The notes below the pieces were generated by a model. It saw only the letters and a list, made by a program, of their open reading frames with translations. It did no database searches and was not told the origin of the DNA. The position numbers and the translations under genes are program-made. Positions 1 to 64,000 of a stretch of 64,000 bases of DNA are shown piece after piece. The DNA comes from Desulfonispora thiosulfatigenes DSM 11270 (GTDB lineage: Bacteria; Bacillota; Peptococcia; Peptococcales; Desulfonisporaceae). The DNA lies in contig NZ_FWWT01000007.1 of NCBI RefSeq assembly GCF_900176035.1, positions 1 to 64,000 on the forward strand, given 5' to 3'. Every line of letters begins with the position of its first letter. Position 1 is the first letter of the stretch.

Positions 1-180
1 TAAAAATTCACTATCTGGTAAAAGTTTTGTTGCGTAGCCTACATTATGCATTTTTTGATGCATTTCAATAACTTGTACAATAACTAATTTGGCTCCTAAC
101 TTTTCAGCAAATTCTTTTGCAATACCAAAACTCTTTTGACTAGTTGTAGAACGGTCAATAGGTAATAATATTTTTTTCAT
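1..180 (-). CDS. Universal stress protein (UspA family), C-terminus cut by window edge
   Basis: Only the first 60 codons are present; the rest lies beyond base 1. The visible N-terminus begins MKKILLPID, the first beta strand and ATP-site aspartate of UspA proteins, and continues with a helix and the strand KLVIVQVIE, as expected for this Rossmann-like fold. An AAGGAGG ribosome binding site lies just upstream of the ATG. A second UspA-like gene follows upstream on the same strand (373-795), so the two form a tandem pair. UspA proteins are small cytoplasmic nucleotide-binding proteins linked to stress survival; the ligand of this one cannot be told from the fragment. Confidence 0.85.
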   Translation of the reverse strand, partial: MKKILLPIDRSTTSQKSFGIAKEFAEKLGAKLVIVQVIEMHQKMHNVGYATKLLPDSEFL

Positions 181-372
181 ATAAGTGCCTCCTTACAAAA
201 CTTTGTAATATCTAAATTATTATCCATTATAACTAAAGGTAATGATAAATACTAGCTATTTTTGCAAAAAAATGAATAATCAGTCTAGTAACTTTTATTA
301 TTAAGTTATTTTTAATATCATTTACCATTACCCTTTTTAATATATTTATACTTATTAATAACAAATCACCAT

Positions 373-795
373 TTATCTTAACACTAAAACTGGTACCTTC
401 GCATGATGAACTACCTTATTAGTTACACTTCCTAATAGGAATCTCTTAGGTAAAGACATCCCATGAGTACACATCATGATCATATCACAATTTTCTTTTT
501 CACATCTATCCAAGATTATATTAGCTGGTTTTCCTAATTCTATAATAACGTCTACCTTAATCCCATTATCTGTTAAAAACTCTTTTGGTACATCTATAAA
601 CTCTTGATAAGCTTTATCAAAATCATCATTTGGTACTGCACCTGCTTCCAGAGAAACAGTATAAGAATTAAAATCGTATTCTATTACATGTAATAGCAAA
701 ATTTCTGCTTTAAACTTACTTGCTATATTTTTAACACTTTCCAAGTGTAAAGCGCATAACCCTCCACTATCAATCGGTAATAATATTTTATACAC
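373..795 (-). CDS. Universal stress protein (UspA family)
   Basis: A 140-residue protein of normal UspA length. It opens with MYKILLPID and ends with the nucleotide-binding loop around residues 109-123. There the family pattern G-x2-G-x9-G-S/T reads C-x2-G-x9-G-S, so the first glycine is cysteine; the rest of the loop and the terminal strand VPVLVLR are intact, and ATP binding remains likely. The frame is open five codons further upstream (GTG at 810), but that codon lies in the Shine-Dalgarno sequence GAGGAGG. The GTG at 795, six bases after it, is the better start. It is a tandem neighbour of the partial UspA gene at 1-180, with about 190 bp between them. Confidence 0.88.
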   Translation of the reverse strand: MYKILLPIDSGGLCALHLESVKNIASKFKAEILLLHVIEYDFNSYTVSLEAGAVPNDDFDKAYQEFIDVPKEFLTDNGIKVDVIIELGKPANIILDRCEKENCDMIMMCTHGMSLPKRFLLGSVTNKVVHHAKVPVLVLR

Positions 796-974
796 TTTAA
801 TCCTCCTCACAATTTTGCATAATAATATAGTGTATTAAAACAATTCATAAAAAGGTCTTAAATTCCAATATATTTTTGTTTTTTTATTAAAAATTTTTTA
901 TTGCAAAAATTACCTTAATAAAATACTAGAAAACAGCACAAAATAAGGTCGTGATAACTTGAGGAGGTGTAATA

Positions 975-1151
975 ATGAGTAGAGGTAATAGTAGCATTGA
1001 TTGTAATGTTTGTGATTGTGCCTTTAATCTTGGTTCAAATAATAAGTGTAGCCTTAGTTATATCAAAATCACTAAAAATGGAAACGCCACTTCTATCGAA
1101 GGTACTGACTGTGCAAACTTCAAACTTAAATCAGATAAGGGGGAATTTTAA
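975..1151 (+). CDS. DUF1540 small cysteine-rich protein
   Basis: A 58-residue protein that matches the DUF1540 pattern: a first cysteine group near the N-terminus (C10, C13, C15), one cysteine after a short loop (C25), a hydrophobic strand YIKITKNG, and the closing motif TDCANF (C46). The spacing suggests metal binding, but DUF1540 has no established function that I know; it is common in Clostridia. A GGAGGTG ribosome binding site lies 7 bases before the ATG. The stop codon overlaps the start of the next gene as TAATG, so the two are translationally coupled. It is too short for most gene callers. It is divergent from the UspA genes. Confidence 0.8.
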   Translation: MSRGNSSIDCNVCDCAFNLGSNNKCSLSYIKITKNGNATSIEGTDCANFKLKSDKGEF

Positions 1152-1309
1152 TGTCAGGTAATAAGAGTATAGGGTGTTCTGTACGTGAGTGTAAATTCCA
1201 CGTCGAGTCATCAAATCTTTGTAGCTTAGAGAATATTATGGTTACAAAACACGGTCAAGGTAAAAGCATAGAATGTACAGACTGTGCAAGTTTTAAAGCA
1301 AGAAATTAA
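1151..1309 (+). CDS. DUF1540 small cysteine-rich protein, second copy
   Basis: A 52-residue paralogue of the gene just upstream and coupled to it by a one-base TAATG overlap. It shows the canonical DUF1540 order: IGCSVREC (two cysteines), a cysteine in NLCSLE, a strand ENIMVTKHG, then ECTDCASF. It has five cysteines in 52 residues and a compact, probably metal-binding fold. A strong hairpin terminator follows immediately. The function of the family is unknown. That the two copies form a heteromer or bind one metal site is only a guess from the coupling. Confidence 0.8.
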   Translation: MSGNKSIGCSVRECKFHVESSNLCSLENIMVTKHGQGKSIECTDCASFKARN

Positions 1310-1313
1310 CACA

Positions 1314-1349
1314 AAAGGTGACTGTCTAATATTCTAGACAGCCACCTTT
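1314..1349. terminator. Bidirectional intrinsic terminator
   Basis: Fifteen-base arms with one mismatch (AAAGGTG-x-CTGTCTA and its complement) and a 6-base loop, flanked by T-rich sequence on both strands. It lies between the converging DUF1540 pair (+) and the symporter gene (-), and can serve both. Confidence 0.8.
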
Positions 1350-1351
1350 CT

Positions 1352-2572
1352 TTATACATTTAAAGGTTCTTTATTATAGTTAATTTCATTTTCTGTAGCA
1401 CCTACTAAAACAGCTGCAGAAATATCACCTGTGATATTTAAAGTTGTACGTGCCATGTCTAATATACGGTCTATACCCGCTATCAGAGCTATTCCATCAA
1501 GTGGTAATCCCACAGATGTTAATACCATCGTAAGCATCACTACTCCCGCTCCTGGAACTCCTGCAGTGCCTATAGATGCTAAAGTGCCTGTTAATACAAT
1601 TGTAAATTGTTGAGTCAAAGATAAATCCACGCCATATACTTGTGCGATAAATAAAGCACATACGCCAAGATATAAACAAGTACCATCCATGTTTATCGTA
1701 GCCCCTAAAGGTAATACAAAACTTGATACCTCATTAGAAACGCCTAAATTTTCTTCCGCACATTGCATTGAAGCAGGTAAGGTACCTGAGCTACTACACG
1801 TTGAAAAGCCAACCAATTGGGCAGGTAAAATAGCTTTAAAAAATGCAAGTGGACTTATTTTAGCTGATACCTTTACTACCATTGAATAAACAAAAATAGC
1901 ATGAATAATCGAGCCCAAGTATACAGTAAGGATAACCCAAAATAATGGTTTTAAGACATCATAACCATATTGAGCCACAATAGGTGCTATAAGGCCAAAT
2001 ACACCATAAGGAGCTAAAGACATTACAAAATCAGTAATTTTAAACATCACTTCGGAAAAACCATCAAAAAAACTTTTAACAACCTTACCCTTTTCACCAA
2101 TAACTGTTAAACTAATCCCTACGCATAAGGCAAAGAAAATAATTTGAAGCATATTTCCTTCTACAAGAGACTTTAAAGGGTTTTCCGGTATAATATTTAA
2201 AAAGACATCAATAATAGGAACTATTTCTTGACTTTCAAACTTAGCATCAACAGCTAACTTTAGACCAGTACCAGGCTCTATAATATTAGCTAAAGTCAAA
2301 CCAATAACTATAGCAACTGCCGTTGTAGCCATATAATAAATAAACGTTTTTCCACCCATTCTGCCTAACTTTTTGATATCACCTACACTAGACGCTCCCA
2401 TCACTAAAGTAGCAAATACAAGTGGCGCAATAATCATTTTTATTAAACGCAAAAACAATAATCCCAGAGGTGCAATAAAAGTACTAGTTATATTTTCCGG
2501 TATAGCCAATCCAACTAAAACACCCAGAAATAATCCAATGAAAATTTTAGTAGAAATATTTAACTTTTTCAT
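1352..2572 (-). CDS. Dicarboxylate/amino acid:cation symporter (DAACS family, GltP/DctA type)
   Basis: A 406-residue polytopic membrane protein with the signatures of the glutamate transporter (SLC1/DAACS) fold. These are the serine-rich re-entrant loop FSTCSSSGTLP, the cation-binding motif ATINMDGT, and the C-terminal substrate helix DRILDMARTTLNITGD. In that helix the aspartates, arginine and asparagine that bind acidic substrates and sodium in GltPh homologues are all kept. Import of glutamate, aspartate or a C4-dicarboxylate by Na+ or H+ symport is therefore expected; the exact substrate is open. An AAAGGAG site lies 8 bases before the ATG. It is transcribed alone, ending at the bidirectional terminator. 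Confidence 0.92.
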   Translation of the reverse strand: MKKLNISTKIFIGLFLGVLVGLAIPENITSTFIAPLGLLFLRLIKMIIAPLVFATLVMGASSVGDIKKLGRMGGKTFIYYMATTAVAIVIGLTLANIIEPGTGLKLAVDAKFESQEIVPIIDVFLNIIPENPLKSLVEGNMLQIIFFALCVGISLTVIGEKGKVVKSFFDGFSEVMFKITDFVMSLAPYGVFGLIAPIVAQYGYDVLKPLFWVILTVYLGSIIHAIFVYSMVVKVSAKISPLAFFKAILPAQLVGFSTCSSSGTLPASMQCAEENLGVSNEVSSFVLPLGATINMDGTCLYLGVCALFIAQVYGVDLSLTQQFTIVLTGTLASIGTAGVPGAGVVMLTMVLTSVGLPLDGIALIAGIDRILDMARTTLNITGDISAAVLVGATENEINYNKEPLNV

Positions 2573-2704
2573 TAGGTCACTCCTTTCAAGAAAATTTAAT
2601 CAATTAAAAAGCTTAACCTTATCATTTTAAATCATTTGTCAGTTTTTGTCGAATACCTTTATAAGACGTTATTTTACTCTTATTTACAGTTTTGTTTCTA
2701 TATA

Positions 2705-2734
2705 AAAAGGCTTACTCAACCGAGTAAACCTTTT
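2705..2734 (-). terminator. Terminator overlapping the stop codon of the MazG-like gene
   Basis: Thirteen-base arms (AAAAGGxTTACTC) with a 4-base loop, then TTTTTATA on the minus strand. The upstream arm contains the last codons of the MazG-like gene, so gene end and terminator share sequence. It closes the long minus-strand run that starts at glcD. Confidence 0.8.
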
Positions 2735-3038
2735 CTAATACTAATCCTTCTTTAAAACTGCCTCTAGTTAATACCTTTGTTTGTCTTATCTTTTCTATAT
2801 CATCCATATTTAACTTATGTACTTGATTTGCTAAAGCATAAATAACCTCTAATATATCGGCTAATTCCTCAGGGTCAAAAGATTCAAGATATTCATTTAC
2901 TTCTTCTTTAAGTTTGTCCACTAACATTTTACGGAAAAAATCATCATCAATTATTTTTGATATTTCTACCTTTTTACCGTCATTTTCAATTATTTGAGGA
3001 ATTTTATCTCGGACTAGCTTTTTATATTCAATGATCAT
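2712..3038 (-). CDS. MazG-like nucleotide pyrophosphohydrolase (phosphoribosyl-ATP pyrophosphohydrolase-like)
   Basis: A 108-residue all-alpha protein of the MazG/HisE-like superfamily. It begins MIIEYKKLVRDKIPQI, typical of the short phosphoribosyl-ATP-pyrophosphohydrolase-like subgroup. It carries the metal-binding motif EExxE (E45, E46, E49) followed by ExxD (E58, D61). It probably hydrolyses a nucleoside triphosphate to the monophosphate and pyrophosphate as a house-cleaning enzyme; no other his genes are nearby, so a histidine role is unlikely. The longer frame (start at 3077) begins inside a hairpin, whereas GGGGAGG sits well spaced before the ATG at 3038. Last gene of the minus-strand run that includes the restriction-like pair. 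Confidence 0.8.
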   Translation of the reverse strand: MIIEYKKLVRDKIPQIIENDGKKVEISKIIDDDFFRKMLVDKLKEEVNEYLESFDPEELADILEVIYALANQVHKLNMDDIEKIRQTKVLTRGSFKEGLVLEKVYSVE

Positions 3039-3075
3039 TTTCCTACCTCCCCTGTGAATTAGCTTTGATTTAAAC

Positions 3076-3110
3076 AACTAGATTATTAAATATAATTTAA
3101 TAATCTAGTT
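3076..3110 (-). terminator. Perfect 15-bp inverted repeat, possible terminator
   Basis: Arms AACTAGATTATTAAA and complement around a 5-base loop, just downstream of the starch-binding-module gene. The tail on the minus strand is only weakly T-rich (GTTTAAATC), so it may be a weak terminator or a 3'-end stabiliser ahead of the MazG-like gene. Confidence 0.5.
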
Positions 3111-3116
3111 GAGTTT

Positions 3117-3422
3117 CTACTGCAAATCCAGACTATAATTTGCTCCATTATTATTGTCCCAATTATCAGCACTATCCCTAAAACATAGATTTAATTTGCT
3201 TCCATTTGGAACAGTTATATCAGAATAAAATCTGTTATTTTTTCTTTTCATTTTATAATCTTTTACATTTTCCCAACTATCTGAATAATTTGTAACTCCA
3301 CAATGAACATAAATTTCATCAGCTCCTGATTGAACTAGTTCACCTTCATAAGTTAATTTCACAACTTTATTTGCCTTAACTTCCCTCGGGGTTACAAATA
3401 TACCACTATGAAAAAGATCCAT
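3117..3422 (-). CDS. Stand-alone carbohydrate-binding module (CBM25/CBM53-like starch-binding fold)
   Basis: A 101-residue protein consisting of a single beta-sandwich domain. The sequence runs VKLTYEGELVQSGADEIYVHCG, then a tryptophan (SWENV), and closes with LNLCFRDSADNWDNNNG (W88). This is the characteristic order of starch-binding modules of the CBM25/53 type found in starch synthases and amylases. No catalytic domain or signal peptide is attached, so it would act in the cytoplasm, perhaps as a glycogen-binding or partner protein. A GGAGG site lies 8 bases upstream of the ATG. It sits between the DUF2357 nuclease-like gene and a MazG-like gene, neither of which explains it. Confidence 0.72.
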   Translation of the reverse strand: MDLFHSGIFVTPREVKANKVVKLTYEGELVQSGADEIYVHCGVTNYSDSWENVKDYKMKRKNNRFYSDITVPNGSKLNLCFRDSADNWDNNNGANYSLDLQ

Positions 3423-3504
3423 TTAAAATAACCTCCTTTTCTGATACTTATTTATTATGCCCAAAATGGAGATTAAAATTAGTTGTTTTCTTTGTTAGGG
3501 TTAA

Positions 3505-5904
3505 TCAAGTTCTAATAATATCTCTAATTATTTTTCCTGGTGTCCTTGAAAATTCTTGTAGTGAAATTTTTTTAATTTGATCCTTTTTATAGATAAGTAC
3601 TATTTCTTTATCGTCTAGGTGAACTATTTTATCATCTATTTTAAAACTAGCAATATTTGAATTATCCTTTTCTAATGAAACTTGCACCTTTTGTGACCAA
3701 CGCTTTAATTCCATCCATAATCTGAATTCCAGCTCATCTTTTATGCAAAGTTCTTCAGAAAATTCACAATTCTTAAGTAAGTAATAGGTTGTATACATAA
3801 TTGTTCTAAGACTATTTCCTTTAATCAAAATAGGATTATGTAAAACTTCCCACTTTTCAACTTCAAACTTAACATATAAATTATCTGCTTTTTTTATTTG
3901 CTGGGGCAATTCTTTAATTTCTTTGCGCGGTAAAACTATTATATTTTTAATTTTACCATAATATTTAATACCTGCGCTGTCTTTAAACAAGTTTTTTGAT
4001 TGATAAATAGCGATATATTCTAAGTTGTTTTTATACATATTAATATTTTTTAACCTTGTATGATAAAAATTATTATTAAGATTAATTGTTAATTGTTCTC
4101 CATTACTCAAAGTTCCTAGCAATACATTTCTTTGTTTATAATATTCAGGTTTAAGATATTCAGTTGTACCTATTTGTTCAATACTTCGTTCAAAAGATGA
4201 ATAGGATGATTCCTTAATAAGTTCATCTAAAAATTCTTCCATTAAATTTGTTGCAGTAGGTAAAAAGGGAAAACCACCTATATTTACCGACTTAATACTT
4301 TTATAAAATTTATGTTCTTTATATTCAGTTTCATTTTTATATGGAAATAGAACATATGCACCAAAAATATCCCTCTTAATCTGATTTTCAGTATTTTTAC
4401 TAGTATGAATAATTGCATCTCGATATCTATGCATAGCATTAATATCTTCTTCCATAGGACCAGTAGCTCCATTTAATTTTTTCTCCCCTGAGATAGAATA
4501 TTTAAAATCAACCTTATACTTTGCATCAAATATGTAATTATATTTAACATCACTATTTGCTTTTTTTAGAGAAAAAACATTATCAGGTTTCTGTCCTACA
4601 GTTACTGATTCCATCCCCAGATTATAAGAAACAGTAAAGACTTCTCCGTTTTGGGGATTTAAATATTTAGCAGAAGTATTCTTTCCTTTTTTTAAGGTTA
4701 CAAAAACACCATTATTATTTATTTTTATTAAGTCAGTTTGTAAAAGCTGATATTTTTTCTTTAAGATGCTATTTATTTTTATAAAGCACCAATATTCATA
4801 TAACACAGATAAATCTTTGATAGATAAATTAAACATATCACCTTGTAGTCTCAGACCTTTTTTAAGCATTAAATAATATTTATAAATATCTTTATATCCT
4901 GGTGCCATCTTGATAACTAAGGATGATGAATCTTTTGGAGCAAACTTGCTTACTTTTTTCCAAGTATCATTATACATAATTCGATTTAGGCTTTTAATAA
5001 TATTATCAATACTCTTTACAATTAATTCATCCTGTTCTCTGTTTAAACTTAAATATTTTATTCTAAATTCTTTCAATCTACCCGCAATCTCTAATACCAT
5101 ATATTTTGTAAATTGGTTTTCATACGTATCTACAGTATTTTCTTTTCTTATTTCTAAAGCTTTAATTGCCACATAATGGCCACCTTTTCTCATTACATTT
5201 TGCGGATTTTTCTCTAGCCATCTAGTTGTTTTAGAACTATATTTCTTCGTTTTATGAAAAGGAAGTACTTGCTCATTTTTAATTAATTTATGGTGAGGAT
5301 TACTATTAATAATTTTTAACGCTTGCATAAAATTATTAATAATCAACTGTAAAATGCTATAAAATTCAGTTAGACTACTTGAATTTTTTTCTATTAAGCT
5401 TGTTTGTAGATATGTTCTTTTTAAAAAATCAAAAGATAAATTATAGATTTCTTCATTTACATCATGCAAGATTTGCTGGTAATCATCTTTATAATCTATT
5501 TTAGTAGGAAAAACTTCTAGTAATAATACTAAATTTCGTTTTTTATTTAGCATTATAACTAGTTCAGTCAATCCTATATCACCTTGAAAATTAATAATGC
5601 CTGAAAGCACTCTTTTGCTTTTTGAAGTAAAATTTATTTGATTACGTAACAATATATTTTCATGGTAGAATTCAATTTCATCCTCAATAAATTTCTTTTC
5701 AATTATTAACTCATAATTCGTATATTCAAAAAGAATAGGTCCTTCACTTATTTTAAAATTTTCCATAAACTCATCTTGACAAAAAACTTGAAATTTATTT
5801 TCAGTATTTCCATAATCTTTATATTTACCTGTCAACGTTAAATATAAAGATTCAGTTTCTATGCTTACTAAAATATGATTACCAGAATGTAGTGAATCCA
5901 TCAC
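3505..5904 (-). CDS. DUF2357 / McrC-like restriction nuclease subunit with PD-(D/E)XK motif
   Basis: A 799-residue protein with an N-terminal beta-rich part, a central helical DUF2357-type region with the sequence SSKTTRWLEKNPQ, and a nuclease core. A PD-(D/E)XK-like active site is visible as P440-D441 followed by D460-A-K462 in YIFDAKYK. It overlaps the upstream McrB-like ATPase by 26 bases, as expected for partners. In McrBC the motor subunit drives a McrC nuclease to cut modified DNA; by analogy this is the cleaving subunit of a type IV-like restriction system. The recognised modification is unknown. The start is GTG at 5904 or ATG at 5901, both behind the same AGGAGG. The lysine-rich C-terminal third (beyond about residue 560) has no family I recognise. 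Confidence 0.75.
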   Translation of the reverse strand: MMDSLHSGNHILVSIETESLYLTLTGKYKDYGNTENKFQVFCQDEFMENFKISEGPILFEYTNYELIIEKKFIEDEIEFYHENILLRNQINFTSKSKRVLSGIINFQGDIGLTELVIMLNKKRNLVLLLEVFPTKIDYKDDYQQILHDVNEEIYNLSFDFLKRTYLQTSLIEKNSSSLTEFYSILQLIINNFMQALKIINSNPHHKLIKNEQVLPFHKTKKYSSKTTRWLEKNPQNVMRKGGHYVAIKALEIRKENTVDTYENQFTKYMVLEIAGRLKEFRIKYLSLNREQDELIVKSIDNIIKSLNRIMYNDTWKKVSKFAPKDSSSLVIKMAPGYKDIYKYYLMLKKGLRLQGDMFNLSIKDLSVLYEYWCFIKINSILKKKYQLLQTDLIKINNNGVFVTLKKGKNTSAKYLNPQNGEVFTVSYNLGMESVTVGQKPDNVFSLKKANSDVKYNYIFDAKYKVDFKYSISGEKKLNGATGPMEEDINAMHRYRDAIIHTSKNTENQIKRDIFGAYVLFPYKNETEYKEHKFYKSIKSVNIGGFPFLPTATNLMEEFLDELIKESSYSSFERSIEQIGTTEYLKPEYYKQRNVLLGTLSNGEQLTINLNNNFYHTRLKNINMYKNNLEYIAIYQSKNLFKDSAGIKYYGKIKNIIVLPRKEIKELPQQIKKADNLYVKFEVEKWEVLHNPILIKGNSLRTIMYTTYYLLKNCEFSEELCIKDELEFRLWMELKRWSQKVQVSLEKDNSNIASFKIDDKIVHLDDKEIVLIYKKDQIKKISLQEFSRTPGKIIRDIIRT

Positions 5905-7510
5905 TTTCTAACCTCCTAGTCATATCACATATCTTGTAAGCAGATTTTTTAAATAATACTACTTCAGTGTTTTTTGCTAAATAAGCGTACATTTTGTCAG
6001 CTATTTCGTTAGAATATAGGTCATATTCTAAGGTTTGATCTGTAACATAAGAAAAAAGATTAACTAGAATCTTTTTTATCTCGATATCATTACCTTGGAT
6101 TTTAGGAAGAATCTTTTGTAAAATACTAAAATCAAGAGCTTTGTTAAATTTAAAGATATTTTCTTTAACAGAGTAAATAACATAAAAAACTATTTCATCT
6201 CTAACCCTATATCCAAACTGCATATTTCTTTCAGCTAAGATTTTGTTTAAATTAATTAAATGATCAATCGCCTTTTCAGCTATGTTTCTTTCATCTAGAC
6301 AATCTTTTAATATTAAATACTCAGACTTTAAACTCTTGTTTGTAATTATTATTTCTTCCTTTTCTTCATCTTCTGCTACATCGTCAAAATTAAATTCTAA
6401 ATCTACACATGAAAACTCAATAGTATTAGCACGATCTAGAACCTTTTTACTGAAAGAATATGTGGTTTCGTCCATATTAACTGTGCCTATTATGTATAAA
6501 TTTTCTGGTAGATATAATTCTTTATATTTATCTTTTGCTTCGCTATCTTCGCCAAACACGTCTTCTGATAAAAGCTGGTTAGTTACTATGGTATCTTTTT
6601 GTTCCCTGGTCTCCATAACTGATAACATATCACTAAAGTAATATTCCACTCTGGCCAAATTCATTTCATCTAAACATAAAAAATAAGGATAATTAAGATT
6701 TTCAGTAGCTTCTTTGATAACTTTAATTACCGGTCCAGGATTATACTTTCCATCGATATTTTTATAGCCTAACAAATCAGAGGGATCAGACCAATCGGGT
6801 CTAACAGGGATTAAACTAAATCTCCTATTACTTGTATTTGCCCCAATTGCTTCAGCAAAAAGCTTAACTAATTTACTTTTTCCAGTTCCTGATAAACCTG
6901 CTAATAAAACAAACGGTTTTGTCTTTAAGGATAAATAAAAATTAGCAATATCCTCATAAGTATAAAAATAACCTTTTCCTTTGATATAAGCATGGATATT
7001 ACTAATTATTGCTTCAGTTTCATCCTGTGTTTCATCTACTTCTGCCTCAACATCTATATTTTCCTTTTCTAACATTTCAAAATACCTCTTTAATTTATCC
7101 TGTAAGATATCTTTTATTTTTTGTAAATCTTCTTGATTATTTATTTCTTGCCATAACTTGCTAGGAAATTGTACAAATTCGCTTTCTCCAGTTATTGTTT
7201 TTTCTATATATCCTTTGCTAGATATAACACTATAGGCATTATCATTAATCATACTTTTTAATTTGTTAATGTCTAAACTTTGATTATTTTTACTTAAAAC
7301 TGAACTTTTATCCTCTAAAATAAATCCATTCTCTTTTCTTTCCAGAAAAAAATTTTGTATCCACTTTAAGACATCGCTGTAGTTTGCTCTGCCATGTTCA
7401 TCAAGGTTATACAACATCCCAAGTAGTAACAAAAGTTTATATGACTTCTGATACTTATTTCTTTCTAATACACCAATTGGTCCGATATATTCTAAAAATT
7501 CTTTTTTCAT
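5879..7510 (-). CDS. McrB-like AAA+ ATPase/GTPase, restriction motor subunit
   Basis: A 543-residue protein. The AAA+ module starts near residue 200 with Walker A GLSGTGKSK. Walker B is FLCLDEMNLAR (about 277-287), and the sensor segment is GTVNMDETTYSFSKKVLDRA (about 340-360), which is the hallmark wording of the McrB family. Residues 1-120 look like a small helical or winged-helix domain (YKLLLLLGMLYN), and 125-175 are charged and probably coiled coil; the N-terminal part may read DNA. It is translationally coupled to the GNAT gene before it (ATGA overlap) and to the DUF2357 nuclease after it. Expected role: nucleotide-driven translocation or remodelling in an McrBC-like defence complex. 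Confidence 0.82.
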   Translation of the reverse strand: MKKEFLEYIGPIGVLERNKYQKSYKLLLLLGMLYNLDEHGRANYSDVLKWIQNFFLERKENGFILEDKSSVLSKNNQSLDINKLKSMINDNAYSVISSKGYIEKTITGESEFVQFPSKLWQEINNQEDLQKIKDILQDKLKRYFEMLEKENIDVEAEVDETQDETEAIISNIHAYIKGKGYFYTYEDIANFYLSLKTKPFVLLAGLSGTGKSKLVKLFAEAIGANTSNRRFSLIPVRPDWSDPSDLLGYKNIDGKYNPGPVIKVIKEATENLNYPYFLCLDEMNLARVEYYFSDMLSVMETREQKDTIVTNQLLSEDVFGEDSEAKDKYKELYLPENLYIIGTVNMDETTYSFSKKVLDRANTIEFSCVDLEFNFDDVAEDEEKEEIIITNKSLKSEYLILKDCLDERNIAEKAIDHLINLNKILAERNMQFGYRVRDEIVFYVIYSVKENIFKFNKALDFSILQKILPKIQGNDIEIKKILVNLFSYVTDQTLEYDLYSNEIADKMYAYLAKNTEVVLFKKSAYKICDMTRRLESDGFTTFW

Positions 7511-8016
7511 TTCAGCCCATGCACCTGTTCATATAAAGTATCCCTAACATCTACAAATTCATCTTTTACTAAGTTATTTGGATAGGACATTATCATTAAA
7601 GGTACTGGTTTTTTACTTTCATCATAGGCAGGTTGGACATAGTCATAACTATTTAATTTAAATCCTAATCTTTGATAAAAGTTAATTCTTCTCTTTGCTA
7701 TTTCTGTGTCGGGAGGTTCTACTTCGAGAACAATTTTAGTTGGATATTCTTTTATTAGCCCTTGGTACATTTTTTCACCATGACCCTTACCCCTTACTTT
7801 CTGATGGGTAGCAGCATGTTCTACATATAAAAAATCGCCTAATTCCCAAACTGTACAAAATCCAATAGTTTCGTTTTTTGCTTTATATGGTAATATCTTA
7901 TATTTCGGATTATCTAATAACCTTTTTTGTGCTTGTAAATTTCTTTTTTCATCTTCAGGAAATGAGTCATTGTATATTTCCCAGAATACTTCCCAGGTTT
8001 CTTGTAAAGAATCCAT
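7507..8016 (-). CDS. GNAT family N-acetyltransferase
   Basis: A 169-residue protein with the GNAT acetyl-CoA pyrophosphate loop KVRGKGHGEKM (R/Q-x-x-G-x-G pattern) at about residues 92-102. It is preceded by the strand DFLYVEHAAT and followed by the C-terminal motif RRINFYQRLGFK. All core elements are present; the substrate cannot be inferred. A GAGGTAAGG site lies before the ATG. The gene follows threonine aldolase with a 9-base gap and overlaps the McrB-like gene by four bases (ATGA), so the acetyltransferase and restriction pair are probably co-translated. Whether it belongs to the defence module or only shares the operon is unclear. Confidence 0.85.
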   Translation of the reverse strand: MDSLQETWEVFWEIYNDSFPEDEKRNLQAQKRLLDNPKYKILPYKAKNETIGFCTVWELGDFLYVEHAATHQKVRGKGHGEKMYQGLIKEYPTKIVLEVEPPDTEIAKRRINFYQRLGFKLNSYDYVQPAYDESKKPVPLMIMSYPNNLVKDEFVDVRDTLYEQVHGLK

Positions 8017-8025
8017 AACCTTACC

Positions 8026-9057
8026 TCAATTCATGATATTATTAAATACTTCTAGGGTATAATTGATATCTTCTGTAGTGATATCTAAATGGGTCACAAG
8101 TCTAATTCTTTTATCAGTAATACTTCCTGTTAATACTCCATTTTTCTCTAATTCCGTTACTAATTCGTCTGCCCCTAGTTCAGGCTTAGTGATATCTATC
8201 ATTACTATATTAGTATGAAGTGTTTCTAAATCTATCTTTAATCCGTTTAATTTATTTATACCTTCTGCTAATATTTTAGCATTATTATGGTCTTCAGCTA
8301 ATCTTTTACGATTATTTTCTAAGGCATAAATTCCAGCAGCTGCTAAAATTCCTGCTTGCCTCATTCCTCCACCTAACATTTTCCGGTATCTTTTAGCACC
8401 AGTTATAAATTCCCTACTACCTACTAACATACTTCCTACCGGTGCTCCGAGTCCTTTAGAAAGACAAAACATCATAGAATCGACATCTTTAACGATTTCC
8501 TGTGGCGAAGTGTTTAAATATGCTGCAGCATTAAAAATTCTAGCTCCATCTAAATGAACTTTAAGACCATTTTCCGTAGCGATTTGAGCTAGTTCTGAAA
8601 TTTCATTTGCCGTAGAAACTAATCCACCAGCCATATTATGTGTATTTTCTAAGCACAGTAAAGTTTGCTTAGGGGCATGAATATCAGGTGCTTTAATAGC
8701 TCTTTTTAATTGTTCTGGCATAATTTTTGCCTTTTCTCCAGCAATAAGTGTAGGTAGCACTCCCGCTAAAAGAGCAATACCACCCACTTCATAATTGTAG
8801 ATATGAGATCTTTCTTCGAGGATAATTTCTTCTCCTCTCTCAGTGTGCACCAGTACTGCTATTTGATTTGCCATGGTTCCTGTAGGTACAAATAATGCTG
8901 CTTCTTTTCCCATAAGCTCAGCTGACATTTCTTCTAATTTATTAATTGTTGGGTCTTCTCCATAGACATCATCGCCTACTTCTGCTTCCATAATTGTCTG
9001 GCGCATTTCTAGTGATGGTTTCGTTACTGTATCGCTTCTTAAATCAACAATTTTCAT
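8026..9057 (-). CDS. ltaE: Low-specificity L-threonine aldolase
   Basis: A 343-residue PLP enzyme that cleaves threonine or allo-threonine to glycine and acetaldehyde. It starts VDLRSDTVTKPS, has the family motif GDDVYGEDPT, and keeps the PLP lysine in CLSKGLGAPVGS. HLDGARIFNAA supplies the cofactor-binding aspartate and a conserved arginine. Length is normal. An AAGGAG site precedes the ATG. It lies 13 bases after glcF in the same orientation. Glycine made here could feed the glycine cleavage operon at the other end of the window, and the acetaldehyde could enter central metabolism; that link is inference. Confidence 0.93.
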   Translation of the reverse strand: MKIVDLRSDTVTKPSLEMRQTIMEAEVGDDVYGEDPTINKLEEMSAELMGKEAALFVPTGTMANQIAVLVHTERGEEIILEERSHIYNYEVGGIALLAGVLPTLIAGEKAKIMPEQLKRAIKAPDIHAPKQTLLCLENTHNMAGGLVSTANEISELAQIATENGLKVHLDGARIFNAAAYLNTSPQEIVKDVDSMMFCLSKGLGAPVGSMLVGSREFITGAKRYRKMLGGGMRQAGILAAAGIYALENNRKRLAEDHNNAKILAEGINKLNGLKIDLETLHTNIVMIDITKPELGADELVTELEKNGVLTGSITDKRIRLVTHLDITTEDINYTLEVFNNIMN

Positions 9058-9070
9058 CTTTAGATTCTCC

Positions 9071-10315
9071 TTATCTATTATCGTAAGCTAAAGCTAATAA
9101 CTCTATGGGATGTTTTACTTCTCCAGGGATTTCATTTAACTTTAAGCCTGATTGTAATTGCATAGTACATGCTGGGCAAGATGTAGCTATAATAGATGCT
9201 CCTGTCTTTTGAAAATTATCTATTTTTCGATTAATAATGTTTTTTGAGATTACCGGATTGAAAATTCCATAAGATCCTGCTCCTCCACAACAAGTATCAG
9301 CTTCATCCATTTCTACAAATTCTATTCCAGGAATATTTTCTAATATTTTACGAGGTGCGTTTTTCACTTTTAAATATCTAACGCCATGGCATGGGTCATG
9401 ATAGGTCACCCTTCTAGTTACCTTTCCCATTTCCTTTTTATACCCATATTTTAATAAGAAAGTGCTGATATCAATAATTTTGTCATAAATTTTATTAGCC
9501 ATTATTTTATAAGTTTCATCATCTTTAAATAATTCTTTATAATCTCTAAGCATTGATCCACAGGTTTGACAATCTATGATAATGACTTCTGTATCTAAAC
9601 AGCTAAGTATTTCTACATTTTCCTGTGCTAATTTTATATATTCATCTTGGTTTCCAGCACTAAAATGAGGGGCACCACAACACTTTGTCTCTGGTACTAA
9701 TACCTCATAACCATTTTCTTGTAATACTTTGATTGTTGAGATAGCAACATTAGGAAAGAAATTATTTACCGAGCATCCTAAAAAATACCCAACTTTTTCT
9801 TTAGGGTCAAGTGATCTATATAATAGTTTTTTTAATCTTGAACGCACATTTTCTTTAGGTATATCGGGGAGTTTGCTATCAAGATTTTTAAATCTATCGC
9901 TTAAAGTTAAAACGCTTTGAGTGCCACTAGTTTGATAAAAACGCATTAATTTAATAACTCTATCTGTTTTCTTATTATCTGAAAATACATTTTTTAGTAA
10001 TACCCTTTTAGCTAGGGATAGCCCTTTTATTTTGGTAGTTTCATTTCTCATTTGAGCAATTAATTCAGTAGTATTTACTCCTGCCGGGCATTTTTCTACG
10101 CAAGCACCACATAATAAGCATTCATTTATATACTTTTCTAATTCTGGTTCTTCTTTAAGATTAAGTACACCTTCTAAAGTCATACGAATTAATTTGTTTC
10201 GGCCACGAGCTAGTTGAAATTCATTTCCTGATGTTTTATAGGTAGGGCATACTTCTTGGCAAAAGCCACAACGATTACATTTCATCACCATTTCTAATAA
10301 TTCATCTTTATTCAT
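9071..10315 (-). CDS. glcF: Glycolate/2-hydroxyacid dehydrogenase iron-sulfur subunit (GlcF-like)
   Basis: A 414-residue ferredoxin-like electron-transfer subunit. Two [4Fe-4S] motifs are visible near the N-terminus, CNRCGFCQEVCP (about residues 14-25) and CLLCGACVEKCP (about 64-75). Two cysteine-rich CCG domains follow, with TKCCGAPH and DTCCGGAGSYG. This is the layout of GlcF and related heterodisulfide-reductase-like subunits. It overlaps glcE by four bases and is followed by ltaE. With GlcD and GlcE it should form a membrane-associated or soluble flavin/iron-sulfur dehydrogenase for glycolate, D-lactate or a similar 2-hydroxyacid; the substrate is not decided by sequence. Confidence 0.88.
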   Translation of the reverse strand: MNKDELLEMVMKCNRCGFCQEVCPTYKTSGNEFQLARGRNKLIRMTLEGVLNLKEEPELEKYINECLLCGACVEKCPAGVNTTELIAQMRNETTKIKGLSLAKRVLLKNVFSDNKKTDRVIKLMRFYQTSGTQSVLTLSDRFKNLDSKLPDIPKENVRSRLKKLLYRSLDPKEKVGYFLGCSVNNFFPNVAISTIKVLQENGYEVLVPETKCCGAPHFSAGNQDEYIKLAQENVEILSCLDTEVIIIDCQTCGSMLRDYKELFKDDETYKIMANKIYDKIIDISTFLLKYGYKKEMGKVTRRVTYHDPCHGVRYLKVKNAPRKILENIPGIEFVEMDEADTCCGGAGSYGIFNPVISKNIINRKIDNFQKTGASIIATSCPACTMQLQSGLKLNEIPGEVKHPIELLALAYDNR

Positions 10316-11520
10316 AGCAAGTTACCCCTTAAAGCTTTACTTTGTGGTATTAAAACTGAATTTGGATCTACTTTATCTTTAATTCTTTGTAGTAGCATCC
10401 CATAACCCGTTCCCCTACTTGGCTTAACCAATACTTTATCATCATATATTAAGGTTCCTTCTAAAGATTTAAGTATTGTGGCTAAATTTTGCAAATACCG
10501 TTCTGGACTTTTACTTATCTCAAACTCTATAATTCCATTTGTTAAATTTCCTTTAAAACTTAAATATTTTTGATATTTAGTAGCTAAATTTTCTAATACT
10601 TCAATTCCTTCTATGATGTTTTCTAAAGATAATGCAATCATTCCTTTATAACTACTTGCATCAATTATGTTTCCTGTAATTTTATATAGCTCATATTTCC
10701 TGCGCAGTAGTTCTGCCTGATGCCTGATTGTTTCAGAAAATCCTTCTAACTTAACCGTTAGATAATATCTTTGTTCTTTATTGTAAATGTTAATAGTAGC
10801 TAAACTTATTTTTTCTCGAAAGAGAGCAATTACTATTTTCTTAATTTCTGTAAGATCGTAACTATTAAAAGTAAGAGTTAAATTTTTTTCTGGTCTAGGT
10901 TTTATTTTTAAAGTAGCTTTAGTTATTATGCCAAAATTGCCCCATGAGCCTGCTAGTAATTGGCTAATATCATATCCTGTTACATTTTTGACTGTTCTTC
11001 CTCCAACCTGCACAATTTCACCTTCTGGTGAAACAAATTCAAGCCCTAGTACATAAAATCTAGCACTTTTATAGATATATCTATTTTCACCATATCTATT
11101 TGATGCTATTTGCCCTCCAATGGTAGAGTTTTCATCAGTATCCATTGGATAAAAAAGGTTATCCTTTTCTAAATATTCTTGTAAATCTTTCGTTGTCATC
11201 CCCGCTTCGACCTCTATACTTAAGTTATGAGGACGATATTCCATTACCTTGTTTAAATCTTTCGTAGAGAGAATTATTCCCTTTTGAAGCCTATCTACAC
11301 CTTTTGCAAACATAGAGCCACTACCAATTGGATAAATAGCAAATTCATGCTCATTGGCAAGTTTTACTAACTTTGCAATTTCTTCAGTATTTTGAGCATA
11401 CACAATATACTCTGGTTTATATTCTGAGCCTAATGCTTTATATGAATCTGTTAATTCAGAATATATATGTTTTTCATCGATGGCTTTAGTAAGTATTTCA
11501 TAGAGCTGGTTGTTTTCCAC
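10312..11520 (-). CDS. glcE: FAD-binding subunit GlcE-like
   Basis: A 402-residue protein with an N-terminal FAD_binding_4 (PCMH-type) domain. The motif YPIGSGSMFAKG is the degenerate form of the flavin loop, followed by STIGGQIASNRYG and GGRTVKNVTGYDISQLLAGSWGN-type sequence typical of GlcE. It lacks the full C-terminal FAD oxidase cap of GlcD, as expected for this subunit. It starts with GTG behind GGGGG and lies 17 bases after glcD; it overlaps glcF by four bases. The three genes encode one complex. Confidence 0.85.
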   Translation of the reverse strand: MENNQLYEILTKAIDEKHIYSELTDSYKALGSEYKPEYIVYAQNTEEIAKLVKLANEHEFAIYPIGSGSMFAKGVDRLQKGIILSTKDLNKVMEYRPHNLSIEVEAGMTTKDLQEYLEKDNLFYPMDTDENSTIGGQIASNRYGENRYIYKSARFYVLGLEFVSPEGEIVQVGGRTVKNVTGYDISQLLAGSWGNFGIITKATLKIKPRPEKNLTLTFNSYDLTEIKKIVIALFREKISLATINIYNKEQRYYLTVKLEGFSETIRHQAELLRRKYELYKITGNIIDASSYKGMIALSLENIIEGIEVLENLATKYQKYLSFKGNLTNGIIEFEISKSPERYLQNLATILKSLEGTLIYDDKVLVKPSRGTGYGMLLQRIKDKVDPNSVLIPQSKALRGNLL

Positions 11521-11537
11521 TTTATTACCCCCTTACC

Positions 11538-12923
11538 TTAGATGTCATCTGGTAATACTTTGTCAGCGTTTAATAACCCTTTAGGATCAAAGGCATCTTT
11601 TATTTTTTTCATATATTTTAAACTAGTTTTTGAATATGCATCTACCATATATTTCTTTTTCTCCAAGCCAATTCCATGTTCCCCTGATAAACTTCCACCT
11701 TGATAAAACGTTTCTTTTATAATTTTATCACAAGCTTTTTCTACTTTTAACACTTCTTCAGGAATTCGATGATCATAATAAAGTGATGGGTGTAAATTAC
11801 CATCACCTGCATGAGCAACTTGCCCAATAATGATTTGATATTCATCTCCTATTTGAGCTATTTTTTTAAGCATTGTAGCTATTCTATCTCTTGGTACAAC
11901 TATATCGTGACTTATATTTGCAGGTTTTAATTTACCTAACGCTCCATTAACTGATCTCCTAGCTGTCCACAGTTCTTCTCTTTCTTTCTCGTCTTTAGCT
12001 AATTTATAGTCATAGCCTAAATTTGCTTTAAAAGCACGCATAATGCTCGTCACTTGAAAATTAGTTTCTGTAGGAAAACCATCTACTTCCACTAATAAAA
12101 AAGCTGCTGCCTTTTTGGGTAAACCTAGTTTAGCATGTTCTTCTACTGCCCTAATTACAGTATTGTCCATGATCTCCATCGTAGTTGGGATTACTCCACT
12201 TGCTATTATTTGCGCAACACAATTACCAGCATCTTCTATACTATTAAAAGTCGATGTCATAGTTTCCACAGATGGATTTAAACGACTTAGGGACAAACAC
12301 GCTTTTGTTACGATTCCAAAGGTTCCTTCGGAGCCACAAAATACATAAGTTAAATCTACTTCAGGCAATATTTCCGAACTTAAATTCCCTGTTTTAATTA
12401 TTTCGCCTGTTGGTAAAACGACTTCTAATCCCAAAACATGGTCTCTCGTTGAGCCATATTTAACGCCTTTAATTCCTCCCGCATTTTCAGCTATATTTCC
12501 TCCTATTGTAGAAATATTTTGACTAGCTGGATCCGGTGCAAACATTAAATCATACTTTTTAGTTGCTAATTGCAATTGTTTATTTGTTAAACCTACTTCT
12601 ACTAAAGCAGTTCTATCTATTGAGTTTATATCTAATATTCTGTTCATTCTAGTAAAAGACAAAACGATACTCCTCTTTGGAGGTACCGCCCCTCCACTTA
12701 CTGAAGTCCCTGCCCCTCTTGGCATAATAGGAATATCATATTTATCTGCTACTTTAACTATTTCTGCTACCATTTCAGTAGTTGATGGAAATAAAACCAC
12801 CATAGGCTCTCCTTGATACGGAGAAGCATCATATGAATATGTTTCAAGGGCTAATTTATTAGTAATTATATTTTCAAGACCTACAATTTTTGTAAGTATT
12901 GTTTTTAGTTTTTTATCCAGCAT
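11538..12923 (-). CDS. glcD: FAD-linked 2-hydroxyacid dehydrogenase GlcD-like
   Basis: A 461-residue flavoprotein and the first gene of the glc set. It contains the PCMH flavin-binding motif [16 protein letters not shown], then [19 protein letters not shown], and the C-terminal FAD-oxidase signature [12 protein letters not shown] with the closing [11 protein letters not shown]. These residues hold FAD and form the substrate pocket in GlcD and D-lactate dehydrogenases. A frame open to a GTG at 12932 exists, but that GTG is part of the Shine-Dalgarno AAAGGTGATT; the ATG at 12923 is the likely start. Substrate (glycolate, D-lactate or another 2-hydroxyacid) is open. Confidence 0.88.
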
Positions 12924-13000
12924 TTTAATCACCTTTTTATATACGTTTTATATCTTTTAGTATAATACAAATCGTGAAATATTTCTGTATATTTAAATAA

Positions 13001-13030
13001 ATAAGGCTTGGAACAAATGTCCCAGCCTTA
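13001..13030 (-). terminator. Terminator of the sdpRI operon
   Basis: A hairpin with arms ATAAGGCTxGGxACA and complement, loop of a few bases, followed on the minus strand by TTATTTATTT. It lies about 70 bases past the sdpI stop and isolates sdpRI from glcD. Confidence 0.75.
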
Positions 13031-13098
13031 TTTTAAAAAGTAAAAATCAAGTACAAGAATTGCACTAATTTAATTAGTTTTAAATTTATATTAAACAA

Positions 13099-13752
13099 TT
13101 AATTGTTTTTTAATTTTTTATAATATACATATGAATATATACTAACAAATATTAAAGGCACAAATATACCTACCATTAAAAAAATAAATCGATATACATC
13201 AGTTGTTAGGATGACTCCTAGCAAACTAAATACTCCGCCAGCTACCATAGCCTTTGAGCCTACATAATGTGTTTTTTTCCAGACCTTTTCATTAGCAAGT
13301 GTCCAGGGTAATCTAATTCCTACGAAATAATTATGTCTTACTCGCCCTAAAACATTTCCTAAACCAATAAATAACAAAGAAACACCCACTGAAATCCATA
13401 AACCCATGTCTACTTTATATCCTAAAGAAGCGTACAGGGTCAGAATATACATAAAAACTAAAAAAACTAATAAAGTAACTCTGATAAACTTATAAGACGT
13501 AGCAAATTTTTCATAATTTTCTTTTTTAGGATCTAACTTTGGAGCCAAAAGCAAGGTTAAATACATAAAAACATTTAAAGCAGGAAAGAAAAATGTCCCA
13601 AAATTTCTCGAGCTATACTGATCCACTTCTCCTTTAAAATTCCAATGTGTTGGCATTTGATCAGGTAAAGATGGGTATAGGATTATCCCAATGATAAAAG
13701 GAATAATTAAAAGCATAATTGAAAACCATTCATTTTTGATAAATTTATTCAC
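13099..13752 (-). CDS. sdpI: SdpI family membrane protein
   Basis: A 217-residue protein with six predicted membrane segments. The extracellular loop of the DUF1648 domain, LPDQMPTHWNFKGEVDQYSS, follows the first helix. The SdpI motif HNYFVGIRLPWTLANEKVWKKTH starts the second half. In Bacillus subtilis SdpI is the immunity protein against the SdpC toxin and also controls SdpR by sequestering it at the membrane. No sdpABC toxin genes are seen here, so the role may be general resistance or signalling. It starts with GTG and overlaps sdpR by four bases (GTGA). Confidence 0.88.
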   Translation of the reverse strand: MNKFIKNEWFSIMLLIIPFIIGIILYPSLPDQMPTHWNFKGEVDQYSSRNFGTFFFPALNVFMYLTLLLAPKLDPKKENYEKFATSYKFIRVTLLVFLVFMYILTLYASLGYKVDMGLWISVGVSLLFIGLGNVLGRVRHNYFVGIRLPWTLANEKVWKKTHYVGSKAMVAGGVFSLLGVILTTDVYRFIFLMVGIFVPLIFVSIYSYVYYKKLKNN

Positions 13753-14027
13753 TGTTCATCCCCCTTATTAAGAATATCAAAAAAGAAAGTTAATAATTCC
13801 TGAAAAACAGTCGTGTTAAGAGAATAGATAATATTCTGCCCTTTTCTATCATCTAAGATTAAATCAGCTTGTTTAAGAATATTTAAATGATGACTAATGC
13901 TAGGCTTAGAGATATTAAACTCCTGTGCTATTTCACCAGCAGTTAAATCATTTTCTCTTAATATTCGTAATATCTTCCTACGATTTGCATCCGATAGTGC
14001 TTTAAATATTTTGCTTTCATCAGCCAA
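13749..14027 (-). CDS. sdpR: ArsR/SmtB-type repressor, SdpR-like
   Basis: A 92-residue winged helix protein. The recognition region reads LTAGEIAQEFNISKPSISHHLNILK, and the wing DLILDDRKGQNIIYSLN follows. No metal-binding cysteines are visible, which fits the SdpR branch of the ArsR family rather than a metal sensor. The start is TTG (14027), fixed by AGGAGG six to seven bases upstream. It is the first gene of an operon with sdpI, and a perfect 48-bp palindrome with an overlapping -10 box lies directly upstream. Autorepression relieved by membrane capture through SdpI is the known model in Bacillus. Confidence 0.88.
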   Translation of the reverse strand: MADESKIFKALSDANRRKILRILRENDLTAGEIAQEFNISKPSISHHLNILKQADLILDDRKGQNIIYSLNTTVFQELLTFFFDILNKGDEQ

Positions 14028-14040
14028 GATACGACCTCCT

Positions 14041-14088
14041 TTATATTATTAGACATTTAGATAATTATCTAAATGTCTAATAATATTA
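14041..14088 (-). promoter_or_regulatory. Perfect 48-bp palindrome, probable SdpR operator
   Basis: Every base from 14041 to 14064 pairs with 14065 to 14088; the core is TTAGACATTTAGATAA and its complement. A TATAAT box (14085-14090 read on the minus strand) overlaps its outer edge, and the ribosome binding site of sdpR begins within a few bases of the inner edge. A bound dimeric repressor would block the promoter. The transcript would also fold into a long hairpin in the leader. Confidence 0.75.
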
Positions 14089-14177
14089 TAATGTATTTGA
14101 CTAATCTTGAAAAGAAAAATAACTAAAAAATATAATCTAAAATCTCATTTTAAAACTAAAAATGTATCCTATAAAAT

Positions 14178-14219
14178 TAAAACTCGGAATTTTAGATTTA
14201 ACTAAAAAACCGAGTTTTT
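14178..14219 (-). terminator. Terminator of the 14.2-15.6 kb permease gene
   Basis: Arms AAAACTCGG and its complement with an AT-rich loop, with Ts on the minus-strand side (CCGAGTTTTAATTTT). It follows the permease stop by about 15 bases. Confidence 0.65.
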
Positions 14220-14233
14220 ACCTGAATTTAAGA

Positions 14234-15601
14234 TTACATTAACCACATATTAACTAGCATGATATATATACCTGAAACTAGAACTAATCCAATTCCAAAA
14301 ATTATATTATGTTTTAAACAAATCTTAAATGTATTTTCAGACAGTAAACCACTTAACACAATATTAAAAGGTGCAAGCGGAGAAAATATCATGGCAGCTA
14401 GCCAGCCTCCTATTAAAGTTAAAGCAAAGGTAATGTTATGAAAACCTAATAAACTTGGTTCTAAGGCTAATCCTAAGGTGGTTACGGTAATTACTTGATG
14501 TATACCGATACTTGAAAAGACAGCTGTCAAAATAATTATAAATTCTATTAAAACAAACGTTGAAAGTCCTGAAATATTTTGAAACAAGTTAAAAATAAAA
14601 TCTTTAATAGGTGTATTTGCCATTATTACTCCAAAAAACCCAGCACTGATAAAGAAAATAACTTCATTTTTTACTTGTAAAATAACATTAGAGTATCTTT
14701 TAATACTTATTAAAAATTCAGGTATTTTCTTAATTAATAAAGACCAGATAATACTATGAATAACTGCGATAAAACTTACCATTAACATCATATTGCTAAA
14801 GGTGAAAAACTTCTCAGCAATAACGACTTCAACTAATAATAGTACTAAATTTAACATTAATTTATGTACCCTTTTACCATCATTTTCATCCTCAATGATA
14901 TTCTCATTTTTCGGGATACTCTGCACTTGATGCTTTAAATTTTTATCACGAGAAAATACTAAATTTCCTAAAATTAATAAGCATACTCCATAGAGGAATC
15001 CATAAAGAAGATAATCCGTAAATGGTACATTAGTATAATATAAAATTAAATTTACGGAGCCAAAATAAGGTGACCAAGTGATACAAGCTGCAAAGCCGAC
15101 AGCATAAATATTCGCTAAGAATTTCTTTGGAAACTTAACATCTTCAATTAAGGCATGAGTAACACGAACTGATCCTAAGTTAGTTATTGCTCCTAAAGAA
15201 AAAACAAAACCACTTAAAATTCCAAATAACCTTTCAGTATGTTTGATATTTTTGCCGATATAATAATTAAAGGCTTTAAGGTAACCTCCTTCTCGTAAAG
15301 GAATTGATAAAATTGGAGCTGCCACAAATAAAATAGCTAAAGGTAAGTTTTTTGTAATCGCATCAAACCAAATATCAAAACTCATTCCATATCTATACCA
15401 TAAATAATGCCCTACCATTAAGCCAAGTAGGCTTAAATATAATGAAATACCTCTGGCTAGTAATAAACAGGTTATTAACATGAAAACAAGTAAACCAATT
15501 TCTATATTCACCAGAGAATTTAAATCTATAAACTCTTTTGTAAATACGATGATAATTAAAAGAACCATACTACTTACAAACAATCTTTTAGTTACCTGCA
15601 C
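14234..15601 (-). CDS. Unknown polytopic permease (ion-transporter superfamily-like)
   Basis: About 455 residues with some ten to twelve hydrophobic segments and no soluble domain. It shares clear motifs with the protein at 44058-45410. Both have an SPxFxxVxxILxY segment after the fourth or fifth helix and an IGIHxxxTxTxL motif in the second half. Both end with SPxxxxNxVxSGL before the last helix. The repeated half-site layout resembles citrate/anion transporters, but I do not recognise the substrate. The frame is open to an ATG at 15643, but that ATG lies in the loop of the yhaM terminator. A GTG at 15601 has GGGAGGG eight bases before it and is preferred. Confidence 0.65.
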   Translation of the reverse strand: MQVTKRLFVSSMVLLIIIVFTKEFIDLNSLVNIEIGLLVFMLITCLLLARGISLYLSLLGLMVGHYLWYRYGMSFDIWFDAITKNLPLAILFVAAPILSIPLREGGYLKAFNYYIGKNIKHTERLFGILSGFVFSLGAITNLGSVRVTHALIEDVKFPKKFLANIYAVGFAACITWSPYFGSVNLILYYTNVPFTDYLLYGFLYGVCLLILGNLVFSRDKNLKHQVQSIPKNENIIEDENDGKRVHKLMLNLVLLLVEVVIAEKFFTFSNMMLMVSFIAVIHSIIWSLLIKKIPEFLISIKRYSNVILQVKNEVIFFISAGFFGVIMANTPIKDFIFNLFQNISGLSTFVLIEFIIILTAVFSSIGIHQVITVTTLGLALEPSLLGFHNITFALTLIGGWLAAMIFSPLAPFNIVLSGLLSENTFKICLKHNIIFGIGLVLVSGIYIMLVNMWLM

Positions 15602-15621
15602 TAAACTTTCCCTCCCAAAAC

Positions 15622-15656
15622 AAAAACGGTGCAACACCTTCATAATGTTTACACCG
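15622..15656 (-). terminator. Terminator of yhaM
   Basis: Eight-base arms CGGTGTAA / TTGCACCG (one G-T pair) around a 14-base loop, then TTTTTGTTTT on the minus strand. It lies between yhaM and the permease gene and contains the ATG that a naive reading would take as the permease start. Confidence 0.75.
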
Positions 15657-15725
15657 CTATATTATATGCGTAATTTCTAATAATTAAAAGTTACTAATTA
15701 ACAATTACTTCTTACCCTAATAACT

Positions 15726-16694
15726 TTAAACTTTTGGTTTATATATTTTTCTATTATGTAACAACCAAACACGATCGGAAAAATCGCCTTCATTTATATT
15801 ATCTAAGTTTTTCTTCATATCAAACATGCGAGCATCTATCGTATCTATATGATGTAATAATTCTGCCTCAGGGATCATGGGTCTTTTAGGACTTCCAAAC
15901 TCAGGCTCGTTATGATGCGAAAGAATCATATGCTGGAGTAAAATAGCTGTTTCTTCATTCATTTCTATTTCTGATGCAACCCTTTCAATCATTTTGATAC
16001 CTTGAACAATATGGCCTAGTAAATTACCTTCCATCGTGTAATCTGAAACTATTCCTAATTCACTAGAATCCATCTCAAATAACTTAGCAATATCATGGAG
16101 AATAATTCCGGCATAAAGTAAATCTAGATTAATAAATTCATAAACTTTACTTAAACCTTCTCCAACCTTAAGCATACTCGTTATATGATACAACAGTCCA
16201 GATCTATAAGAATGATGATTTTTTTGCGCTGCTGGATAATAAATTAACCTGTCTTTGTTTTCCTCTAAAAGGATATTAACTAACATATTTATTTCTGAAT
16301 TTTTTATTAATCCAACATATTTTAATACTTCACTATACATTTCTTCAGCAGGATACGGCGCTGATGGAACAAAGTTTTCAACTTTTAGATTATCATCTTC
16401 GGTAGTTAATCTAACTTTTTCAATAATGTACTGTAGCCTTCCTTGCCACTGCGTTACATTTCCTCTAACTTTAACTAATTTATTTGCAATATATTTTGCT
16501 TCATCTTTTTCTGTACAATGCCATAGTTTTGCATTGATTTCTCCGGTTTTATCAGCTAAGGTAAAATCTAAATATTTATTATTATTACTAGCGGTTCTAC
16601 TTTCTACAGATCTAATTAAGAAAAATCCTTGTGATACTTCTCCAATTACAAATTCACTGATTTGTTTATCTTCAATTATTTTTTTATCATCCAT
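15726..16694 (-). CDS. yhaM: 3'-5' exoribonuclease YhaM family
   Basis: A 322-residue protein. Residues 1-95 form an OB fold (LVKVRGNVTQWQGRLQYIIEKV) that binds single-stranded nucleic acid. Residues about 160-290 form an HD hydrolase domain with HHSYRSGLLYHI, then ILHDIAKLFEM (the HD doublet), and further metal histidines in LLQHMILSHHNEPEFGSPKRP. This is the YhaM architecture of Firmicutes, a metal-dependent 3'-5' exonuclease of RNA and DNA. It starts with ATG behind GAGGAGAT and is terminated by its own hairpin, so it is monocistronic. Confidence 0.92.
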   Translation of the reverse strand: MDDKKIIEDKQISEFVIGEVSQGFFLIRSVESRTASNNNKYLDFTLADKTGEINAKLWHCTEKDEAKYIANKLVKVRGNVTQWQGRLQYIIEKVRLTTEDDNLKVENFVPSAPYPAEEMYSEVLKYVGLIKNSEINMLVNILLEENKDRLIYYPAAQKNHHSYRSGLLYHITSMLKVGEGLSKVYEFINLDLLYAGIILHDIAKLFEMDSSELGIVSDYTMEGNLLGHIVQGIKMIERVASEIEMNEETAILLQHMILSHHNEPEFGSPKRPMIPEAELLHHIDTIDARMFDMKKNLDNINEGDFSDRVWLLHNRKIYKPKV

Positions 16695-16769
16695 ATTTTA
16701 TCTCCTCTAGTATAAAGATCTCTTTAAAAATCATACACTAAGTTAAGGAAATTGACAAATAAGATAATT

Positions 16770-16794
16770 AAAGGGACATTTAACATGTCCCTTT
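16770..16794 (-). terminator. Terminator of the peptide-uptake operon
   Basis: Ten-base perfect arms AAAGGGACAT with a 5-base loop, followed on the minus strand by TTTAATTATCTTATTTG. It lies ten bases past the racemase stop and ends the eight-gene operon that begins at 25055. Confidence 0.8.
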
Positions 16795-16803
16795 GAGTAC
16801 TAG

Positions 16804-17457
16804 TTATTTTCTTTTCACTAAATAATTTATTAAACCCCCACTTGCAATAATTGGGTCAATTACTGGAATATTTAGCTTTTCTTCTAATAATGGAGCTAAG
16901 CCTATTGTCGACATACCTGTGCAGGCTAATAATAGACAATCTGCTCCTTGATCTCTTAAATCTCTAGCTGTCTTTAATACTTTTTCTTTTCCATCTATTT
17001 TTAATAAATCTTTAGTATTATTAATCCCCTCTGAAGGCTGATAAGCTAATAATTTATTGCCTAAGGTTTCATGTAAGTTTGGAGGAATTACTTTATCTAA
17101 AGAGGTTACCCCTATTTTATTCCCTAGAGACATTGCCATTAATGCTGAAGCCATCCCTGCTCCGACTACAGGAATATTAAGCTCTTTTTTAATCAAGGTT
17201 AAACCTGGATCCATACAGCAGCTAATCAGGATTGCATTTACCCCTGATTTTTCCATATCCTTGGCTATCTCTAAAATTTTAGGAACAGATTCTAATTCTG
17301 TTTCTTGATTATATACACCATTTGGTTGATCCTTAATAGCTTCTGATATTATTTCTAACTCTGGATAAATATTTTTAATTATGGTTTCATGTGAATATAA
17401 AACCTGAAGATTATCTGTCGAAAGAACTCTAATAATTCCAACCCTATTTTTATTCAT
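16804..17457 (-). CDS. Aspartate/glutamate (hydantoin) racemase family protein
   Basis: A 217-residue protein of the Asp/Glu racemase superfamily. The two catalytic cysteines are visible in ILISCCMDPGL and LLLACTGMST, one per half of the pseudo-symmetric fold. The start region KNRVGIIRVLSTDN is typical of this subgroup, which often sits beside peptide or hydantoin genes. The frame is open upstream to 17514, but the ATG at 17457 is two bases after the stop of the ATPase gene and has GAGGAAGG before it. As the last gene of the peptide operon it probably racemises an amino acid or hydantoin released after uptake. Confidence 0.78.
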   Translation of the reverse strand: MNKNRVGIIRVLSTDNLQVLYSHETIIKNIYPELEIISEAIKDQPNGVYNQETELESVPKILEIAKDMEKSGVNAILISCCMDPGLTLIKKELNIPVVGAGMASALMAMSLGNKIGVTSLDKVIPPNLHETLGNKLLAYQPSEGINNTKDLLKIDGKEKVLKTARDLRDQGADCLLLACTGMSTIGLAPLLEEKLNIPVIDPIIASGGLINYLVKRK

Positions 17458-17458
17458 T

Positions 17459-18439
17459 TTAATTACCTTCCTCAAGTAACAAACAAGAAGCATAGTGACC
17501 ATTTCCATAATCAATTAGTTTAGGAGACTTTTGCTTACAGATATCTTTAGCCTGTCTACATCTTGTATGAAAATGACAGCCTGAAGGAGGGTTGATAGGA
17601 CTTGGAACATCTCCTTCTAATACTATTTTTTCTCCTTTATGACGTGGATTAGGCACAGGGATAGATGAAAGTAATGCTTTAGTGTAAGGATGCTTTGGAT
17701 TAGAAAACAATTCCGCATAACTAGCTAACTCCACTATTTTTCCTAAATACATAACAGCTATTCGATCACTTATATGTTTTACTACACTTAAGTCATGAGC
17801 AATAAATATATACGTAAAGCCAAACTCTTCTTGTAATTCTTCTAATAAATTTATAATTTGTGCTTGAATAGAGACGTCTAAAGCCGATACAGGTTCATCA
17901 CAAACGATAATTTTAGGTTTAACTGCTAGAGCTCTTGCTATTCCGATTCTTTGTCTTTGCCCTCCACTAAATTCATGTGGATATCTTCCAGCAAAACTTG
18001 CATCAAGGCCTACGATATCTAACAGTTCCTTAACCCGTTTCTTTTTTTCTTCCATAGTACCAATGTTATGAATAACTAAAGGCTCCATAATAATTTGCTC
18101 GACATTTTTACGTGGATTTAAAGATGCATAGGGGTCTTGGAATATCATTTGTAATTCTTGACGCATTTTCCTCATTTCTTCAGGATTTAATTTACTTAAA
18201 TCTTTTCCTTCAAAAATTACTTGTCCTTCAGTTGGTTTTAATAATTGAAGTAATAGTCGTCCTGTAGTTGATTTTCCACAACCACTTTCACCTACTAGGC
18301 CAAAAGTTTCTCCTTTATTAACCGTAAAACTAAGTCCATCAACAGCTTTAACTGCACCCACATTTTTTTCAAAAATTATTCCTTTTTTAATTGGAAAGTG
18401 TTTTTTTAAGTTTATTACTTCTAATATTTTTTCATTCAC
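17459..18439 (-). CDS. dppF: Oligopeptide/dipeptide ABC transporter ATPase (OppF/DppF type)
   Basis: A 326-residue ABC ATPase with Walker [13 protein letters not shown], signature [15 protein letters not shown] and Walker [15 protein letters not shown]. The C-terminal oligo_HPY domain holds the cysteine cluster [14 protein letters not shown], which in relatives can hold an iron-sulfur cluster. The residues PYASLNPR after the Q-loop are typical of the F subunit. It starts with GTG directly after the stop of the D subunit, behind GGGGGTG. With DppD it energises the DppBC permease. Confidence 0.92.
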
Positions 18440-19441
18440 TTAATTCACCCCCTGTTGAGTGTTAGCCAAGGTTTCCCAAAAATGACAAGCTACTTTATGA
18501 CCTTTTTTAACTTCTTGTAGTTCTGGCTTATCCTTATGGCAAATATCTTTAGCATAAGTACACCTTGGAGCAAAGCTACACCCTGGTTTTAGACTACGTA
18601 AATTAGGAGGATTACCCTTTATGGGATTTAATTTATCCCTTTCAATCCGATCAAGTTTAGGCTGAGAATTTAAAAGACCTAAAGTATATGGGTGTAATGG
18701 TTTTTCAAATAAAGAATAAACATCTGTATATTCAACACATTTTCCTGCATACATTACTGCTACAAAATCACAAGTTTCTGCTACAACTCCTAAATCATGA
18801 GTTATCATAATTATAGCTGTATTAAATTCTTGTTGTAATTTTTTCATAAGTTTTAAGATTTGTGCTTGCACGGTTACATCTAGGGCTGTAGTTGGTTCAT
18901 CAGCAATTAAAAGTTTTGGATTGCAGGATAATCCCATTGCAATCATAGCCCTTTGTCTCATACCACCACTAAACTCATGGGGATATTGCTTAACCCTTTC
19001 TCGTGGCTCAGGAATGCCAACTAAAGTTAACATTTCTACTGCCTTTTCAAGAGCTTGTTTTTTATCACAATTTTGATGTAATTTAATTGTTTCCGCAATT
19101 TGATCTCCCACAGTAAAAGAAGGATTTAAAGCGGTCATTGGGTCTTGAAAAATCATAGAAATTTCATTTCCCCTAATTTCTCTCATTTCGTTATCTGAAA
19201 TTTTCAGTAAATCTCTTCCTTCAAAAATAATTTCACCGGCAACTATTTTTCCTGGAGGGTTTGCAATAAGTCTCATAATAGATAAAGAAGTAACACTTTT
19301 TCCAGAACCAGATTCTCCTACAATTCCTAAGGTTTGACCCTTATCTACTACTAGATCAACTCCATCAACAGCCTTGACAGGAACATCACCAGTAAAAAAA
19401 TGGGTCTTCAATCCTTTTATTTGCAATAACTCTTTTTGCAT
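18440..19441 (-). CDS. dppD: Oligopeptide/dipeptide ABC transporter ATPase (OppD/DppD type)
   Basis: A 333-residue ATPase with Walker A GESGSGKSVTSL, signature FSGGMRQRAMIAMGL and Walker B LLIADEPTTALDVT. The Q-loop region MIFQDPMTALNP is typical of the D subunit. The C-terminal cysteine motif CSFAPRCTYAKDIC is present. The start is either ATG 19441 (behind GGGTGG, preferred) or GTG 19450. It lies 20 bases after the DUF1177 gene and pairs with the F subunit downstream. Confidence 0.92.
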   Translation of the reverse strand: MQKELLQIKGLKTHFFTGDVPVKAVDGVDLVVDKGQTLGIVGESGSGKSVTSLSIMRLIANPPGKIVAGEIIFEGRDLLKISDNEMREIRGNEISMIFQDPMTALNPSFTVGDQIAETIKLHQNCDKKQALEKAVEMLTLVGIPEPRERVKQYPHEFSGGMRQRAMIAMGLSCNPKLLIADEPTTALDVTVQAQILKLMKKLQQEFNTAIIMITHDLGVVAETCDFVAVMYAGKCVEYTDVYSLFEKPLHPYTLGLLNSQPKLDRIERDKLNPIKGNPPNLRSLKPGCSFAPRCTYAKDICHKDKPELQEVKKGHKVACHFWETLANTQQGVN

Positions 19442-19461
19442 GTTTACCACCCTGCCTAAGT

Positions 19462-20394
19462 CTATTTTTCACCTAATGTTTGGAATACTTTCATAGAGCC
19501 ATATAATTTTTGAATTCTTTCAAATTCGTTGGCATCATATAGTGAAATTTGTTTTGTACCAAATACTTTAGCAACTTCAATAGTAAATCTTGCAGCTAGT
19601 CCAATATCTACAATATGACTTGCACCTGTTGCACATCCTGGCACAGGTACTCCTGCTGTAATGGCTACCCCTACTACAGGTGCAGATGTGGCTACAGCTG
19701 GTTGTAAAATACTATTTATATGATAAAGTCCATTACCATAAGGAGTAATATCTTGTTGACTTAGTGGAAAAACATTAGCAGCATTACCTGTAACTATTTC
19801 TAAAATATCAACTAAATCGCTACTTGTTTTTAGAATATAGCCTTCCTTTACCGTTGGAGATATAGCTATACCTTTATAATTCATTATTTTATTACCCTTA
19901 GTAGTATCAAGAGAAATTATTGCATCCATTTCTTTTTCTACTTCATATTGATTCATAGTTATAATATCAACTGGGGAATCCATAAAAGGAACAGGTTCAT
20001 GTGGTAATGTAGGTGCATCTGGACAAATATGAGTATTAATAATTATATCACCAGCTAATTTATCACCTAAATTATGCATTTTTCCTAACTTTAAAGCTGA
20101 AGTTAATGCTGCTGCACATCCATCCCCATCAGAAACAAAACCAATAGCCTCTGGTCTTGCTCCTATACCACCTAAACGCCCAACAATCCCAAGGGTTGGG
20201 GCAGTTCCACCTGTGGATTTACCTTGTGTACCTGGAATAAATATTCTTACAAAATCTGTTGAGCCTTTTTCGCCCATAACCGTTTGAAAGCTTACATTTT
20301 CAATGCCTTGAGCTTTAAAAAATTCTACCACTTCTAATCCATTTACTTTAGGACTATCTAATAATTCATATATATCAATTGCTTGTTTTAGCAT
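19462..20394 (-). CDS. DUF1177 family protein in a peptide-uptake operon
   Basis: A 310-residue soluble protein that I recognise as DUF1177. It is rich in conserved glycines: GTQGKSTGGTAPTLGIVGRL, then FVSDGDGCAAALTSALKLG, INTHICPDAP and a C-terminal GVPVPGCATGASHIVDIGLA. The clusters of D, H and C in the SDGDG and THICPDAP segments could form a metal or catalytic site, but no reaction has been shown to my knowledge. The gene starts one base inside the M20 hydrolase stop (TAATG) and precedes the two ATPase genes. Co-occurrence with peptide transport, an M20 hydrolase and a racemase suggests a step in the breakdown of a specific peptide or amino-acid derivative. Confidence 0.78.
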   Translation of the reverse strand: MLKQAIDIYELLDSPKVNGLEVVEFFKAQGIENVSFQTVMGEKGSTDFVRIFIPGTQGKSTGGTAPTLGIVGRLGGIGARPEAIGFVSDGDGCAAALTSALKLGKMHNLGDKLAGDIIINTHICPDAPTLPHEPVPFMDSPVDIITMNQYEVEKEMDAIISLDTTKGNKIMNYKGIAISPTVKEGYILKTSSDLVDILEIVTGNAANVFPLSQQDITPYGNGLYHINSILQPAVATSAPVVGVAITAGVPVPGCATGASHIVDIGLAARFTIEVAKVFGTKQISLYDANEFERIQKLYGSMKVFQTLGEK

Positions 20395-21569
20395 TAGATT
20401 TCCTCCTTTAACGCTTTATACTCTTCTTGAGCCTTTTCTACTAATTCTGGATTTTGGAATAGATCAATTGCTGTCAGAGCAAGAGCCTTGGTTGCCGTAA
20501 TTAAAGCTCTATGACCTGCCTCACTACCACAAGCATCTGCAAATCCAGTAGTATGAGTTGCTAAACCTTCACCTAGGCCTATATAAGATTGAAATCCAGG
20601 AAGAACCTGAGTAACATTACCCATATCAGTAGATCCTAGTCCTTCTTCAATATTACGTGGATAAACTTTTTCTCCTACTAATAAGTAGTTTTTTTCTAAC
20701 TGTTTAGTTAAAATACTATTATTCATAATTTCATCATAGCTTAGTTCTTCTTGTTTAAATTCTAATTTTGCTCCCGTTGAAAGTGATGCGGCTTCGCTAC
20801 ATTTGTAAATCTTTTCAACTATTTTATCTAAATCTTTTCTCTTTAAAGCACGTACACTAAATCTACATTCGGCTAATTCTGGTACTATATTAGTTACCAC
20901 GCCACCTTTTGTTATTATTCCATGAATTCTTATATCATCTTTAAGGTGACCTCTGAGACCATTAATATTATTAAAAGTTTGAATTACAGCTTCCAAAGCA
21001 TTAATGCCTTCATGTGGAAAGGCTGCAGCATGAGCAGGTTTTCCATGAAAAGTTATGACTAATTCAGCATTAGCTAAAGAAATATCATCAACCATTGTTT
21101 TATCAGCTGGATGAATTATCATAGCACAATCTAAATCTGTAAAGCATCCTTTTTCTATCATGATAACTTTGCCTCCCCCGCCTTCTTCAGCAGGAGTACC
21201 ATATACAACTAAAGTTCCTTTTAAATCTTTCATATATTTACTAATGGATATAGCAGCCCCTATACTAATCGTACCAATTAAATTATGACCACATGCATGT
21301 CCAATCTCTGGGAGAGCATCGTATTCTGCTAAAATACCAATAGTTGGACCTTGTTCCTTTCCCTCAAAGGTTGCTTTAAATGCTGTCTCTATTCCTTTAA
21401 CTCCTTGTTCTACCTTAAATCCATGTGCTGTTAATTTATCAGTTAATACTTTAACTGCTTTAAATTCTTCAAAAGAAAGTTCAGGGTTATCAAATATATA
21501 ATCACTTAAATTAATTAACTCATCTTTATTTTTTTCAACTTCGCTAATAATTTTATCTTTTAATTCCAT
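20394..21569 (-). CDS. M20 family metallo-amidohydrolase/peptidase
   Basis: A 391-residue zinc hydrolase of the M20D-type group. Metal ligands appear in GHACGHNLIGT and in the PAEEGGGGK segment (the general-base glutamate is in EEGG). The dimerisation-domain histidine is in GKPAHAAAFPHEG. It probably cleaves an N-acyl or dipeptide bond of the imported substrate. The frame is open to 21584, but that region is the Shine-Dalgarno GGAGGT; the ATG at 21569, seven bases later, is preferred. It lies between the DppC and DUF1177 genes with one-base coupling to the latter. Confidence 0.88.
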   Translation of the reverse strand: MELKDKIISEVEKNKDELINLSDYIFDNPELSFEEFKAVKVLTDKLTAHGFKVEQGVKGIETAFKATFEGKEQGPTIGILAEYDALPEIGHACGHNLIGTISIGAAISISKYMKDLKGTLVVYGTPAEEGGGGKVIMIEKGCFTDLDCAMIIHPADKTMVDDISLANAELVITFHGKPAHAAAFPHEGINALEAVIQTFNNINGLRGHLKDDIRIHGIITKGGVVTNIVPELAECRFSVRALKRKDLDKIVEKIYKCSEAASLSTGAKLEFKQEELSYDEIMNNSILTKQLEKNYLLVGEKVYPRNIEEGLGSTDMGNVTQVLPGFQSYIGLGEGLATHTTGFADACGSEAGHRALITATKALALTAIDLFQNPELVEKAQEEYKALKEEI

Positions 21570-21584
21570 ATTAATTACCTCCAT

Positions 21585-22430
21585 TTATTGTTTCAGCCTT
21601 GGATCTAAAGCATCACGTAGTCCATCCCCAAATAAATTAAATCCCAGTACAGAAAATAAAATTGCAAGTCCAGAAAAGGTTGAAATATGAGATGCCATAC
21701 CAAGATATTCTTGTCCTGCTTTTAAAATACTACCCCAAGACGGATCTGGTTCTCTTATTCCTAGTCCTAAAAAGCTTAAAGCTGCTTCGGATAAAATAGC
21801 CCCAGCTATCCCCATTGTCGCGTATACAATTAAAGGAGCCATACAATTGGGTAAAATATGTGAAAATAATAATCTCTTATTTTTAGCACCTAAAGCCTTA
21901 GCAGCTTCGACATAATCTTGTTCCTTAACTACTAAAGTTTCGCCTCTAACTATCCTTGCAAATCCAGGTATATTTATTATACTTACAGCAATAATAATAT
22001 TATGGATACCTGATCCTAAAGCAGTCATTAATGCTATTGATAATAAAACATATGGAAAAGCAAATAAACCATCCATAATACGCATTATAATACTGTCTAT
22101 TTTACCTCCATAAAAACCTGCAACTAATCCTAAAACAGTACCAATTGTTCCTCCAATTAATATTGATACCATACCTACAATTAGAGAAACTCTTGATCCA
22201 TGTAGGATCCTAGTTAATAAATCACGCCCAAAGTCATCAGTTCCTAAAATATGACCATCAACCCCAGGAGCTAAAAATGAATCTGCTAAATTCATTTCAT
22301 TAGGACTAAAAGGAGTTAATAATGGAGCAAAAATTGCTACTGTAATGTTGATTATTACAATTATCATGCCGATCATGGCTAATTTATTTTTTTTAAGTCT
22401 ATGCCAAACTTGACCATTAAAAAGCCCCAT
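21585..22430 (-). CDS. dppC: Peptide ABC transporter permease (DppC/OppC type)
   Basis: A 281-residue inner-membrane permease with the N-terminal OppC_N segment (KNKLAMIGMIIVIINI) and five further hydrophobic helices. The family loop HILGTDDFGRDLLTRILHGSR is present. The ABC-binding loop YVEAAKALGAKNKRLLFSHILPN contains the EAA motif that contacts the ATPase. It starts with ATG after GGAGG, immediately following the DppB stop, and forms the permease heterodimer with DppB. Confidence 0.93.
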   Translation of the reverse strand: MGLFNGQVWHRLKKNKLAMIGMIIVIINITVAIFAPLLTPFSPNEMNLADSFLAPGVDGHILGTDDFGRDLLTRILHGSRVSLIVGMVSILIGGTIGTVLGLVAGFYGGKIDSIIMRIMDGLFAFPYVLLSIALMTALGSGIHNIIIAVSIINIPGFARIVRGETLVVKEQDYVEAAKALGAKNKRLLFSHILPNCMAPLIVYATMGIAGAILSEAALSFLGLGIREPDPSWGSILKAGQEYLGMASHISTFSGLAILFSVLGFNLFGDGLRDALDPRLKQ

Positions 22431-22432
22431 TA

Positions 22433-23392
22433 CTAATTACCTCCTTCATTATCATAGCTAATCCTTGGATTAACCCACACATATAATAAATCTACAATTA
22501 AATTAATTATGACAAACATTAAAGCTAAAAACATAACACTACCTTGCACCATAATGAAATCCCTTTTTTCAATCGCATCAACTATTAATCTACCCATTCC
22601 TGGCCATGCAAAAATTGTTTCAGTTAATACTGCCCCACTTAACATCATAGAAATTTGCATACCCATAACAGTAATAATCGGAACTAAGGCATTTTTTAAG
22701 GAGTGTTTGCCAATAACTATCCATTCAGAAAGTCCTTTCGCCCTTGCTGTTCTAATATAATCTTGTCTAACAACTTCAAGCATACTTGATCTGGTAATTC
22801 TAGCTAAATTTGCCATAGGTATCGTTGATAATGCTATACTTGGCAAAATTAAATGACTAATTACATCCCATAATCCATTAGCCATGCTTCCCATCCCAAT
22901 TGCAGGTAATATTTGAAGTTTAGTTGAAAATATTAACACCATCATTAATCCTAACCAATATACAGGCAATGATACTCCAATTAATGCAAAAGTCATGCTA
23001 ATATAATCAAAAATTGAATATTGCTTTACAGCTGAAATAATACCAATTGGAATAGCTACTATAATAGCTATAAATAAAGCTGCTACAGTTAATAAAATAG
23101 TATTTGGTAATGTATCTAAGATTAAATTTAATACGGGTTGATGATATGCTATCGAAGTTCCTAAATCACCCTGTAATAAATCCAGTAAAAATCTACCATA
23201 CTGTACAAGCCAAGGATCATTTATACCTAATTTTAATTCAAGTGCTTTAATTGCTTCCGCTGTTGCTTGTGGCCCAAGCATAACTTCTGCAGGATTACCA
23301 GGTAAAACTCTAGTAATTATAAAAACAACCACTGAAACAGAAAATAAAACAGGTATTAATCCTATAATTCTTTTTAAAACATACTTAAACAA
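22433..23392 (-). CDS. dppB: Peptide ABC transporter permease (DppB/OppB type)
   Basis: About 319 residues with the DppB start FKYVLKRIIGLIPVL, motif TRVLPGNPAEVMLG and the EAA loop YIRTARAKGLSEWIVIGKHSLKNALVP. There are six transmembrane helices. The frame is open to an ATG at 23428 that lies at the edge of the intercistronic hairpin and lacks a ribosome site. The TTG at 23392, with GGGGGGAG six bases upstream, gives the usual DppB N-terminus and is preferred. Confidence 0.9.
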   Translation of the reverse strand: MFKYVLKRIIGLIPVLFSVSVVVFIITRVLPGNPAEVMLGPQATAEAIKALELKLGINDPWLVQYGRFLLDLLQGDLGTSIAYHQPVLNLILDTLPNTILLTVAALFIAIIVAIPIGIISAVKQYSIFDYISMTFALIGVSLPVYWLGLMMVLIFSTKLQILPAIGMGSMANGLWDVISHLILPSIALSTIPMANLARITRSSMLEVVRQDYIRTARAKGLSEWIVIGKHSLKNALVPIITVMGMQISMMLSGAVLTETIFAWPGMGRLIVDAIEKRDFIMVQGSVMFLALMFVIINLIVDLLYVWVNPRISYDNEGGN

Positions 23393-23428
23393 AAATCTCC
23401 CCCCTAACATTAGGTAGTACACTATCAT

Positions 23429-23461
23429 AAAAAATATGTAGCCAAAGGCTACATATTTTTT
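23429..23461 (-). terminator. Intercistronic hairpin between binding protein and permease genes
   Basis: A perfect 15-base arm (AAAAAATATGTAGCC) with a 3-base loop, starting at the stop codon of the binding-protein gene and ending in a run of Ts on the minus strand. It looks like a leaky terminator or 3' stabiliser that would leave more binding-protein mRNA than permease mRNA, a known arrangement in ABC operons. Confidence 0.75.
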
Positions 23462-25055
23462 ATTGTTCTACCCATACATTTCTTTCTTGTGTTACTATTC
23501 TAACTTGATCGTCTGGGCAAATATTGTAATCATGAACTCTGCTTCTAACACCATTGATATTATCTTTATGGAAACCTTCTACATGTGGTACTTCTGCTAC
23601 TGCCTTTTCAATTACTTCTTTATAAAGAGCTTTACGTTCAGCCTGATCTACAGTTTTTCCTTTTGCATCTTCAATTAACTTAGTTACCTCTTCATTATCA
23701 AAACCTTGTCCATTTCCTAAATATCCGATTTGATCTTTATGGAATAATTGATATAAGAAGAAATCAGGATCTGGATACCAAGTCCAAGCTAATAAATAAA
23801 TAGGTGCTTCTCCTTTTGCTACCTTATTACTATATGAACCCCACTCTAGCTTTTCAATTTCAGCATCAATACCTACTTCTTTTAATTGAGTTTGCATTAT
23901 TTGAGCCCATTTTACACGAAATGGTTTATTTGGAGTAACAATTGTAGTTTCAAATCCATTTTCATAACCAGCTTCTTTTAAGAGAGCTTTAGCCTTTTCA
24001 ATATCAGGTTTTTGAATAGCTAATTTTTCTAAAGAAGCATCATAACCCCATGATTTACTTGGTAATGGAAGGTAAGCCCTAGTAGCTCCTCCAAATTGAA
24101 AAATGTTCTTTACTGCTGCATCTACATCTAAAGCATAGCTAATAGCCTTTCGTACACGTATGTCAGCAGTTGGTCCTTTTTTCATATCCATACCTGCAAA
24201 ATATACGTTCATTCCTGGCATTGTTTGAATATTTATATTAGAATCAGCTTCTAATTTTTGTTTATCAGGTCCTGCTACTGCAACTGAAATATCAATATCA
24301 CCACTAATTAAAGCATTTGACATCATTGCTTGATCAGGAATAAATTTAAATACTAATTTATCTAGATGAGGCTTTTTCGCCCAATACTTTTCATTTTTCA
24401 CTAAAGTAACATTATCATCTTTAGCCCATGTACTAAAAATAAAAGGTCCTGTTCCTATAGGGTTTTGACCAAAATCATCCCCTAAACCTTCAACTTCTTC
24501 TTTAGGGATAATAGCATTACCTGGGTCAGTTAATCTTGCTAAGAAAGCAGCATTTGGAGATTTTAATACTAATTTAACAGTGTTTTCATCTACCACAATT
24601 GCTTCTTTTAAATCGCTTAAACGACCTAAAGCCGATTCATTAGCTGATCTTTCTAAACTGAACTTAACATCTTCTGGTGTAACTTTACGTTCTTTTACAA
24701 ACTTACCTGGGTGGAAATATACATCATCTCTTAAAGTAAATGTATATTCTAACATATCCTCAGATACCTTCCAGCCATCTTTACCAATAGAACCTACTAT
24801 ACTTTGTTGATCATCGGTATATGTAACTAATGTGTCAAAAATAGAATTCATCACGCTAGATTCATAAGTACCTGTATATTGTGCAGGATCTAAAGTTTTT
24901 GGCACCTGATCTAAACCAACGGTTAAACTTCCTCCATCCATTGGTTCTAAGTTAGCGTCTTGTCCAGCATTATCATCTTTTTTACCGCAACCAGTAATCA
25001 TGACTGCTAACATTAAGCATATAACTAATAAATAATTCAATGATTTGCGTTTCAT
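23460..25055 (-). CDS. dppA: Peptide ABC transporter substrate-binding lipoprotein
   Basis: A 531-residue extracellular solute-binding protein of family 5. It has a lipoprotein signal peptide (positive MKRKS, hydrophobic core, lipobox ITGC with the cysteine near residue 23). The mature start is a charged linker followed by LTVGLDQVPKTLDPAQYTGT, the standard family 5 opening. The motif ALDVDAAVKNIF is also typical. First gene of the eight-gene operon, with AAGGAGG seven bases before the ATG. The ligand is a peptide or nickel/opine-like compound by family; operon context favours a small peptide. Confidence 0.92.
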   Translation of the reverse strand: MKRKSLNYLLVICLMLAVMITGCGKKDDNAGQDANLEPMDGGSLTVGLDQVPKTLDPAQYTGTYESSVMNSIFDTLVTYTDDQQSIVGSIGKDGWKVSEDMLEYTFTLRDDVYFHPGKFVKERKVTPEDVKFSLERSANESALGRLSDLKEAIVVDENTVKLVLKSPNAAFLARLTDPGNAIIPKEEVEGLGDDFGQNPIGTGPFIFSTWAKDDNVTLVKNEKYWAKKPHLDKLVFKFIPDQAMMSNALISGDIDISVAVAGPDKQKLEADSNINIQTMPGMNVYFAGMDMKKGPTADIRVRKAISYALDVDAAVKNIFQFGGATRAYLPLPSKSWGYDASLEKLAIQKPDIEKAKALLKEAGYENGFETTIVTPNKPFRVKWAQIMQTQLKEVGIDAEIEKLEWGSYSNKVAKGEAPIYLLAWTWYPDPDFFLYQLFHKDQIGYLGNGQGFDNEEVTKLIEDAKGKTVDQAERKALYKEVIEKAVAEVPHVEGFHKDNINGVRSRVHDYNICPDDQVRIVTQERNVWVEQ

Positions 25056-25185
25056 TCATAAACCTCCTTCATTAATTTAATCTACTTAATTAAAAGTATA
25101 ATGTAATAGTTACTATTAATCATTGTACATAGATTACTAATTGCAATCTTTTAATTTGTGCACCGTGTATAATGTGTATCCAATT

Positions 25186-26832
25186 TTATAGATTTAACAA
25201 ATGTCTTATTTTTATCGCTATTGACAAACTAAGTTTAATCTCAGGTTCATCAATATCTAAGTTTAAGATTTGTCTAATTCTCTTTAATCGATAGTTTAAA
25301 GTGTTTCTATGCATAAATAAATTTTCCGCTGTTAAGAGCACATTCGCATTATACTTGTAATATTGTTCTAGTGTATGAACATAATCAGTGTTATTCTTTT
25401 GGTCATATTGTACCAACATCTCTAGATATTCCTTATAAAACTCATTTAAGCTATTATTATCCTGATTAGAAAACAATATACGATAAACTCCCATATCATC
25501 GAAATTATAGATTTTTCCGCTTCCTAAAACTTTTCTACCAATAGTTAAAGCTTGATTTGCTTCTTCATAACCCGTTGAAAAATTACCAATTTCTTTTACA
25601 GTTTTGCTGATACCTATTGATAAAGAAATATCTAAAAACTTTGTTTCTACATTCTTTTTAATTTTCTTAGCGATAAATAAACAATACTCTTTTACCTCCT
25701 TAGTATCGGCAAAATTAGTATCTAAAAATAATAGAAACCCATCTCCCCGTTCCGTAAGTATTGAGTTTTTAGTGTTCGCTAAAACAACCTTTTTGATCGT
25801 ATTATATATTTCGCTTTTAAAATCTTCCATTTCATACATTTTGTCAATCTTTCTCTGGTTTAAGCTGTAATTATCAATATATACATTCATAATCACAAAT
25901 TCTTTATTAATATCCCACCCAAAGTCATTTGCTCTTTTTACTAAACTATATCCTTCTACATATTTATTTACTAAAAGCTCATCAATAAAATCCCGCTGTA
26001 GTCTTATTTCTGTTTCAAAAATTGCCTTTTCCTTCATAATTTCTAAAGCTGCTACAGTTGCACTTCTTTCTAGGGCTATTACAGTAAAATCGTTAATACT
26101 ATCTTCTTCATCTAATATAAGTACTACTCCATATTTTTTTCTTCCAGCTAAAATTGAAACTATCACTTGATTGCTTGAATCATCTTTAATAACAGAGATT
26201 CCTTCTTTTAAATACTCACCCATTAATTTTGTGTTTAATCTTTTTTCTCTTAAAAATAAATACACTTCTTTACTTTTTTCATCTGCACAAAAATCCAGCA
26301 AATCTCCCGCCTTATTTTCAATAAAAACTGGCTTATTAATTACTTCTGCCAAAATATTTGTTACGCCTTTTAAACCTCCGCCACTTAAAACCATTTTATT
26401 TAATCTTTGATGTAGTTCATCCCCTAAACGTAAAAGCCTAGTTTGCTCTTGTAAGATTAAGCTTAAAACATTATTAATTATATCCGAATAAATAACATTT
26501 CCTGGTAGTTCAATAATCGGAATGTTTAGCCTATCTGCTAATTTTAAGACCTCATCAGGTATATTATCTAGATAACGTCCTAGTTTAATAGCTAGAGCTG
26601 TTTCTTTTTTATTAGCTAAAAATTTCACAATGTTAAGCAATTTTGTTTCATCTTTTTGCATAGCAAATGTTGTGGTTAATAAAAAGGTGTTTTTTCTAAT
26701 CCAATCTCCAAAATCCGGAACCTCAATTACATCAATATATTCTATTTTATTATTTAAACCATTTTCCCCCGCTACAACCTTAGCATTTTTTAATATATCT
26801 AAACTTAGAATTTCTTTTACAGTAACACGCAT
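25186..26832 (-). CDS. PucR family transcriptional regulator
   Basis: A 548-residue regulator. Residues 1-125 form the PucR N-terminal domain (LSLDILKNAKVVAGENGLNN). A middle region of GGDEF-like fold (CdaR type, about 300-430) contains LSIGISKTVKEIG. The C-terminal HTH_30 domain reads NVLLTAENLFMHRNTLNYRLKRI (about 500-525). It is the same orientation and lies 130 bp upstream of the binding-protein gene, so it probably senses a substrate or product of the peptide pathway and controls that operon. AAAGGGAG precedes the ATG. PucR proteins act on purine or amino-acid catabolism; the effector here is not known. Confidence 0.85.
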   Translation of the reverse strand: MRVTVKEILSLDILKNAKVVAGENGLNNKIEYIDVIEVPDFGDWIRKNTFLLTTTFAMQKDETKLLNIVKFLANKKETALAIKLGRYLDNIPDEVLKLADRLNIPIIELPGNVIYSDIINNVLSLILQEQTRLLRLGDELHQRLNKMVLSGGGLKGVTNILAEVINKPVFIENKAGDLLDFCADEKSKEVYLFLREKRLNTKLMGEYLKEGISVIKDDSSNQVIVSILAGRKKYGVVLILDEEDSINDFTVIALERSATVAALEIMKEKAIFETEIRLQRDFIDELLVNKYVEGYSLVKRANDFGWDINKEFVIMNVYIDNYSLNQRKIDKMYEMEDFKSEIYNTIKKVVLANTKNSILTERGDGFLLFLDTNFADTKEVKEYCLFIAKKIKKNVETKFLDISLSIGISKTVKEIGNFSTGYEEANQALTIGRKVLGSGKIYNFDDMGVYRILFSNQDNNSLNEFYKEYLEMLVQYDQKNNTDYVHTLEQYYKYNANVLLTAENLFMHRNTLNYRLKRIRQILNLDIDEPEIKLSLSIAIKIRHLLNL

Positions 26833-27036
26833 AAAAATCTCCCTTTTGTCTTAATATCTATCTCATCTCTGCTGTAATATACTTATATTTAAAATTCTCA
26901 TTTAAAAGTTCATTAATTATTGTTCCTAGTAATTAAGTTTATTATATCATTTAAAACATAGAGTAATATTATCTAATTAATATTTTAAATACAACTTCTA
27001 GGGTATAATCATAAATTACCGAAAAAACAATTAAAA

Positions 27037-27080
27037 AAGGGCACCTTGCAGAAATTAAATTTCTATGCAAGGTTACCCTT
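27037..27080 (-). terminator. Terminator of the thiZXY operon
   Basis: A long hairpin with arms AAGGGxAxCCTTGCATAGAAA and complement (with small mismatches), followed by TTTTTTAATTG on the minus strand. It lies about 20 bases after the thiY-like stop. Confidence 0.8.
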
Positions 27081-27102
27081 AAAATGACCTAGTCAAGCAA
27101 AA

Positions 27103-28092
27103 TTATAGACTTATAAAAGCATCTTTAGCTTCTGGTTTTTTATCTATTAATTTATATTTTGCCATCCACTCAATCACATTTTCATAGCTTTCTAAAGACT
27201 GTGCACCAAAGTCCTCCATTAAAGGTAAAAGGATTTCTAAACTTTTTTCTTCAATCTCTTTTTCTAAAGGAAAACTATCATTTTGATGAGAAAGTAAAAT
27301 AGTTAAAGCTTCTTCAGGATTATCTTTAACAAATGCTTGTCCTTTTGCTGCCGCATTCCAGAATTTTTTAACTGTTTCTTGATCATTTTTTGCTGTATCT
27401 TCACTTACTACTAACACTAACTCATAAAAATCTGGCACACCATAATCAACTGGATTAAAAGTTTTAATTTTTTGTCCTTCTTTTTCTAATAAAACCTGTT
27501 CATGATTTATAAATCCACCGCTAGTTGCTTCTACCCTTTTAGTTACTAGTGCAGGGATTAAATCAAAACCAATATCAATAATTTCTACTTTACTTAAATC
27601 TCCCCCATCAGATTCAATTACTGTTTTAGCTACGGCTTCATAAACAGGTAGTGAAAATCCTACAGTTTTGCCTTCTAAATCTTTTGGTGAGTTAATATTT
27701 TGGTCTGTGGTAGTCATCATGGTATTTAAATGATGACCTACAATAGATGCTACTGATACTACTGGAATATCTTTTGCTCTAGCCATTACTATTTCGGGTT
27801 GATAACTTACGGCAAAAGTAGTTTTTCCCCCTGCTACTAGTTTTAAAGGATCACTAGTTTCTGCTGGCATATTAATCTTTACATTTAAACCTTCTTCTTC
27901 AAAATAACCTTTTTCAGCTGCTACATATATAAAGGAATGAACTGCATTTGGATACCAATCTAACATAATACTTACTTCTTTTAAATCTTCAGTTTGTTCT
28001 GCACTCTTTTCTGGTTCTTTAGCTCCATCACTACATGCAACTAAAGAAAACATCATTACTAATGATAAGAATAAAATACCTAGCTTTTTCAT
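27103..28092 (-). CDS. thiY: Thiamine-precursor ABC transporter substrate-binding lipoprotein (ThiY-like)
   Basis: A 329-residue lipoprotein of the NMT1/THI5-like family. The signal peptide ends in a lipobox LVAC. The mature protein begins with the family motif VSIMLDWYPNAVHSFIYVAAEKGYFEEEGL, seen in pyrimidine-binding proteins. The TPP riboswitch upstream of the operon strongly suggests the ligand is hydroxymethylpyrimidine (HMP) or a formylaminopyrimidine, as for Bacillus ThiY. The ATG at 28092 is preferred over a TTG three bases earlier. It lies last in the order thiZ-thiX-thiY. Confidence 0.87.
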   Translation of the reverse strand: MKKLGILFLSLVMMFSLVACSDGAKEPEKSAEQTEDLKEVSIMLDWYPNAVHSFIYVAAEKGYFEEEGLNVKINMPAETSDPLKLVAGGKTTFAVSYQPEIVMARAKDIPVVSVASIVGHHLNTMMTTTDQNINSPKDLEGKTVGFSLPVYEAVAKTVIESDGGDLSKVEIIDIGFDLIPALVTKRVEATSGGFINHEQVLLEKEGQKIKTFNPVDYGVPDFYELVLVVSEDTAKNDQETVKKFWNAAAKGQAFVKDNPEEALTILLSHQNDSFPLEKEIEEKSLEILLPLMEDFGAQSLESYENVIEWMAKYKLIDKKPEAKDAFISL

Positions 28093-28099
28093 CAATACA

Positions 28100-28864
28100 C
28101 TACCCTTCTTTTTTTGTATTTAAAGACCAGGGGATGAAAATTTTTTCTAATATTTTGACTACTCCGAATAAAAATATTCCAAGCAAGGCTAAAATTATAA
28201 CAGCAGCAAAAACGGCATCAGCTTCTAAATTACTAGACATTCTTCTACTAAATACCCCTAATCCAGAATTTCCACCTAACCATTCTCCTATTACTGCCCC
28301 AATAACACTTACGGCTGCTCCGACCTTTAACCCAATGAAAAAATTAGGTAAACAAGCAGGTACTCTAACCTTCCAAAATATTTGACTTTCTGTTGCCCCC
28401 ATGGTTTTTAACAGATTTAGATACTTTATATCAATGCTTTTAAATCCTTCAAAGGTATTTACAACAATAGGAAAAAAAGTAATTAAGACAGTAATAGCTA
28501 TTTTTCCCGATAAACCATACCCAAACCACATAATAATTACGGGAGATAAGACAATTATGGGTATAGTTTGAGAAATGACTAAAAATGGATAAATCCCTTC
28601 TTCTAATTTTTTACTTTTTAGCATTAAAACAGATATTAAAACTGATAAGATAACGGAAATAAGTAATCCTGCCATAACCTCTGCTAAAGTTACAGGAAAA
28701 TGAACTGTAAAAAGAACTTTTTTATATGACCATAAAGCCATCGCTATTTTCGTAGGTGCTGGTAAAATAAATTGTTTTACTTTTAATAGTCTTACAGCTA
28801 CCTCCCAAAAAATCAAAAACAGACTTAAGAATATGATCGCGTTATAATTTTTCATTTTTTTCAT
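28100..28864 (-). CDS. thiX: Thiamine-precursor ABC transporter permease (ThiX-like)
   Basis: A 254-residue permease with six hydrophobic helices of the nitrate/sulfonate/taurine-type family. The EAA loop reads LNLLKTMGATESQIFWKVRVPACLPN, and the segment GAVIGEWLGGNSGLG is typical of the subfamily. It overlaps the ATPase gene by four bases (ATGA) and is four bases from thiY. The role as the HMP-precursor permease follows from the riboswitch. Confidence 0.87.
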   Translation of the reverse strand: MKKMKNYNAIIFLSLFLIFWEVAVRLLKVKQFILPAPTKIAMALWSYKKVLFTVHFPVTLAEVMAGLLISVILSVLISVLMLKSKKLEEGIYPFLVISQTIPIIVLSPVIIMWFGYGLSGKIAITVLITFFPIVVNTFEGFKSIDIKYLNLLKTMGATESQIFWKVRVPACLPNFFIGLKVGAAVSVIGAVIGEWLGGNSGLGVFSRRMSSNLEADAVFAAVIILALLGIFLFGVVKILEKIFIPWSLNTKKEG

Positions 28865-29610
28865 TCTTCTAATCCCTCTAGACCTTTTAATATTGCTTGT
28901 CTTATTTCAGTAAACTTAGGGTATCCTAGTAAATCATTATCCCGCGGATATTTAAAAGGAACTATAAATTCTTTAATATTTCGATTTGGTATTTTGCCCA
29001 GTAAAAATATTCTTTGAGATAAAAATATTGCTTCTTCTACATCATGAGTTATGAAGATAATAGTTGGTTTGAATTTTTGCCACATTTTAAGTAACCATTT
29101 TTGCATTTTAAACCTTGTTAAAGCATCTAAAGCACTAAATGGTTCATCAAATAAAATAACTTTATTACCCGTGAGAATATTTCTTAAAAAAGCTACCCTT
29201 TGCCTCATACCCCCAGAAAGATGATGCGGATAAGCATTTTCGTATCCTTCTAAGCCAAATTCTTTTATTAATTCTTTTACCCTATTTCGTGCCTCTTCTT
29301 TTTTTATCCCTTTTATTTCTAAAGGAAGCACACCATTTTCGAGTATTGTTCGCCAAGGCAAGAGTAAATCTTCCTGAGGCATTAAGCTGATTTTTCCCAT
29401 TCTATCAGTATTACTACCATTTAATAAAACTTGTCCCTTGGTAGGTTCTAATAAACCTCCTAAAATATGTAGTAAAGTTGTTTTTCCACATCCACTTGGC
29501 CCAACTAAAGCTATAAATTCACTTTTTTCTACTTTAAAACTTATATTTTCAAACACTGGTTCTTTGTTTTCTTGGTAAGAATAATGAATTTTATCTACAT
29601 TTAGTTCCAT
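28861..29610 (-). CDS. thiZ: Thiamine-precursor ABC transporter ATPase (ThiZ-like)
   Basis: A 249-residue ABC ATPase with Walker A GPSGCGKTTLLH, signature LSGGMRQRVAFLR and Walker B VILFDEPFSALDA, of the nitrate/taurine type. The frame is open to an ATG at 29646, but that codon lies inside the riboswitch terminator hairpin; the ATG at 29610 behind GGGGGTG gives the usual N-terminus (MELNVDKIHYSY). It is the first gene behind the TPP riboswitch. Confidence 0.88.
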   Translation of the reverse strand: MELNVDKIHYSYQENKEPVFENISFKVEKSEFIALVGPSGCGKTTLLHILGGLLEPTKGQVLLNGSNTDRMGKISLMPQEDLLLPWRTILENGVLPLEIKGIKKEEARNRVKELIKEFGLEGYENAYPHHLSGGMRQRVAFLRNILTGNKVILFDEPFSALDALTRFKMQKWLLKMWQKFKPTIIFITHDVEEAIFLSQRIFLLGKIPNRNIKEFIVPFKYPRDNDLLGYPKFTEIRQAILKGLEGLEE

Positions 29611-29626
29611 TGTTTTCACCCCCAAT

Positions 29627-29656
29627 AAAAAAACCTCTCTACGCAAGGTAAAGAGG
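29627..29656 (-). terminator. Riboswitch-controlled terminator before thiZ
   Basis: Nine-base arms (CCTCTxTAC and complement, one mismatch) with a 5-base loop, then seven Ts (29633-29627) on the minus strand. It lies between the TPP aptamer and the start of thiZ, so it is the expression platform. TPP binding should favour termination. Confidence 0.8.
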
Positions 29657-29673
29657 CTATAATCCTTTTCTAA

Positions 29674-29757
29674 ACTTCCCTACGTAGGTATTAACCAAGT
29701 CAGGTTCAAAGGGTAAAAACTAATTGTTTTTTCTCAGCCACATGGCACCCCCAGCGA
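29674..29757 (-). ncRNA. TPP riboswitch (THI box)
   Basis: On the minus strand all conserved boxes occur in order: GGGTGCC (29750-29744), CTGAGA (29737-29732), ACCCTTTGAACCTGA (29714-29700), TAATAC (29693-29688) and GTAGGGAA (29683-29676). This is the classic THI element that binds thiamine pyrophosphate. A terminator follows before thiZ, so control is by transcription attenuation of a thiamine-precursor transporter. Confidence 0.97.
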
Positions 29758-29809
29758 CAATATTAAGTTATCCTTATTGTAGCATATAATAGAATATATT
29801 ACTACAACC

Positions 29810-30718
29810 TTAGCTTATAGCAATTACAATTAAACCTAGTACTGTTAAGAATGTTCCAATAATTTTTAAAAGATACATAGATTCCTTTAAAATAAAATAA
29901 CCAAACAAAGTACCAATTGGAATACTGACTTGCCTAAAAGCAACAACATAAGCAACATTACTGGCAAATAACATCGATAATAAGATTATCCCATACGAGA
30001 CATAAATCCCTAAGCCCATAATAGTAGCATTTTTTTTATGGTTTTCCATTATTTCTCTAAATAATTTTCTTTCCTCCTGGCTAAATAAGGTGAATATTCC
30101 TAGCCATACAGAAGAAAAAAGAGCAATAAAAACCATAAAGATTAAAGAAGCTTCTAAAGATGAAAAAGCCTGATCGGGTACTTCATTTAAAATCCTTAGG
30201 GCCTTATCATCAATGACTGAATAGGCGGCTGTACCGATAGCTGCTACAAAGGCAAAACCGATTGATTTGGTAAATAGACTTTTCAGAGTTTCTTTGGTTA
30301 TCTTTTCAAGAGGTAGAATAAATAAACCAACTACAATAAACAAACATCCTATTATGTAAGAATGCGAAATATCAGAGGCTTTTCCGATCATTACTGTATA
30401 TATAGTAACCATAATAATAGGTAAAGCCCTTGCAATAGGGTAAACTAAAGACATTTCCCCTAAACGATACCCATAAGCTAAGGTGCTGTAATACAGGGCT
30501 TCAAAGAAACCTGTTAATATTAAAAGCACCCAAACATAATCAGGAATTAAACTTAATTTATCATGATAAAAAAATAAAATTGGAGAAAAAATAATTCCCG
30601 CTGCGATATTTCCTACAAAAAAATAACTTATCGAAGAATTATCCTTTTTACTTAGTAGATTCCAACCCGCATGAGTAACTGACGAAAGTAAAACTAAAAT
30701 TATACTTATCGTAGACAC
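29810..30718 (-). CDS. DMT superfamily transporter (EamA family)
   Basis: A 302-residue protein with about ten transmembrane helices in two EamA repeats; the second begins near residue 160. The motif ALPIIMVTIYTVMIG and a GWNLLSKK segment after helix 1 are typical. A GTG at 30718 has GGAGGAAGG upstream and is preferred; the TTG at 30736 lies beside the Shine-Dalgarno. The substrate is unknown; DMT exporters commonly carry amino acids or metabolites. It is close to the TPP riboswitch of the next operon but separated by it. Confidence 0.83.
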   Translation of the reverse strand: MSTISIILVLLSSVTHAGWNLLSKKDNSSISYFFVGNIAAGIIFSPILFFYHDKLSLIPDYVWVLLILTGFFEALYYSTLAYGYRLGEMSLVYPIARALPIIMVTIYTVMIGKASDISHSYIIGCLFIVVGLFILPLEKITKETLKSLFTKSIGFAFVAAIGTAAYSVIDDKALRILNEVPDQAFSSLEASLIFMVFIALFSSVWLGIFTLFSQEERKLFREIMENHKKNATIMGLGIYVSYGIILLSMLFASNVAYVVAFRQVSIPIGTLFGYFILKESMYLLKIIGTFLTVLGLIVIAIS

Positions 30719-30798
30719 ATAAAACCCTTCCTCCAAATTAAGGTACTATAATCCAATTTTATCAAATTATTATGAAATTATCTATGAAAATTTGCTTT

Positions 30799-31869
30799 TT
30801 AAACTTTATGCAAGAACTCGCTTAAATCACTACACACTAAGACTGGCTTGTCATAATGTACTAGTTTTTTTAACTTACTTACAATTGTCGTATCAGGATT
30901 AACTATGACTAATTTTTCTAAAGAATTATTTTCAAATGACTCTAATAATAACTTTCTTATTCCAAAATCTGTAGGAGGAAAAGAATAACCTATCACAATT
31001 AAGTTTTTACACTGGGATAAACATTCTTTTGCTTTAACCCACAACTCCCAAATTAGTTCTTGATTATAATTTTTATACAATACCGGTGGAATTATTACAG
31101 GATCAATAATTAATCCATCTATATTCTCTGGTTCAGTAAGCCACCATTTTTCTGAGGTTAATACTACTTTTCCATTTTGTTGTAGATTTCTTTTCTGATC
31201 AACGGGTAAATATTTAAACCAATTTAAGGATCCATGTAGTTTAAGGATTTTCCAATCATATAATTTGTTTTTTTGATAATATGATTGGTCTACCTTTATA
31301 CCATCAATTACTATTTGATCAAATTCCACTCCATAACTTAAAGGATATTTCCACTTATATTGATTATGTTTTCTCTCATTTAAAAGACCTGAGGCTGTTT
31401 CTATAGATCTTTCTACATTGCAATCATAATTAAAGGTTATTATATTTGGTTTTTGCTGATATATTAATTTGCCAAAATCCCGCATTAGCTTTGATGAATT
31501 GATGAATTCTTCAAAATCAGCTAAAAATTGTACAAACATTATTTTAAGGGCAGAATTAATTCTAAGTAAATATGATATTTCTTGTTCTTTATTTTCTTCA
31601 ATTGCTTCCATTAATTGAAGTTGGATCAGAGTAAAACATTCTTCTAAATTAAATGTTCTATTTATTAAATTTTCTTTATCCATTTTCCAGTACTTTTCAA
31701 TATACTCATATACTAAATTAACCTTTTGCACATACTCCTTAGATTGATACTTTGTGCTTTTAAGGATTGTTTTAAAAAAGTTTAAAGTTAAAGGAGGATT
31801 AAGTCCTTCATAGTCCGTTATACACTGATTTATTCCTGCTCCAATTATATAAACTGTATCATTAGTCAT
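30799..31869 (-). CDS. SIR2-like NAD-binding protein
   Basis: A 356-residue protein with a SIR2-type fold. The N-terminal YIIGAGINQ is the NAD-binding GAG loop, the TFNYDCNVERSIE segment holds the asparagine and aspartate of the active site, KLHGSLNWFKYL holds the catalytic histidine, and NLIVIGYSFPPTD is the C-terminal Rossmann strand. This SIR2_2-type group occurs in bacterial defence as NADase modules. No partner such as an Argonaute, AAA or HerA protein is adjacent, and no TIR, TPR or other domain is fused. A stand-alone NAD-consuming or deacylating role is possible; I cannot decide which. Confidence 0.75.
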   Translation of the reverse strand: MTNDTVYIIGAGINQCITDYEGLNPPLTLNFFKTILKSTKYQSKEYVQKVNLVYEYIEKYWKMDKENLINRTFNLEECFTLIQLQLMEAIEENKEQEISYLLRINSALKIMFVQFLADFEEFINSSKLMRDFGKLIYQQKPNIITFNYDCNVERSIETASGLLNERKHNQYKWKYPLSYGVEFDQIVIDGIKVDQSYYQKNKLYDWKILKLHGSLNWFKYLPVDQKRNLQQNGKVVLTSEKWWLTEPENIDGLIIDPVIIPPVLYKNYNQELIWELWVKAKECLSQCKNLIVIGYSFPPTDFGIRKLLLESFENNSLEKLVIVNPDTTIVSKLKKLVHYDKPVLVCSDLSEFLHKV

Positions 31870-32114
31870 ATAAAACTATCCTTTCAAGATCAAGCTATCA
31901 TATATATTTCCCCATAGTTAAATAAGAATACCTAAATACTTATAGAACACTTTCAGTTAATTATGTATATTAATTTCAGATAAAACTAATCATATAAAAA
32001 CCAAAGTATACAATATAATCATTTGCAAAAAAATAATATTCAGTTACAATATATACGGGGAAACTTCCTAAGAATGGTTAAAGATGAGTATAGTTAGGTT
32101 AGGAGGAGTAAAAT

Positions 32115-33308
32115 ATGTCAAGGACTATTGGTACCACGGTTAGAGGTATTATAGCACCTATTGTTAAACAAGGTGATGACCTTGTAGAAATCGTAGTAGA
32201 TTCTGTAAAAGCAGCCTATGAATCAGAAAAGTTTACATTTAGAGATAAAGATGTTGTGGGGATTACTGAATCTCTTGTGGCCAGAGCTCAAGGGAACTAT
32301 ATAACAATAGATGATATTGCAGAAGATGTCAGCAAAAAGATAAATGGTGAAGTTGGGGTTGTCTTTCCTATTTTAAGTAGAAATAGATTTTCTATGCTTT
32401 TAGAAGGTATCGCTAAAGGGGTAGACAAAGTACATTTGTTATTAAGCTATCCTTCAGACGAAGTTGGTAACCATTTAATGGACATCGAAAAAATGGATGA
32501 AGCTGGAATTGATCCGTTTACAGATGTTTTAAGTGAAGAAGATTACCGCAAAATTTTTGGCAAAGAAGTAAAGCATCCTTTTACAGATATTGATTATATT
32601 CAAATGTATAAGGATTTAGGGGTAAATGGTAATGTTATTATTCACTTAGCAAATAATCCTAAGGAAATCCTAAAGTTCACTAAAAATGTAATTGTAGCCG
32701 ATATTCATAGTAGAGAAAGAACTAAAAAAATCTTAAAAAATGCTGGTGCTGAAATAGTTCTAGGTCTTGATGACATTTGCTCAGAGCCTTCTAACGAAAG
32801 AGGCTATAATAGTGATTATGGTTTATATGGCTCAAATAAAGCATCTGAAACAATGATCAAACTCTTTCCACGAGATGGTCAAACATATGTTGATGAAATT
32901 CAAGCTAGATTAAATAAGATGACTGGTAAAAATATTGAAGTTATGATTTACGGTGATGGAGCTTTCAAAGACCCAGTCGGTAAAATTTGGGAACTAGCTG
33001 ATCCTGTTGTTTCTCCTGCATATACAAAAGGATTAGAAGGAACTCCTAATGAATTAAAATTAAAGTATTTAGCTGATAATAACTTAATTAATTTAGAAAA
33101 TCAAGATATAAATGAAATAGCGAAAAAGTATATTAAAGAAAAAGATAGTAATCTTTCTGGAAAAATGGTTGCAGAAGGTACAACACCACGTCAAATTACA
33201 GACCTTTTAGGTAGTCTTTGTGATTTAACTAGTGGTAGTGGTGATAAAGGTACCCCAATCATTTTAATCCAAGGATATTTTGATAATTACGCAACCGATA
33301 GTTATTAA
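32115..33308 (+). CDS. Coenzyme F420-0:L-glutamate ligase family protein (CofE-like)
   Basis: A 397-residue protein that starts with the CofE/FbiB-like segment TVRGIIAPIVKQGDDLVEIVVDSV and continues with DKDVVGITESLVARAQGNY. CofE adds glutamate residues to coenzyme F420-0 with GTP. No other F420 gene (cofC, cofD, cofG/H) is in the window, and this long form is widespread in Firmicutes that are not known to make F420. It may glutamylate another substrate. The ATG follows TTAGGAGGAG. It is monocistronic and ends at a clear hairpin terminator. Confidence 0.75.
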   Translation: MSRTIGTTVRGIIAPIVKQGDDLVEIVVDSVKAAYESEKFTFRDKDVVGITESLVARAQGNYITIDDIAEDVSKKINGEVGVVFPILSRNRFSMLLEGIAKGVDKVHLLLSYPSDEVGNHLMDIEKMDEAGIDPFTDVLSEEDYRKIFGKEVKHPFTDIDYIQMYKDLGVNGNVIIHLANNPKEILKFTKNVIVADIHSRERTKKILKNAGAEIVLGLDDICSEPSNERGYNSDYGLYGSNKASETMIKLFPRDGQTYVDEIQARLNKMTGKNIEVMIYGDGAFKDPVGKIWELADPVVSPAYTKGLEGTPNELKLKYLADNNLINLENQDINEIAKKYIKEKDSNLSGKMVAEGTTPRQITDLLGSLCDLTSGSGDKGTPIILIQGYFDNYATDSY

Positions 33309-33311
33309 AAT

Positions 33312-33339
33312 AAAAGGCTACTCTAATGAGTAGCCTTTT
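33312..33339. terminator. Bidirectional terminator
   Basis: Perfect twelve-base arms AAAAGGCTACTC with a 4-base loop and T-rich flanks on both strands, between the CofE-like gene (+) and the EamA transporter (-). Confidence 0.85.
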
Positions 33340-33369
33340 ATTTTATTTATTCTGATTTTAATTTTTAAT

Positions 33370-34293
33370 CTATTCCTTATTATCCGGAAAAAAAACCCCA
33401 ATATTTATTAATACCCCTATTATAATTAATAAAGATGCGATTAACTTTATTATACTGATACTTTCATGCAAGAAAAAATAAGCTAATATCATTGAAAATA
33501 AAGGCACTAAATTAATATACAAGGAAGATCTACTAGGACCAATATTTTTAATGGCAATTTGATGAATCAGATAGCCGATTACTGAGGCAAAAAAGGACAT
33601 ATAAAAAATTGATAACCATCCATTTAGAGATGTATCAGGGATATAAACCCACGGCTTTTCTAAAATAACCATCGGTATTAATAAAATTGCACAAAATAAA
33701 AAGGCATAACTTGTCACTTTTAAAGGACTATATTTTATTAAAGCCTTTTTAGAAAGTATCGCATAACTTGCCCAGCAAATTACGCCAATAATCATTAGTA
33801 AATCTCCTATATTAAAACTAAGGCTTTTTAAAACTTGCCACTTTCCATTAGTAATTATTAAAGCCACTCCACTAAAAGATAATACTATGGCTACTACATT
33901 TTTTATTTTAATTACCTCTTTTAAAAAGATAAAAGACAAAATGGTGGTTATTATAGGATTAATTGCCCCAATCAAAGAAGCATTCACGGGTGAAGTATAT
34001 TTTAAGGCTAGAAAAAAGAAAATATGATATCCGATCATCCCTATAATTGCTAAAATTAAAAATGTTTTTAAATCTTCTCGTCCTATTTTCCAATTTTGTT
34101 CAGTTTTAATTAAAATCAAGAAAATAATCATGGACGCAAATAAAAACCTATAAAATGTTAGCGAAAATACCGGAAATTCTTGTACAGAAAATTTACCAGC
34201 GATAAAAGCTCCCGACCAAAAGAAAGCTGCAATCACCATTAAATAACCATAAAATACATTTGACTTGTTTTGCTTTTGTATTGCTTTTGACAT
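33370..34293 (-). CDS. DMT superfamily transporter (EamA family)
   Basis: A 307-residue membrane protein with ten helices in two EamA repeats (first repeat to about residue 145, second from about 165). PVNASLIGAINPIITTILS is the signature end of the first EamA repeat, and GPSRSSLYINLVPLFSMILAYFF marks the second. It is a metabolite or drug exporter of unknown substrate. The ATG is preceded by GGGGG. An inverted repeat with arms CCxAGGTATATA lies directly before the ribosome binding site. Confidence 0.85.
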   Translation of the reverse strand: MSKAIQKQNKSNVFYGYLMVIAAFFWSGAFIAGKFSVQEFPVFSLTFYRFLFASMIIFLILIKTEQNWKIGREDLKTFLILAIIGMIGYHIFFFLALKYTSPVNASLIGAINPIITTILSFIFLKEVIKIKNVVAIVLSFSGVALIITNGKWQVLKSLSFNIGDLLMIIGVICWASYAILSKKALIKYSPLKVTSYAFLFCAILLIPMVILEKPWVYIPDTSLNGWLSIFYMSFFASVIGYLIHQIAIKNIGPSRSSLYINLVPLFSMILAYFFLHESISIIKLIASLLIIIGVLINIGVFFPDNKE

Positions 34294-34301
34294 ACTACTA
34301 C

Positions 34302-34345
34302 CCCCAGGTATATATATTCTTACAAAAATAAATTATATACCTAGG
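34302..34345 (-). promoter_or_regulatory. Inverted repeat in the leader of the EamA gene
   Basis: Arms CCxAGGTATATA and complement (one mismatch) separated by about 20 AT-rich bases. The downstream arm abuts the GGGGG ribosome binding site, so the hairpin could affect translation, or the repeat could be an operator. Not matched to a known regulator. Confidence 0.35.
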
Positions 34346-34397
34346 GAGAGTAAAATTATAGGTAAATTAATGTTTTTCAGAGAGAAACCAGATATTA

Positions 34398-35726
34398 TTA
34401 TTTTTCTTGAATATTATTAACATTTTGAGTTATTTCTGTAAAACTTGAGTATCGTGGATCTAACGGATTTATTTTCAACATATTTACTAATTCTATATAT
34501 CTATTACTAACTGTCGAAGGAGCTAATTCATACATTTTAGCTAATTGTTTTTGCGTTAAACTTGGTCCAGATTCAATTATATTTATCGTATAATCCAGCA
34601 CTGCTACCCAAACCATGGGCTTAATAATTCTTGGTTTACTCTTTTGTAAGAAATCATGCCAAAGTTTAATTGTATTTGCAATTTGTAATGTGGTATATCT
34701 AGTTTTAAGTTTTTCTTCGAGTAAATTAGCAATTTTTTTATACTGTCCTTTAGGCCATAAATAATCTTCACTAAATGCGAGTTTCTTACTTCCCCAGCCT
34801 AAATGTTCACAAATTATACTTTTACATAAAGAGAACATTAAATCTTCTTCAGTACCTTGTTCGCTTGAATTTAGAATCTTTTCTAATTTACTTTTGTAAT
34901 GAGGATTATCTAACGCTTCTAGAGGAGTTAATCCACCTAGTTTAGAGTTTTTATAATGAAGCCAAAAAATAGAGAACATATGTTTTTCTCGATCCGAAAC
35001 ATAATCCTTTGCAAATTCATCTGTATCATCAATCAAAACTTTTAATAATTTAAAACTATAATCAGTGAGAAAAGAATTTATATTTAAATTGCTTTCTTTA
35101 TATAAATTGAGGATGCTTTTTAAAAATCTATCTTTTTTAATTACATCTACATAATAAATACTTAAAAATGGCTGATAATAATTTTCATCTGGTATTAACT
35201 GACACCAAATAGCTTGTCCTTTATCAAAATTACGATATTTGCTTGCATACTTAAGAGATTTTATACCTTCTCTTAATACGTCCTTTAATTTGATTTCGCC
35301 TTTTTCTTTATCAACTTCAATTATTTCATATAATGAAAATTTAATGGTTTTTAAATATTCTAACCAGGTAATTGTAACTTCTCTAAAATTACGCTTACTT
35401 TTTGCAATAAACTTTTCAATTATTGTTTCTCCGTCATTTAACTTATTGTGCATTATAAAGGATTCTAAAAATAAAATATTTTCAGCATCTTTTACAATCT
35501 CCGACATTGTCCTTGGACATTCATATTTTAACTTTTTTAAATATAAGATAAATTCGTTAAAGTATTCATTTTCTACAAATTGCATTAATAAATCTGGAAT
35601 ACTATTCTTTTCCTTATCCGCTTGTGCTTCTAAAAAATCCACAATTTTATTCTCTTCTTTACCACAGCAATGTTTATATTTTTTATTACTCCCACAATTA
35701 CATAATTGATTACGACCTATTTTCAT
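34398..35726 (-). CDS. SEC-C motif protein with C-terminal HTH-like segment
   Basis: A 442-residue protein. The N-terminus RNQLCNCGSNKKYKHCCG is a SEC-C zinc-binding motif (CxC-x8-CC) as at the end of SecA. The middle 350 residues are helical and charged and match no family I recognise. The last 60 residues contain LTQKQLAKMYELAPSTVSNRY, which reads like a helix-turn-helix. Together they suggest a nucleic-acid- or ribosome-associated protein. The ATG has GGAGGG before it. It is divergent from the DUF4363 gene. Confidence 0.65.
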   Translation of the reverse strand: MKIGRNQLCNCGSNKKYKHCCGKEENKIVDFLEAQADKEKNSIPDLLMQFVENEYFNEFILYLKKLKYECPRTMSEIVKDAENILFLESFIMHNKLNDGETIIEKFIAKSKRNFREVTITWLEYLKTIKFSLYEIIEVDKEKGEIKLKDVLREGIKSLKYASKYRNFDKGQAIWCQLIPDENYYQPFLSIYYVDVIKKDRFLKSILNLYKESNLNINSFLTDYSFKLLKVLIDDTDEFAKDYVSDREKHMFSIFWLHYKNSKLGGLTPLEALDNPHYKSKLEKILNSSEQGTEEDLMFSLCKSIICEHLGWGSKKLAFSEDYLWPKGQYKKIANLLEEKLKTRYTTLQIANTIKLWHDFLQKSKPRIIKPMVWVAVLDYTINIIESGPSLTQKQLAKMYELAPSTVSNRYIELVNMLKINPLDPRYSSFTEITQNVNNIQEK

Positions 35727-35870
35727 TTAATAACCCTCCATTTTTCCTTTATTGCCAATAATTGTATATTCTACTTGTTTTCTTTAATTCCTTTTTTAAA
35801 ATAATTATTTTGTAATATTTGTCAGTATATCTAAGCTTAATAATCTAATACTAAGCATGAGGTGAAAAAT

Positions 35871-36251
35871 ATGAGGGTTATTATCTTTACTTTAATCCTA
35901 AATATTTCAATATTTGCTTTTAGTTTTTATACTGACAATTATTTAGCCAAATCTTCTGTGGAAATGATTGCTACTTTAAAAACAATTGAAAATAATTTAG
36001 AAAATGAAAATTGGCAAATGGCTCAAAAAAGTATGCAAAATTTTGAGCAAAAATGGAAAGATAATTTGTTTATGTGGTCTTTAATTACAGATCATAGTGA
36101 AATTGATAATATAGAAGTAAGTATAGCTCATATAAAATCTTATCTTAAAACTCAAGATTTTTCTGAGGTGAATGCAGAGATAGCTTCTTTATTTCGTTAT
36201 ATAAAGCATATACCTGAAAACGAAAAATTAACTATCCGCAATATTTTTTAA
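35871..36251 (+). CDS. DUF4363 family protein
   Basis: A 126-residue protein with an N-terminal hydrophobic helix (residues about 3-20, IIFTLILNISIFAFSF) and a helical extracytoplasmic part with WQMAQKSMQNFEQKW, which matches DUF4363 of Clostridia. The function is unknown. The GTG at 35862 lies in the ribosome site GAGGTGA, so the ATG at 35871 is the start. Confidence 0.72.
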   Translation: MRVIIFTLILNISIFAFSFYTDNYLAKSSVEMIATLKTIENNLENENWQMAQKSMQNFEQKWKDNLFMWSLITDHSEIDNIEVSIAHIKSYLKTQDFSEVNAEIASLFRYIKHIPENEKLTIRNIF

Positions 36252-36337
36252 AATATGCGTCATTGTAAAATATTCTTCATTGCTTCATTGTAAAATATCT
36301 ATAACTAACTACTTTTCAAGATTGACAGTTCGCTAAC

Positions 36338-36383
36338 CTTTCCCTAAACTTACTTATAGAATATATCTTAAATTTAGGGAGAG
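36338..36383 (+). promoter_or_regulatory. Hairpin that would cover the menA ribosome binding site
   Basis: CTTTCCCTAAA at 36338-36348 pairs with TTTAGGGAGAG at 36373-36383 (one G-T pair). The right arm contains the GGGAGAG Shine-Dalgarno sequence of the MenA-like gene. A weak TTGACA-17-TAAACT promoter at 36322-36350 would start after the left arm, so the two readings compete. Confidence 0.4.
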
Positions 36384-36389
36384 AAAATC

Positions 36390-37295
36390 ATGACCAAAGA
36401 ACAAAAAAAGGTTTTTGATATTTGGTGGAGACTTTTAAGACCACATACTTTATCAGCTGCTTTTATTCCTGTCTTTATAGGAACAGTACTTGCACTTGAG
36501 ATTACATCTATTCATTTTGGGCTTTTTGGAGCTATGCTGTTAGCATCAATATTAATTCAAGCAGCAACCAATATGTTCAATGAATATTTTGATTTTAAAA
36601 GAGGTTTAGATACTAAAGATTCAATAGGAATTGGTGGTACAATAGTTCGGGACAAAGTTAAACCAGAAATCGTTTTAAATTTAGCTTTTATTTTTTTAGG
36701 TGTTGCTACATTATTAGGTGTATATATTTGTATGATGAGTAGCTGGTGGTTAGCCGTAGTAGGGCTAATTAGTATGTCAGTAGGGTATTTGTATACTGGT
36801 GGGCCTTATCCAATTGCTTATACTCCTTTTGGCGAATTGGTTTCAGGACTATTTATGGGATTATTAATCATTTCTATTTCATTTTTCATTCAAACAGATA
36901 TGGTAAATTTAAAAACAATTTTAATTTCTGTGCCTACCTCAATCTTAATTGGGGCTATCTTAATGGCTAATAATTTAAGAGACTTTGATGGTGACAAAGA
37001 AAAAGGTAGACGAACTTTAGTTATCATTTTAGGCAAAATTAATGGTATAAGATTTTTCACTGGTATGTTTGTCGCAACTTACGTTTTTCTACTATTATTA
37101 ATTTTTCTAAACTTTGCCTCATGGTGGTCTATGTTAGTTGTCTTAACTATTCCTACCGCTATCAAAGCAGTTAAAGGTTTTATAGGAAAAAGCAAGCCAA
37201 TTGAAATGATGCCTGCTATGAAATTAACTGCTAAAACTAATATTCAATTTGGATTTTTATTAGGTCTTAGCATTATTATTAGTCATTATATATAA
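36390..37295 (+). CDS. menA: UbiA family prenyltransferase, MenA-like (1,4-dihydroxy-2-naphthoate polyprenyltransferase)
   Basis: A 301-residue integral membrane enzyme with about nine helices. The first Asp-rich motif, NMFNEYFDFKRGLD, binds the prenyl pyrophosphate through Mg2+; the second is NNLRDFDGDKEKGRRTL, with the spacing of MenA. It would join a polyprenyl chain to dihydroxynaphthoate in menaquinone synthesis. The remaining men genes are not in the window. It would supply quinone for membrane electron transfer, perhaps from the GlcDEF-type dehydrogenase (inference). Start ATG behind GGGAGAG. Confidence 0.85.
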   Translation: MTKEQKKVFDIWWRLLRPHTLSAAFIPVFIGTVLALEITSIHFGLFGAMLLASILIQAATNMFNEYFDFKRGLDTKDSIGIGGTIVRDKVKPEIVLNLAFIFLGVATLLGVYICMMSSWWLAVVGLISMSVGYLYTGGPYPIAYTPFGELVSGLFMGLLIISISFFIQTDMVNLKTILISVPTSILIGAILMANNLRDFDGDKEKGRRTLVIILGKINGIRFFTGMFVATYVFLLLLIFLNFASWWSMLVVLTIPTAIKAVKGFIGKSKPIEMMPAMKLTAKTNIQFGFLLGLSIIISHYI

Positions 37296-37363
37296 CTGTA
37301 TTTGAAAATTTCGTAATAATAGCTATAATTAAAGAGTGATTCATAAATTAAGGAGGTAATATT

Positions 37364-37720
37364 ATGAAATTAGCTTTACCAACTAGAAATAATGAAGTGG
37401 ACAACCACTTTGGACACTGTGAATACTTTACAGTTTATGAGATTAACGATGCTAAGGAAATAATTGCAGAAGAAAAAGTAGAAGCTCCATCAGGATGTGG
37501 ATGTAAATCTAATATCGCTACTGTATTAGCTGAAAGAGGAGTTTCTGTTATGTTAGCTGGTAATATGGGACAAGGAGCAGTTAATGTTTTAAATCAAAAC
37601 AAAATCGAAGTAGTTCGTGGTTGCTCTGGAAATATTAAAGAAGTTGCAGAAGCTTATTTAAGAGGCGAAGTTGTAGACTCATCGGTTGGTTGTACTAGCC
37701 ATGATTGCGGCCATCACTAA
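37364..37720 (+). CDS. NifX/NifB C-terminal-like (iron-molybdenum cofactor-binding) protein
   Basis: A 118-residue protein of the dinitrogenase iron-molybdenum cofactor-binding family. It starts MKLALPTRNNEVDNHFGHCEYF, with the conserved HFGHC. It continues with GCGCKSN, MLAGNMGQGAVNVL, and a Cys/His-rich tail (CTSHDCGHH). No nitrogenase genes are nearby. Single-domain members in anaerobes are thought to carry iron-sulfur or metal clusters; the role here is unknown. AAGGAGG lies before the ATG. Confidence 0.82.
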   Translation: MKLALPTRNNEVDNHFGHCEYFTVYEINDAKEIIAEEKVEAPSGCGCKSNIATVLAERGVSVMLAGNMGQGAVNVLNQNKIEVVRGCSGNIKEVAEAYLRGEVVDSSVGCTSHDCGHH

Positions 37721-37789
37721 GTCTTTACTACTATAAATAAGTTAAATAAGATAAAATAGCTTTATTAATTTAAGTTAATAAAGTAAATA

Positions 37790-37831
37790 AACAAGGCTTA
37801 CTGATTTTAGATTAAAATCGTAAGCCTTGTT
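37790..37831. terminator. Bidirectional terminator
   Basis: Arms ACAAGGCTTAC and complement with an AT-rich stem-loop between, and T runs on both strands. It sits between the NifX-like gene (+) and the ABC-F gene (-). Confidence 0.8.
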
Positions 37832-37836
37832 TTTAT

Positions 37837-39641
<1,805 letters not shown>

Positions 39642-39660
39642 TTACGTCAAGTTAGTCAGG

Positions 39661-40104
39661 TTAAACTTCTAGTAATTCAAATCCACTGCTGGCATCTACT
39701 TTTCTAGTACCTGAATGATTTATCATTTCTAATATAACAACTTCACCCACAAGCCAAATATCGACTCCTTGTCTTGTGCATCCAGTTACGACTCCTTTAT
39801 GGCTTCCAAAAGAAGCGTGAAGGTGAAGTCTAGGTTCAGTTTCTTCATTAGTAAAGATTGTCCCTACCCCTATGGTTTCGCTTGTGTTTAATAAATCTTC
39901 TACTATAGCTACGGGCTTATCTGCCTCACAGTCTTTTGGTCCTACGACAATTTTACTGTCCTTTTTAGCCCCACCAATAAACAAAACTGTAGCACTATTA
40001 ATATTTTTATCTTTTGCAAACTTTTCAATCGTTCTAGGAATTTGATCTCCTTCTTCTAACCTTAAAATAAATATCCTGCCTAAATTTGCCTCAGTATATT
40101 TCAT
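39661..40104 (-). CDS. PPC (DUF296) domain protein
   Basis: A 147-residue single-domain protein of the plant-and-prokaryote conserved (PPC/DUF296) family. Motifs are the start IFILRLEEGDQIPRTIEKFA, ATVLFIGGAKK, and the metal-site region RLHLHASFGSHKGVVTGCTR. These proteins form trimers and are sometimes called DNA-binding by relation to AT-hook proteins; bacterial members lack AT hooks, as here. The function is unknown. The upstream ATG at 40137 is part of a hairpin; the ATG at 40104 has GGGAGGTGAG before it. Confidence 0.83.
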   Translation of the reverse strand: MKYTEANLGRIFILRLEEGDQIPRTIEKFAKDKNINSATVLFIGGAKKDSKIVVGPKDCEADKPVAIVEDLLNTSETIGVGTIFTNEETEPRLHLHASFGSHKGVVTGCTRQGVDIWLVGEVVILEMINHSGTRKVDASSGFELLEV

Positions 40105-40138
40105 AAACTCACCTCCCAAACTCATAAGAAAAAACACC

Positions 40139-40155
40139 CAAGAAAAGATTCTTGA
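40139..40155 (-). promoter_or_regulatory. Short hairpin with T run in the leader of the PPC gene
   Basis: On the minus strand TCAAGAA, a TCTT loop and TTCTTGG are followed by GTGTTTTTTC, 35 bases before the PPC start. It may be an attenuator or the end of a read-through transcript from the aconitase gene. Confidence 0.4.
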
Positions 40156-40239
40156 ATGTTATTGAAATGAAAAATTTACTATATTAAATCGAAAGTAATT
40201 TTATTATCTTAAGCTAAATATTGGCGAGATTAAATAAAA

Positions 40240-40318
40240 GAGCGTAATATCTGAGGATAAGAATTTTTAACTGTTTTAGCGATAGCGAGTTTTAAAAATT
40301 CCCGAAGATATGAAGCTC
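40240..40318 (-). other. Long imperfect hairpin downstream of aconitase
   Basis: The outer arms GAGC / GCTC, middle arms ATATCT / AGATAT and inner arms GAATTTTTAA / TTAAAAATTC pair in register across about 80 bases. On the minus strand the outer end is followed by TTTTATTTAAT, so it may be a long terminator of the aconitase gene. The complexity is more than a normal terminator needs. Confidence 0.45.
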
Positions 40319-40378
40319 CTTCCTTTTCACTGCCTGAGCCTTTTTAGCGTAGATAATAAAATTACCTTTCCTTACTAT

Positions 40379-42304
40379 TTACTGATTTTTCTTGGTGTAA
40401 TTTAATAATCCACCTGCTAATAAGACATCTCTTTGTCTTGCTGAGAAATCAGATTTTAATTCTATCTCTGTGCCTTCATTAGTAGTAAGAATCCATTTAT
40501 CTTTAGCTTGTTCTAAATTAGACTTAATATCTTTAATTTGCACCTCTGCGTTTAAATCTAATTTATCATAGTCTGCTTCGTTTGCAAAGTTTAAAGGTAA
40601 GATACCCATATTAATTAGATTATCATAATGGATACGCGCAAAAGATTTTGCAATTACTGCTCTTATTCCTAAAAAGCGTGGCACTAAGGCAGCATGTTCT
40701 CGACTTGAACCTTGTCCATAATTGTCCCCTGCAATAATAAATCCATTTTCTGCTTGTTTAGCTCTTTCTGAGAAATCTGGATCTACACCTGCAAAGCAAA
40801 AGTTAGCTAAATGTGGGATATTCGAACGAAATGGAAGTAAGCTAGCATTAGAAGGCATGATGTCATCAGTTGTGATATTGTCTTCTACTTTTAAGACTAC
40901 TTTTGCACTAATTTGTTCTTCCATATCTTCATATTTTTTAAGAGCCTTAATATTAGGTCCTCTAACTACTTCTACCTCTTTACTATCTTCTCTAGGCTTT
41001 ATAATCATATTATCATTTGTGAGAAACTTTTCTGGCATTTCTACTATAATAGGTTCACCAAAGGTTCTTGGATCAGTAACTACACCATTGATAGCAGATA
41101 CAGCTGCTACCTCTGGACTTACTAAATAAATACCCGCATCAGCAGTTCCACTACGCCCTTTAAAGTTTCGATTATTTGTACGTAGGGATATTCCTGCACT
41201 TTGTGGAGCCTGTCCCATACCAATACAAGGACCACAAGCTGATTCTAATATTCTAGCACCTGAATTAATAATATCAGCTAATGCACCATTTTCAGCTAAC
41301 ATAGTAAATACTTGTTTTGATCCTGGAGCAATCGCTAAACTTACATTTGGATGAACATTTTTTCCTTTTAAAATTGCAGCTACTTTCATTAAATCCATAT
41401 AAGAACTATTAGTGCAGCTTCCAATAAATACTTGATTTATTACTGTGCCTTCAAGTTCTTTAACTGGTACTACATTATCTGGACTATGAGGTTTTGCAAC
41501 TAAAGGTTCTAATGCACTTAAATCTATTACAACTTCTTCATCATAAGCAGCATCGCTATCAGCAATAAGCTCTGTCCAAACATCTTCTCTTCCTTGTGCT
41601 TTTAAAAATTCTTTTGTTACTTCATCACTAGGGAAAATTGAAGTAGTCGCGCCAAGTTCCGCCCCCATATTTGTAATTGTTGCTCTTTCAGGAACTGATA
41701 AATTTTTCACGCCAGATCCTGTATATTCAAATATTGTATTTACGCCACCTTTAACTGATAATCTTTTTAATAATTCTAAGATTATATCCTTTGCAGTAGC
41801 CCAAGGCGCTAATTCTCCTACAAGTTCTACTTTACACACTTTAGGTTGTTTTAAAAAGTATGGTTTACCGGCCATTGCTACAGCTATATTAAGTCCACCT
41901 GCACCGATAGCAATCATTCCCATACCACCAGCTGTTGGCGTATGACTATCAGAACCAATCAGCGTCATACCAGGAACAGCAAATCTTTCTAAAAATACTT
42001 GATGGCAGATACCATTTCCTGGGCGCGAAAAATTAATGCCATATTTTTCTGCTACAGTTTGCAAATATTTATGGTCATCAGCATTTTCAAAACCTGCTTG
42101 TAATGTATTATGATCAACAAATGATACAGATAGTTTTGTTTTTACTTTTGGAATATTTAAAGATTCAAATTGTAAATAAGCAAGTGTTCCAGTTGAATCT
42201 TGAGTTAAAGTATAATCAATATTAAGAGCAATTTCCCCTGCATCAGTTTTAGCATCTGTTGCAAGATGATTTTGCAAAATCTTTTCAACGATATTTAATC
42301 CCAT
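40379..42304 (-). CDS. acnA: Aconitate hydratase
   Basis: A 641-residue aconitase of the short mitochondrial-like type. Cluster cysteines appear as the single cysteine in FIGSCTNSSYMD and the CxxC in ESACGPCIGMGQAP, which together hold the [4Fe-4S] cluster; KGRSGTADAGIYL and the C-terminal GDNYGQGSSREHAALVPRFLG complete the active site. It converts citrate to isocitrate. It follows the citrate synthase gene after 117 bases that contain a perfect 16-bp hairpin. ATG behind GAGAGGAG. No isocitrate dehydrogenase is nearby, suggesting the product goes elsewhere in the genome. Confidence 0.95.
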   Translation of the reverse strand: MGLNIVEKILQNHLATDAKTDAGEIALNIDYTLTQDSTGTLAYLQFESLNIPKVKTKLSVSFVDHNTLQAGFENADDHKYLQTVAEKYGINFSRPGNGICHQVFLERFAVPGMTLIGSDSHTPTAGGMGMIAIGAGGLNIAVAMAGKPYFLKQPKVCKVELVGELAPWATAKDIILELLKRLSVKGGVNTIFEYTGSGVKNLSVPERATITNMGAELGATTSIFPSDEVTKEFLKAQGREDVWTELIADSDAAYDEEVVIDLSALEPLVAKPHSPDNVVPVKELEGTVINQVFIGSCTNSSYMDLMKVAAILKGKNVHPNVSLAIAPGSKQVFTMLAENGALADIINSGARILESACGPCIGMGQAPQSAGISLRTNNRNFKGRSGTADAGIYLVSPEVAAVSAINGVVTDPRTFGEPIIVEMPEKFLTNDNMIIKPREDSKEVEVVRGPNIKALKKYEDMEEQISAKVVLKVEDNITTDDIMPSNASLLPFRSNIPHLANFCFAGVDPDFSERAKQAENGFIIAGDNYGQGSSREHAALVPRFLGIRAVIAKSFARIHYDNLINMGILPLNFANEADYDKLDLNAEVQIKDIKSNLEQAKDKWILTTNEGTEIELKSDFSARQRDVLLAGGLLNYTKKNQ

Positions 42305-42357
42305 TTGAAATCTCCTCTCGAAAGTCTATTTTTATGTCTATTCATAATCATTATAAA

Positions 42358-42400
42358 GCAAGTATAAAGAAAACATTATAAAAATTTTCTTTATACTTGC
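42358..42400 (-). promoter_or_regulatory. Perfect 16-bp inverted repeat upstream of aconitase
   Basis: GCAAGTATAAAGAAAA at 42358-42373 pairs exactly with 42385-42400 across an 11-base loop. On the minus strand it is followed by TTTATAATG. It may be a regulator binding site or an attenuator between gltA and acnA. The sequence differs from the repeat ahead of gltA. Confidence 0.55.
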
Positions 42401-42421
42401 AAGAATATTGTATACATTTAA

Positions 42422-43798
42422 TTAATCTCTTGTTTCAATAGGTTCATATTCTTTTCCATACTCACCTACGTATATTCCCCTTGGTCTAAAAATACGATTT
42501 TTCTTTAAATATTCTACCACATGTGCAGCCCAACCTGACACACGAGAAGCACCAAATATAGGTGTATAGTATTCTGTTTGAATACCTAATGATTTATAAA
42601 CAATTCCTGAATAAAAGTCAACGTTTGGAAAAATCTTTTTCTCTTTACCAAAGCCATTTACTACTTCATCTTCAAGAGCCTGGGCAATCTCATACTTTTC
42701 TTTCATTTCAGGGTGATTTTCAACTAATAATTTAGCTAAAGGTTCTAAGATTCTAGCCCTTGGATCATACGCCTTGTAAACACGATGTCCAAATCCAGAA
42801 ATTTTTCTACCTTCTTTACGTGACTGTTCATACCATGCTTTTACATTATCTACACTACCGATTTCATTAAGTGTATGAACTACTTCTTCGTTTGCTCCAC
42901 CATGTAGTGGACCATTTAAAGCAGCAATCCCCGCTCCAATTGAAAAATATAAATCTGATAAAGTTGAAGCAACTACTATGGTAGCAAAGGTACTTGCATT
43001 CATACCATGATCAGCATGTAAAATTAAGCATATATCCATAATTCTTTCTTCAAGTGGCGTAGGTTCTTTGCCAGTCATCATATATATTAAATTTGCTGCA
43101 TGACTAAGTTCATCTTTAGGTTCTAAAGGTAAATAACCTGAACGAAGTCTTGAGATAGCACCTAAGATACTTGATAAACCTGCTATAGCTTGGTAACAAC
43201 TGTCAATTAATTCTGCTGAGTCTTCTGAATCTGTATCAAATTCATAAATAGCCTTTTTTTCACCCATTGGATTAGTTTCCATAGGTATTGAGTCTTCATC
43301 TGAAGAAATATATCCATAGGCATCAGTTAATTCTTCAACTTCATCAACCTTATTTTGACGCATTAGTTCACTACCTAAACGTAACGCTGCCATCGTACTC
43401 ATTTCTTCAACAGGAAAACTAGTAAGCATTCTAATCGTTTCAGGTATATCACGATATCTTGCTAGTTTCTTTTTGAAACTTTCTAATTGACTATCATTTG
43501 GTAGTTTACCATGAATTAATAAGTATGAAACTTCTTCAAATGTTGAATACGCACATAAATCAAAAATATCATATCCTTGATAAATTAACCACCCTTTAGA
43601 CCCATTAACGTATCCAATTTTGGTTTCACAAGCAATTGCACCTTCAAGTCCTGGACCAATTGTACAACTGATTGGCCATTCTAATTTATCAGGAAATTTA
43701 GGATCAGGTTCTCCACTACTTTCCCTAGTTGCTTTTTCTTTTGCTTTTAAAATTATTTCAGTAATTTCTTTTGTTAATTCATGATTAATTTTACTCAA
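42422..43798 (-). CDS. gltA: Citrate synthase
   Basis: A 458-residue citrate synthase. Active-site segments are ILHADHGMNAST, LNGPLHGGANEEV (catalytic histidine) and SGFGHRVYKAYDPRA (histidine and arginines). It condenses acetyl-CoA and oxaloacetate. It is longer than the 370-residue Bacillus type owing to an N-terminal extension and a middle insert with several acidic residues (SSDEDSIPMETNP, near residue 170). The start is TTG (43798) behind AAGGAAGGAG. Its leader holds a perfect 21-bp inverted repeat. With aconitase it forms the first arm of the TCA cycle. Confidence 0.94.
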   Translation of the reverse strand: MSKINHELTKEITEIILKAKEKATRESSGEPDPKFPDKLEWPISCTIGPGLEGAIACETKIGYVNGSKGWLIYQGYDIFDLCAYSTFEEVSYLLIHGKLPNDSQLESFKKKLARYRDIPETIRMLTSFPVEEMSTMAALRLGSELMRQNKVDEVEELTDAYGYISSDEDSIPMETNPMGEKKAIYEFDTDSEDSAELIDSCYQAIAGLSSILGAISRLRSGYLPLEPKDELSHAANLIYMMTGKEPTPLEERIMDICLILHADHGMNASTFATIVVASTLSDLYFSIGAGIAALNGPLHGGANEEVVHTLNEIGSVDNVKAWYEQSRKEGRKISGFGHRVYKAYDPRARILEPLAKLLVENHPEMKEKYEIAQALEDEVVNGFGKEKKIFPNVDFYSGIVYKSLGIQTEYYTPIFGASRVSGWAAHVVEYLKKNRIFRPRGIYVGEYGKEYEPIETRD

Positions 43799-43838
43799 TC
43801 ACTTCAACTCCTTCCTTATGCTCTTTATTAATAAATAG

Positions 43839-43905
43839 TAAAATACAATTATTTTACATAGACAAACTTCCATCGTGTATATTCATGTAAAATAATTGTA
43901 TTTTA
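43839..43905 (-). promoter_or_regulatory. Perfect 21-bp inverted repeat in the citrate synthase leader
   Basis: TAAAATACAATTATTTTACAT at 43839-43859 is exactly complementary in inverted order to 43885-43905, with a 25-base loop. It ends 40 bases before the TTG start. A second small hairpin (around 43916-43940) lies further upstream. It can be an operator for a dimeric or tetrameric regulator or a leader hairpin; there is no T run, so it is not a simple terminator. Confidence 0.6.
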
Positions 43906-43943
43906 AAGAGACAACTTGTCTAATGAGCTAGACAGTTCCCTTC

Positions 43944-43971
43944 ATTATAATCTTTTTTCCGAATAAGTTAA
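43944..43971 (-). promoter_or_regulatory. Candidate promoter of citrate synthase
   Basis: On the minus strand TTAACT and TATAAT are separated by 16 bases. The -10 is perfect and the -35 is weak. It would give a leader of about 130 bases that contains the inverted repeats. Confidence 0.4.
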
Positions 43972-44000
43972 AGATAAATATCTAAAATATTTTTGAGAAA

Positions 44001-44055
44001 AAAAGGAACTACCTTTACCTATGATTTTAAAAATCATTTTAGGGTAGCTCTCCTT
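44001..44055 (-). terminator. Terminator of the 44-45 kb permease gene
   Basis: A long hairpin with outer arms AAGGAxxGCTACC / GGTAGTTCCTT and an inner ATGATTTT/AAATCAT stem, followed on the minus strand by a run of Ts (CCTTTTTTTTCTC). It lies three bases past the stop codon. Confidence 0.8.
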
Positions 44056-44057
44056 GT

Positions 44058-45410
44058 TTACTTGATAAAAGGAATAATGATTGCAAAAATTATTCCCATA
44101 CCTAAGCAATATATGATATTTAATCTCGGTCCTAATTCCCAAGAACTATGTTTGGTTAAACCAGACATTACTAAATTCATCCCTGAAAAAGGCGAAATTA
44201 AAACACTTAAACCATAGGATGCAAGTAAAGTAAAAGCATATGCATATACTGATATACCTAGAGTTTCTGCGCCAATAGTTGTTGCTAGAGCTGTGGAAGT
44301 TACTATTGGATGAATGCCAATAATCGAAAGGGCGCCCATTAAAATAATAATTGCCAAAATCACCAAAAACGGTTGGTGAATACTATCAAGTTTTATTAAA
44401 GAAGGGATTATTTCTCCAACCCCTGATATCTCCAAAGATTTACCAAAAAAACCTGCTGCTGCAAAAATAATTATTTCATTTTTGATATTTAGGAGCGATT
44501 TTGTATAATAATTCTTTAATTGTTTAATATAACTTGAAAAACTCTTTTGTAAAATAGCTAATAATAGAGGATAAATTAAAGCTACAATGGGTACGATTAC
44601 TAATAATTTTAAAGTTGTAAAAATATTAAAAAAACCAATTAATAGGATTAAAATTAAAAATGTTCTCGTTAGTTTAAATAATTTTTTATTATCTTCAGGA
44701 GTTAAATCATAAGGAATTTCTTTTCTTTCATATTGTTCCTCATTTAATTTAGCCCTTACATACATAGTTACCCAATTACTAAACATCGTAATCAACGATA
44801 AAAGAAATCCCATCGGCAAAATTGTAAGCCAAGGTAATTCCAAGTAATGAAGGATAACGGCTACAGCCACAAAGTTAGGTGACCAGAAAATAGCAGCTGT
44901 ATTTCCTCTCATCATGGATAACCATAAGGTTCTATCCTTATCCGTAAAATCAACCGTTTTATCAAATAAATTATAGACAATCGGAAAAGAGCCTACATTT
45001 AATAAAGCAGAAAGAAAATAGGTTAGAAAACCAGAAAGATTACCAAATTGAATGACATTATTGATATGTTTTAAGGAAAATTGGCGTAATGACTTTTCGT
45101 AATCTTCAAAATATAAAGGAAAGCTTAAAAAGGGTAAGACAATGAAAAGAACTACCAAACCACTATTAGAACTAATGGCAGTGATCCATTCCCCTATTGA
45201 ACTATTTGTTTTTATTAAGAACATAATTCCGAAGAAAAATAAAACTAAAGATATTTTCTGATTAGTCTTACCGACAAGCGGCATATTTTGGACAATAATA
45301 ATTAACAAACAAATCGCCGTTAAAATAGAAAAATAGATTATATTAGTGAACTCTGACAAAAGATAAAAAATACTAAAAGCTATTAAAATAATTTGACGTT
45401 GGTTTTTCAT
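44058..45410 (-). CDS. Unknown polytopic permease, paralogue of the 14.2-kb gene
   Basis: A 450-residue protein with ten to twelve hydrophobic helices. It shares layout and motifs with the permease at 14234-15601: SPNFVAVAVILHYLELPW here against SPYFGSVNLILYYTNVPF there, IGIHPIVTSTAL against IGIHQVITVTTL, and SPFSGMNLVMSGLT against SPLAPFNIVLSGLL. The motif order suggests a substrate-binding half-repeat fold as in ion/anion transporters. It lies 92 bases after the DtxR-family regulator on the same strand. That could mean metal-dependent control or a role with iron, but the substrate is unknown. GAAGGGTG precedes the ATG. Confidence 0.65.
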   Translation of the reverse strand: MKNQRQIILIAFSIFYLLSEFTNIIYFSILTAICLLIIIVQNMPLVGKTNQKISLVLFFFGIMFLIKTNSSIGEWITAISSNSGLVVLFIVLPFLSFPLYFEDYEKSLRQFSLKHINNVIQFGNLSGFLTYFLSALLNVGSFPIVYNLFDKTVDFTDKDRTLWLSMMRGNTAAIFWSPNFVAVAVILHYLELPWLTILPMGFLLSLITMFSNWVTMYVRAKLNEEQYERKEIPYDLTPEDNKKLFKLTRTFLILILLIGFFNIFTTLKLLVIVPIVALIYPLLLAILQKSFSSYIKQLKNYYTKSLLNIKNEIIIFAAAGFFGKSLEISGVGEIIPSLIKLDSIHQPFLVILAIIILMGALSIIGIHPIVTSTALATTIGAETLGISVYAYAFTLLASYGLSVLISPFSGMNLVMSGLTKHSSWELGPRLNIIYCLGMGIIFAIIIPFIK

Positions 45411-45502
45411 ATTTTACACCCTTCTAACTTAATATACATCTTTTCTTAATCTTATGTATTAATTCTCCTTTTTCCTCCTTATATCAAAGGGATAAAATAA
45501 TT

Positions 45503-45985
45503 TTAAGATTTTGCCTTTTCTAGATATTTTAAAAATTCTGTCCGAAAATCGCTATTTTGCTTCATGAAATCTATAAACAATTTTATTTTTGTTAAAGTCT
45601 CTTTACTAATACTATGTTCAACTTTTTCCGTTTCCTCTAAAACATTATTTTTAATGCCTAATAAAAACAAAAACTCTTCTATTGTTTTATGTCTATGTAG
45701 AAAATATTCTCCTAAAATATTACCTTCCTCTGTAATTTCAATAACTCCATACTTTTCATATTTAACTAATTCCATTCTTCTTAATTTATTAACCATTTTA
45801 TTTGCTGATGAAGGCGTTACATTTAAAGCTTTTGCTAAGTCGCCCATTTTTACAAATTCTTCTTTTAAGCAAATTCGATAAATCATTTCTATATAATCTT
45901 CCATCCCAGAAGTAAGCATTTTTTCTTCTTGGTCTAATAATTCATAACCTCTTACCGTATGAAATTTCTCTCTAAAATTTTTCAT
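45503..45985 (-). CDS. DtxR/MntR family metal-dependent regulator
   Basis: A 160-residue protein. The N-terminal winged helix reads MEDYIEMIYRI then VKMGDLAKALNVTPSSANKMVNKL, with metal-ligand candidates in the dimerisation segment FLHRHKTIEEFL and VEHSISKETL. It lacks the C-terminal SH3-like domain of DtxR, as in MntR. It follows feoB after a hairpin and probably represses the feo genes when metal (Fe2+ or Mn2+) is abundant. An ATG at 45985 behind AAAGGAGG is the start; the frame upstream crosses the hairpin. Confidence 0.85.
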   Translation of the reverse strand: MKNFREKFHTVRGYELLDQEEKMLTSGMEDYIEMIYRICLKEEFVKMGDLAKALNVTPSSANKMVNKLRRMELVKYEKYGVIEITEEGNILGEYFLHRHKTIEEFLFLLGIKNNVLEETEKVEHSISKETLTKIKLFIDFMKQNSDFRTEFLKYLEKAKS

Positions 45986-46005
45986 TTTTCCTCCTTTAAA
46001 ATTTA

Positions 46006-46036
46006 GAGAGCTCAACCTAAACTAAGTTGAACTCTC
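46006..46036 (-). terminator. Hairpin between feoB and the DtxR-family gene
   Basis: Eleven-base arms GAGAGxTCAAC with one mismatch and a 9-base loop, 10 bases after the feoB stop. The tail (TAAATTTTAAA) is only partly T-rich, so it may be a weak terminator that lowers regulator expression. Confidence 0.5.
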
Positions 46037-46046
46037 CAAAATTTAC

Positions 46047-47426
46047 TTATACCCAGCCTAAACCCATGACAATTTGTGCCACTACAAAACACACAATTAT
46101 CGCTACCATAGTTGGCATTAAAAAAGCAAAGAAAGTCCATTTTGCATTCTTTGTTTCCTTCGCAATAGTCCATAAAGTTGTGCCACAAGGAAAATGAAGT
46201 AAGGCAAATAACATTGTAGATAGTGCAGTTAACCAAGTCCAGCCTTGAGCTATAAATAAATTAGCCAGTTCATTTAAACTTTCAAACTCAAGCATTGCTC
46301 CTGTTGATAGATAAGACATAATTAAAATAGGTAAAACTATTTCATTAGCGGGTAAGCCTAAAATAAAGGCCATTAGAATAAAGCCATCCATACCAAGTGA
46401 CCTTGCAAAAGGGTCTAGAAAGTTTGCACAGGTAGCTAAAACGCTTAATTCACCAATGTAAGTATTAGCTAAAATCCAAATTACTAGACCCGCTGGTGCT
46501 GCTACCACGATTGCTCTTCCTAGAACAAAGATAGTTCTATCTAAAATTGAGCGCACAATTATTCTTCCAAATTGAGGCTTTCTATATGGTGGTAGTTCTA
46601 AAGTGAATGAAGATGGAATTCCTTTTAATAAGGTTTTTGATAAAGTAAAAGAAACCAAGAGAGTAATTGCAATACCAATCAAAACCATACCTACTACCAC
46701 AAATGTAGCTAGTAAGGTCCCCCCACTTGATGCTGCTAATCCACCCATGAAAATCATACTTAAAGCTATTAAAGTTGGGAATCTTCCATTACAAGGAACA
46801 AAGTTATTCGTAACTATCGCAATTATTTTTTCTCTAGGTGAATCAATAATTCTACAAGCAATAACCCCGGCCGCATTACACCCAAAACCCATACACATGG
46901 TTAATGCCTGTTTACCATGTGTTCCACAAGCTTTAAATAATCTATCCATATTAAAGGCTACTCTAGGTAAATAACCTAAATCTTCTAATAAAGTAAACAA
47001 AGGAAAGAAAATAGCCATTGGTGGTAACATAACTGAGATTACCCAGGCTAAGGTTCTATAAATCCCTAAAACAACTATTCCATGAAACCACTCTGGTGCT
47101 CCAAGACCTAATACAAAAGTAGATAAATAATCTTCAATTGTAAATAGTATATTTGCTAAAATTTGTGAAGGATAATTAGCACCCGTGATTGTAATCCAAA
47201 AGATTGTTCCTAAAAGTAAAAGCATTATCGGATAACCAAATAAAGGGGAGGTTAAGATTTCATCTATTTTATTATCCCAATCTGTCTTTCTCGTTTCTTC
47301 TTCCACTACGTCTTTGCTTACATCTTCAGCTTGACGATAAATACTTTTTACCATACTATCTCGTAAAGTATCTTTTTTTATACTTCTAAAATTATCAACT
47401 TCTTTATTTAAATCTTTAAGATTCAC
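46047..47426 (-). CDS. feoB: Ferrous iron transporter B, membrane half of a split FeoB
   Basis: A 459-residue protein that corresponds to FeoB after its GTPase domain. It has the two Gate (nucleoside-recognition) domains: PPMAIFFPLFTLLEDLGYLPRVAF, and the cysteine-containing pore signature MGFGCNAAGVIACRI followed by FVPCNGRFPTL. There are about nine helices, then FHFPCGTTLWTI near the end. It lacks any G1 motif. GTG at 47426 has its own AAGGAGG nine bases upstream and lies 15 bases after the stop of the GTPase half, so this is a real two-gene FeoB rather than a frameshift. Confidence 0.88.
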   Translation of the reverse strand: MNLKDLNKEVDNFRSIKKDTLRDSMVKSIYRQAEDVSKDVVEEETRKTDWDNKIDEILTSPLFGYPIMLLLLGTIFWITITGANYPSQILANILFTIEDYLSTFVLGLGAPEWFHGIVVLGIYRTLAWVISVMLPPMAIFFPLFTLLEDLGYLPRVAFNMDRLFKACGTHGKQALTMCMGFGCNAAGVIACRIIDSPREKIIAIVTNNFVPCNGRFPTLIALSMIFMGGLAASSGGTLLATFVVVGMVLIGIAITLLVSFTLSKTLLKGIPSSFTLELPPYRKPQFGRIIVRSILDRTIFVLGRAIVVAAPAGLVIWILANTYIGELSVLATCANFLDPFARSLGMDGFILMAFILGLPANEIVLPILIMSYLSTGAMLEFESLNELANLFIAQGWTWLTALSTMLFALLHFPCGTTLWTIAKETKNAKWTFFAFLMPTMVAIIVCFVVAQIVMGLGWV

Positions 47427-47441
47427 TTTTAGATTACCTCC

Positions 47442-48179
47442 TTATTCTTTACTCGCTAATTTATTGAAAATTTCTTGATCTCCATCAATTAGCTTTAATG
47501 CTAGCCATCGTAAGTTCTCTTTCTCTCCATAAACTGAACGCATCTTAGGTACTAAGCTATTAATTATTTCTTCAATATCTTCATCGTATTTAACTAGCTG
47601 AGGATTAGTTATTGCTTTGCCTTGAACCATTTGGGCTATTTTATCTTTTAATTCCAGTAGCCCAAATCCATCTCTAGCTACCGTTGGAATTACAGGTACA
47701 CCCAGCTTATCTTGTAACATTGGTATATTTATGTTGATTTTTTTACGTTTGGCTTCGTCTAATAAATTTAGACAAATAATAACTTTTGGGGTTATCTCCA
47801 TTATCTGGTATGCAAGATTTAAATTTCGTTCTAACACAGTAGCATCAACAACTACTACAGTAACGTCTGGACTTCCAAAATAAAGAAAGTCTCGTGCAAC
47901 TTCTTCTTCAGAGGAATTAGCTAATAAAGAATAAGTACCAGGTAAATCAACTAACTTATAATTAATATTTTGATGACTATACATTCCTTGGGCTTGTAGT
48001 ACAGTTTTACCCGGCCAATTTCCCGTGTGCTGATTTAAACCTGTAAGTGCGTTAAAAACAGTGCTTTTTCCGGTATTAGGATTTCCGGCTAAAGCAATTA
48101 CAGGCTGATTAGAACTAACATCAACATTAAATTTCTCCTGCAAAATATTTAAACCCGTGGAACTTTTAGTTAATCCCAT
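47442..48179 (-). CDS. feoB: Ferrous iron transporter B, GTPase half of a split FeoB
   Basis: A 245-residue protein with the FeoB G domain: G1 GNPNTGKSTVFNALTG, G2 region HTGNWPGKTV, G3 DLPGTYSL, G4 NLLDEAKRK, then the helical GDI-like segment to about residue 240. It stops where full-length FeoB would enter its first membrane helix. The ATG at 48179 has AGGAGG nine bases before it; an ATG six bases earlier is too close to the site. It overlaps feoA by 14 bases. It should gate or activate the membrane half encoded next. Confidence 0.88.
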   Translation of the reverse strand: MGLTKSSTGLNILQEKFNVDVSSNQPVIALAGNPNTGKSTVFNALTGLNQHTGNWPGKTVLQAQGMYSHQNINYKLVDLPGTYSLLANSSEEEVARDFLYFGSPDVTVVVVDATVLERNLNLAYQIMEITPKVIICLNLLDEAKRKKININIPMLQDKLGVPVIPTVARDGFGLLELKDKIAQMVQGKAITNPQLVKYDEDIEEIINSLVPKMRSVYGEKENLRWLALKLIDGDQEIFNKLASKE

Positions 48180-48414
48180 TCTCATTTTCCTCCTTAATGA
48201 TGATATTAATAAACTGAGCCTCTTCTTTTCTAAGGGCTATCATTGTACCCCTTATTAAATATAAGGTGGGATCCCCTAAAGGACTTCTACGCATAACCTT
48301 TACCCTTGTTCCTTCAACTAATCCAATATCTAAAAGCCTTCTACGAACAGTATCCTTGGCCTCTAGCTTTTCTACAAAACCTTCTTCTCCTATACTTAAA
48401 TCCGTTAATTTCAA
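48166..48414 (-). CDS. feoA: Ferrous iron transport protein A
   Basis: An 82-residue SH3-like protein. Motifs are the start MKLTDLSIGEEGFVEKLEAKDTVRRRLLDIGLVEGTRVKV and the strand LYLIRGTMIALRKEEA, typical of FeoA. It works with FeoB in Fe2+ uptake. It is the first gene of the feo operon, with a TAGGAGGGAT ribosome site, and a dyad 34 bases upstream may be the metal-regulator binding site. Confidence 0.92.
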   Translation of the reverse strand: MKLTDLSIGEEGFVEKLEAKDTVRRRLLDIGLVEGTRVKVMRRSPLGDPTLYLIRGTMIALRKEEAQFINIIIKEENENGIN

Positions 48415-48447
48415 GTTTATCCCTCCTAGAAAGTGTTGGTGGCGTCT

Positions 48448-48466
48448 AACTTTTATTGATAAAGTT
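48448..48466 (-). promoter_or_regulatory. Dyad upstream of feoA, candidate metal-repressor site
   Basis: AACTTTTATTGATAAAGTT: eight- to nine-base half sites AACTTT(T)AT and complement around a short centre. It lies where a repressor site for the DtxR-family protein of the operon, or for Fur, would be expected. The sequence is not a textbook box for either. Confidence 0.35.
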
Positions 48467-48523
48467 TATATTCTAAAGTATGAAAATAAAAACAATCGGT
48501 GACATAAAAACTCTATTTTTAGA

Positions 48524-48554
48524 CATAAAAAAACTGCATACCTAAGTATGCAGT
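48524..48554 (-). terminator. Terminator of the CheW-like gene
   Basis: Perfect nine-base arms ACTGCATAC with a 4-base loop, followed on the minus strand by TTTTTTTATG. It lies next to the stop codon at 48561. Confidence 0.85.
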
Positions 48555-48560
48555 GGGTTA

Positions 48561-49004
48561 CTATTCTATATCTAATTCCGGCATCATTTCTGCTGTAATT
48601 ATTTTAGAGTGGTCTAAAAGAATAATTAAACGATCGTCATTTTTTATAATCCCTTTGACACAATGTTCTTTCTCTTGTTCATCTAATTTAGGTGGATTTT
48701 CAATATTTGCATCATCTATAGTTAATACTTCGTTTACATAGTCTGTTTTTATAGCAATAGGTTTGTTTTTAATAAATTCTAATACTATTAATCTAGCTGA
48801 ATCATCTTGATCCTTGATATCAAAATTGAATTTCTTGGCTAAATCAATAACTGGTATTATCCTGCCTCTAAAGTTTACAACCCCTTCAATATAGTCTGGC
48901 ATATTCGGAATCTTGGTAGTTTCCTGTAAACTCACAATTTCTTGTATATACTGTATATCTAAAGCATATTGTTCTTTTCCTAAGCCAAATACTACAATTT
49001 GCAT
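48561..49004 (-). CDS. CheW-like chemotaxis scaffold protein
   Basis: A 147-residue CheW domain: MQIVVFGLGKEQYALDI, then YIQEIVSLQETTKIPNMPDYIEGVVNFRGRIIPVIDLAKKF, the core of the two SH3-like subdomains, and LIVLEFIKNKPIAIKTD. CheW couples receptors to CheA. No che genes are close, so it may serve a distant system. The ATG at 49004 has GGGGG before it; a longer frame exists but lacks a ribosome site. It is preceded by a small membrane protein gene in the same direction. Confidence 0.88.
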   Translation of the reverse strand: MQIVVFGLGKEQYALDIQYIQEIVSLQETTKIPNMPDYIEGVVNFRGRIIPVIDLAKKFNFDIKDQDDSARLIVLEFIKNKPIAIKTDYVNEVLTIDDANIENPPKLDEQEKEHCVKGIIKNDDRLIILLDHSKIITAEMMPELDIE

Positions 49005-49059
49005 AATTCTACCCCCTAAAATAATTATAAAACATCTTATTTTTTCAACCATTAAAATA

Positions 49060-49254
49060 TTACTTTAGTTTATTATTATTCTTTATTTCTGCTAGCATTT
49101 CCTCCATATTTTTCATACTAGCATGTATTTGCGATATTTTCTTTGGAAATACGAATATCACATTATATAAGACCCAGACAAAGCCTACGAGTAAAATAAT
49201 ATTTAAAAAGGCAAAAATAAATTGAAAAAAATCAAATCCTACAGGCGTATGCAT
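49060..49254 (-). CDS. Small membrane protein, one TM helix plus coiled coil
   Basis: A 64-residue protein with a hydrophobic helix (about residues 11-35, FIFAFLNIILLVGFVWVLYN) and a charged C-terminal helix, KKISQIHASMKNMEEMLAEI, that could form a coiled coil. I recognise no family. GGAGGTC sits just before the ATG, which supports translation. The gene lies immediately upstream of the CheW-like gene on the same strand, so it may be co-transcribed. Confidence 0.65.
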   Translation of the reverse strand: MHTPVGFDFFQFIFAFLNIILLVGFVWVLYNVIFVFPKKISQIHASMKNMEEMLAEIKNNNKLK

Positions 49255-49333
49255 TTTAAGACCTCCAAAAATTTTGCTTTCCTATACATATATTACAAGT
49301 AGATGTAAACAATAGCAATAGGAGGTGTTTTTG

Positions 49334-49990
49334 ATGTTAAAACTAACACAAAAAGAAAAAATGCTATTGGAAGATCAAAAGAAGCACGAGGAACTATGTA
49401 TTGAAAAATACACTACTTATGCTAACAATGCTCAGTGTCCACAACTTAAGCAATTATTTCAGTCTCATGCTCAATCAGAACAACAACATCTGGATACGAT
49501 TAATCAACTATTAAATGGAACAATTCCTCAAGTAGGGCAAGGTCAGAGCGGACAAAGTAATCAAAGCCAAGGACAGCAAAGTTCTGGGGGCAGTCAAAGT
49601 ATGAATTCTAGTCAATCAAGTCAAAGCATGCAGTCTAATCAAGCAAGTCAACAAGGACAAAATAGCCAAGCTTCAATGAACGCTAGAGTAAATTCATCTT
49701 TCATGGGTTCACAAAATAATGCGGGCTCTATGAGCTCTAAAAACAGCAACGCTTCAATGAGTGCTCAAAATAGCGGATCTAATAATTCTTATAATGCTAA
49801 TGATGCTAGCTTATGTAATGATATGCTCGTAACCGAAAAATATATCTCTAATGCTTATGATACAGCAATTTTTGAAAATACTAATTCGCAAGTAAGACAG
49901 GTATTAAATCATATCCAAAAAGAAGAACAACAACATGGTGAAGATATTTTTAACTATATGAACAGTAATGGGATGTATAATCCTCAGTAA
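49334..49990 (+). CDS. Coat F-like spore protein with a Ser/Gln/Asn-rich middle
   Basis: A 218-residue protein. Residues 1-64 and 155-218 are the two halves of a ferritin-like Coat F domain; each contains an E-x(1-2)-QQH type helix end (SEQQH, then EEQQHGED). Between them, residues about 65-154 are nearly all S, Q, N, G, A and M with no charged residues except two. Coat F is a spore coat protein in Bacillus; clostridial members are annotated as spore coat or CotF-like. The ATG at 49334 has AGGAGG eight bases upstream. It is monocistronic and ends at a strong hairpin. Confidence 0.75.
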   Translation: MLKLTQKEKMLLEDQKKHEELCIEKYTTYANNAQCPQLKQLFQSHAQSEQQHLDTINQLLNGTIPQVGQGQSGQSNQSQGQQSSGGSQSMNSSQSSQSMQSNQASQQGQNSQASMNARVNSSFMGSQNNAGSMSSKNSNASMSAQNSGSNNSYNANDASLCNDMLVTEKYISNAYDTAIFENTNSQVRQVLNHIQKEEQQHGEDIFNYMNSNGMYNPQ

Positions 49991-50014
49991 TAAGATTTAT
50001 AATTATATTTTTAG

Positions 50015-50050
50015 AAAGAAGGTTGCCTCATAAACTGAGGCAACTTCTTT
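50015..50050. terminator. Bidirectional terminator
   Basis: Arms AAAGAAGxTTGCCTCA with one bulged G and a 5-base loop; T-rich on the plus side (TTCTTTTAAATT) and also usable for the minus-strand gene that ends at 50063. Confidence 0.8.
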
Positions 50051-50062
50051 TAAATTATTTCC

Positions 50063-50752
50063 TTAGGGTGCAACAGTAGGACAACTTGGTAATCTAAATA
50101 TTACGCGGAATCTCGCAACTCTTGAATCAGGATCTAGAGCATCAGGGCATATATCTCTAAGATCGGCAAAAACTCGAGCTGGTACCACAGTACAATCTCC
50201 ACTAGCCAAGCTAGTATTAAGTGCATCACATACGGCTTGGGCTTCTTCTCTAGTTAATCTGATGCAAATAGGATTGTCAACACACACTGAACCTTGACAG
50301 CTTATAGCTACTCGTTTATCACCATCAGGAACTGTTCCATCTGCGGTAGCTTGACCTCCACAGGCACTTGTTTGTAAAAGTTTACTAGCTATATAGGGAA
50401 TACAACCCACGATTCTAACCTGATACACATCTAAATCCCCTAAAGGAGGACATCCTAAAGCATCATCAATATCTACCGTACATTCTCTTACCACACAACT
50501 TAAACAACTAACATCATATACAAGTCTTTCAGAATCTGCAACTAAGTTACCAGTAAAAGGAGCAGGTATCGTAGTAAAGCAACAAGTTCCTACCCTTCGT
50601 TCACAAGGATCACAAGCTACTTCTGCTTGTTGTGGTTGAACTGGACAATTAGTTTCTTGTTTAATAGATTGAGAACTATCCATATCGTCCGTATCATCCA
50701 TTAAATCTAAATCATCAAAATCGTCGAAATCGTCTTTATACTTATTTGCCAT
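50063..50752 (-). CDS. Acidic, cysteine-rich protein of unknown function
   Basis: A 229-residue protein without a signal peptide. Residues 1-30 are dominated by aspartate (DDFDDFDDLDLMDDTDD). The rest has about 20 cysteines, many in CxxC or paired settings (CDPCERRVGTCC, CLSCVVREC), with beta-strand-like spacing and a polar C-terminus RVIFRLPSCPTVAP. The layout resembles spore-associated or exosporium-type proteins of Clostridia, and its neighbour is a Coat F-like gene on the opposite strand. I do not recognise a named family, and the spore role is inference from context. Confidence 0.6.
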   Translation of the reverse strand: MANKYKDDFDDFDDLDLMDDTDDMDSSQSIKQETNCPVQPQQAEVACDPCERRVGTCCFTTIPAPFTGNLVADSERLVYDVSCLSCVVRECTVDIDDALGCPPLGDLDVYQVRIVGCIPYIASKLLQTSACGGQATADGTVPDGDKRVAISCQGSVCVDNPICIRLTREEAQAVCDALNTSLASGDCTVVPARVFADLRDICPDALDPDSRVARFRVIFRLPSCPTVAP

Positions 50753-50890
50753 TTTTAAACCCCCAGTATTTTTTTATAAGCTAAAACTAAAATTCTTAAT
50801 TTTAACTTATAATTTATACTATGAAGGCTTATGACAAATAGTTTGTGTTAAATACAAATTCTAAATTATTTCCACAAAATTTTCCATCTT

Positions 50891-53800
50891 TCAAATCTTA
50901 AATTTTGTTTTACTACCTTCAGGGCTTGGAAAAACCTCTAGTTTAGCCCTTATTCGCTCTTTGAATTCTGGTACATGAGATATTATTCCTACCATTCTGC
51001 CTGACTTTTGGAGATCTAGTAAAGTTTCAATGGCACCTTCTAAAGATTCAGGATCTAAAGTTCCAAAACCCTCATCAATAAAAATTGTATCCAGACTAAT
51101 CCCTCCAGAATAAGATTGCACAACATCAGCAAGTCCTAGGGCTAGTGCTAACGATGTTTTAAAACCTTCTCCCCCAGATAGAGTTTTAACATGCCGTGAT
51201 TTACCAGTATAATTATCAAATACTTCTAATTCTAAACCACTTTGCGCATTATATTTAGCCTTTTCATCAGTTCTACTTAATTCATAACGGTTTTCAGTCA
51301 TTTTTAACAGTCTAAGATTAGCTACCCCGATAATTTCTTCAAAAAAAGCGGCTAAAACATATCTTTCAAAGGTTAATCTTTCAGAATTATTTCCCCTTGC
51401 TATTTCAGCTAAATCACCAAATATAGCATATTTTGCATTTTCTGAATTTATCTTTTTTGTAAGTTCCAGACAACTTTTTAAGATTTCTGTATTTTTATCG
51501 ATTCTCGCAAAAAGATAAGTTATTTTTTGTAGTATATTTTTTTCTTCTTGTTTTATTTCTTGATACTTTAGTTCTAAAGCATTTATATCTTCCACTTTTA
51601 ACCCTTGTAACTCAGTTTCAAGGATCTCATATTGGTTAGTTACTACTTTTAAATTTTCATGATATTCACGTATCTCTTTTTCTAAACTTCTTATCTCTTC
51701 TTCACTTATTTTAGCTAGGTGATATTTTTCAAGGTCAAATCCTGCTAAATTAATTTCCTCCAAAAACTTAAGTTTAGCTTCTTGTAAAATTTCTGCATAT
51801 TCTTCTAAGGACTTTTTATATCCAAATTCTTGTGTTTTGCATTTTTCAAGCTCTAGATTACTTTGTTGATGTTCTTTTTCTTTATCAGCTAAACTTTTAA
51901 CCATTAAATTGTAGCCTTGTTCTACTCTTTGATATTCTAACTTTAATGCCATAATAGATCTAATATTTTCAGGTATTTCCTTCATGGTTTCAGCTAAAGA
52001 GGCCTTTTCAGCTTCATACTTTTTAAAAACATCTAAATATTCTAAACTTAATTCTCGCTCTTTTTCTTCCGCACTTTCAAGCTGTTTTTCTGTATCTACC
52101 AAGCTTTTAGCTAAAGATTCTTGGAGTTTCTTAGTTTTTTCTAATTCGACTTTTACCTTTTCTAGTTTACCTTTTTTTACATCTATGTCTGTAAATATCT
52201 TTTTTACCACTTTATTTAACTCTTGATCTTTTAAATCACTTATTCTTTCCGGGATTAATTGTTCAATTTCTGCAATTAAAGAATTAACTATACTTTTTTG
52301 GAAATCTCCTGAACCTTTTATATCAATTAATTTTTCGTACATTTCTTTTAAAATCTTTTCTTTTTGTTCTAACTCTTCTTTTTCTAATTTTAATTTTTCT
52401 CCTGAATAAAAATTTTCTTCTAACTCAGCGGGATGGGGATGATGTTTAGAACCACATACCGGACAGTTTATACCCTCTTGTAAATTTTCAGCTAATACTC
52501 CTGCTTGGGCTTTAAACCAATTTTCTTCATTCTTTTCATACTTAGCTTTTAGGTGGTCATAAACTACTTTTGTTTGTTTATGTTTTTCATGCATAATCCC
52601 AAATTCTTGCCTTAACTTTGCTAGTTTCGTATTTGCTTCCAGTAATTTATGCAATTTATCTTGAGCCTGAGAAACACTTTCTAGTTCCATCTTGTTTTTT
52701 AGGTATTCAGTATCTGCATTTCTAGCCTTTTCTAATTCTAAAGCTAATTGTTTATGTAATTTTTTAAAATTTGTAATTTCTAGAATTTTAGTATTTTTAT
52801 CTTGTTCAAGTTTTTGCACCAATTTTTGCAATACACTTAATTTATCTTTTTTATCATCCAGGGTACTTACCTTTTCTTCATATCCTTTTAATGTATTTAA
52901 CTTAAGAAAGCTTTGCTTTATTTCTGGCTCTTTAGCTTTTTCTCGTGCTAAACTTTCACTCACTAAATCTAATTTAGCTTTAGCCTGTAGGGCGTCTTGC
53001 TGTGACTTTTTATATTCCGTGATTTTTTTTTGATAGCTATAATCTTTTTCTAGATAATTATCTTCACTGGCTTTAATTTTTAAAGCTTTTCGGCCATTAT
53101 CGATTTTAGTTTGTTTTTCTATATATAATGATTTTTTTAGTTCTAAATTACTTTTTTGCGTGGCAAATTTCTCTTTATGAGCAAATTTTTTATTATTTTC
53201 GGTTGCATCAAAGATCTTTTCCCGCTTATTTTCTAGAACAATCTTTATTCTTTTAAGATCATTTTCAAAAACTTCATTTTGATTTTTATCATATATTAAT
53301 TGCTCTTTTAGGAATGTAATTATCGAATCTTTATTTTTATTCTCATTAGTAATTTGTTCCTTAAGTTTTTCATTATCCCCTGCATCAATTCTAAGTAGAT
53401 TTTCATGATAGCTATTCTCGAGCTTGGCAATTAGCGTTTTAATTTCATTGGCTTTTTCAATTAATTTCGTCTCTACCTTTTTATAACCCACCGTACCAAA
53501 TATCTTTTGAAATATTTTTTCTCTATCTTTACTATCAGCTGTTAATAATTTACGAAAATCACCTTGAGGAATCATCATAATTTGCTTGAATTGGTCACTA
53601 TTTATACCCATTATTTCTTGAACTTTTTCATTTACACTATTTACACCTGCATAAACCTTGTCTCCATTTTTTCCATAAATAGTTAACTCTGCATCCGCTT
53701 TTTGTTCAGTTGTTCCTTCCCCTCTGCTTTTTCTTTTTTCTTGCTTAGGGATTCTTTTAATATAATAACGTGTGCCTCTTAATATAAATTCAAGCTCTAC

Positions 53801-54034
53801 ACTCGTTAAATCATCTATACAAGCAAATTGACTTCTTAAACTTTCCCCGCTTCTTTCATCACCACTTGCTTGTCCATAAATAGCATAGCTAATACCATCA
53901 AAAATCGTAGTTTTACCTGCTCCGGTTGGACCTGTTATTAAAAATACATTTTCCTCACCAATTTGACGAAAATCAATCTCTTCTCTCCCCGCATAAGGAC
54001 CAAAAGCAATCATAACTAATTTTAAAGGTCTCAT
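50891..54034 (-). CDS. sbcC: DNA repair exonuclease SbcCD, ATPase subunit SbcC
   Basis: A 1047-residue SMC-like protein. Walker A is GPTGAGKTTIFDGISYAIYG (about residue 34 on). Two long coiled coils surround a zinc hook with CPVCGSKHH near residue 522. The C-terminal lobe holds the signature LSGGEGFKTSLALALGL and Walker B DTIFIDEGFGTLD. Normal length and all motifs. It pairs with SbcD, whose gene ends six bases upstream. The complex cleaves hairpin and broken DNA ends. Confidence 0.95.
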   Translation of the reverse strand: MRPLKLVMIAFGPYAGREEIDFRQIGEENVFLITGPTGAGKTTIFDGISYAIYGQASGDERSGESLRSQFACIDDLTSVELEFILRGTRYYIKRIPKQEKRKSRGEGTTEQKADAELTIYGKNGDKVYAGVNSVNEKVQEIMGINSDQFKQIMMIPQGDFRKLLTADSKDREKIFQKIFGTVGYKKVETKLIEKANEIKTLIAKLENSYHENLLRIDAGDNEKLKEQITNENKNKDSIITFLKEQLIYDKNQNEVFENDLKRIKIVLENKREKIFDATENNKKFAHKEKFATQKSNLELKKSLYIEKQTKIDNGRKALKIKASEDNYLEKDYSYQKKITEYKKSQQDALQAKAKLDLVSESLAREKAKEPEIKQSFLKLNTLKGYEEKVSTLDDKKDKLSVLQKLVQKLEQDKNTKILEITNFKKLHKQLALELEKARNADTEYLKNKMELESVSQAQDKLHKLLEANTKLAKLRQEFGIMHEKHKQTKVVYDHLKAKYEKNEENWFKAQAGVLAENLQEGINCPVCGSKHHPHPAELEENFYSGEKLKLEKEELEQKEKILKEMYEKLIDIKGSGDFQKSIVNSLIAEIEQLIPERISDLKDQELNKVVKKIFTDIDVKKGKLEKVKVELEKTKKLQESLAKSLVDTEKQLESAEEKERELSLEYLDVFKKYEAEKASLAETMKEIPENIRSIMALKLEYQRVEQGYNLMVKSLADKEKEHQQSNLELEKCKTQEFGYKKSLEEYAEILQEAKLKFLEEINLAGFDLEKYHLAKISEEEIRSLEKEIREYHENLKVVTNQYEILETELQGLKVEDINALELKYQEIKQEEKNILQKITYLFARIDKNTEILKSCLELTKKINSENAKYAIFGDLAEIARGNNSERLTFERYVLAAFFEEIIGVANLRLLKMTENRYELSRTDEKAKYNAQSGLELEVFDNYTGKSRHVKTLSGGEGFKTSLALALGLADVVQSYSGGISLDTIFIDEGFGTLDPESLEGAIETLLDLQKSGRMVGIISHVPEFKERIRAKLEVFPSPEGSKTKFKI

Positions 54035-54040
54035 TTTAAC

Positions 54041-55195
54041 TTACCTCCCCTCATTATTTATTTCTTTTAAAACATTAATTAAAATATCTTTCTTTTCCTT
54101 GGTGAACTCTTTACCCGTTAAAGAACAATAAAAATCACTAAAAAGTTCTAAAGTGTCCTTTTTGGCAAAATCTTTACCTAAAGCTACTTTTACGCCATCC
54201 TTTGCAAAAGAAATTTTTTCAATGCTCAGCACATTAGGATAAACGGTTCGTAACTTGCCCATGATATCCATAATTTCACCTTCATCTTCAATCGTTACCA
54301 TTAAGTAGTCATTAATATTTGTATCTTTATAAATATCTGCATCTAGTAAATTTTCCAATTTACCTTTAATTTTACGCATATCTCTAAGAGGATTAAGCTC
54401 TACTTGGTTTACTTTAATCTCGCCTTCCCCATCCATCTTAATTATCGAAATAGATTTTTTTTGCATATGCTCTGAAAAAGAATATTTTAAAAGAGAACCT
54501 GCATATCTAATCTTTTCTGAACCAACCTTTTGTGGTCTGTGTAGATGTCCTAAAGCAGTATAATTAAAAAGATTAAAATGATTTGCATCTACATAATCTG
54601 TTCCTCCAATTGATAAAGGACGTTCCGATTCACAAGTATCTACAGACTGCTCCCCTATGACAAAGGCATGAGTAATTAATACATTTCTTTCATTTATGTT
54701 TATATTTTCTTTGATTTTTTCTATGATTGCTTTCATCGCTGTATCATGATTAATAATTTTTTCATCATTATATAATGCTCTAACAATTACAGGATTCGCA
54801 TAAGGTACTAAATAAAAATTAACTGGCCCTCTTTGATCATTAATAACGATAGGCTTAAATTCATGAGGTAAATTTCCGCTAATATATAATCCTTTATCTT
54901 TTAGAATCTTGCTCCCAAAGCTAAGACGATCTGAGCTATCATGGTTACCTGCAACAATCATGATAGGTGTATTTAAATCCAATAAAATTTCAGACAACAC
55001 TTCATCTAATAATTCCACCGCTTCAACTGGAGGTACTGATCTATCATATAAATCACCCGCAATTATAACTACATCTGGTTTTTCTTTCGCTACTAATTCT
55101 ATAAATTGCTTTAATATGTACCTTTGATCTTCCGTCATATGTATAGAATGAACTATTTTACCAATATGCCAATCTCCCGTATGAATTATCTTCAA
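54041..55195 (-). CDS. sbcD: DNA repair exonuclease SbcCD, nuclease subunit SbcD
   Basis: A 384-residue Mre11-type nuclease. The phosphoesterase motifs are IIHTGDWHIGK, AGDLYDRSVPP, IVAGNHDSSDRL and the later GHLHRPQ. The longer frame opens at an ATG (55219) without a ribosome site; the TTG at 55195, after GTGGGGGTTTATAAT, gives the canonical start MKIIHTGDWH. It overlaps or abuts no upstream gene; a palindrome lies in its leader. Confidence 0.93.
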   Translation of the reverse strand: MKIIHTGDWHIGKIVHSIHMTEDQRYILKQFIELVAKEKPDVVIIAGDLYDRSVPPVEAVELLDEVLSEILLDLNTPIMIVAGNHDSSDRLSFGSKILKDKGLYISGNLPHEFKPIVINDQRGPVNFYLVPYANPVIVRALYNDEKIINHDTAMKAIIEKIKENININERNVLITHAFVIGEQSVDTCESERPLSIGGTDYVDANHFNLFNYTALGHLHRPQKVGSEKIRYAGSLLKYSFSEHMQKKSISIIKMDGEGEIKVNQVELNPLRDMRKIKGKLENLLDADIYKDTNINDYLMVTIEDEGEIMDIMGKLRTVYPNVLSIEKISFAKDGVKVALGKDFAKKDTLELFSDFYCSLTGKEFTKEKKDILINVLKEINNEGR

Positions 55196-55299
55196 ATTAT
55201 AAACCCCCACTTTTACCATTTTATTTTAGTAATGTATAAGTTTTAATCCTTTACTAAAAATCAATAATAAATAATATATCTTAATTTTAGCATAAAAAG

Positions 55300-55320
55300 A
55301 TGCTTTCAACTTGAAAGCAT
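55300..55320 (-). promoter_or_regulatory. Palindrome in the sbcD leader
   Basis: ATGCTTTCAA and its complement around one central base, perfect over 21 bases. On the minus strand it is followed by CTTTTTATGC, so it could be an attenuator or an operator. It does not match the Gram-positive LexA box pattern. The rest of the 289 bases between sbcD and the next gene is AT-rich with no gene seen. Confidence 0.4.
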
Positions 55321-55484
55321 TACAACACTAAAAATTCTAATATACTCTTAAATTCCTTACTATCTATCTATGATTTCATAATTAAAAACTTATAGATTTA
55401 AAATTTCTAGATTTATTCGTAATAGTTAGCTATACTATTATAGAGATTTTAAAAATTCTGAAAATTAAGGAAGGAGAGATATAC

Positions 55485-56126
55485 TTGAAAAAAGGGGATT
55501 TGTACTGGATACTTGCTTTTGTTCTATTTGCTACATTTGTTATTTTTCCTACAACACATGAAATTTTCGTAAACTTTACGACTAATCATCCTTACATAGG
55601 TGGATTTTTTAAATTTGGTATCCTTGCTACTATGGGAGAACTTCTTGCCATTAGGATTTCCACAAGAGATTGGAAAAAGCCAAGTGGATTAATTTATAGG
55701 GCTATTATCTGGGGATTGTTAGGAGTAGTAATTACTTTAATGTTCCAAGTCTTTGCAGTTGGGGTTAAAGGCGCACTTGCTTCTGGATATCTTCCTGGAG
55801 GCGATTCAGCAATAGCATTTGCATTTTTAGTGAGTACTATTATGAACTTATTTTTTGCTCCTATTTTTATGGCCTTTCATAGATACACAGATACGTACAT
55901 CGATCTATACTATGAAGGTAAGAAAAATATCACAGTTGATAATGTAGTATCCCGCATTGATTGGACAGGTTTTGTATCTTTTGTAATTTTAAAAACAGTT
56001 CCTTTCTTCTGGATTCCAGCTCACACTGTTACATTTATGCTTCCTCCAGAATACAGGGTATTAATGGCAGCATTTTTATCAATAGCACTTGGGGCAATTT
56101 TAGCTTTTGCGAAGAAAAAGAAATAA
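55485..56126 (+). CDS. Mpv17/PMP22-like membrane protein
   Basis: A 213-residue protein with five or six hydrophobic segments. Central motifs are GEL-LAIRISTRDWKKPSGLIYRAIIWGLLG and DRYTD-type RYTDTYIDLYYEG, followed by RIDWTGFVSFVILKTVPFFWIPAHTVTFMLPPE, which recalls the C-terminal signature of the Mpv17/PMP22 group (W-P x-x-x-x-x-N/F). The family assignment is tentative; the role in bacteria is not established. TTG start at 55485 behind AAGGAGAG. Confidence 0.6.
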   Translation: MKKGDLYWILAFVLFATFVIFPTTHEIFVNFTTNHPYIGGFFKFGILATMGELLAIRISTRDWKKPSGLIYRAIIWGLLGVVITLMFQVFAVGVKGALASGYLPGGDSAIAFAFLVSTIMNLFFAPIFMAFHRYTDTYIDLYYEGKKNITVDNVVSRIDWTGFVSFVILKTVPFFWIPAHTVTFMLPPEYRVLMAAFLSIALGAILAFAKKKK

Positions 56127-56135
56127 GCTTTTAAA

Positions 56136-56178
56136 AAGAGCTAGTGTAAAAGATACTTTATCTTCTATACTAGCTCTT
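56136..56178. terminator. Bidirectional terminator
   Basis: Twenty-base arms AAGAGCTAGTxTAxAAGATA with two mismatches and a 3-base loop, between the convergent membrane-protein gene (+) and EamA transporter gene (-). Confidence 0.75.
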
Positions 56179-56182
56179 AAAT

Positions 56183-57106
56183 TTATTCATCATTACTAAA
56201 TACAACCTGCTGGGAAATAGTGCTTCCTGCTTTGTTTCTATTCATAGATAAACCTATAAATATAATTGCAGCTCCTATAAACTGAATAAAACTAAATTTT
56301 TCTCCTAAGATTAAAAAAGCAAAAATCACCGCAAATACTGGCGTTAAATTATTATATAGAGCTGTTCCCGTACTACCTATTTTATTTATTCCCCATACCC
56401 AAATGATGTTTCCTATTCCAATAGCAAAAATTCCGGAATAAATATTACTACTCCAGCCCATCTGTGGGACTGCCTTATAATCTAATTGGATCAGTTCTGG
56501 AATTGAAATTAAAAAAAAGAAAAAGGTGGAGATACTGAAAACGTACGCAATTACTTGATATGATGAATATTTAGCCATTAACCTTTTGGAAAAGATAGTA
56601 TAATAAGCAAAAAAGAATTGACCTACTAACAGCATTAAAGCACCGATTAGATGATTATGGGCTAAACTTAATTCTTTACCTGACCCCAAAATTACTAAAA
56701 GTATTCCCACAAAGGAAAAGGCAATTACTCCAAAAGTTTTCTTTGATATTTGTTCTATTTTTAGGATAGTATTTAAAATTACAACACTAATTGGTAATAA
56801 GGCAACTATAATGGCTGCATTACCTGATGTAGTTAAATTAACGCCTAAAATAAATAATACTTGAAAAATAAAAAATCCAAAAAAACTTACAAAGAACATA
56901 CTTTTCCAGTCTTCTTTTACGATCTTTTGGTAGGTTTTAGAATAATATAAAATTATCCATGCTACAGCTACAGAAAAGACCATCCTCAGCGAACTATATG
57001 CAAGTGGTGTAATAAATTCCAAGCCTACCTTCATAAAAGGAAAATTAAGCCCCCACATTAGTGGTACTGAAAATAATAATAATCTTGTTTTATTATCACT
57101 AGTCAT
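56183..57106 (-). CDS. DMT superfamily transporter (EamA family)
   Basis: A 307-residue protein with ten transmembrane helices in two EamA repeats. GNAAIIVALLPISVVILN is the end of the first repeat, and GSTGTALYNNLTPVFAVIFAFLI of the second. The third EamA transporter of this window, of unknown substrate. Three starts are close (TTG 57115, ATG 57112, ATG 57106); the last has AGG at a workable distance. It lies 41 bases after the folE stop, so the two may be co-transcribed. Confidence 0.83.
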   Translation of the reverse strand: MTSDNKTRLLLFSVPLMWGLNFPFMKVGLEFITPLAYSSLRMVFSVAVAWIILYYSKTYQKIVKEDWKSMFFVSFFGFFIFQVLFILGVNLTTSGNAAIIVALLPISVVILNTILKIEQISKKTFGVIAFSFVGILLVILGSGKELSLAHNHLIGALMLLVGQFFFAYYTIFSKRLMAKYSSYQVIAYVFSISTFFFFLISIPELIQLDYKAVPQMGWSSNIYSGIFAIGIGNIIWVWGINKIGSTGTALYNNLTPVFAVIFAFLILGEKFSFIQFIGAAIIFIGLSMNRNKAGSTISQQVVFSNDE

Positions 57107-57146
57107 AATCATCAACCTATTTTCTGTTTTACTAAATTATATACAT

Positions 57147-57734
57147 TTATTTACACAATATTAATAATCTATTTAATAAATTTATATCCGTATTAAAATT
57201 TCCTCGTAAAGTCATAGTTACTGTTTTTGCATTAGGCTTTTTGATGCCTCTTGTTGTCATACATCCATGCTCACCCTCGATAATAACAGCTACATCTTCA
57301 GTTTCAGTTATTTTTTGCATAATCTCAGCAATATCTTGACCAATTCTTTCTTGAAGTTGTAACCTTTTTCCTACCATATCAGCTATTCTAGCCATTTTAC
57401 TAAGTCCTATCACTTTATCTTTAGGAATATATGCTATAGTTACTTTCATATTATACATTAAGGCTAAATGATGTTCACAATGACTAAATATTTCAATGTC
57501 CTTCATAACTACTATATCTTGGCTATCTTCCGTAGTATTTATATCTTCTTCAAAGGTTTTATTAAACATGTCTACTAATTGATCATTTGTATATGCTATT
57601 CCTGCAAATATTTCTGCATACATACTTGCTACTCTCTGGGGGGTATCTTGTAGTCCTTCTCGATCAGGATCTTCACCTAAAGCCACTAAGATACCTCGAA
57701 TATGTTTTGCTATTTCTGCTTGATTTATAGACAT
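57147..57734 (-). CDS. folE: GTP cyclohydrolase I (type IA)
   Basis: A 195-residue enzyme that turns GTP to dihydroneopterin triphosphate, the first step in folate synthesis. Zinc ligands appear in [14 protein letters not shown] (C and H) and in [14 protein letters not shown] (C). [15 protein letters not shown] and [19 protein letters not shown] are the family segments. ATG at 57734 behind GGGGG; the longer frame has no ribosome site. Other folate genes are not adjacent. Confidence 0.95.
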
Positions 57735-57822
57735 AAATCTTACCCCCTTTACTCTAAACCCCATTTACAGCTATTAATACTTAACTTAATTATATACTTT
57801 ATTCTCAAAATAAGTAATATAA

Positions 57823-57857
57823 AAAGCTGATTCTTATTACTCTCGAAATCAGCTTTT
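57823..57857 (-). terminator. Terminator of the YgbA-like gene
   Basis: Arms AAAAAGCTGATT and complement, with T runs at both ends, between folE and the YgbA-like gene. The 85 bases up to the gene end are purine-rich on the minus strand. Confidence 0.75.
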
Positions 57858-57943
57858 TACTTATTAACGATATTTCTTATCTATTATATTTCTTATTTTC
57901 TATGCTTTCTTATTTTTACTACTTTCTCATCTTTACTGTTTTT

Positions 57944-58249
57944 TTATCTTCTATGTTTTTCAATTAAATGTGAAATCGCAGCAAGTGGATGCTTATAAAT
58001 CATTTTAGGTCCAGCATATCTCATCACTTCTTTTACCTTTGCTCTCATATCTTCTTTATAACAATGTATGGTACAACTACCACACACGGGCTTTTCTTCA
58101 CCAAATTTGCAATACTTTAAACGCATACTAGCATAATCCAGTAAAGCCTGACAATCAGTACAAAGTTCATCTTCTGGATGGTGCTTATCATGACAATATA
58201 TTTTAATCATTTTTTCAATTGTATCTCTTTCGTTTTTTAATCTCGACAT
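57944..58249 (-). CDS. YgbA family (nitrous-oxide-stimulated promoter) protein
   Basis: A 101-residue cysteine-rich protein that matches the YgbA_NO family. Cysteine and histidine motifs run IYCHDKHHPEDELCTDCQALLDYASMR, then LKYCKFGEEKPVCGSCTIHCYKEDM. In Escherichia coli ygbA is induced by nitric oxide. The spacing suggests bound zinc or an iron-sulfur cluster. Function is not established. Monocistronic by its terminator. Confidence 0.82.
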   Translation of the reverse strand: MSRLKNERDTIEKMIKIYCHDKHHPEDELCTDCQALLDYASMRLKYCKFGEEKPVCGSCTIHCYKEDMRAKVKEVMRYAGPKMIYKHPLAAISHLIEKHRR

Positions 58250-58300
58250 TGTAAACTCCTTTAGACTTTTTAATAGTATTTACTCATTTTAACAAAAAAA

Positions 58301-58330
58301 AACTTTCTATGAAATAATTCATAGAAAGTT
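58301..58330 (-). terminator. Terminator overlapping the stop codon of the small membrane protein gene
   Basis: Perfect 13-base arms AACTTTCTATGAA with a 4-base loop, ending in seven Ts on the minus strand. The stem begins at the stop codon of the 58.3-kb gene. Confidence 0.85.
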
Positions 58331-58754
58331 AACTAGCATTTTTTAAGTTTTCAAGAAAATCCTTTGCCTCTACATTTGTTTCATCGTAAGCAAGTGCTTC
58401 GTGCAATAAAACCATAGTTTCTTTATTTTTTCCTTGGGCGAAATGTTTTACAGCTTTATTATATAGGCAAATTGCCACATTTTTAGGGTCTTTACATCCT
58501 TTATAGTATAAATATGAGCTGGATAAAAGAACAACTCCTCCCACAAAGGGACTACTAATAATAGCAACAGCACCAATAACAATTCCTGCTAACCATGAAT
58601 TAGGTTCAAATACCTGCTCTTCTGGACTATATGTATTTTGGGCTAAACTATCATCATCTTCAATTGTTTTATTCCAGTTAATTTGTAAACCTTCTTTTTT
58701 AATTTTAAAGTTTATATTACCTAAAGATATTTCTTTATTTAAAATATATTCCAC
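58329..58754 (-). CDS. Membrane-anchored protein with a short TPR-like C-terminus
   Basis: About 141 residues. The N-terminal 50 are polar; two short hydrophobic stretches (about residues 54-85, WLAGIVIGAVAIISS and GGVVLLSSSYLYY) form a hairpin in the membrane. The last 50 residues, YNKAVKHFAQGKNKETMVLLHEALAYDETNVEAKDFL, look like one TPR repeat. I do not recognise a family. Start is GTG 58754 (GGAAGG 8 bases before) or GTG 58763. Confidence 0.6.
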   Translation of the reverse strand: MEYILNKEISLGNINFKIKKEGLQINWNKTIEDDDSLAQNTYSPEEQVFEPNSWLAGIVIGAVAIISSPFVGGVVLLSSSYLYYKGCKDPKNVAICLYNKAVKHFAQGKNKETMVLLHEALAYDETNVEAKDFLENLKNAS

Positions 58755-59055
58755 GAGAAACACCTTCCTTTAATAGATTTACATTTATAACTTTCTATAC
58801 GATATATTCATTTAAGTGTCATCATAAAAGTATTTTATCTAACTAGAGGTTAATAATTTAACAATAATATATAATATAAGTTTTCCTTATTTATCTTAAG
58901 TATATGCAAACAAATGAAAAAAGTCCACCATAAAATAAGTAAATATTATAAATCTTAATCCAAATAAAAAAACTACAAGAAATAGTTAAATGTCCTTACT
59001 AAACAGGGCATTTATCTAAATCCTTGTAGTATTATACTTAGCAATAATTTATTTT
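58755..59055. other. Intergenic region with the gcv-lpdA terminator
   Basis: The first 215 bases are AT-rich with no reading frame of note or clear promoter. The remainder holds the terminator at 58972-59030. No RNA gene was recognised. Confidence 0.6.
58966..59030 (-). terminator. Terminator of the glycine cleavage operon
   Basis: A long hairpin with an outer stem ACTACAAG / CTTGTAGT and inner stems AAATAGTTAAATGTCC / GGGCATTTATCTAAAT, followed by TTTTTT on the minus strand. It lies about 25 bases after lpdA. Confidence 0.8.
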
Positions 59056-60456
59056 TTACGCCTTTTTTCTTTTGGGAATTAAATGAATTGCTTGATCGTC
59101 AATGCCTAAAATAGCTTCTTCTAAGCTTTCTGCTAAGGTAGGATGAGCAAAAATTAAATTACTGAAATCCTTAGCTTTCATTTTCTGATCTATAGCTAAA
59201 ACTCCCTGCCCAATTAAATCAGAAGCATGTGCTCCCATGATATGCACACCGATTATGTGGTTTTGTTCATCACAAATTACTTTCACTAATCCTTCAGGTT
59301 CCTCTAAGGTCATAGCTTTACCATTAGCTCCAACTAAAAACCGACTAGTTTTATATCCTATGCCAGATTCTTTAGCCTTTTCTTCTGTCATTCCTACGGT
59401 TGCTATTTCTGGAAAAATAAAGACACAACTTGGAATTGGAGATTGCTGTATTGGTTTTTTCTCAATAATATACCGAGATACTTGTATTCCTTGGTGGGAA
59501 GCTACATGAGCTAACATGATTTTTGCATTTACATCACCAATAGCAAAAATACCTGGAATATTTGTTTCATAATTTTCATTAACCTTAATAGCCCCTTTTT
59601 CTAGCTCTATCCCTGCCTTTTCAAAATCAAGTCCAGCTAAATTAGCCTTTCTCCCCACAGCAATTAAAACCTTTTGAGACTTTAGCTCATGTTTGCCCTT
59701 TTTACCTTCTACTAATACACAAAGCTCTGCATCTTGCTCTTTTATTTCTTGTACTTTAGTCGAAGTATAAATTTCGATTCCTTGTTTTTTTAGTAAAGGA
59801 ACTAATCTTTTAATAATATCTTTATCTAGATTAGCTAAAATATCAGGTAAAAATTCAATGACTTTTACTTTTGTGCCTAAGGCGTTAAAAATAGAAGCAA
59901 ATTCCATCCCAATGATGCCACCACCAATTATCACTAGGCTTTCAGGTATTTCTGTCGTTTCTAATAAATCTTTAGAGGTTAATACTCCTGGTAGATCTAC
60001 TCCCTCTATGGGAGGTCTAGTAGCCACAGAACCTGTGGCAATTATAATTTTAGGAGCCTGATAGATATTAGCTTGACCGCCTTCAGAAGATACCTGAACG
60101 GTATTTTTATCCAGAAAACTTGCTGTTCCTTTAATCATCTCTATTTTATTAGCTTTTAATAAAGATTCTATACCACTAACTAATTTAGATATAATTCCAT
60201 TTTTACGTTCTTGTACTTTTGAAAAATCCAGTTTAAACTCTGAAAATGTTATGCCAAAGGTATCAGCACTAGAAAATGTACGCATAACCTCAGCATTTTT
60301 ATATAAAGCCTTGGTAGGAATACAGCCCCAATTTAAGCAGGTTCCACCAAGGTTTTCTCTTTCGATAACTCCTACCTTTGCCCCTAACTGAGCTGCTTTA
60401 ATAGCAGCTGTATACCCTCCAGGACCACCACCAATAATTAAGATATCATAGTCCAT
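59056..60456 (-). CDS. lpdA: Dihydrolipoamide dehydrogenase (glycine cleavage L-protein)
   Basis: A 466-residue flavoprotein. The N-terminal FAD motif is IIGGGPGGYTAAI, the redox-active disulfide is in GGTCLNWGCIPTK (C-x4-C), the NAD-site motif is IIGGGIIGMEFASI, and the C-terminal FAHPTLAESLEEAI holds the active-site histidine and glutamate. It reoxidises the lipoyl arm of GcvH and makes NADH. It is the last gene of the gcv operon, 14 bases after gcvPB; a lipoyl domain is absent, so it is the plain form. Confidence 0.95.
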   Translation of the reverse strand: MDYDILIIGGGPGGYTAAIKAAQLGAKVGVIERENLGGTCLNWGCIPTKALYKNAEVMRTFSSADTFGITFSEFKLDFSKVQERKNGIISKLVSGIESLLKANKIEMIKGTASFLDKNTVQVSSEGGQANIYQAPKIIIATGSVATRPPIEGVDLPGVLTSKDLLETTEIPESLVIIGGGIIGMEFASIFNALGTKVKVIEFLPDILANLDKDIIKRLVPLLKKQGIEIYTSTKVQEIKEQDAELCVLVEGKKGKHELKSQKVLIAVGRKANLAGLDFEKAGIELEKGAIKVNENYETNIPGIFAIGDVNAKIMLAHVASHQGIQVSRYIIEKKPIQQSPIPSCVFIFPEIATVGMTEEKAKESGIGYKTSRFLVGANGKAMTLEEPEGLVKVICDEQNHIIGVHIMGAHASDLIGQGVLAIDQKMKAKDFSNLIFAHPTLAESLEEAILGIDDQAIHLIPKRKKA

Positions 60457-60470
60457 ATATATTACCTGCC

Positions 60471-61934
60471 TTATAATTTTTCAACTTCATATTTTAAAAC
60501 AAGTTCCCTGGCTGCCTTAACTTCATCTATGCGTCTAACAGGAGTATAGTGGGGAGCATTTTTTAGCAGTTCTGGATTTTCTTTAGCTTCCTTAGCTATT
60601 TTTATCATTACCTCAATAAAGCTGTCTATTGTTTCTTTACTTTCTGTTTCGGTAGGCTCAATCATTAAAGCCTCGGGCACGATTAATGGAAAGTAGACAG
60701 TTGGAGGATGATATCCGTAATCTAATAAGCGTTTAGCGACATCTAAAGTTTTAATCTCATTTTCATTTTTCTTTAATCCTGAAAAAACTACTTCATGCTT
60801 AGTTACGGTTTCCATCGGTAATTTATAATAGTCTTTTAACTTTTCTTTAATATAATTAGTATTTAATACAGCTACTTCACTTGCCTTTTTTAAACCTTCG
60901 CCGCCCATAGTTTTAATATAGGTATAAGCTTTTACTAAGACCCCAAAATTACCATAAAAATTCTTTACCTTACCAATAGAATTAGCCCTCTCGTAATCAA
61001 AAGCATAATTATCGTCATCCTTTATAATTACGGGTACAGGTAAAAAAGGTAATAATTCTTTTTTTACACCCACAGGGCCACTTCCAGGGCCCCCGCCTCC
61101 ATGAGGGGTAGAAAAGGTTTTATGTAAATTAAAATGTATAACATCAAATCCCATATCCCCAGGCCTTGTGATGCCCATAATTGCATTCATATTTGCTCCA
61201 TCATAATATAAAAGTCCACCTGCATCATGAACTAACTGGGAAACTTCCATTATACTTGTTTCAAAAAGTCCAAGTGTATTAGGATTTGTTAACATGAGTC
61301 CTGCTATATCATCACTTAAAACTTCTTTTAAAGCATCTACATCTACTACTCCCTGGTCATTAGATTTAATTTCAATAATATCAAAACCAGCCACTTGAGC
61401 ACTTGCAGGATTAGTCCCATGGGCAGAGTCTGGAACAATTATTTTATTACGTTTATAGTCGCCCCTACTTTCATGATATGCCTTTATTAACATTAAGCCT
61501 GTTAACTCACCATGAGCCCCTGCAGCAGGTTGTAGAGTAAATCCGTCCATTCCCGCTACCTCAGAAAGCATCTTTTCTAATTCATACATTAATTTTAAGG
61601 CACCTTGAGCAGTTTCTACGGGCTGATAAGGGTGAAGCTCTGTAAATCCATCTAAACCTGCCATATCTTCATTAATTTTAGGATTATATTTCATCGTGCA
61701 TGATCCTAAAGGATAAAAGCCCGTATCTACTCCATAGTTTTTATTGGATAAAAGCGTATAATGTCGGACTACATCACCTTCACTTACTTCCGGTAAATTA
61801 ACCTCTTCTGCTCTTAATAAATCTAAAGATAAAAATTCACTAAGATTTTGTTCTGGAACATCAAGAGGTGGTAATTTGTAAGCCTTGCGTCCTTCTTTGG
61901 AAATTTCAAAAATTAATTTATCATAACTACTCAT
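60471..61934 (-). CDS. gcvPB: Glycine dehydrogenase (decarboxylating), subunit 2
   Basis: A 487-residue subunit that carries the PLP lysine in [20 protein letters not shown]. The motif [18 protein letters not shown] at the N-terminus is typical of GcvPB. With subunit 1 it decarboxylates glycine and passes the methylamine to GcvH. The ATG at 61934 overlaps the gcvPA stop (ATGA), and GGAGGTGATTTC precedes it; the frame continues upstream to 62000 inside gcvPA and is not used. Confidence 0.95.
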
Positions 61935-63274
61935 GAAATCACCTCCAAAGCACTTACTAAAGTATCTATTTCTTCTTTCGTTCTTTTTTCCGTGACACAA
62001 TACAATACATCATTAGCATACTTACTAGATGAATTTTGTAATGGATAGCCACCTAAGATATTTTTTTCTAAAAGACTACTATTTATTTTATCCACATTTA
62101 AATCACTATTAATCGCAAATTCATAAAAGAAAGGTTGATCTTTAAAAGTTGGCTTAAATTTATCTAATTTACTAATTTCATCATATGCATAATGTGCTTT
62201 TTGCACGGATTGATAGGCTACTTCTTTAATTCCCTTTTTACCCATAGTTACTAAATATACAGAAGCAATTAAAGCATTTAAAGCCTGGTTTGAACAAATA
62301 TTTGAAGTAGCTTTAAAACGTCTTATATGTTGCTCTCTCGCCTGAAGGGTAAGGACAAAAGCACGTTTATTATCAGTATCGATTGACTGTCCTACTATTC
62401 TTCCTGGGATTTTGCGCATTAGTTTTTTAGTAGTTGCTAAAAATCCTAAATAAGGACCCCCAAAGTTAAGAGGATTTCCTAGAGATTGTCCTTCACCTAC
62501 TACAATATCTACCCCTAATTCACCGGGAGATTTTAATAAAGCTAAACTAATAGGATCAGTACTTAAGATAAATAAAGATTTATGTGCTTTAATTTTAGCT
62601 ATAATATCTTGATGATTTTCTACTATCCCAAAAAAATTAGGGTTTTGTAATATAACGGCTGCTGTATCTTTATCTAAATTATTTTCTATTTCCTCTAAAT
62701 CTGTACTTCCATTTTTACACTCTAACTCTACCATTTCGATATCTTTAAATCGTAAATATGTTTTTAAAACTTTTCTAGTTTCAGGGTGAACCGTTTCAGA
62801 AACCAAGACCTTATTTCTTTTTGTTACACTACTAGCCATAAAAGCTGCCTCTACGCAAGCAGTCGCTCCATCATAAAGAGAAGCATTAGCCACATCCATA
62901 CCCGTTAATTCACACATCATGCTTTGATATTCAAAAATCACTTGTAAAGTTCCCTGGCTTATTTCAGGTTGATAAGGTGTATAAGCAGTATAAAATTCTG
63001 AACGAGAAGCCAGATGTTTAACCACAGATGGAATGTAACGATCATAAGCTCCTGCACCTAGAAAGTTTGTAAGTTCAGTAAGATTTCTATTTTTCCTGGC
63101 TAAATCTGTGATATATCTTGTTACTTCTAATTCAGACTTAGCCTTTTCTAAATTAAGTTTTTCTATCTTTATATTTTCCGGGATATCACTAAATAGATCT
63201 TCGATATTCTTTACTTTCATCTCACTTAACATTTCTTCTATATCTTTTGGAGTGTTTGGAATATATGGATACAT
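61931..63274 (-). CDS. gcvPA: Glycine dehydrogenase (decarboxylating), subunit 1
   Basis: A 447-residue subunit with [15 protein letters not shown] at the N-terminus. [41 protein letters not shown] and the signature [11 protein letters not shown] are typical of GcvPA, the half without the PLP lysine. It pairs with GcvPB; the gene order gcvH-gcvPA-gcvPB is that of Firmicutes and archaea. Two bases separate it from gcvH. Confidence 0.95.
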
Positions 63275-63276
63275 TA

Positions 63277-63660
63277 TTATTCCTCCTCGCTTAAAAACTC
63301 TTTATACTCCTTAGGACTTAATAAATCTTCTAATTCACCTTTATCTTTTAATTCTACTTTAATAAACCAGTGCTCATAAGGATCTTGATTTATTAAAGCT
63401 GGATTATCGACAATTTCGTCGTTAACTTCAATTACCTTACCACTCACTGGTATATATACATCAGAAGCTGCTTTAACTGATTCAACAACACCTAAAATTT
63501 CATCTTGATCAAATTCATCATCCACTTCAGGAAGTTCTACAAAAACAATATCTCCTAGAGAATGCTGGGCAAAATCACTTATTCCAATTACGGCTTCATT
63601 TCCCTCTACTCTAACCCATTCATGTTCCTTCGAATAAACTAAGTCCTTTTCAATTTTCAT
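63277..63660 (-). CDS. gcvH: Glycine cleavage H protein
   Basis: A 127-residue lipoyl carrier. The lipoylated lysine is K63 in [17 protein letters not shown], with the expected conserved glutamate three residues before it. [10 protein letters not shown] and [12 protein letters not shown] are further family motifs. It shuttles the aminomethyl group between the P, T and L proteins. GGAGGGATGTAATT precedes the ATG. The gene lies between gcvT and gcvPA. Confidence 0.96.
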
Positions 63661-63675
63661 AATTACATCCCTCCA

Positions 63676-64000
63676 CTATTTAGATTTATTTTGGTAAAAT
63701 CTTTTACCAATTACTTGTGCTGTATATCTTTTTTTCCTAACCAGAACTTCAATTTCAGTATTTAATTCTGTATAAGCCATATCTAACAGGGCTAAACCAA
63801 TGTTTTTTTGTAAGGTGGGTGAAAAATAACCCGTCGTTACATAACCTATTTTTTTGTCACCGCTATATACTTCATAACCTTGGCGTGGTATTGCCTTTTC
63901 TAACATTTCAAAACCTACGATTTTTCTAGTTAATCCTGTTTCTTTTTGTTTTACTAAAGCATCTTTTCCAATAAAATTATCTTTATCTAGTTTGACGAAA
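63676..64000 (-). CDS. gcvT: Aminomethyltransferase (glycine cleavage T protein), N-terminus cut by window edge
   Basis: The last 107 codons of gcvT are present; the frame runs open to base 64000. Visible are FVKLDKDNFIGKDAL, then the GcvT C-terminal domain with IVGFEMLEKAIPRQGYEVYSG, KIGYVTTGYFSPTLQKNIGLALLD and a final RYTAQVIGKRFY. An apparent ATG start at 63906 is only an internal methionine. The T protein transfers the methylene group to tetrahydrofolate and releases ammonia. It heads the gcv operon here. Confidence 0.93.
   Translation of the reverse strand, partial: FVKLDKDNFIGKDALVKQKETGLTRKIVGFEMLEKAIPRQGYEVYSGDKKIGYVTTGYFSPTLQKNIGLALLDMAYTELNTEIEVLVRKKRYTAQVIGKRFYQNKSK

Follow-up and report, generated by a model that had tools for sequence, protein, structure and literature searches.

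Gene content of the locus

The window, a stretch of 64,000 nucleotides from Desulfonispora thiosulfatigenes DSM 11270, carries overlapping genes for an McrB-type motor and an McrC-type nuclease on its minus strand, beside metabolic genes and several small genes of other kinds. The features at the locus are as follows.

2712–3077, minus strand: MazG-like small protein of the all-alpha NTP-pyrophosphatase type, likely start ATG at 3038; possible accessory gene
3117–3422, minus strand: protein of 101 aa with a CBM53-type starch-binding module (CBM53, 8e-11); judged not to be a component
3505–5904, minus strand: McrC-type nuclease, 799 aa, PF09823 (DUF2357) and PF04411 (PDDEXK_7)
4519–4587, minus strand: region coding for the nuclease core P440-D441 ... 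D460-A461-K462, invariant in homologues
5879–7510, minus strand: McrB-type AAA+ motor (putative GTPase), 543 aa, AAA_5, Walker motifs, GTVNMDE
7079–7459, minus strand: SYK module (McrB residues 18–144), a homologue of the module that ends PLD-nuclease/DEAD helicases
7507–8016, minus strand: GNAT acetyltransferase, 169 aa, PF00583 (1e-10); judged not to be a component
8026–9057: threonine-aldolase family protein (domain match)
9071–10315: GlcF-like protein (domain match)

The tight packing described in the sequence-only reading was borne out. McrB and McrC overlap by 26 bases (5879–5904) when McrC is counted from the GTG at 5904, and by 23 bases when the alternative ATG at 5901 is taken as its start. 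GNAT is coupled to McrB through an ATGA overlap at 7510–7507, because of which it may be co-transcribed with the pair, and family matches place the threonine aldolase and GlcF-like genes beside them. The G+C content of the pair region is about 25–29%, compared with 30–35% in the adjoining glc and aldolase genes. Between the MazG-like gene and McrC lie the CBM gene and, between the CBM and MazG-like genes, a perfect inverted repeat of 17 bp with a loop of 3 (3075–3111); no clear T-run follows this hairpin on the minus strand, which makes it a doubtful terminator.

That reading had also suggested that the GNAT and CBM genes might belong to the system. No homologue of the GNAT gene was found in 31 loci carrying the pair or in 84 further loci (the two sets overlap in a few, for a total of about 110), and its 11 orthologues in 398 other genomes, at 33–50% identity, adjoin neither the pair nor the threonine aldolase. 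A GNAT gene never found with the pair is what the sequence-only reading had itself named as a refutation. The CBM gene is private to the window locus, with no relative near any other pair in the loci compared. Both genes were consequently rejected as components and are best seen as chance neighbours.

Distribution and neighbourhood of related pairs

The McrC homologue is sparsely distributed. Of the 399 Bacillota genomes sampled, 46 have it, but within the class to which the window belongs it was found in only 1 of 46 genomes. A search with an alignment as query returned 490 relatives in GTDB genomes, and a single-sequence scan of genome contigs gave no match. The nearest relative, at 53% identity, comes from an Alkaliphilus metagenome-assembled genome (L064). 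McrB adjoins McrC in 29 of 31 loci. Of 97 non-redundant loci, 90 contain both families, and the arrangement as adjacent co-directional genes with McrB upstream is conserved in relatives. Genes near these relatives encode PglZ and BrxA (BREX), Mrr-type nucleases, GmrSD, DpnII, Schlafen-type helicases and, in a few cases, methyltransferases. Together, the patchy distribution and the defence-type neighbours point to a mobile defence module.

The cluster seen most often among the neighbours, close to the pair in 10 of the 97 loci, is an Mrr-type nuclease that bears a zinc ribbon of the topoisomerase type (L046, L050, L108, L110, L113, L115, L122, L127 and two more; domains were checked in L046 and L113). 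A PHROGs search gave generic ATPase and acetyltransferase matches only, and distant relatives occur in a single phage record and on four contigs of viral origin. A full McrB-McrC pair lies on a viral-class IMG/VR contig (L144, 4056–8499), its McrC at 34% identity.

The nuclease subunit

DUF2357 is the N-terminal domain of McrC (PMC11090510). In the window protein, a beta-rich N-terminal region is followed by DUF2357 (PF09823, residues 101–343, E 7e-62), the PD-(D/E)XK domain (PF04411, residues 367–523, E 6e-44) and a conserved C-terminal region (residues 578–799). If the proposed PD-(D/E)XK core were a chance resemblance, its residues should vary among homologues. P440, D441, D460, A461 and K462 were invariant in 32 Bacillota homologues, as was M491-H-R-Y-R-D (491–496), and both motifs were likewise unchanged in another set of 42, which partly overlaps the first. 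This invariance indicates that the core motif is not due to chance, and a homologue without the PD-(D/E)XK residues, which would have spoken against the assignment, was found in neither set. The PD, DAK and MHXYRD motifs, together with a link between DUF524 and the McrB GTPase, had been published in 2007 (PMC1913061).

Structural comparison agreed with this assignment. In Foldseek, the AlphaFold model of McrC (pLDDT 78) matched both YdjA of BsuMI and the McrC of E. coli, with the YdjA-YdiS model 9a5m as top match; a weak match to YTHDC1 (E 0.6) was set aside. PDB profile searches with McrC and with its C-terminal region gave no usable match at the sequence level. The C-terminal part of the protein had been put forward as a place where specificity might reside. 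Its roughly 220 residues (578–799) are kept in relatives, which identifies the region as a part of the core and not as a variable reader.

The motor subunit and the SYK module

McrB has an AAA_5 match (E 4e-7) with a Walker A motif GLSGTGKS, a Walker B motif LDE and the NxD-type signature GTVNMDE at residues 342–348 (N345-M-D347). Its AlphaFold model (pLDDT 91) matches E. coli McrB (6hz4/6ut6) and BsuMI YdiS in Foldseek. The GTVNMD signature is present in 105 of the 110 McrBs collected. NxD proteins form a large branch of McrB GTPases, which includes the CoCoNuTs and in which no GTPase had yet been characterised (census in PMC11090510). The window pair is an McrBC pair on this branch.

Upstream of the motor, the protein consists of a module occupying residues ~1–144 and a linker of ~25 residues, with the GTPase beginning at ~169. 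An iterated profile built from residues 1–150 detected this module of about 125 residues, which we named SYK after its motif, in many other proteins. Among 110 McrBs, 40 carry SYK with ADAM, 24 ADAM only, 10 SYK with another domain, 34 other domains and 2 SYK only. The ADAM/MrcB_N reader is thus present in 64 of 110 related McrBs (14 of 30 had a Pfam match to it in a first set of relatives, whose N-terminal regions are 164 to 583 residues long), and in most relatives the SYK module precedes a base-reader domain. The two McrBs with SYK only, among the 110, are the window protein and that of L064, in which SYK is joined directly to the GTPase; they align from end to end at 49% identity. No modified-base reader was detected in the window McrB by PF12102 or any other reader match. 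Three further McrBs (L037, L038 and L044) have N-terminal regions that are short and resemble neither ADAM nor SYK; these may be further reader domains.

The SYK module is also the C-terminus of nine helicases, 7 of them related to one another over their full length, and the SYK helicases scanned one by one carry a PLD-like domain (8 PLDc_2 members). The notion that the N-terminal region of McrB is a private specificity domain therefore does not hold, since the module is common to many McrBs and PLD-helicases. A PDB profile search found no solved relative of the module. Its recurrence suggests that SYK may serve NTP-driven nucleases in general as a module that contacts DNA or a partner. We infer that any specificity of the window pair must sit in the SYK module or in the conserved McrC C-terminus.

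Association with nucleotide hydrolases

The EExxE...ExxD motif is the metal site of all-alpha NTP pyrophosphatases, and the two halves are separated by 12–28 residues in classical MazG proteins. The small MazG-like protein (2712–3077) keeps this motif with a spacing shorter than the classical one; among 26 sequences, E45, E46, E49 and D61 are invariant and E58 is kept in at least 90%. No Pfam or NCBIfam match supported the name MazG for it, and a PDB profile search gave no usable match.

The sequence-only reading had raised a possible link between this gene and the pair, and here the comparison of loci lent it support. The family occurs in 58 of 399 genomes at about one copy each. Of the 97 non-redundant loci, 9 have it next to the pair (8 of 96 without the window), against ~0.07 expected from the family density when about 3 Mb per genome is assumed. 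The gene is directly upstream of McrB in L040, L078 and L095 (gaps of 0–77 nt), divergently upstream in L049 and L064, and downstream of McrC in L062, L101, L112 and the window. A second type of hydrolase, a MutT-like NUDIX protein (PF14815/PF00293), is encoded 3' of McrC and co-directionally in six clusters (L053, L112, L116, L121/L134/L139, L129 and L140); it is the immediate neighbour in five of these and overlaps McrC or lies within 10 nt in four. L112 holds both NUDIX and MazG-like genes.

A competing account is that the MazG-like gene is a mere passenger in defence islands, functionally unconnected to the pair, and we give this nearly an even chance. The gene is missing from about 90% of pair loci, and so is not essential. 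Its orientation varies, with two divergent cases, and other defence genes cluster around the pair as well; part of the enrichment is a defence-island effect. If clustering in islands were the whole explanation, then immediate neighbours of the pair should be no richer in such genes than positions slightly farther away. NTP-PPase or NUDIX genes (the MazG-like family, NUDIX and one distant NTP-PPase) made up 13 of 172 immediate neighbours and 2 of 217 at rank 3–4 (p 7e-4), and the MazG-like family alone 7 of 172 and 1 of 217 (p 0.015), both p values being for neighbour families that had been noticed before they were counted. The excess at immediate adjacency indicates that part of the MazG-like link goes beyond defence-island clustering. 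Also against the passenger account, the gene is co-directional and within 0–77 nt in L078, L040, L062 and L095, and the family adjoins SYK-carrying helicases in 9 of 20 other MazG-like loci, which are the nearest relatives chosen by MazG-like similarity alone and not a random draw. The MazG-like gene may thus be a credible partner of the pair, as an optional helper, as judged from gene order.

In the nine helicase loci (L190, L194, L195, L198, L199, L201, L203, L204 and L205) the two genes are mostly co-directional and close, and the helicases are of the PLD-nuclease/DEAD type (SauUSI-like layout) or other helicases. Counted by eye, the MazG-like gene accompanied about 7 of 53 McrBs with SYK and 3 of 50 without, which is no clear difference. 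Paenibacillus loci L103, L104, L111 and L130 carry a MazG-like family of another kind (PF12643, as seen in L103), whose gene adjoins a Schlafen group 3-type helicase gene near the McrBC pair.

Some published observations touch on such an association. Mycobacterial MazG degrades 5-OH-dCTP (PMC3855555), which shows that modified pyrimidine dNTPs can be substrates for pyrophosphohydrolases of this superfamily. MutT homologues adjoin SauUSI homologues in Streptococcus (PMC7641849), and MazG has been listed as a predicted but unvalidated defence domain (PMC13092281). Among the papers searched, judged by title and abstract, none was found that connects MazG and McrBC through neighbouring genes.

Mode of action and alternative explanations

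Homology to McrBC does not fix specificity, since the related architectures PcaI, BsuMI and LlaJI cut unmodified DNA. The pair could accordingly be the restriction half of a methylation-protected restriction-modification system that cuts unmodified DNA, a reading we consider unlikely. Its structural neighbours YdiS and YdjA belong to such a system, PcaI shares the layout of AAA+ plus DUF2357 and has extensions on its nuclease subunit (PMC8989522), and a methyltransferase lies near the pair in a few relatives. Restriction of unmodified DNA would require a protecting enzyme. A cognate methyltransferase was looked for with five Pfam families (PF00145, PF01555, PF02384, PF02086 and PF07669) and not found: there was none beside the pair in the window, and in the 99.6% complete genome only PrmC passed the cut-off, with an RlmL-like rRNA methylase below it. 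Modification dependence is therefore the likelier mode. The proposal that the two genes form a type IV-like McrBC pair agrees with the domains and the intact nuclease core, and stand-alone, modification-dependent restriction of the type IV-like kind appears to be the most likely mode on the sequence evidence.

We regard it as quite unlikely that the pair is a relic, or was co-opted after loss of its reader like the McrB relative PcdA in S. aureus (PMC10602043). The missing reader, the restriction of the SYK-only architecture to the window and L064 among 110 McrBs, and the co-directional metabolic operon are what such a history would leave behind. Against it, both reading frames are intact, the catalytic residues are kept, and the occurrence of the same architecture in L064 at 49–53% identity implies long maintenance.

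RNA targeting or host killing by abortive infection, as proposed for the CoCoNuTs that share the NxD branch with the 105 GTVNMD-bearing McrBs (PMC11090510), is very unlikely given the intact McrC nuclease, the lack of a long coiled coil (the longest helix ahead of the McrB motor in the AlphaFold model has 30 residues) and the lack of a HEPN family among the neighbour families listed.

Discussion

On balance we favour the reading in which the locus encodes a two-subunit endonuclease of the McrBC kind, likely a stand-alone type IV-like restriction system, with the MazG-like nucleotide hydrolase as a possible, optional helper. McrB (5879–7510) would form an AAA+ ring that hydrolyses GTP, and McrC (3505–5904) would dock onto it through DUF2357, stimulate the ring and cut DNA with its PD-(D/E)XK domain. 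The pair would restrict incoming modified DNA on its own. Target sensing is placed in the SYK module at the McrB N-terminus, in the conserved McrC C-terminal region, or in both, since McrB lacks an ADAM or EVE reader of the usual sort; for want of the reader of the prototype we class the proteins as an McrBC-type pair and do not claim a proven restriction enzyme for modified bases. Hydrolysis of abnormal (d)NTPs is the probable activity of the MazG-like protein. In one version, this activity would keep modified nucleotides, for example those salvaged from degraded phage DNA, out of host DNA and so spare the cell from its own nuclease; in another, it would starve phages of modified dNTPs. A broader scheme, which we hold to be tentative and rather doubtful, is that NxD McrBC pairs and PLD-helicases, as modification-dependent restriction enzymes of unrelated construction, share SYK as a sensing or coupling module and recruit MazG-like or NUDIX hydrolases that remove modified dNTPs. 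Such removal would prevent the nuclease from treating freshly replicated host DNA as foreign, or would deny a phage the means to make modified DNA.

At its core the finding is a further member of a known McrBC kind, the link between McrBC, DUF2357 and DUF524 having been published. What is new is a reader-less McrB in which SYK is joined to the GTPase, the occurrence of SYK in PLD-helicases as well, the association with the MazG-like gene and the exclusion of the GNAT gene. The window McrB is among the smallest NxD-type proteins found here, consisting of the motor and one module of ~125 residues, and offers a small system in which to ask what an McrBC motor recognises when it has neither an ADAM nor an EVE reader. 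Should the hydrolases be functional partners, their association with the pair would suggest a way for cells that carry modification-dependent nucleases to escape cleavage of their own genome once modified nucleotides reach the pool.

Comparison with known systems

The window pair resembles E. coli McrBC (EcoKMcrBC) in its AAA+ motor with an N/D signature, its DUF2357-PD-(D/E)XK partner, its operon order and the best structural matches of its McrB (6hz4/6ut6). It differs in having NxD where E. coli McrB has NxxD, in lacking the ADAM (DUF3578) m5C reader and in the ~275 residues that follow the nuclease domain of McrC. With NxD-branch systems including CoCoNuTs (Bell et al. 2024, PMC11090510) it shares NxD followed by E and an enlarged McrC. 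Identity with CoCoNuTs was rejected because the pair has neither a long coiled coil nor a HEPN partner among the neighbour families listed and has kept its nuclease.

BsuMI YdiS/YdjA and PcaI (PMC8989522) likewise consist of an AAA+ subunit and a DUF2357 nuclease, but act with cognate methyltransferases, of which the five Pfam families found none here. The PADLOC candidate PDC-M26 is similar in its subunit A, whose profile (PDC-M26A) matches McrB at 1e-59, whereas the subunit B profile matches weakly (4e-4, in the nuclease region). SauUSI is a type IV enzyme with a PLD plus DEAD layout (PMC3874153); DUF3427, its proposed recognition domain, was not detected in 3 PLD-helicases scanned one by one. 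The MazG-linked PLD plus DEAD helicases of this type carry the SYK module at their C-terminus, and while the motor and nuclease of the window pair are unrelated to theirs, the SYK module alone is common to both.
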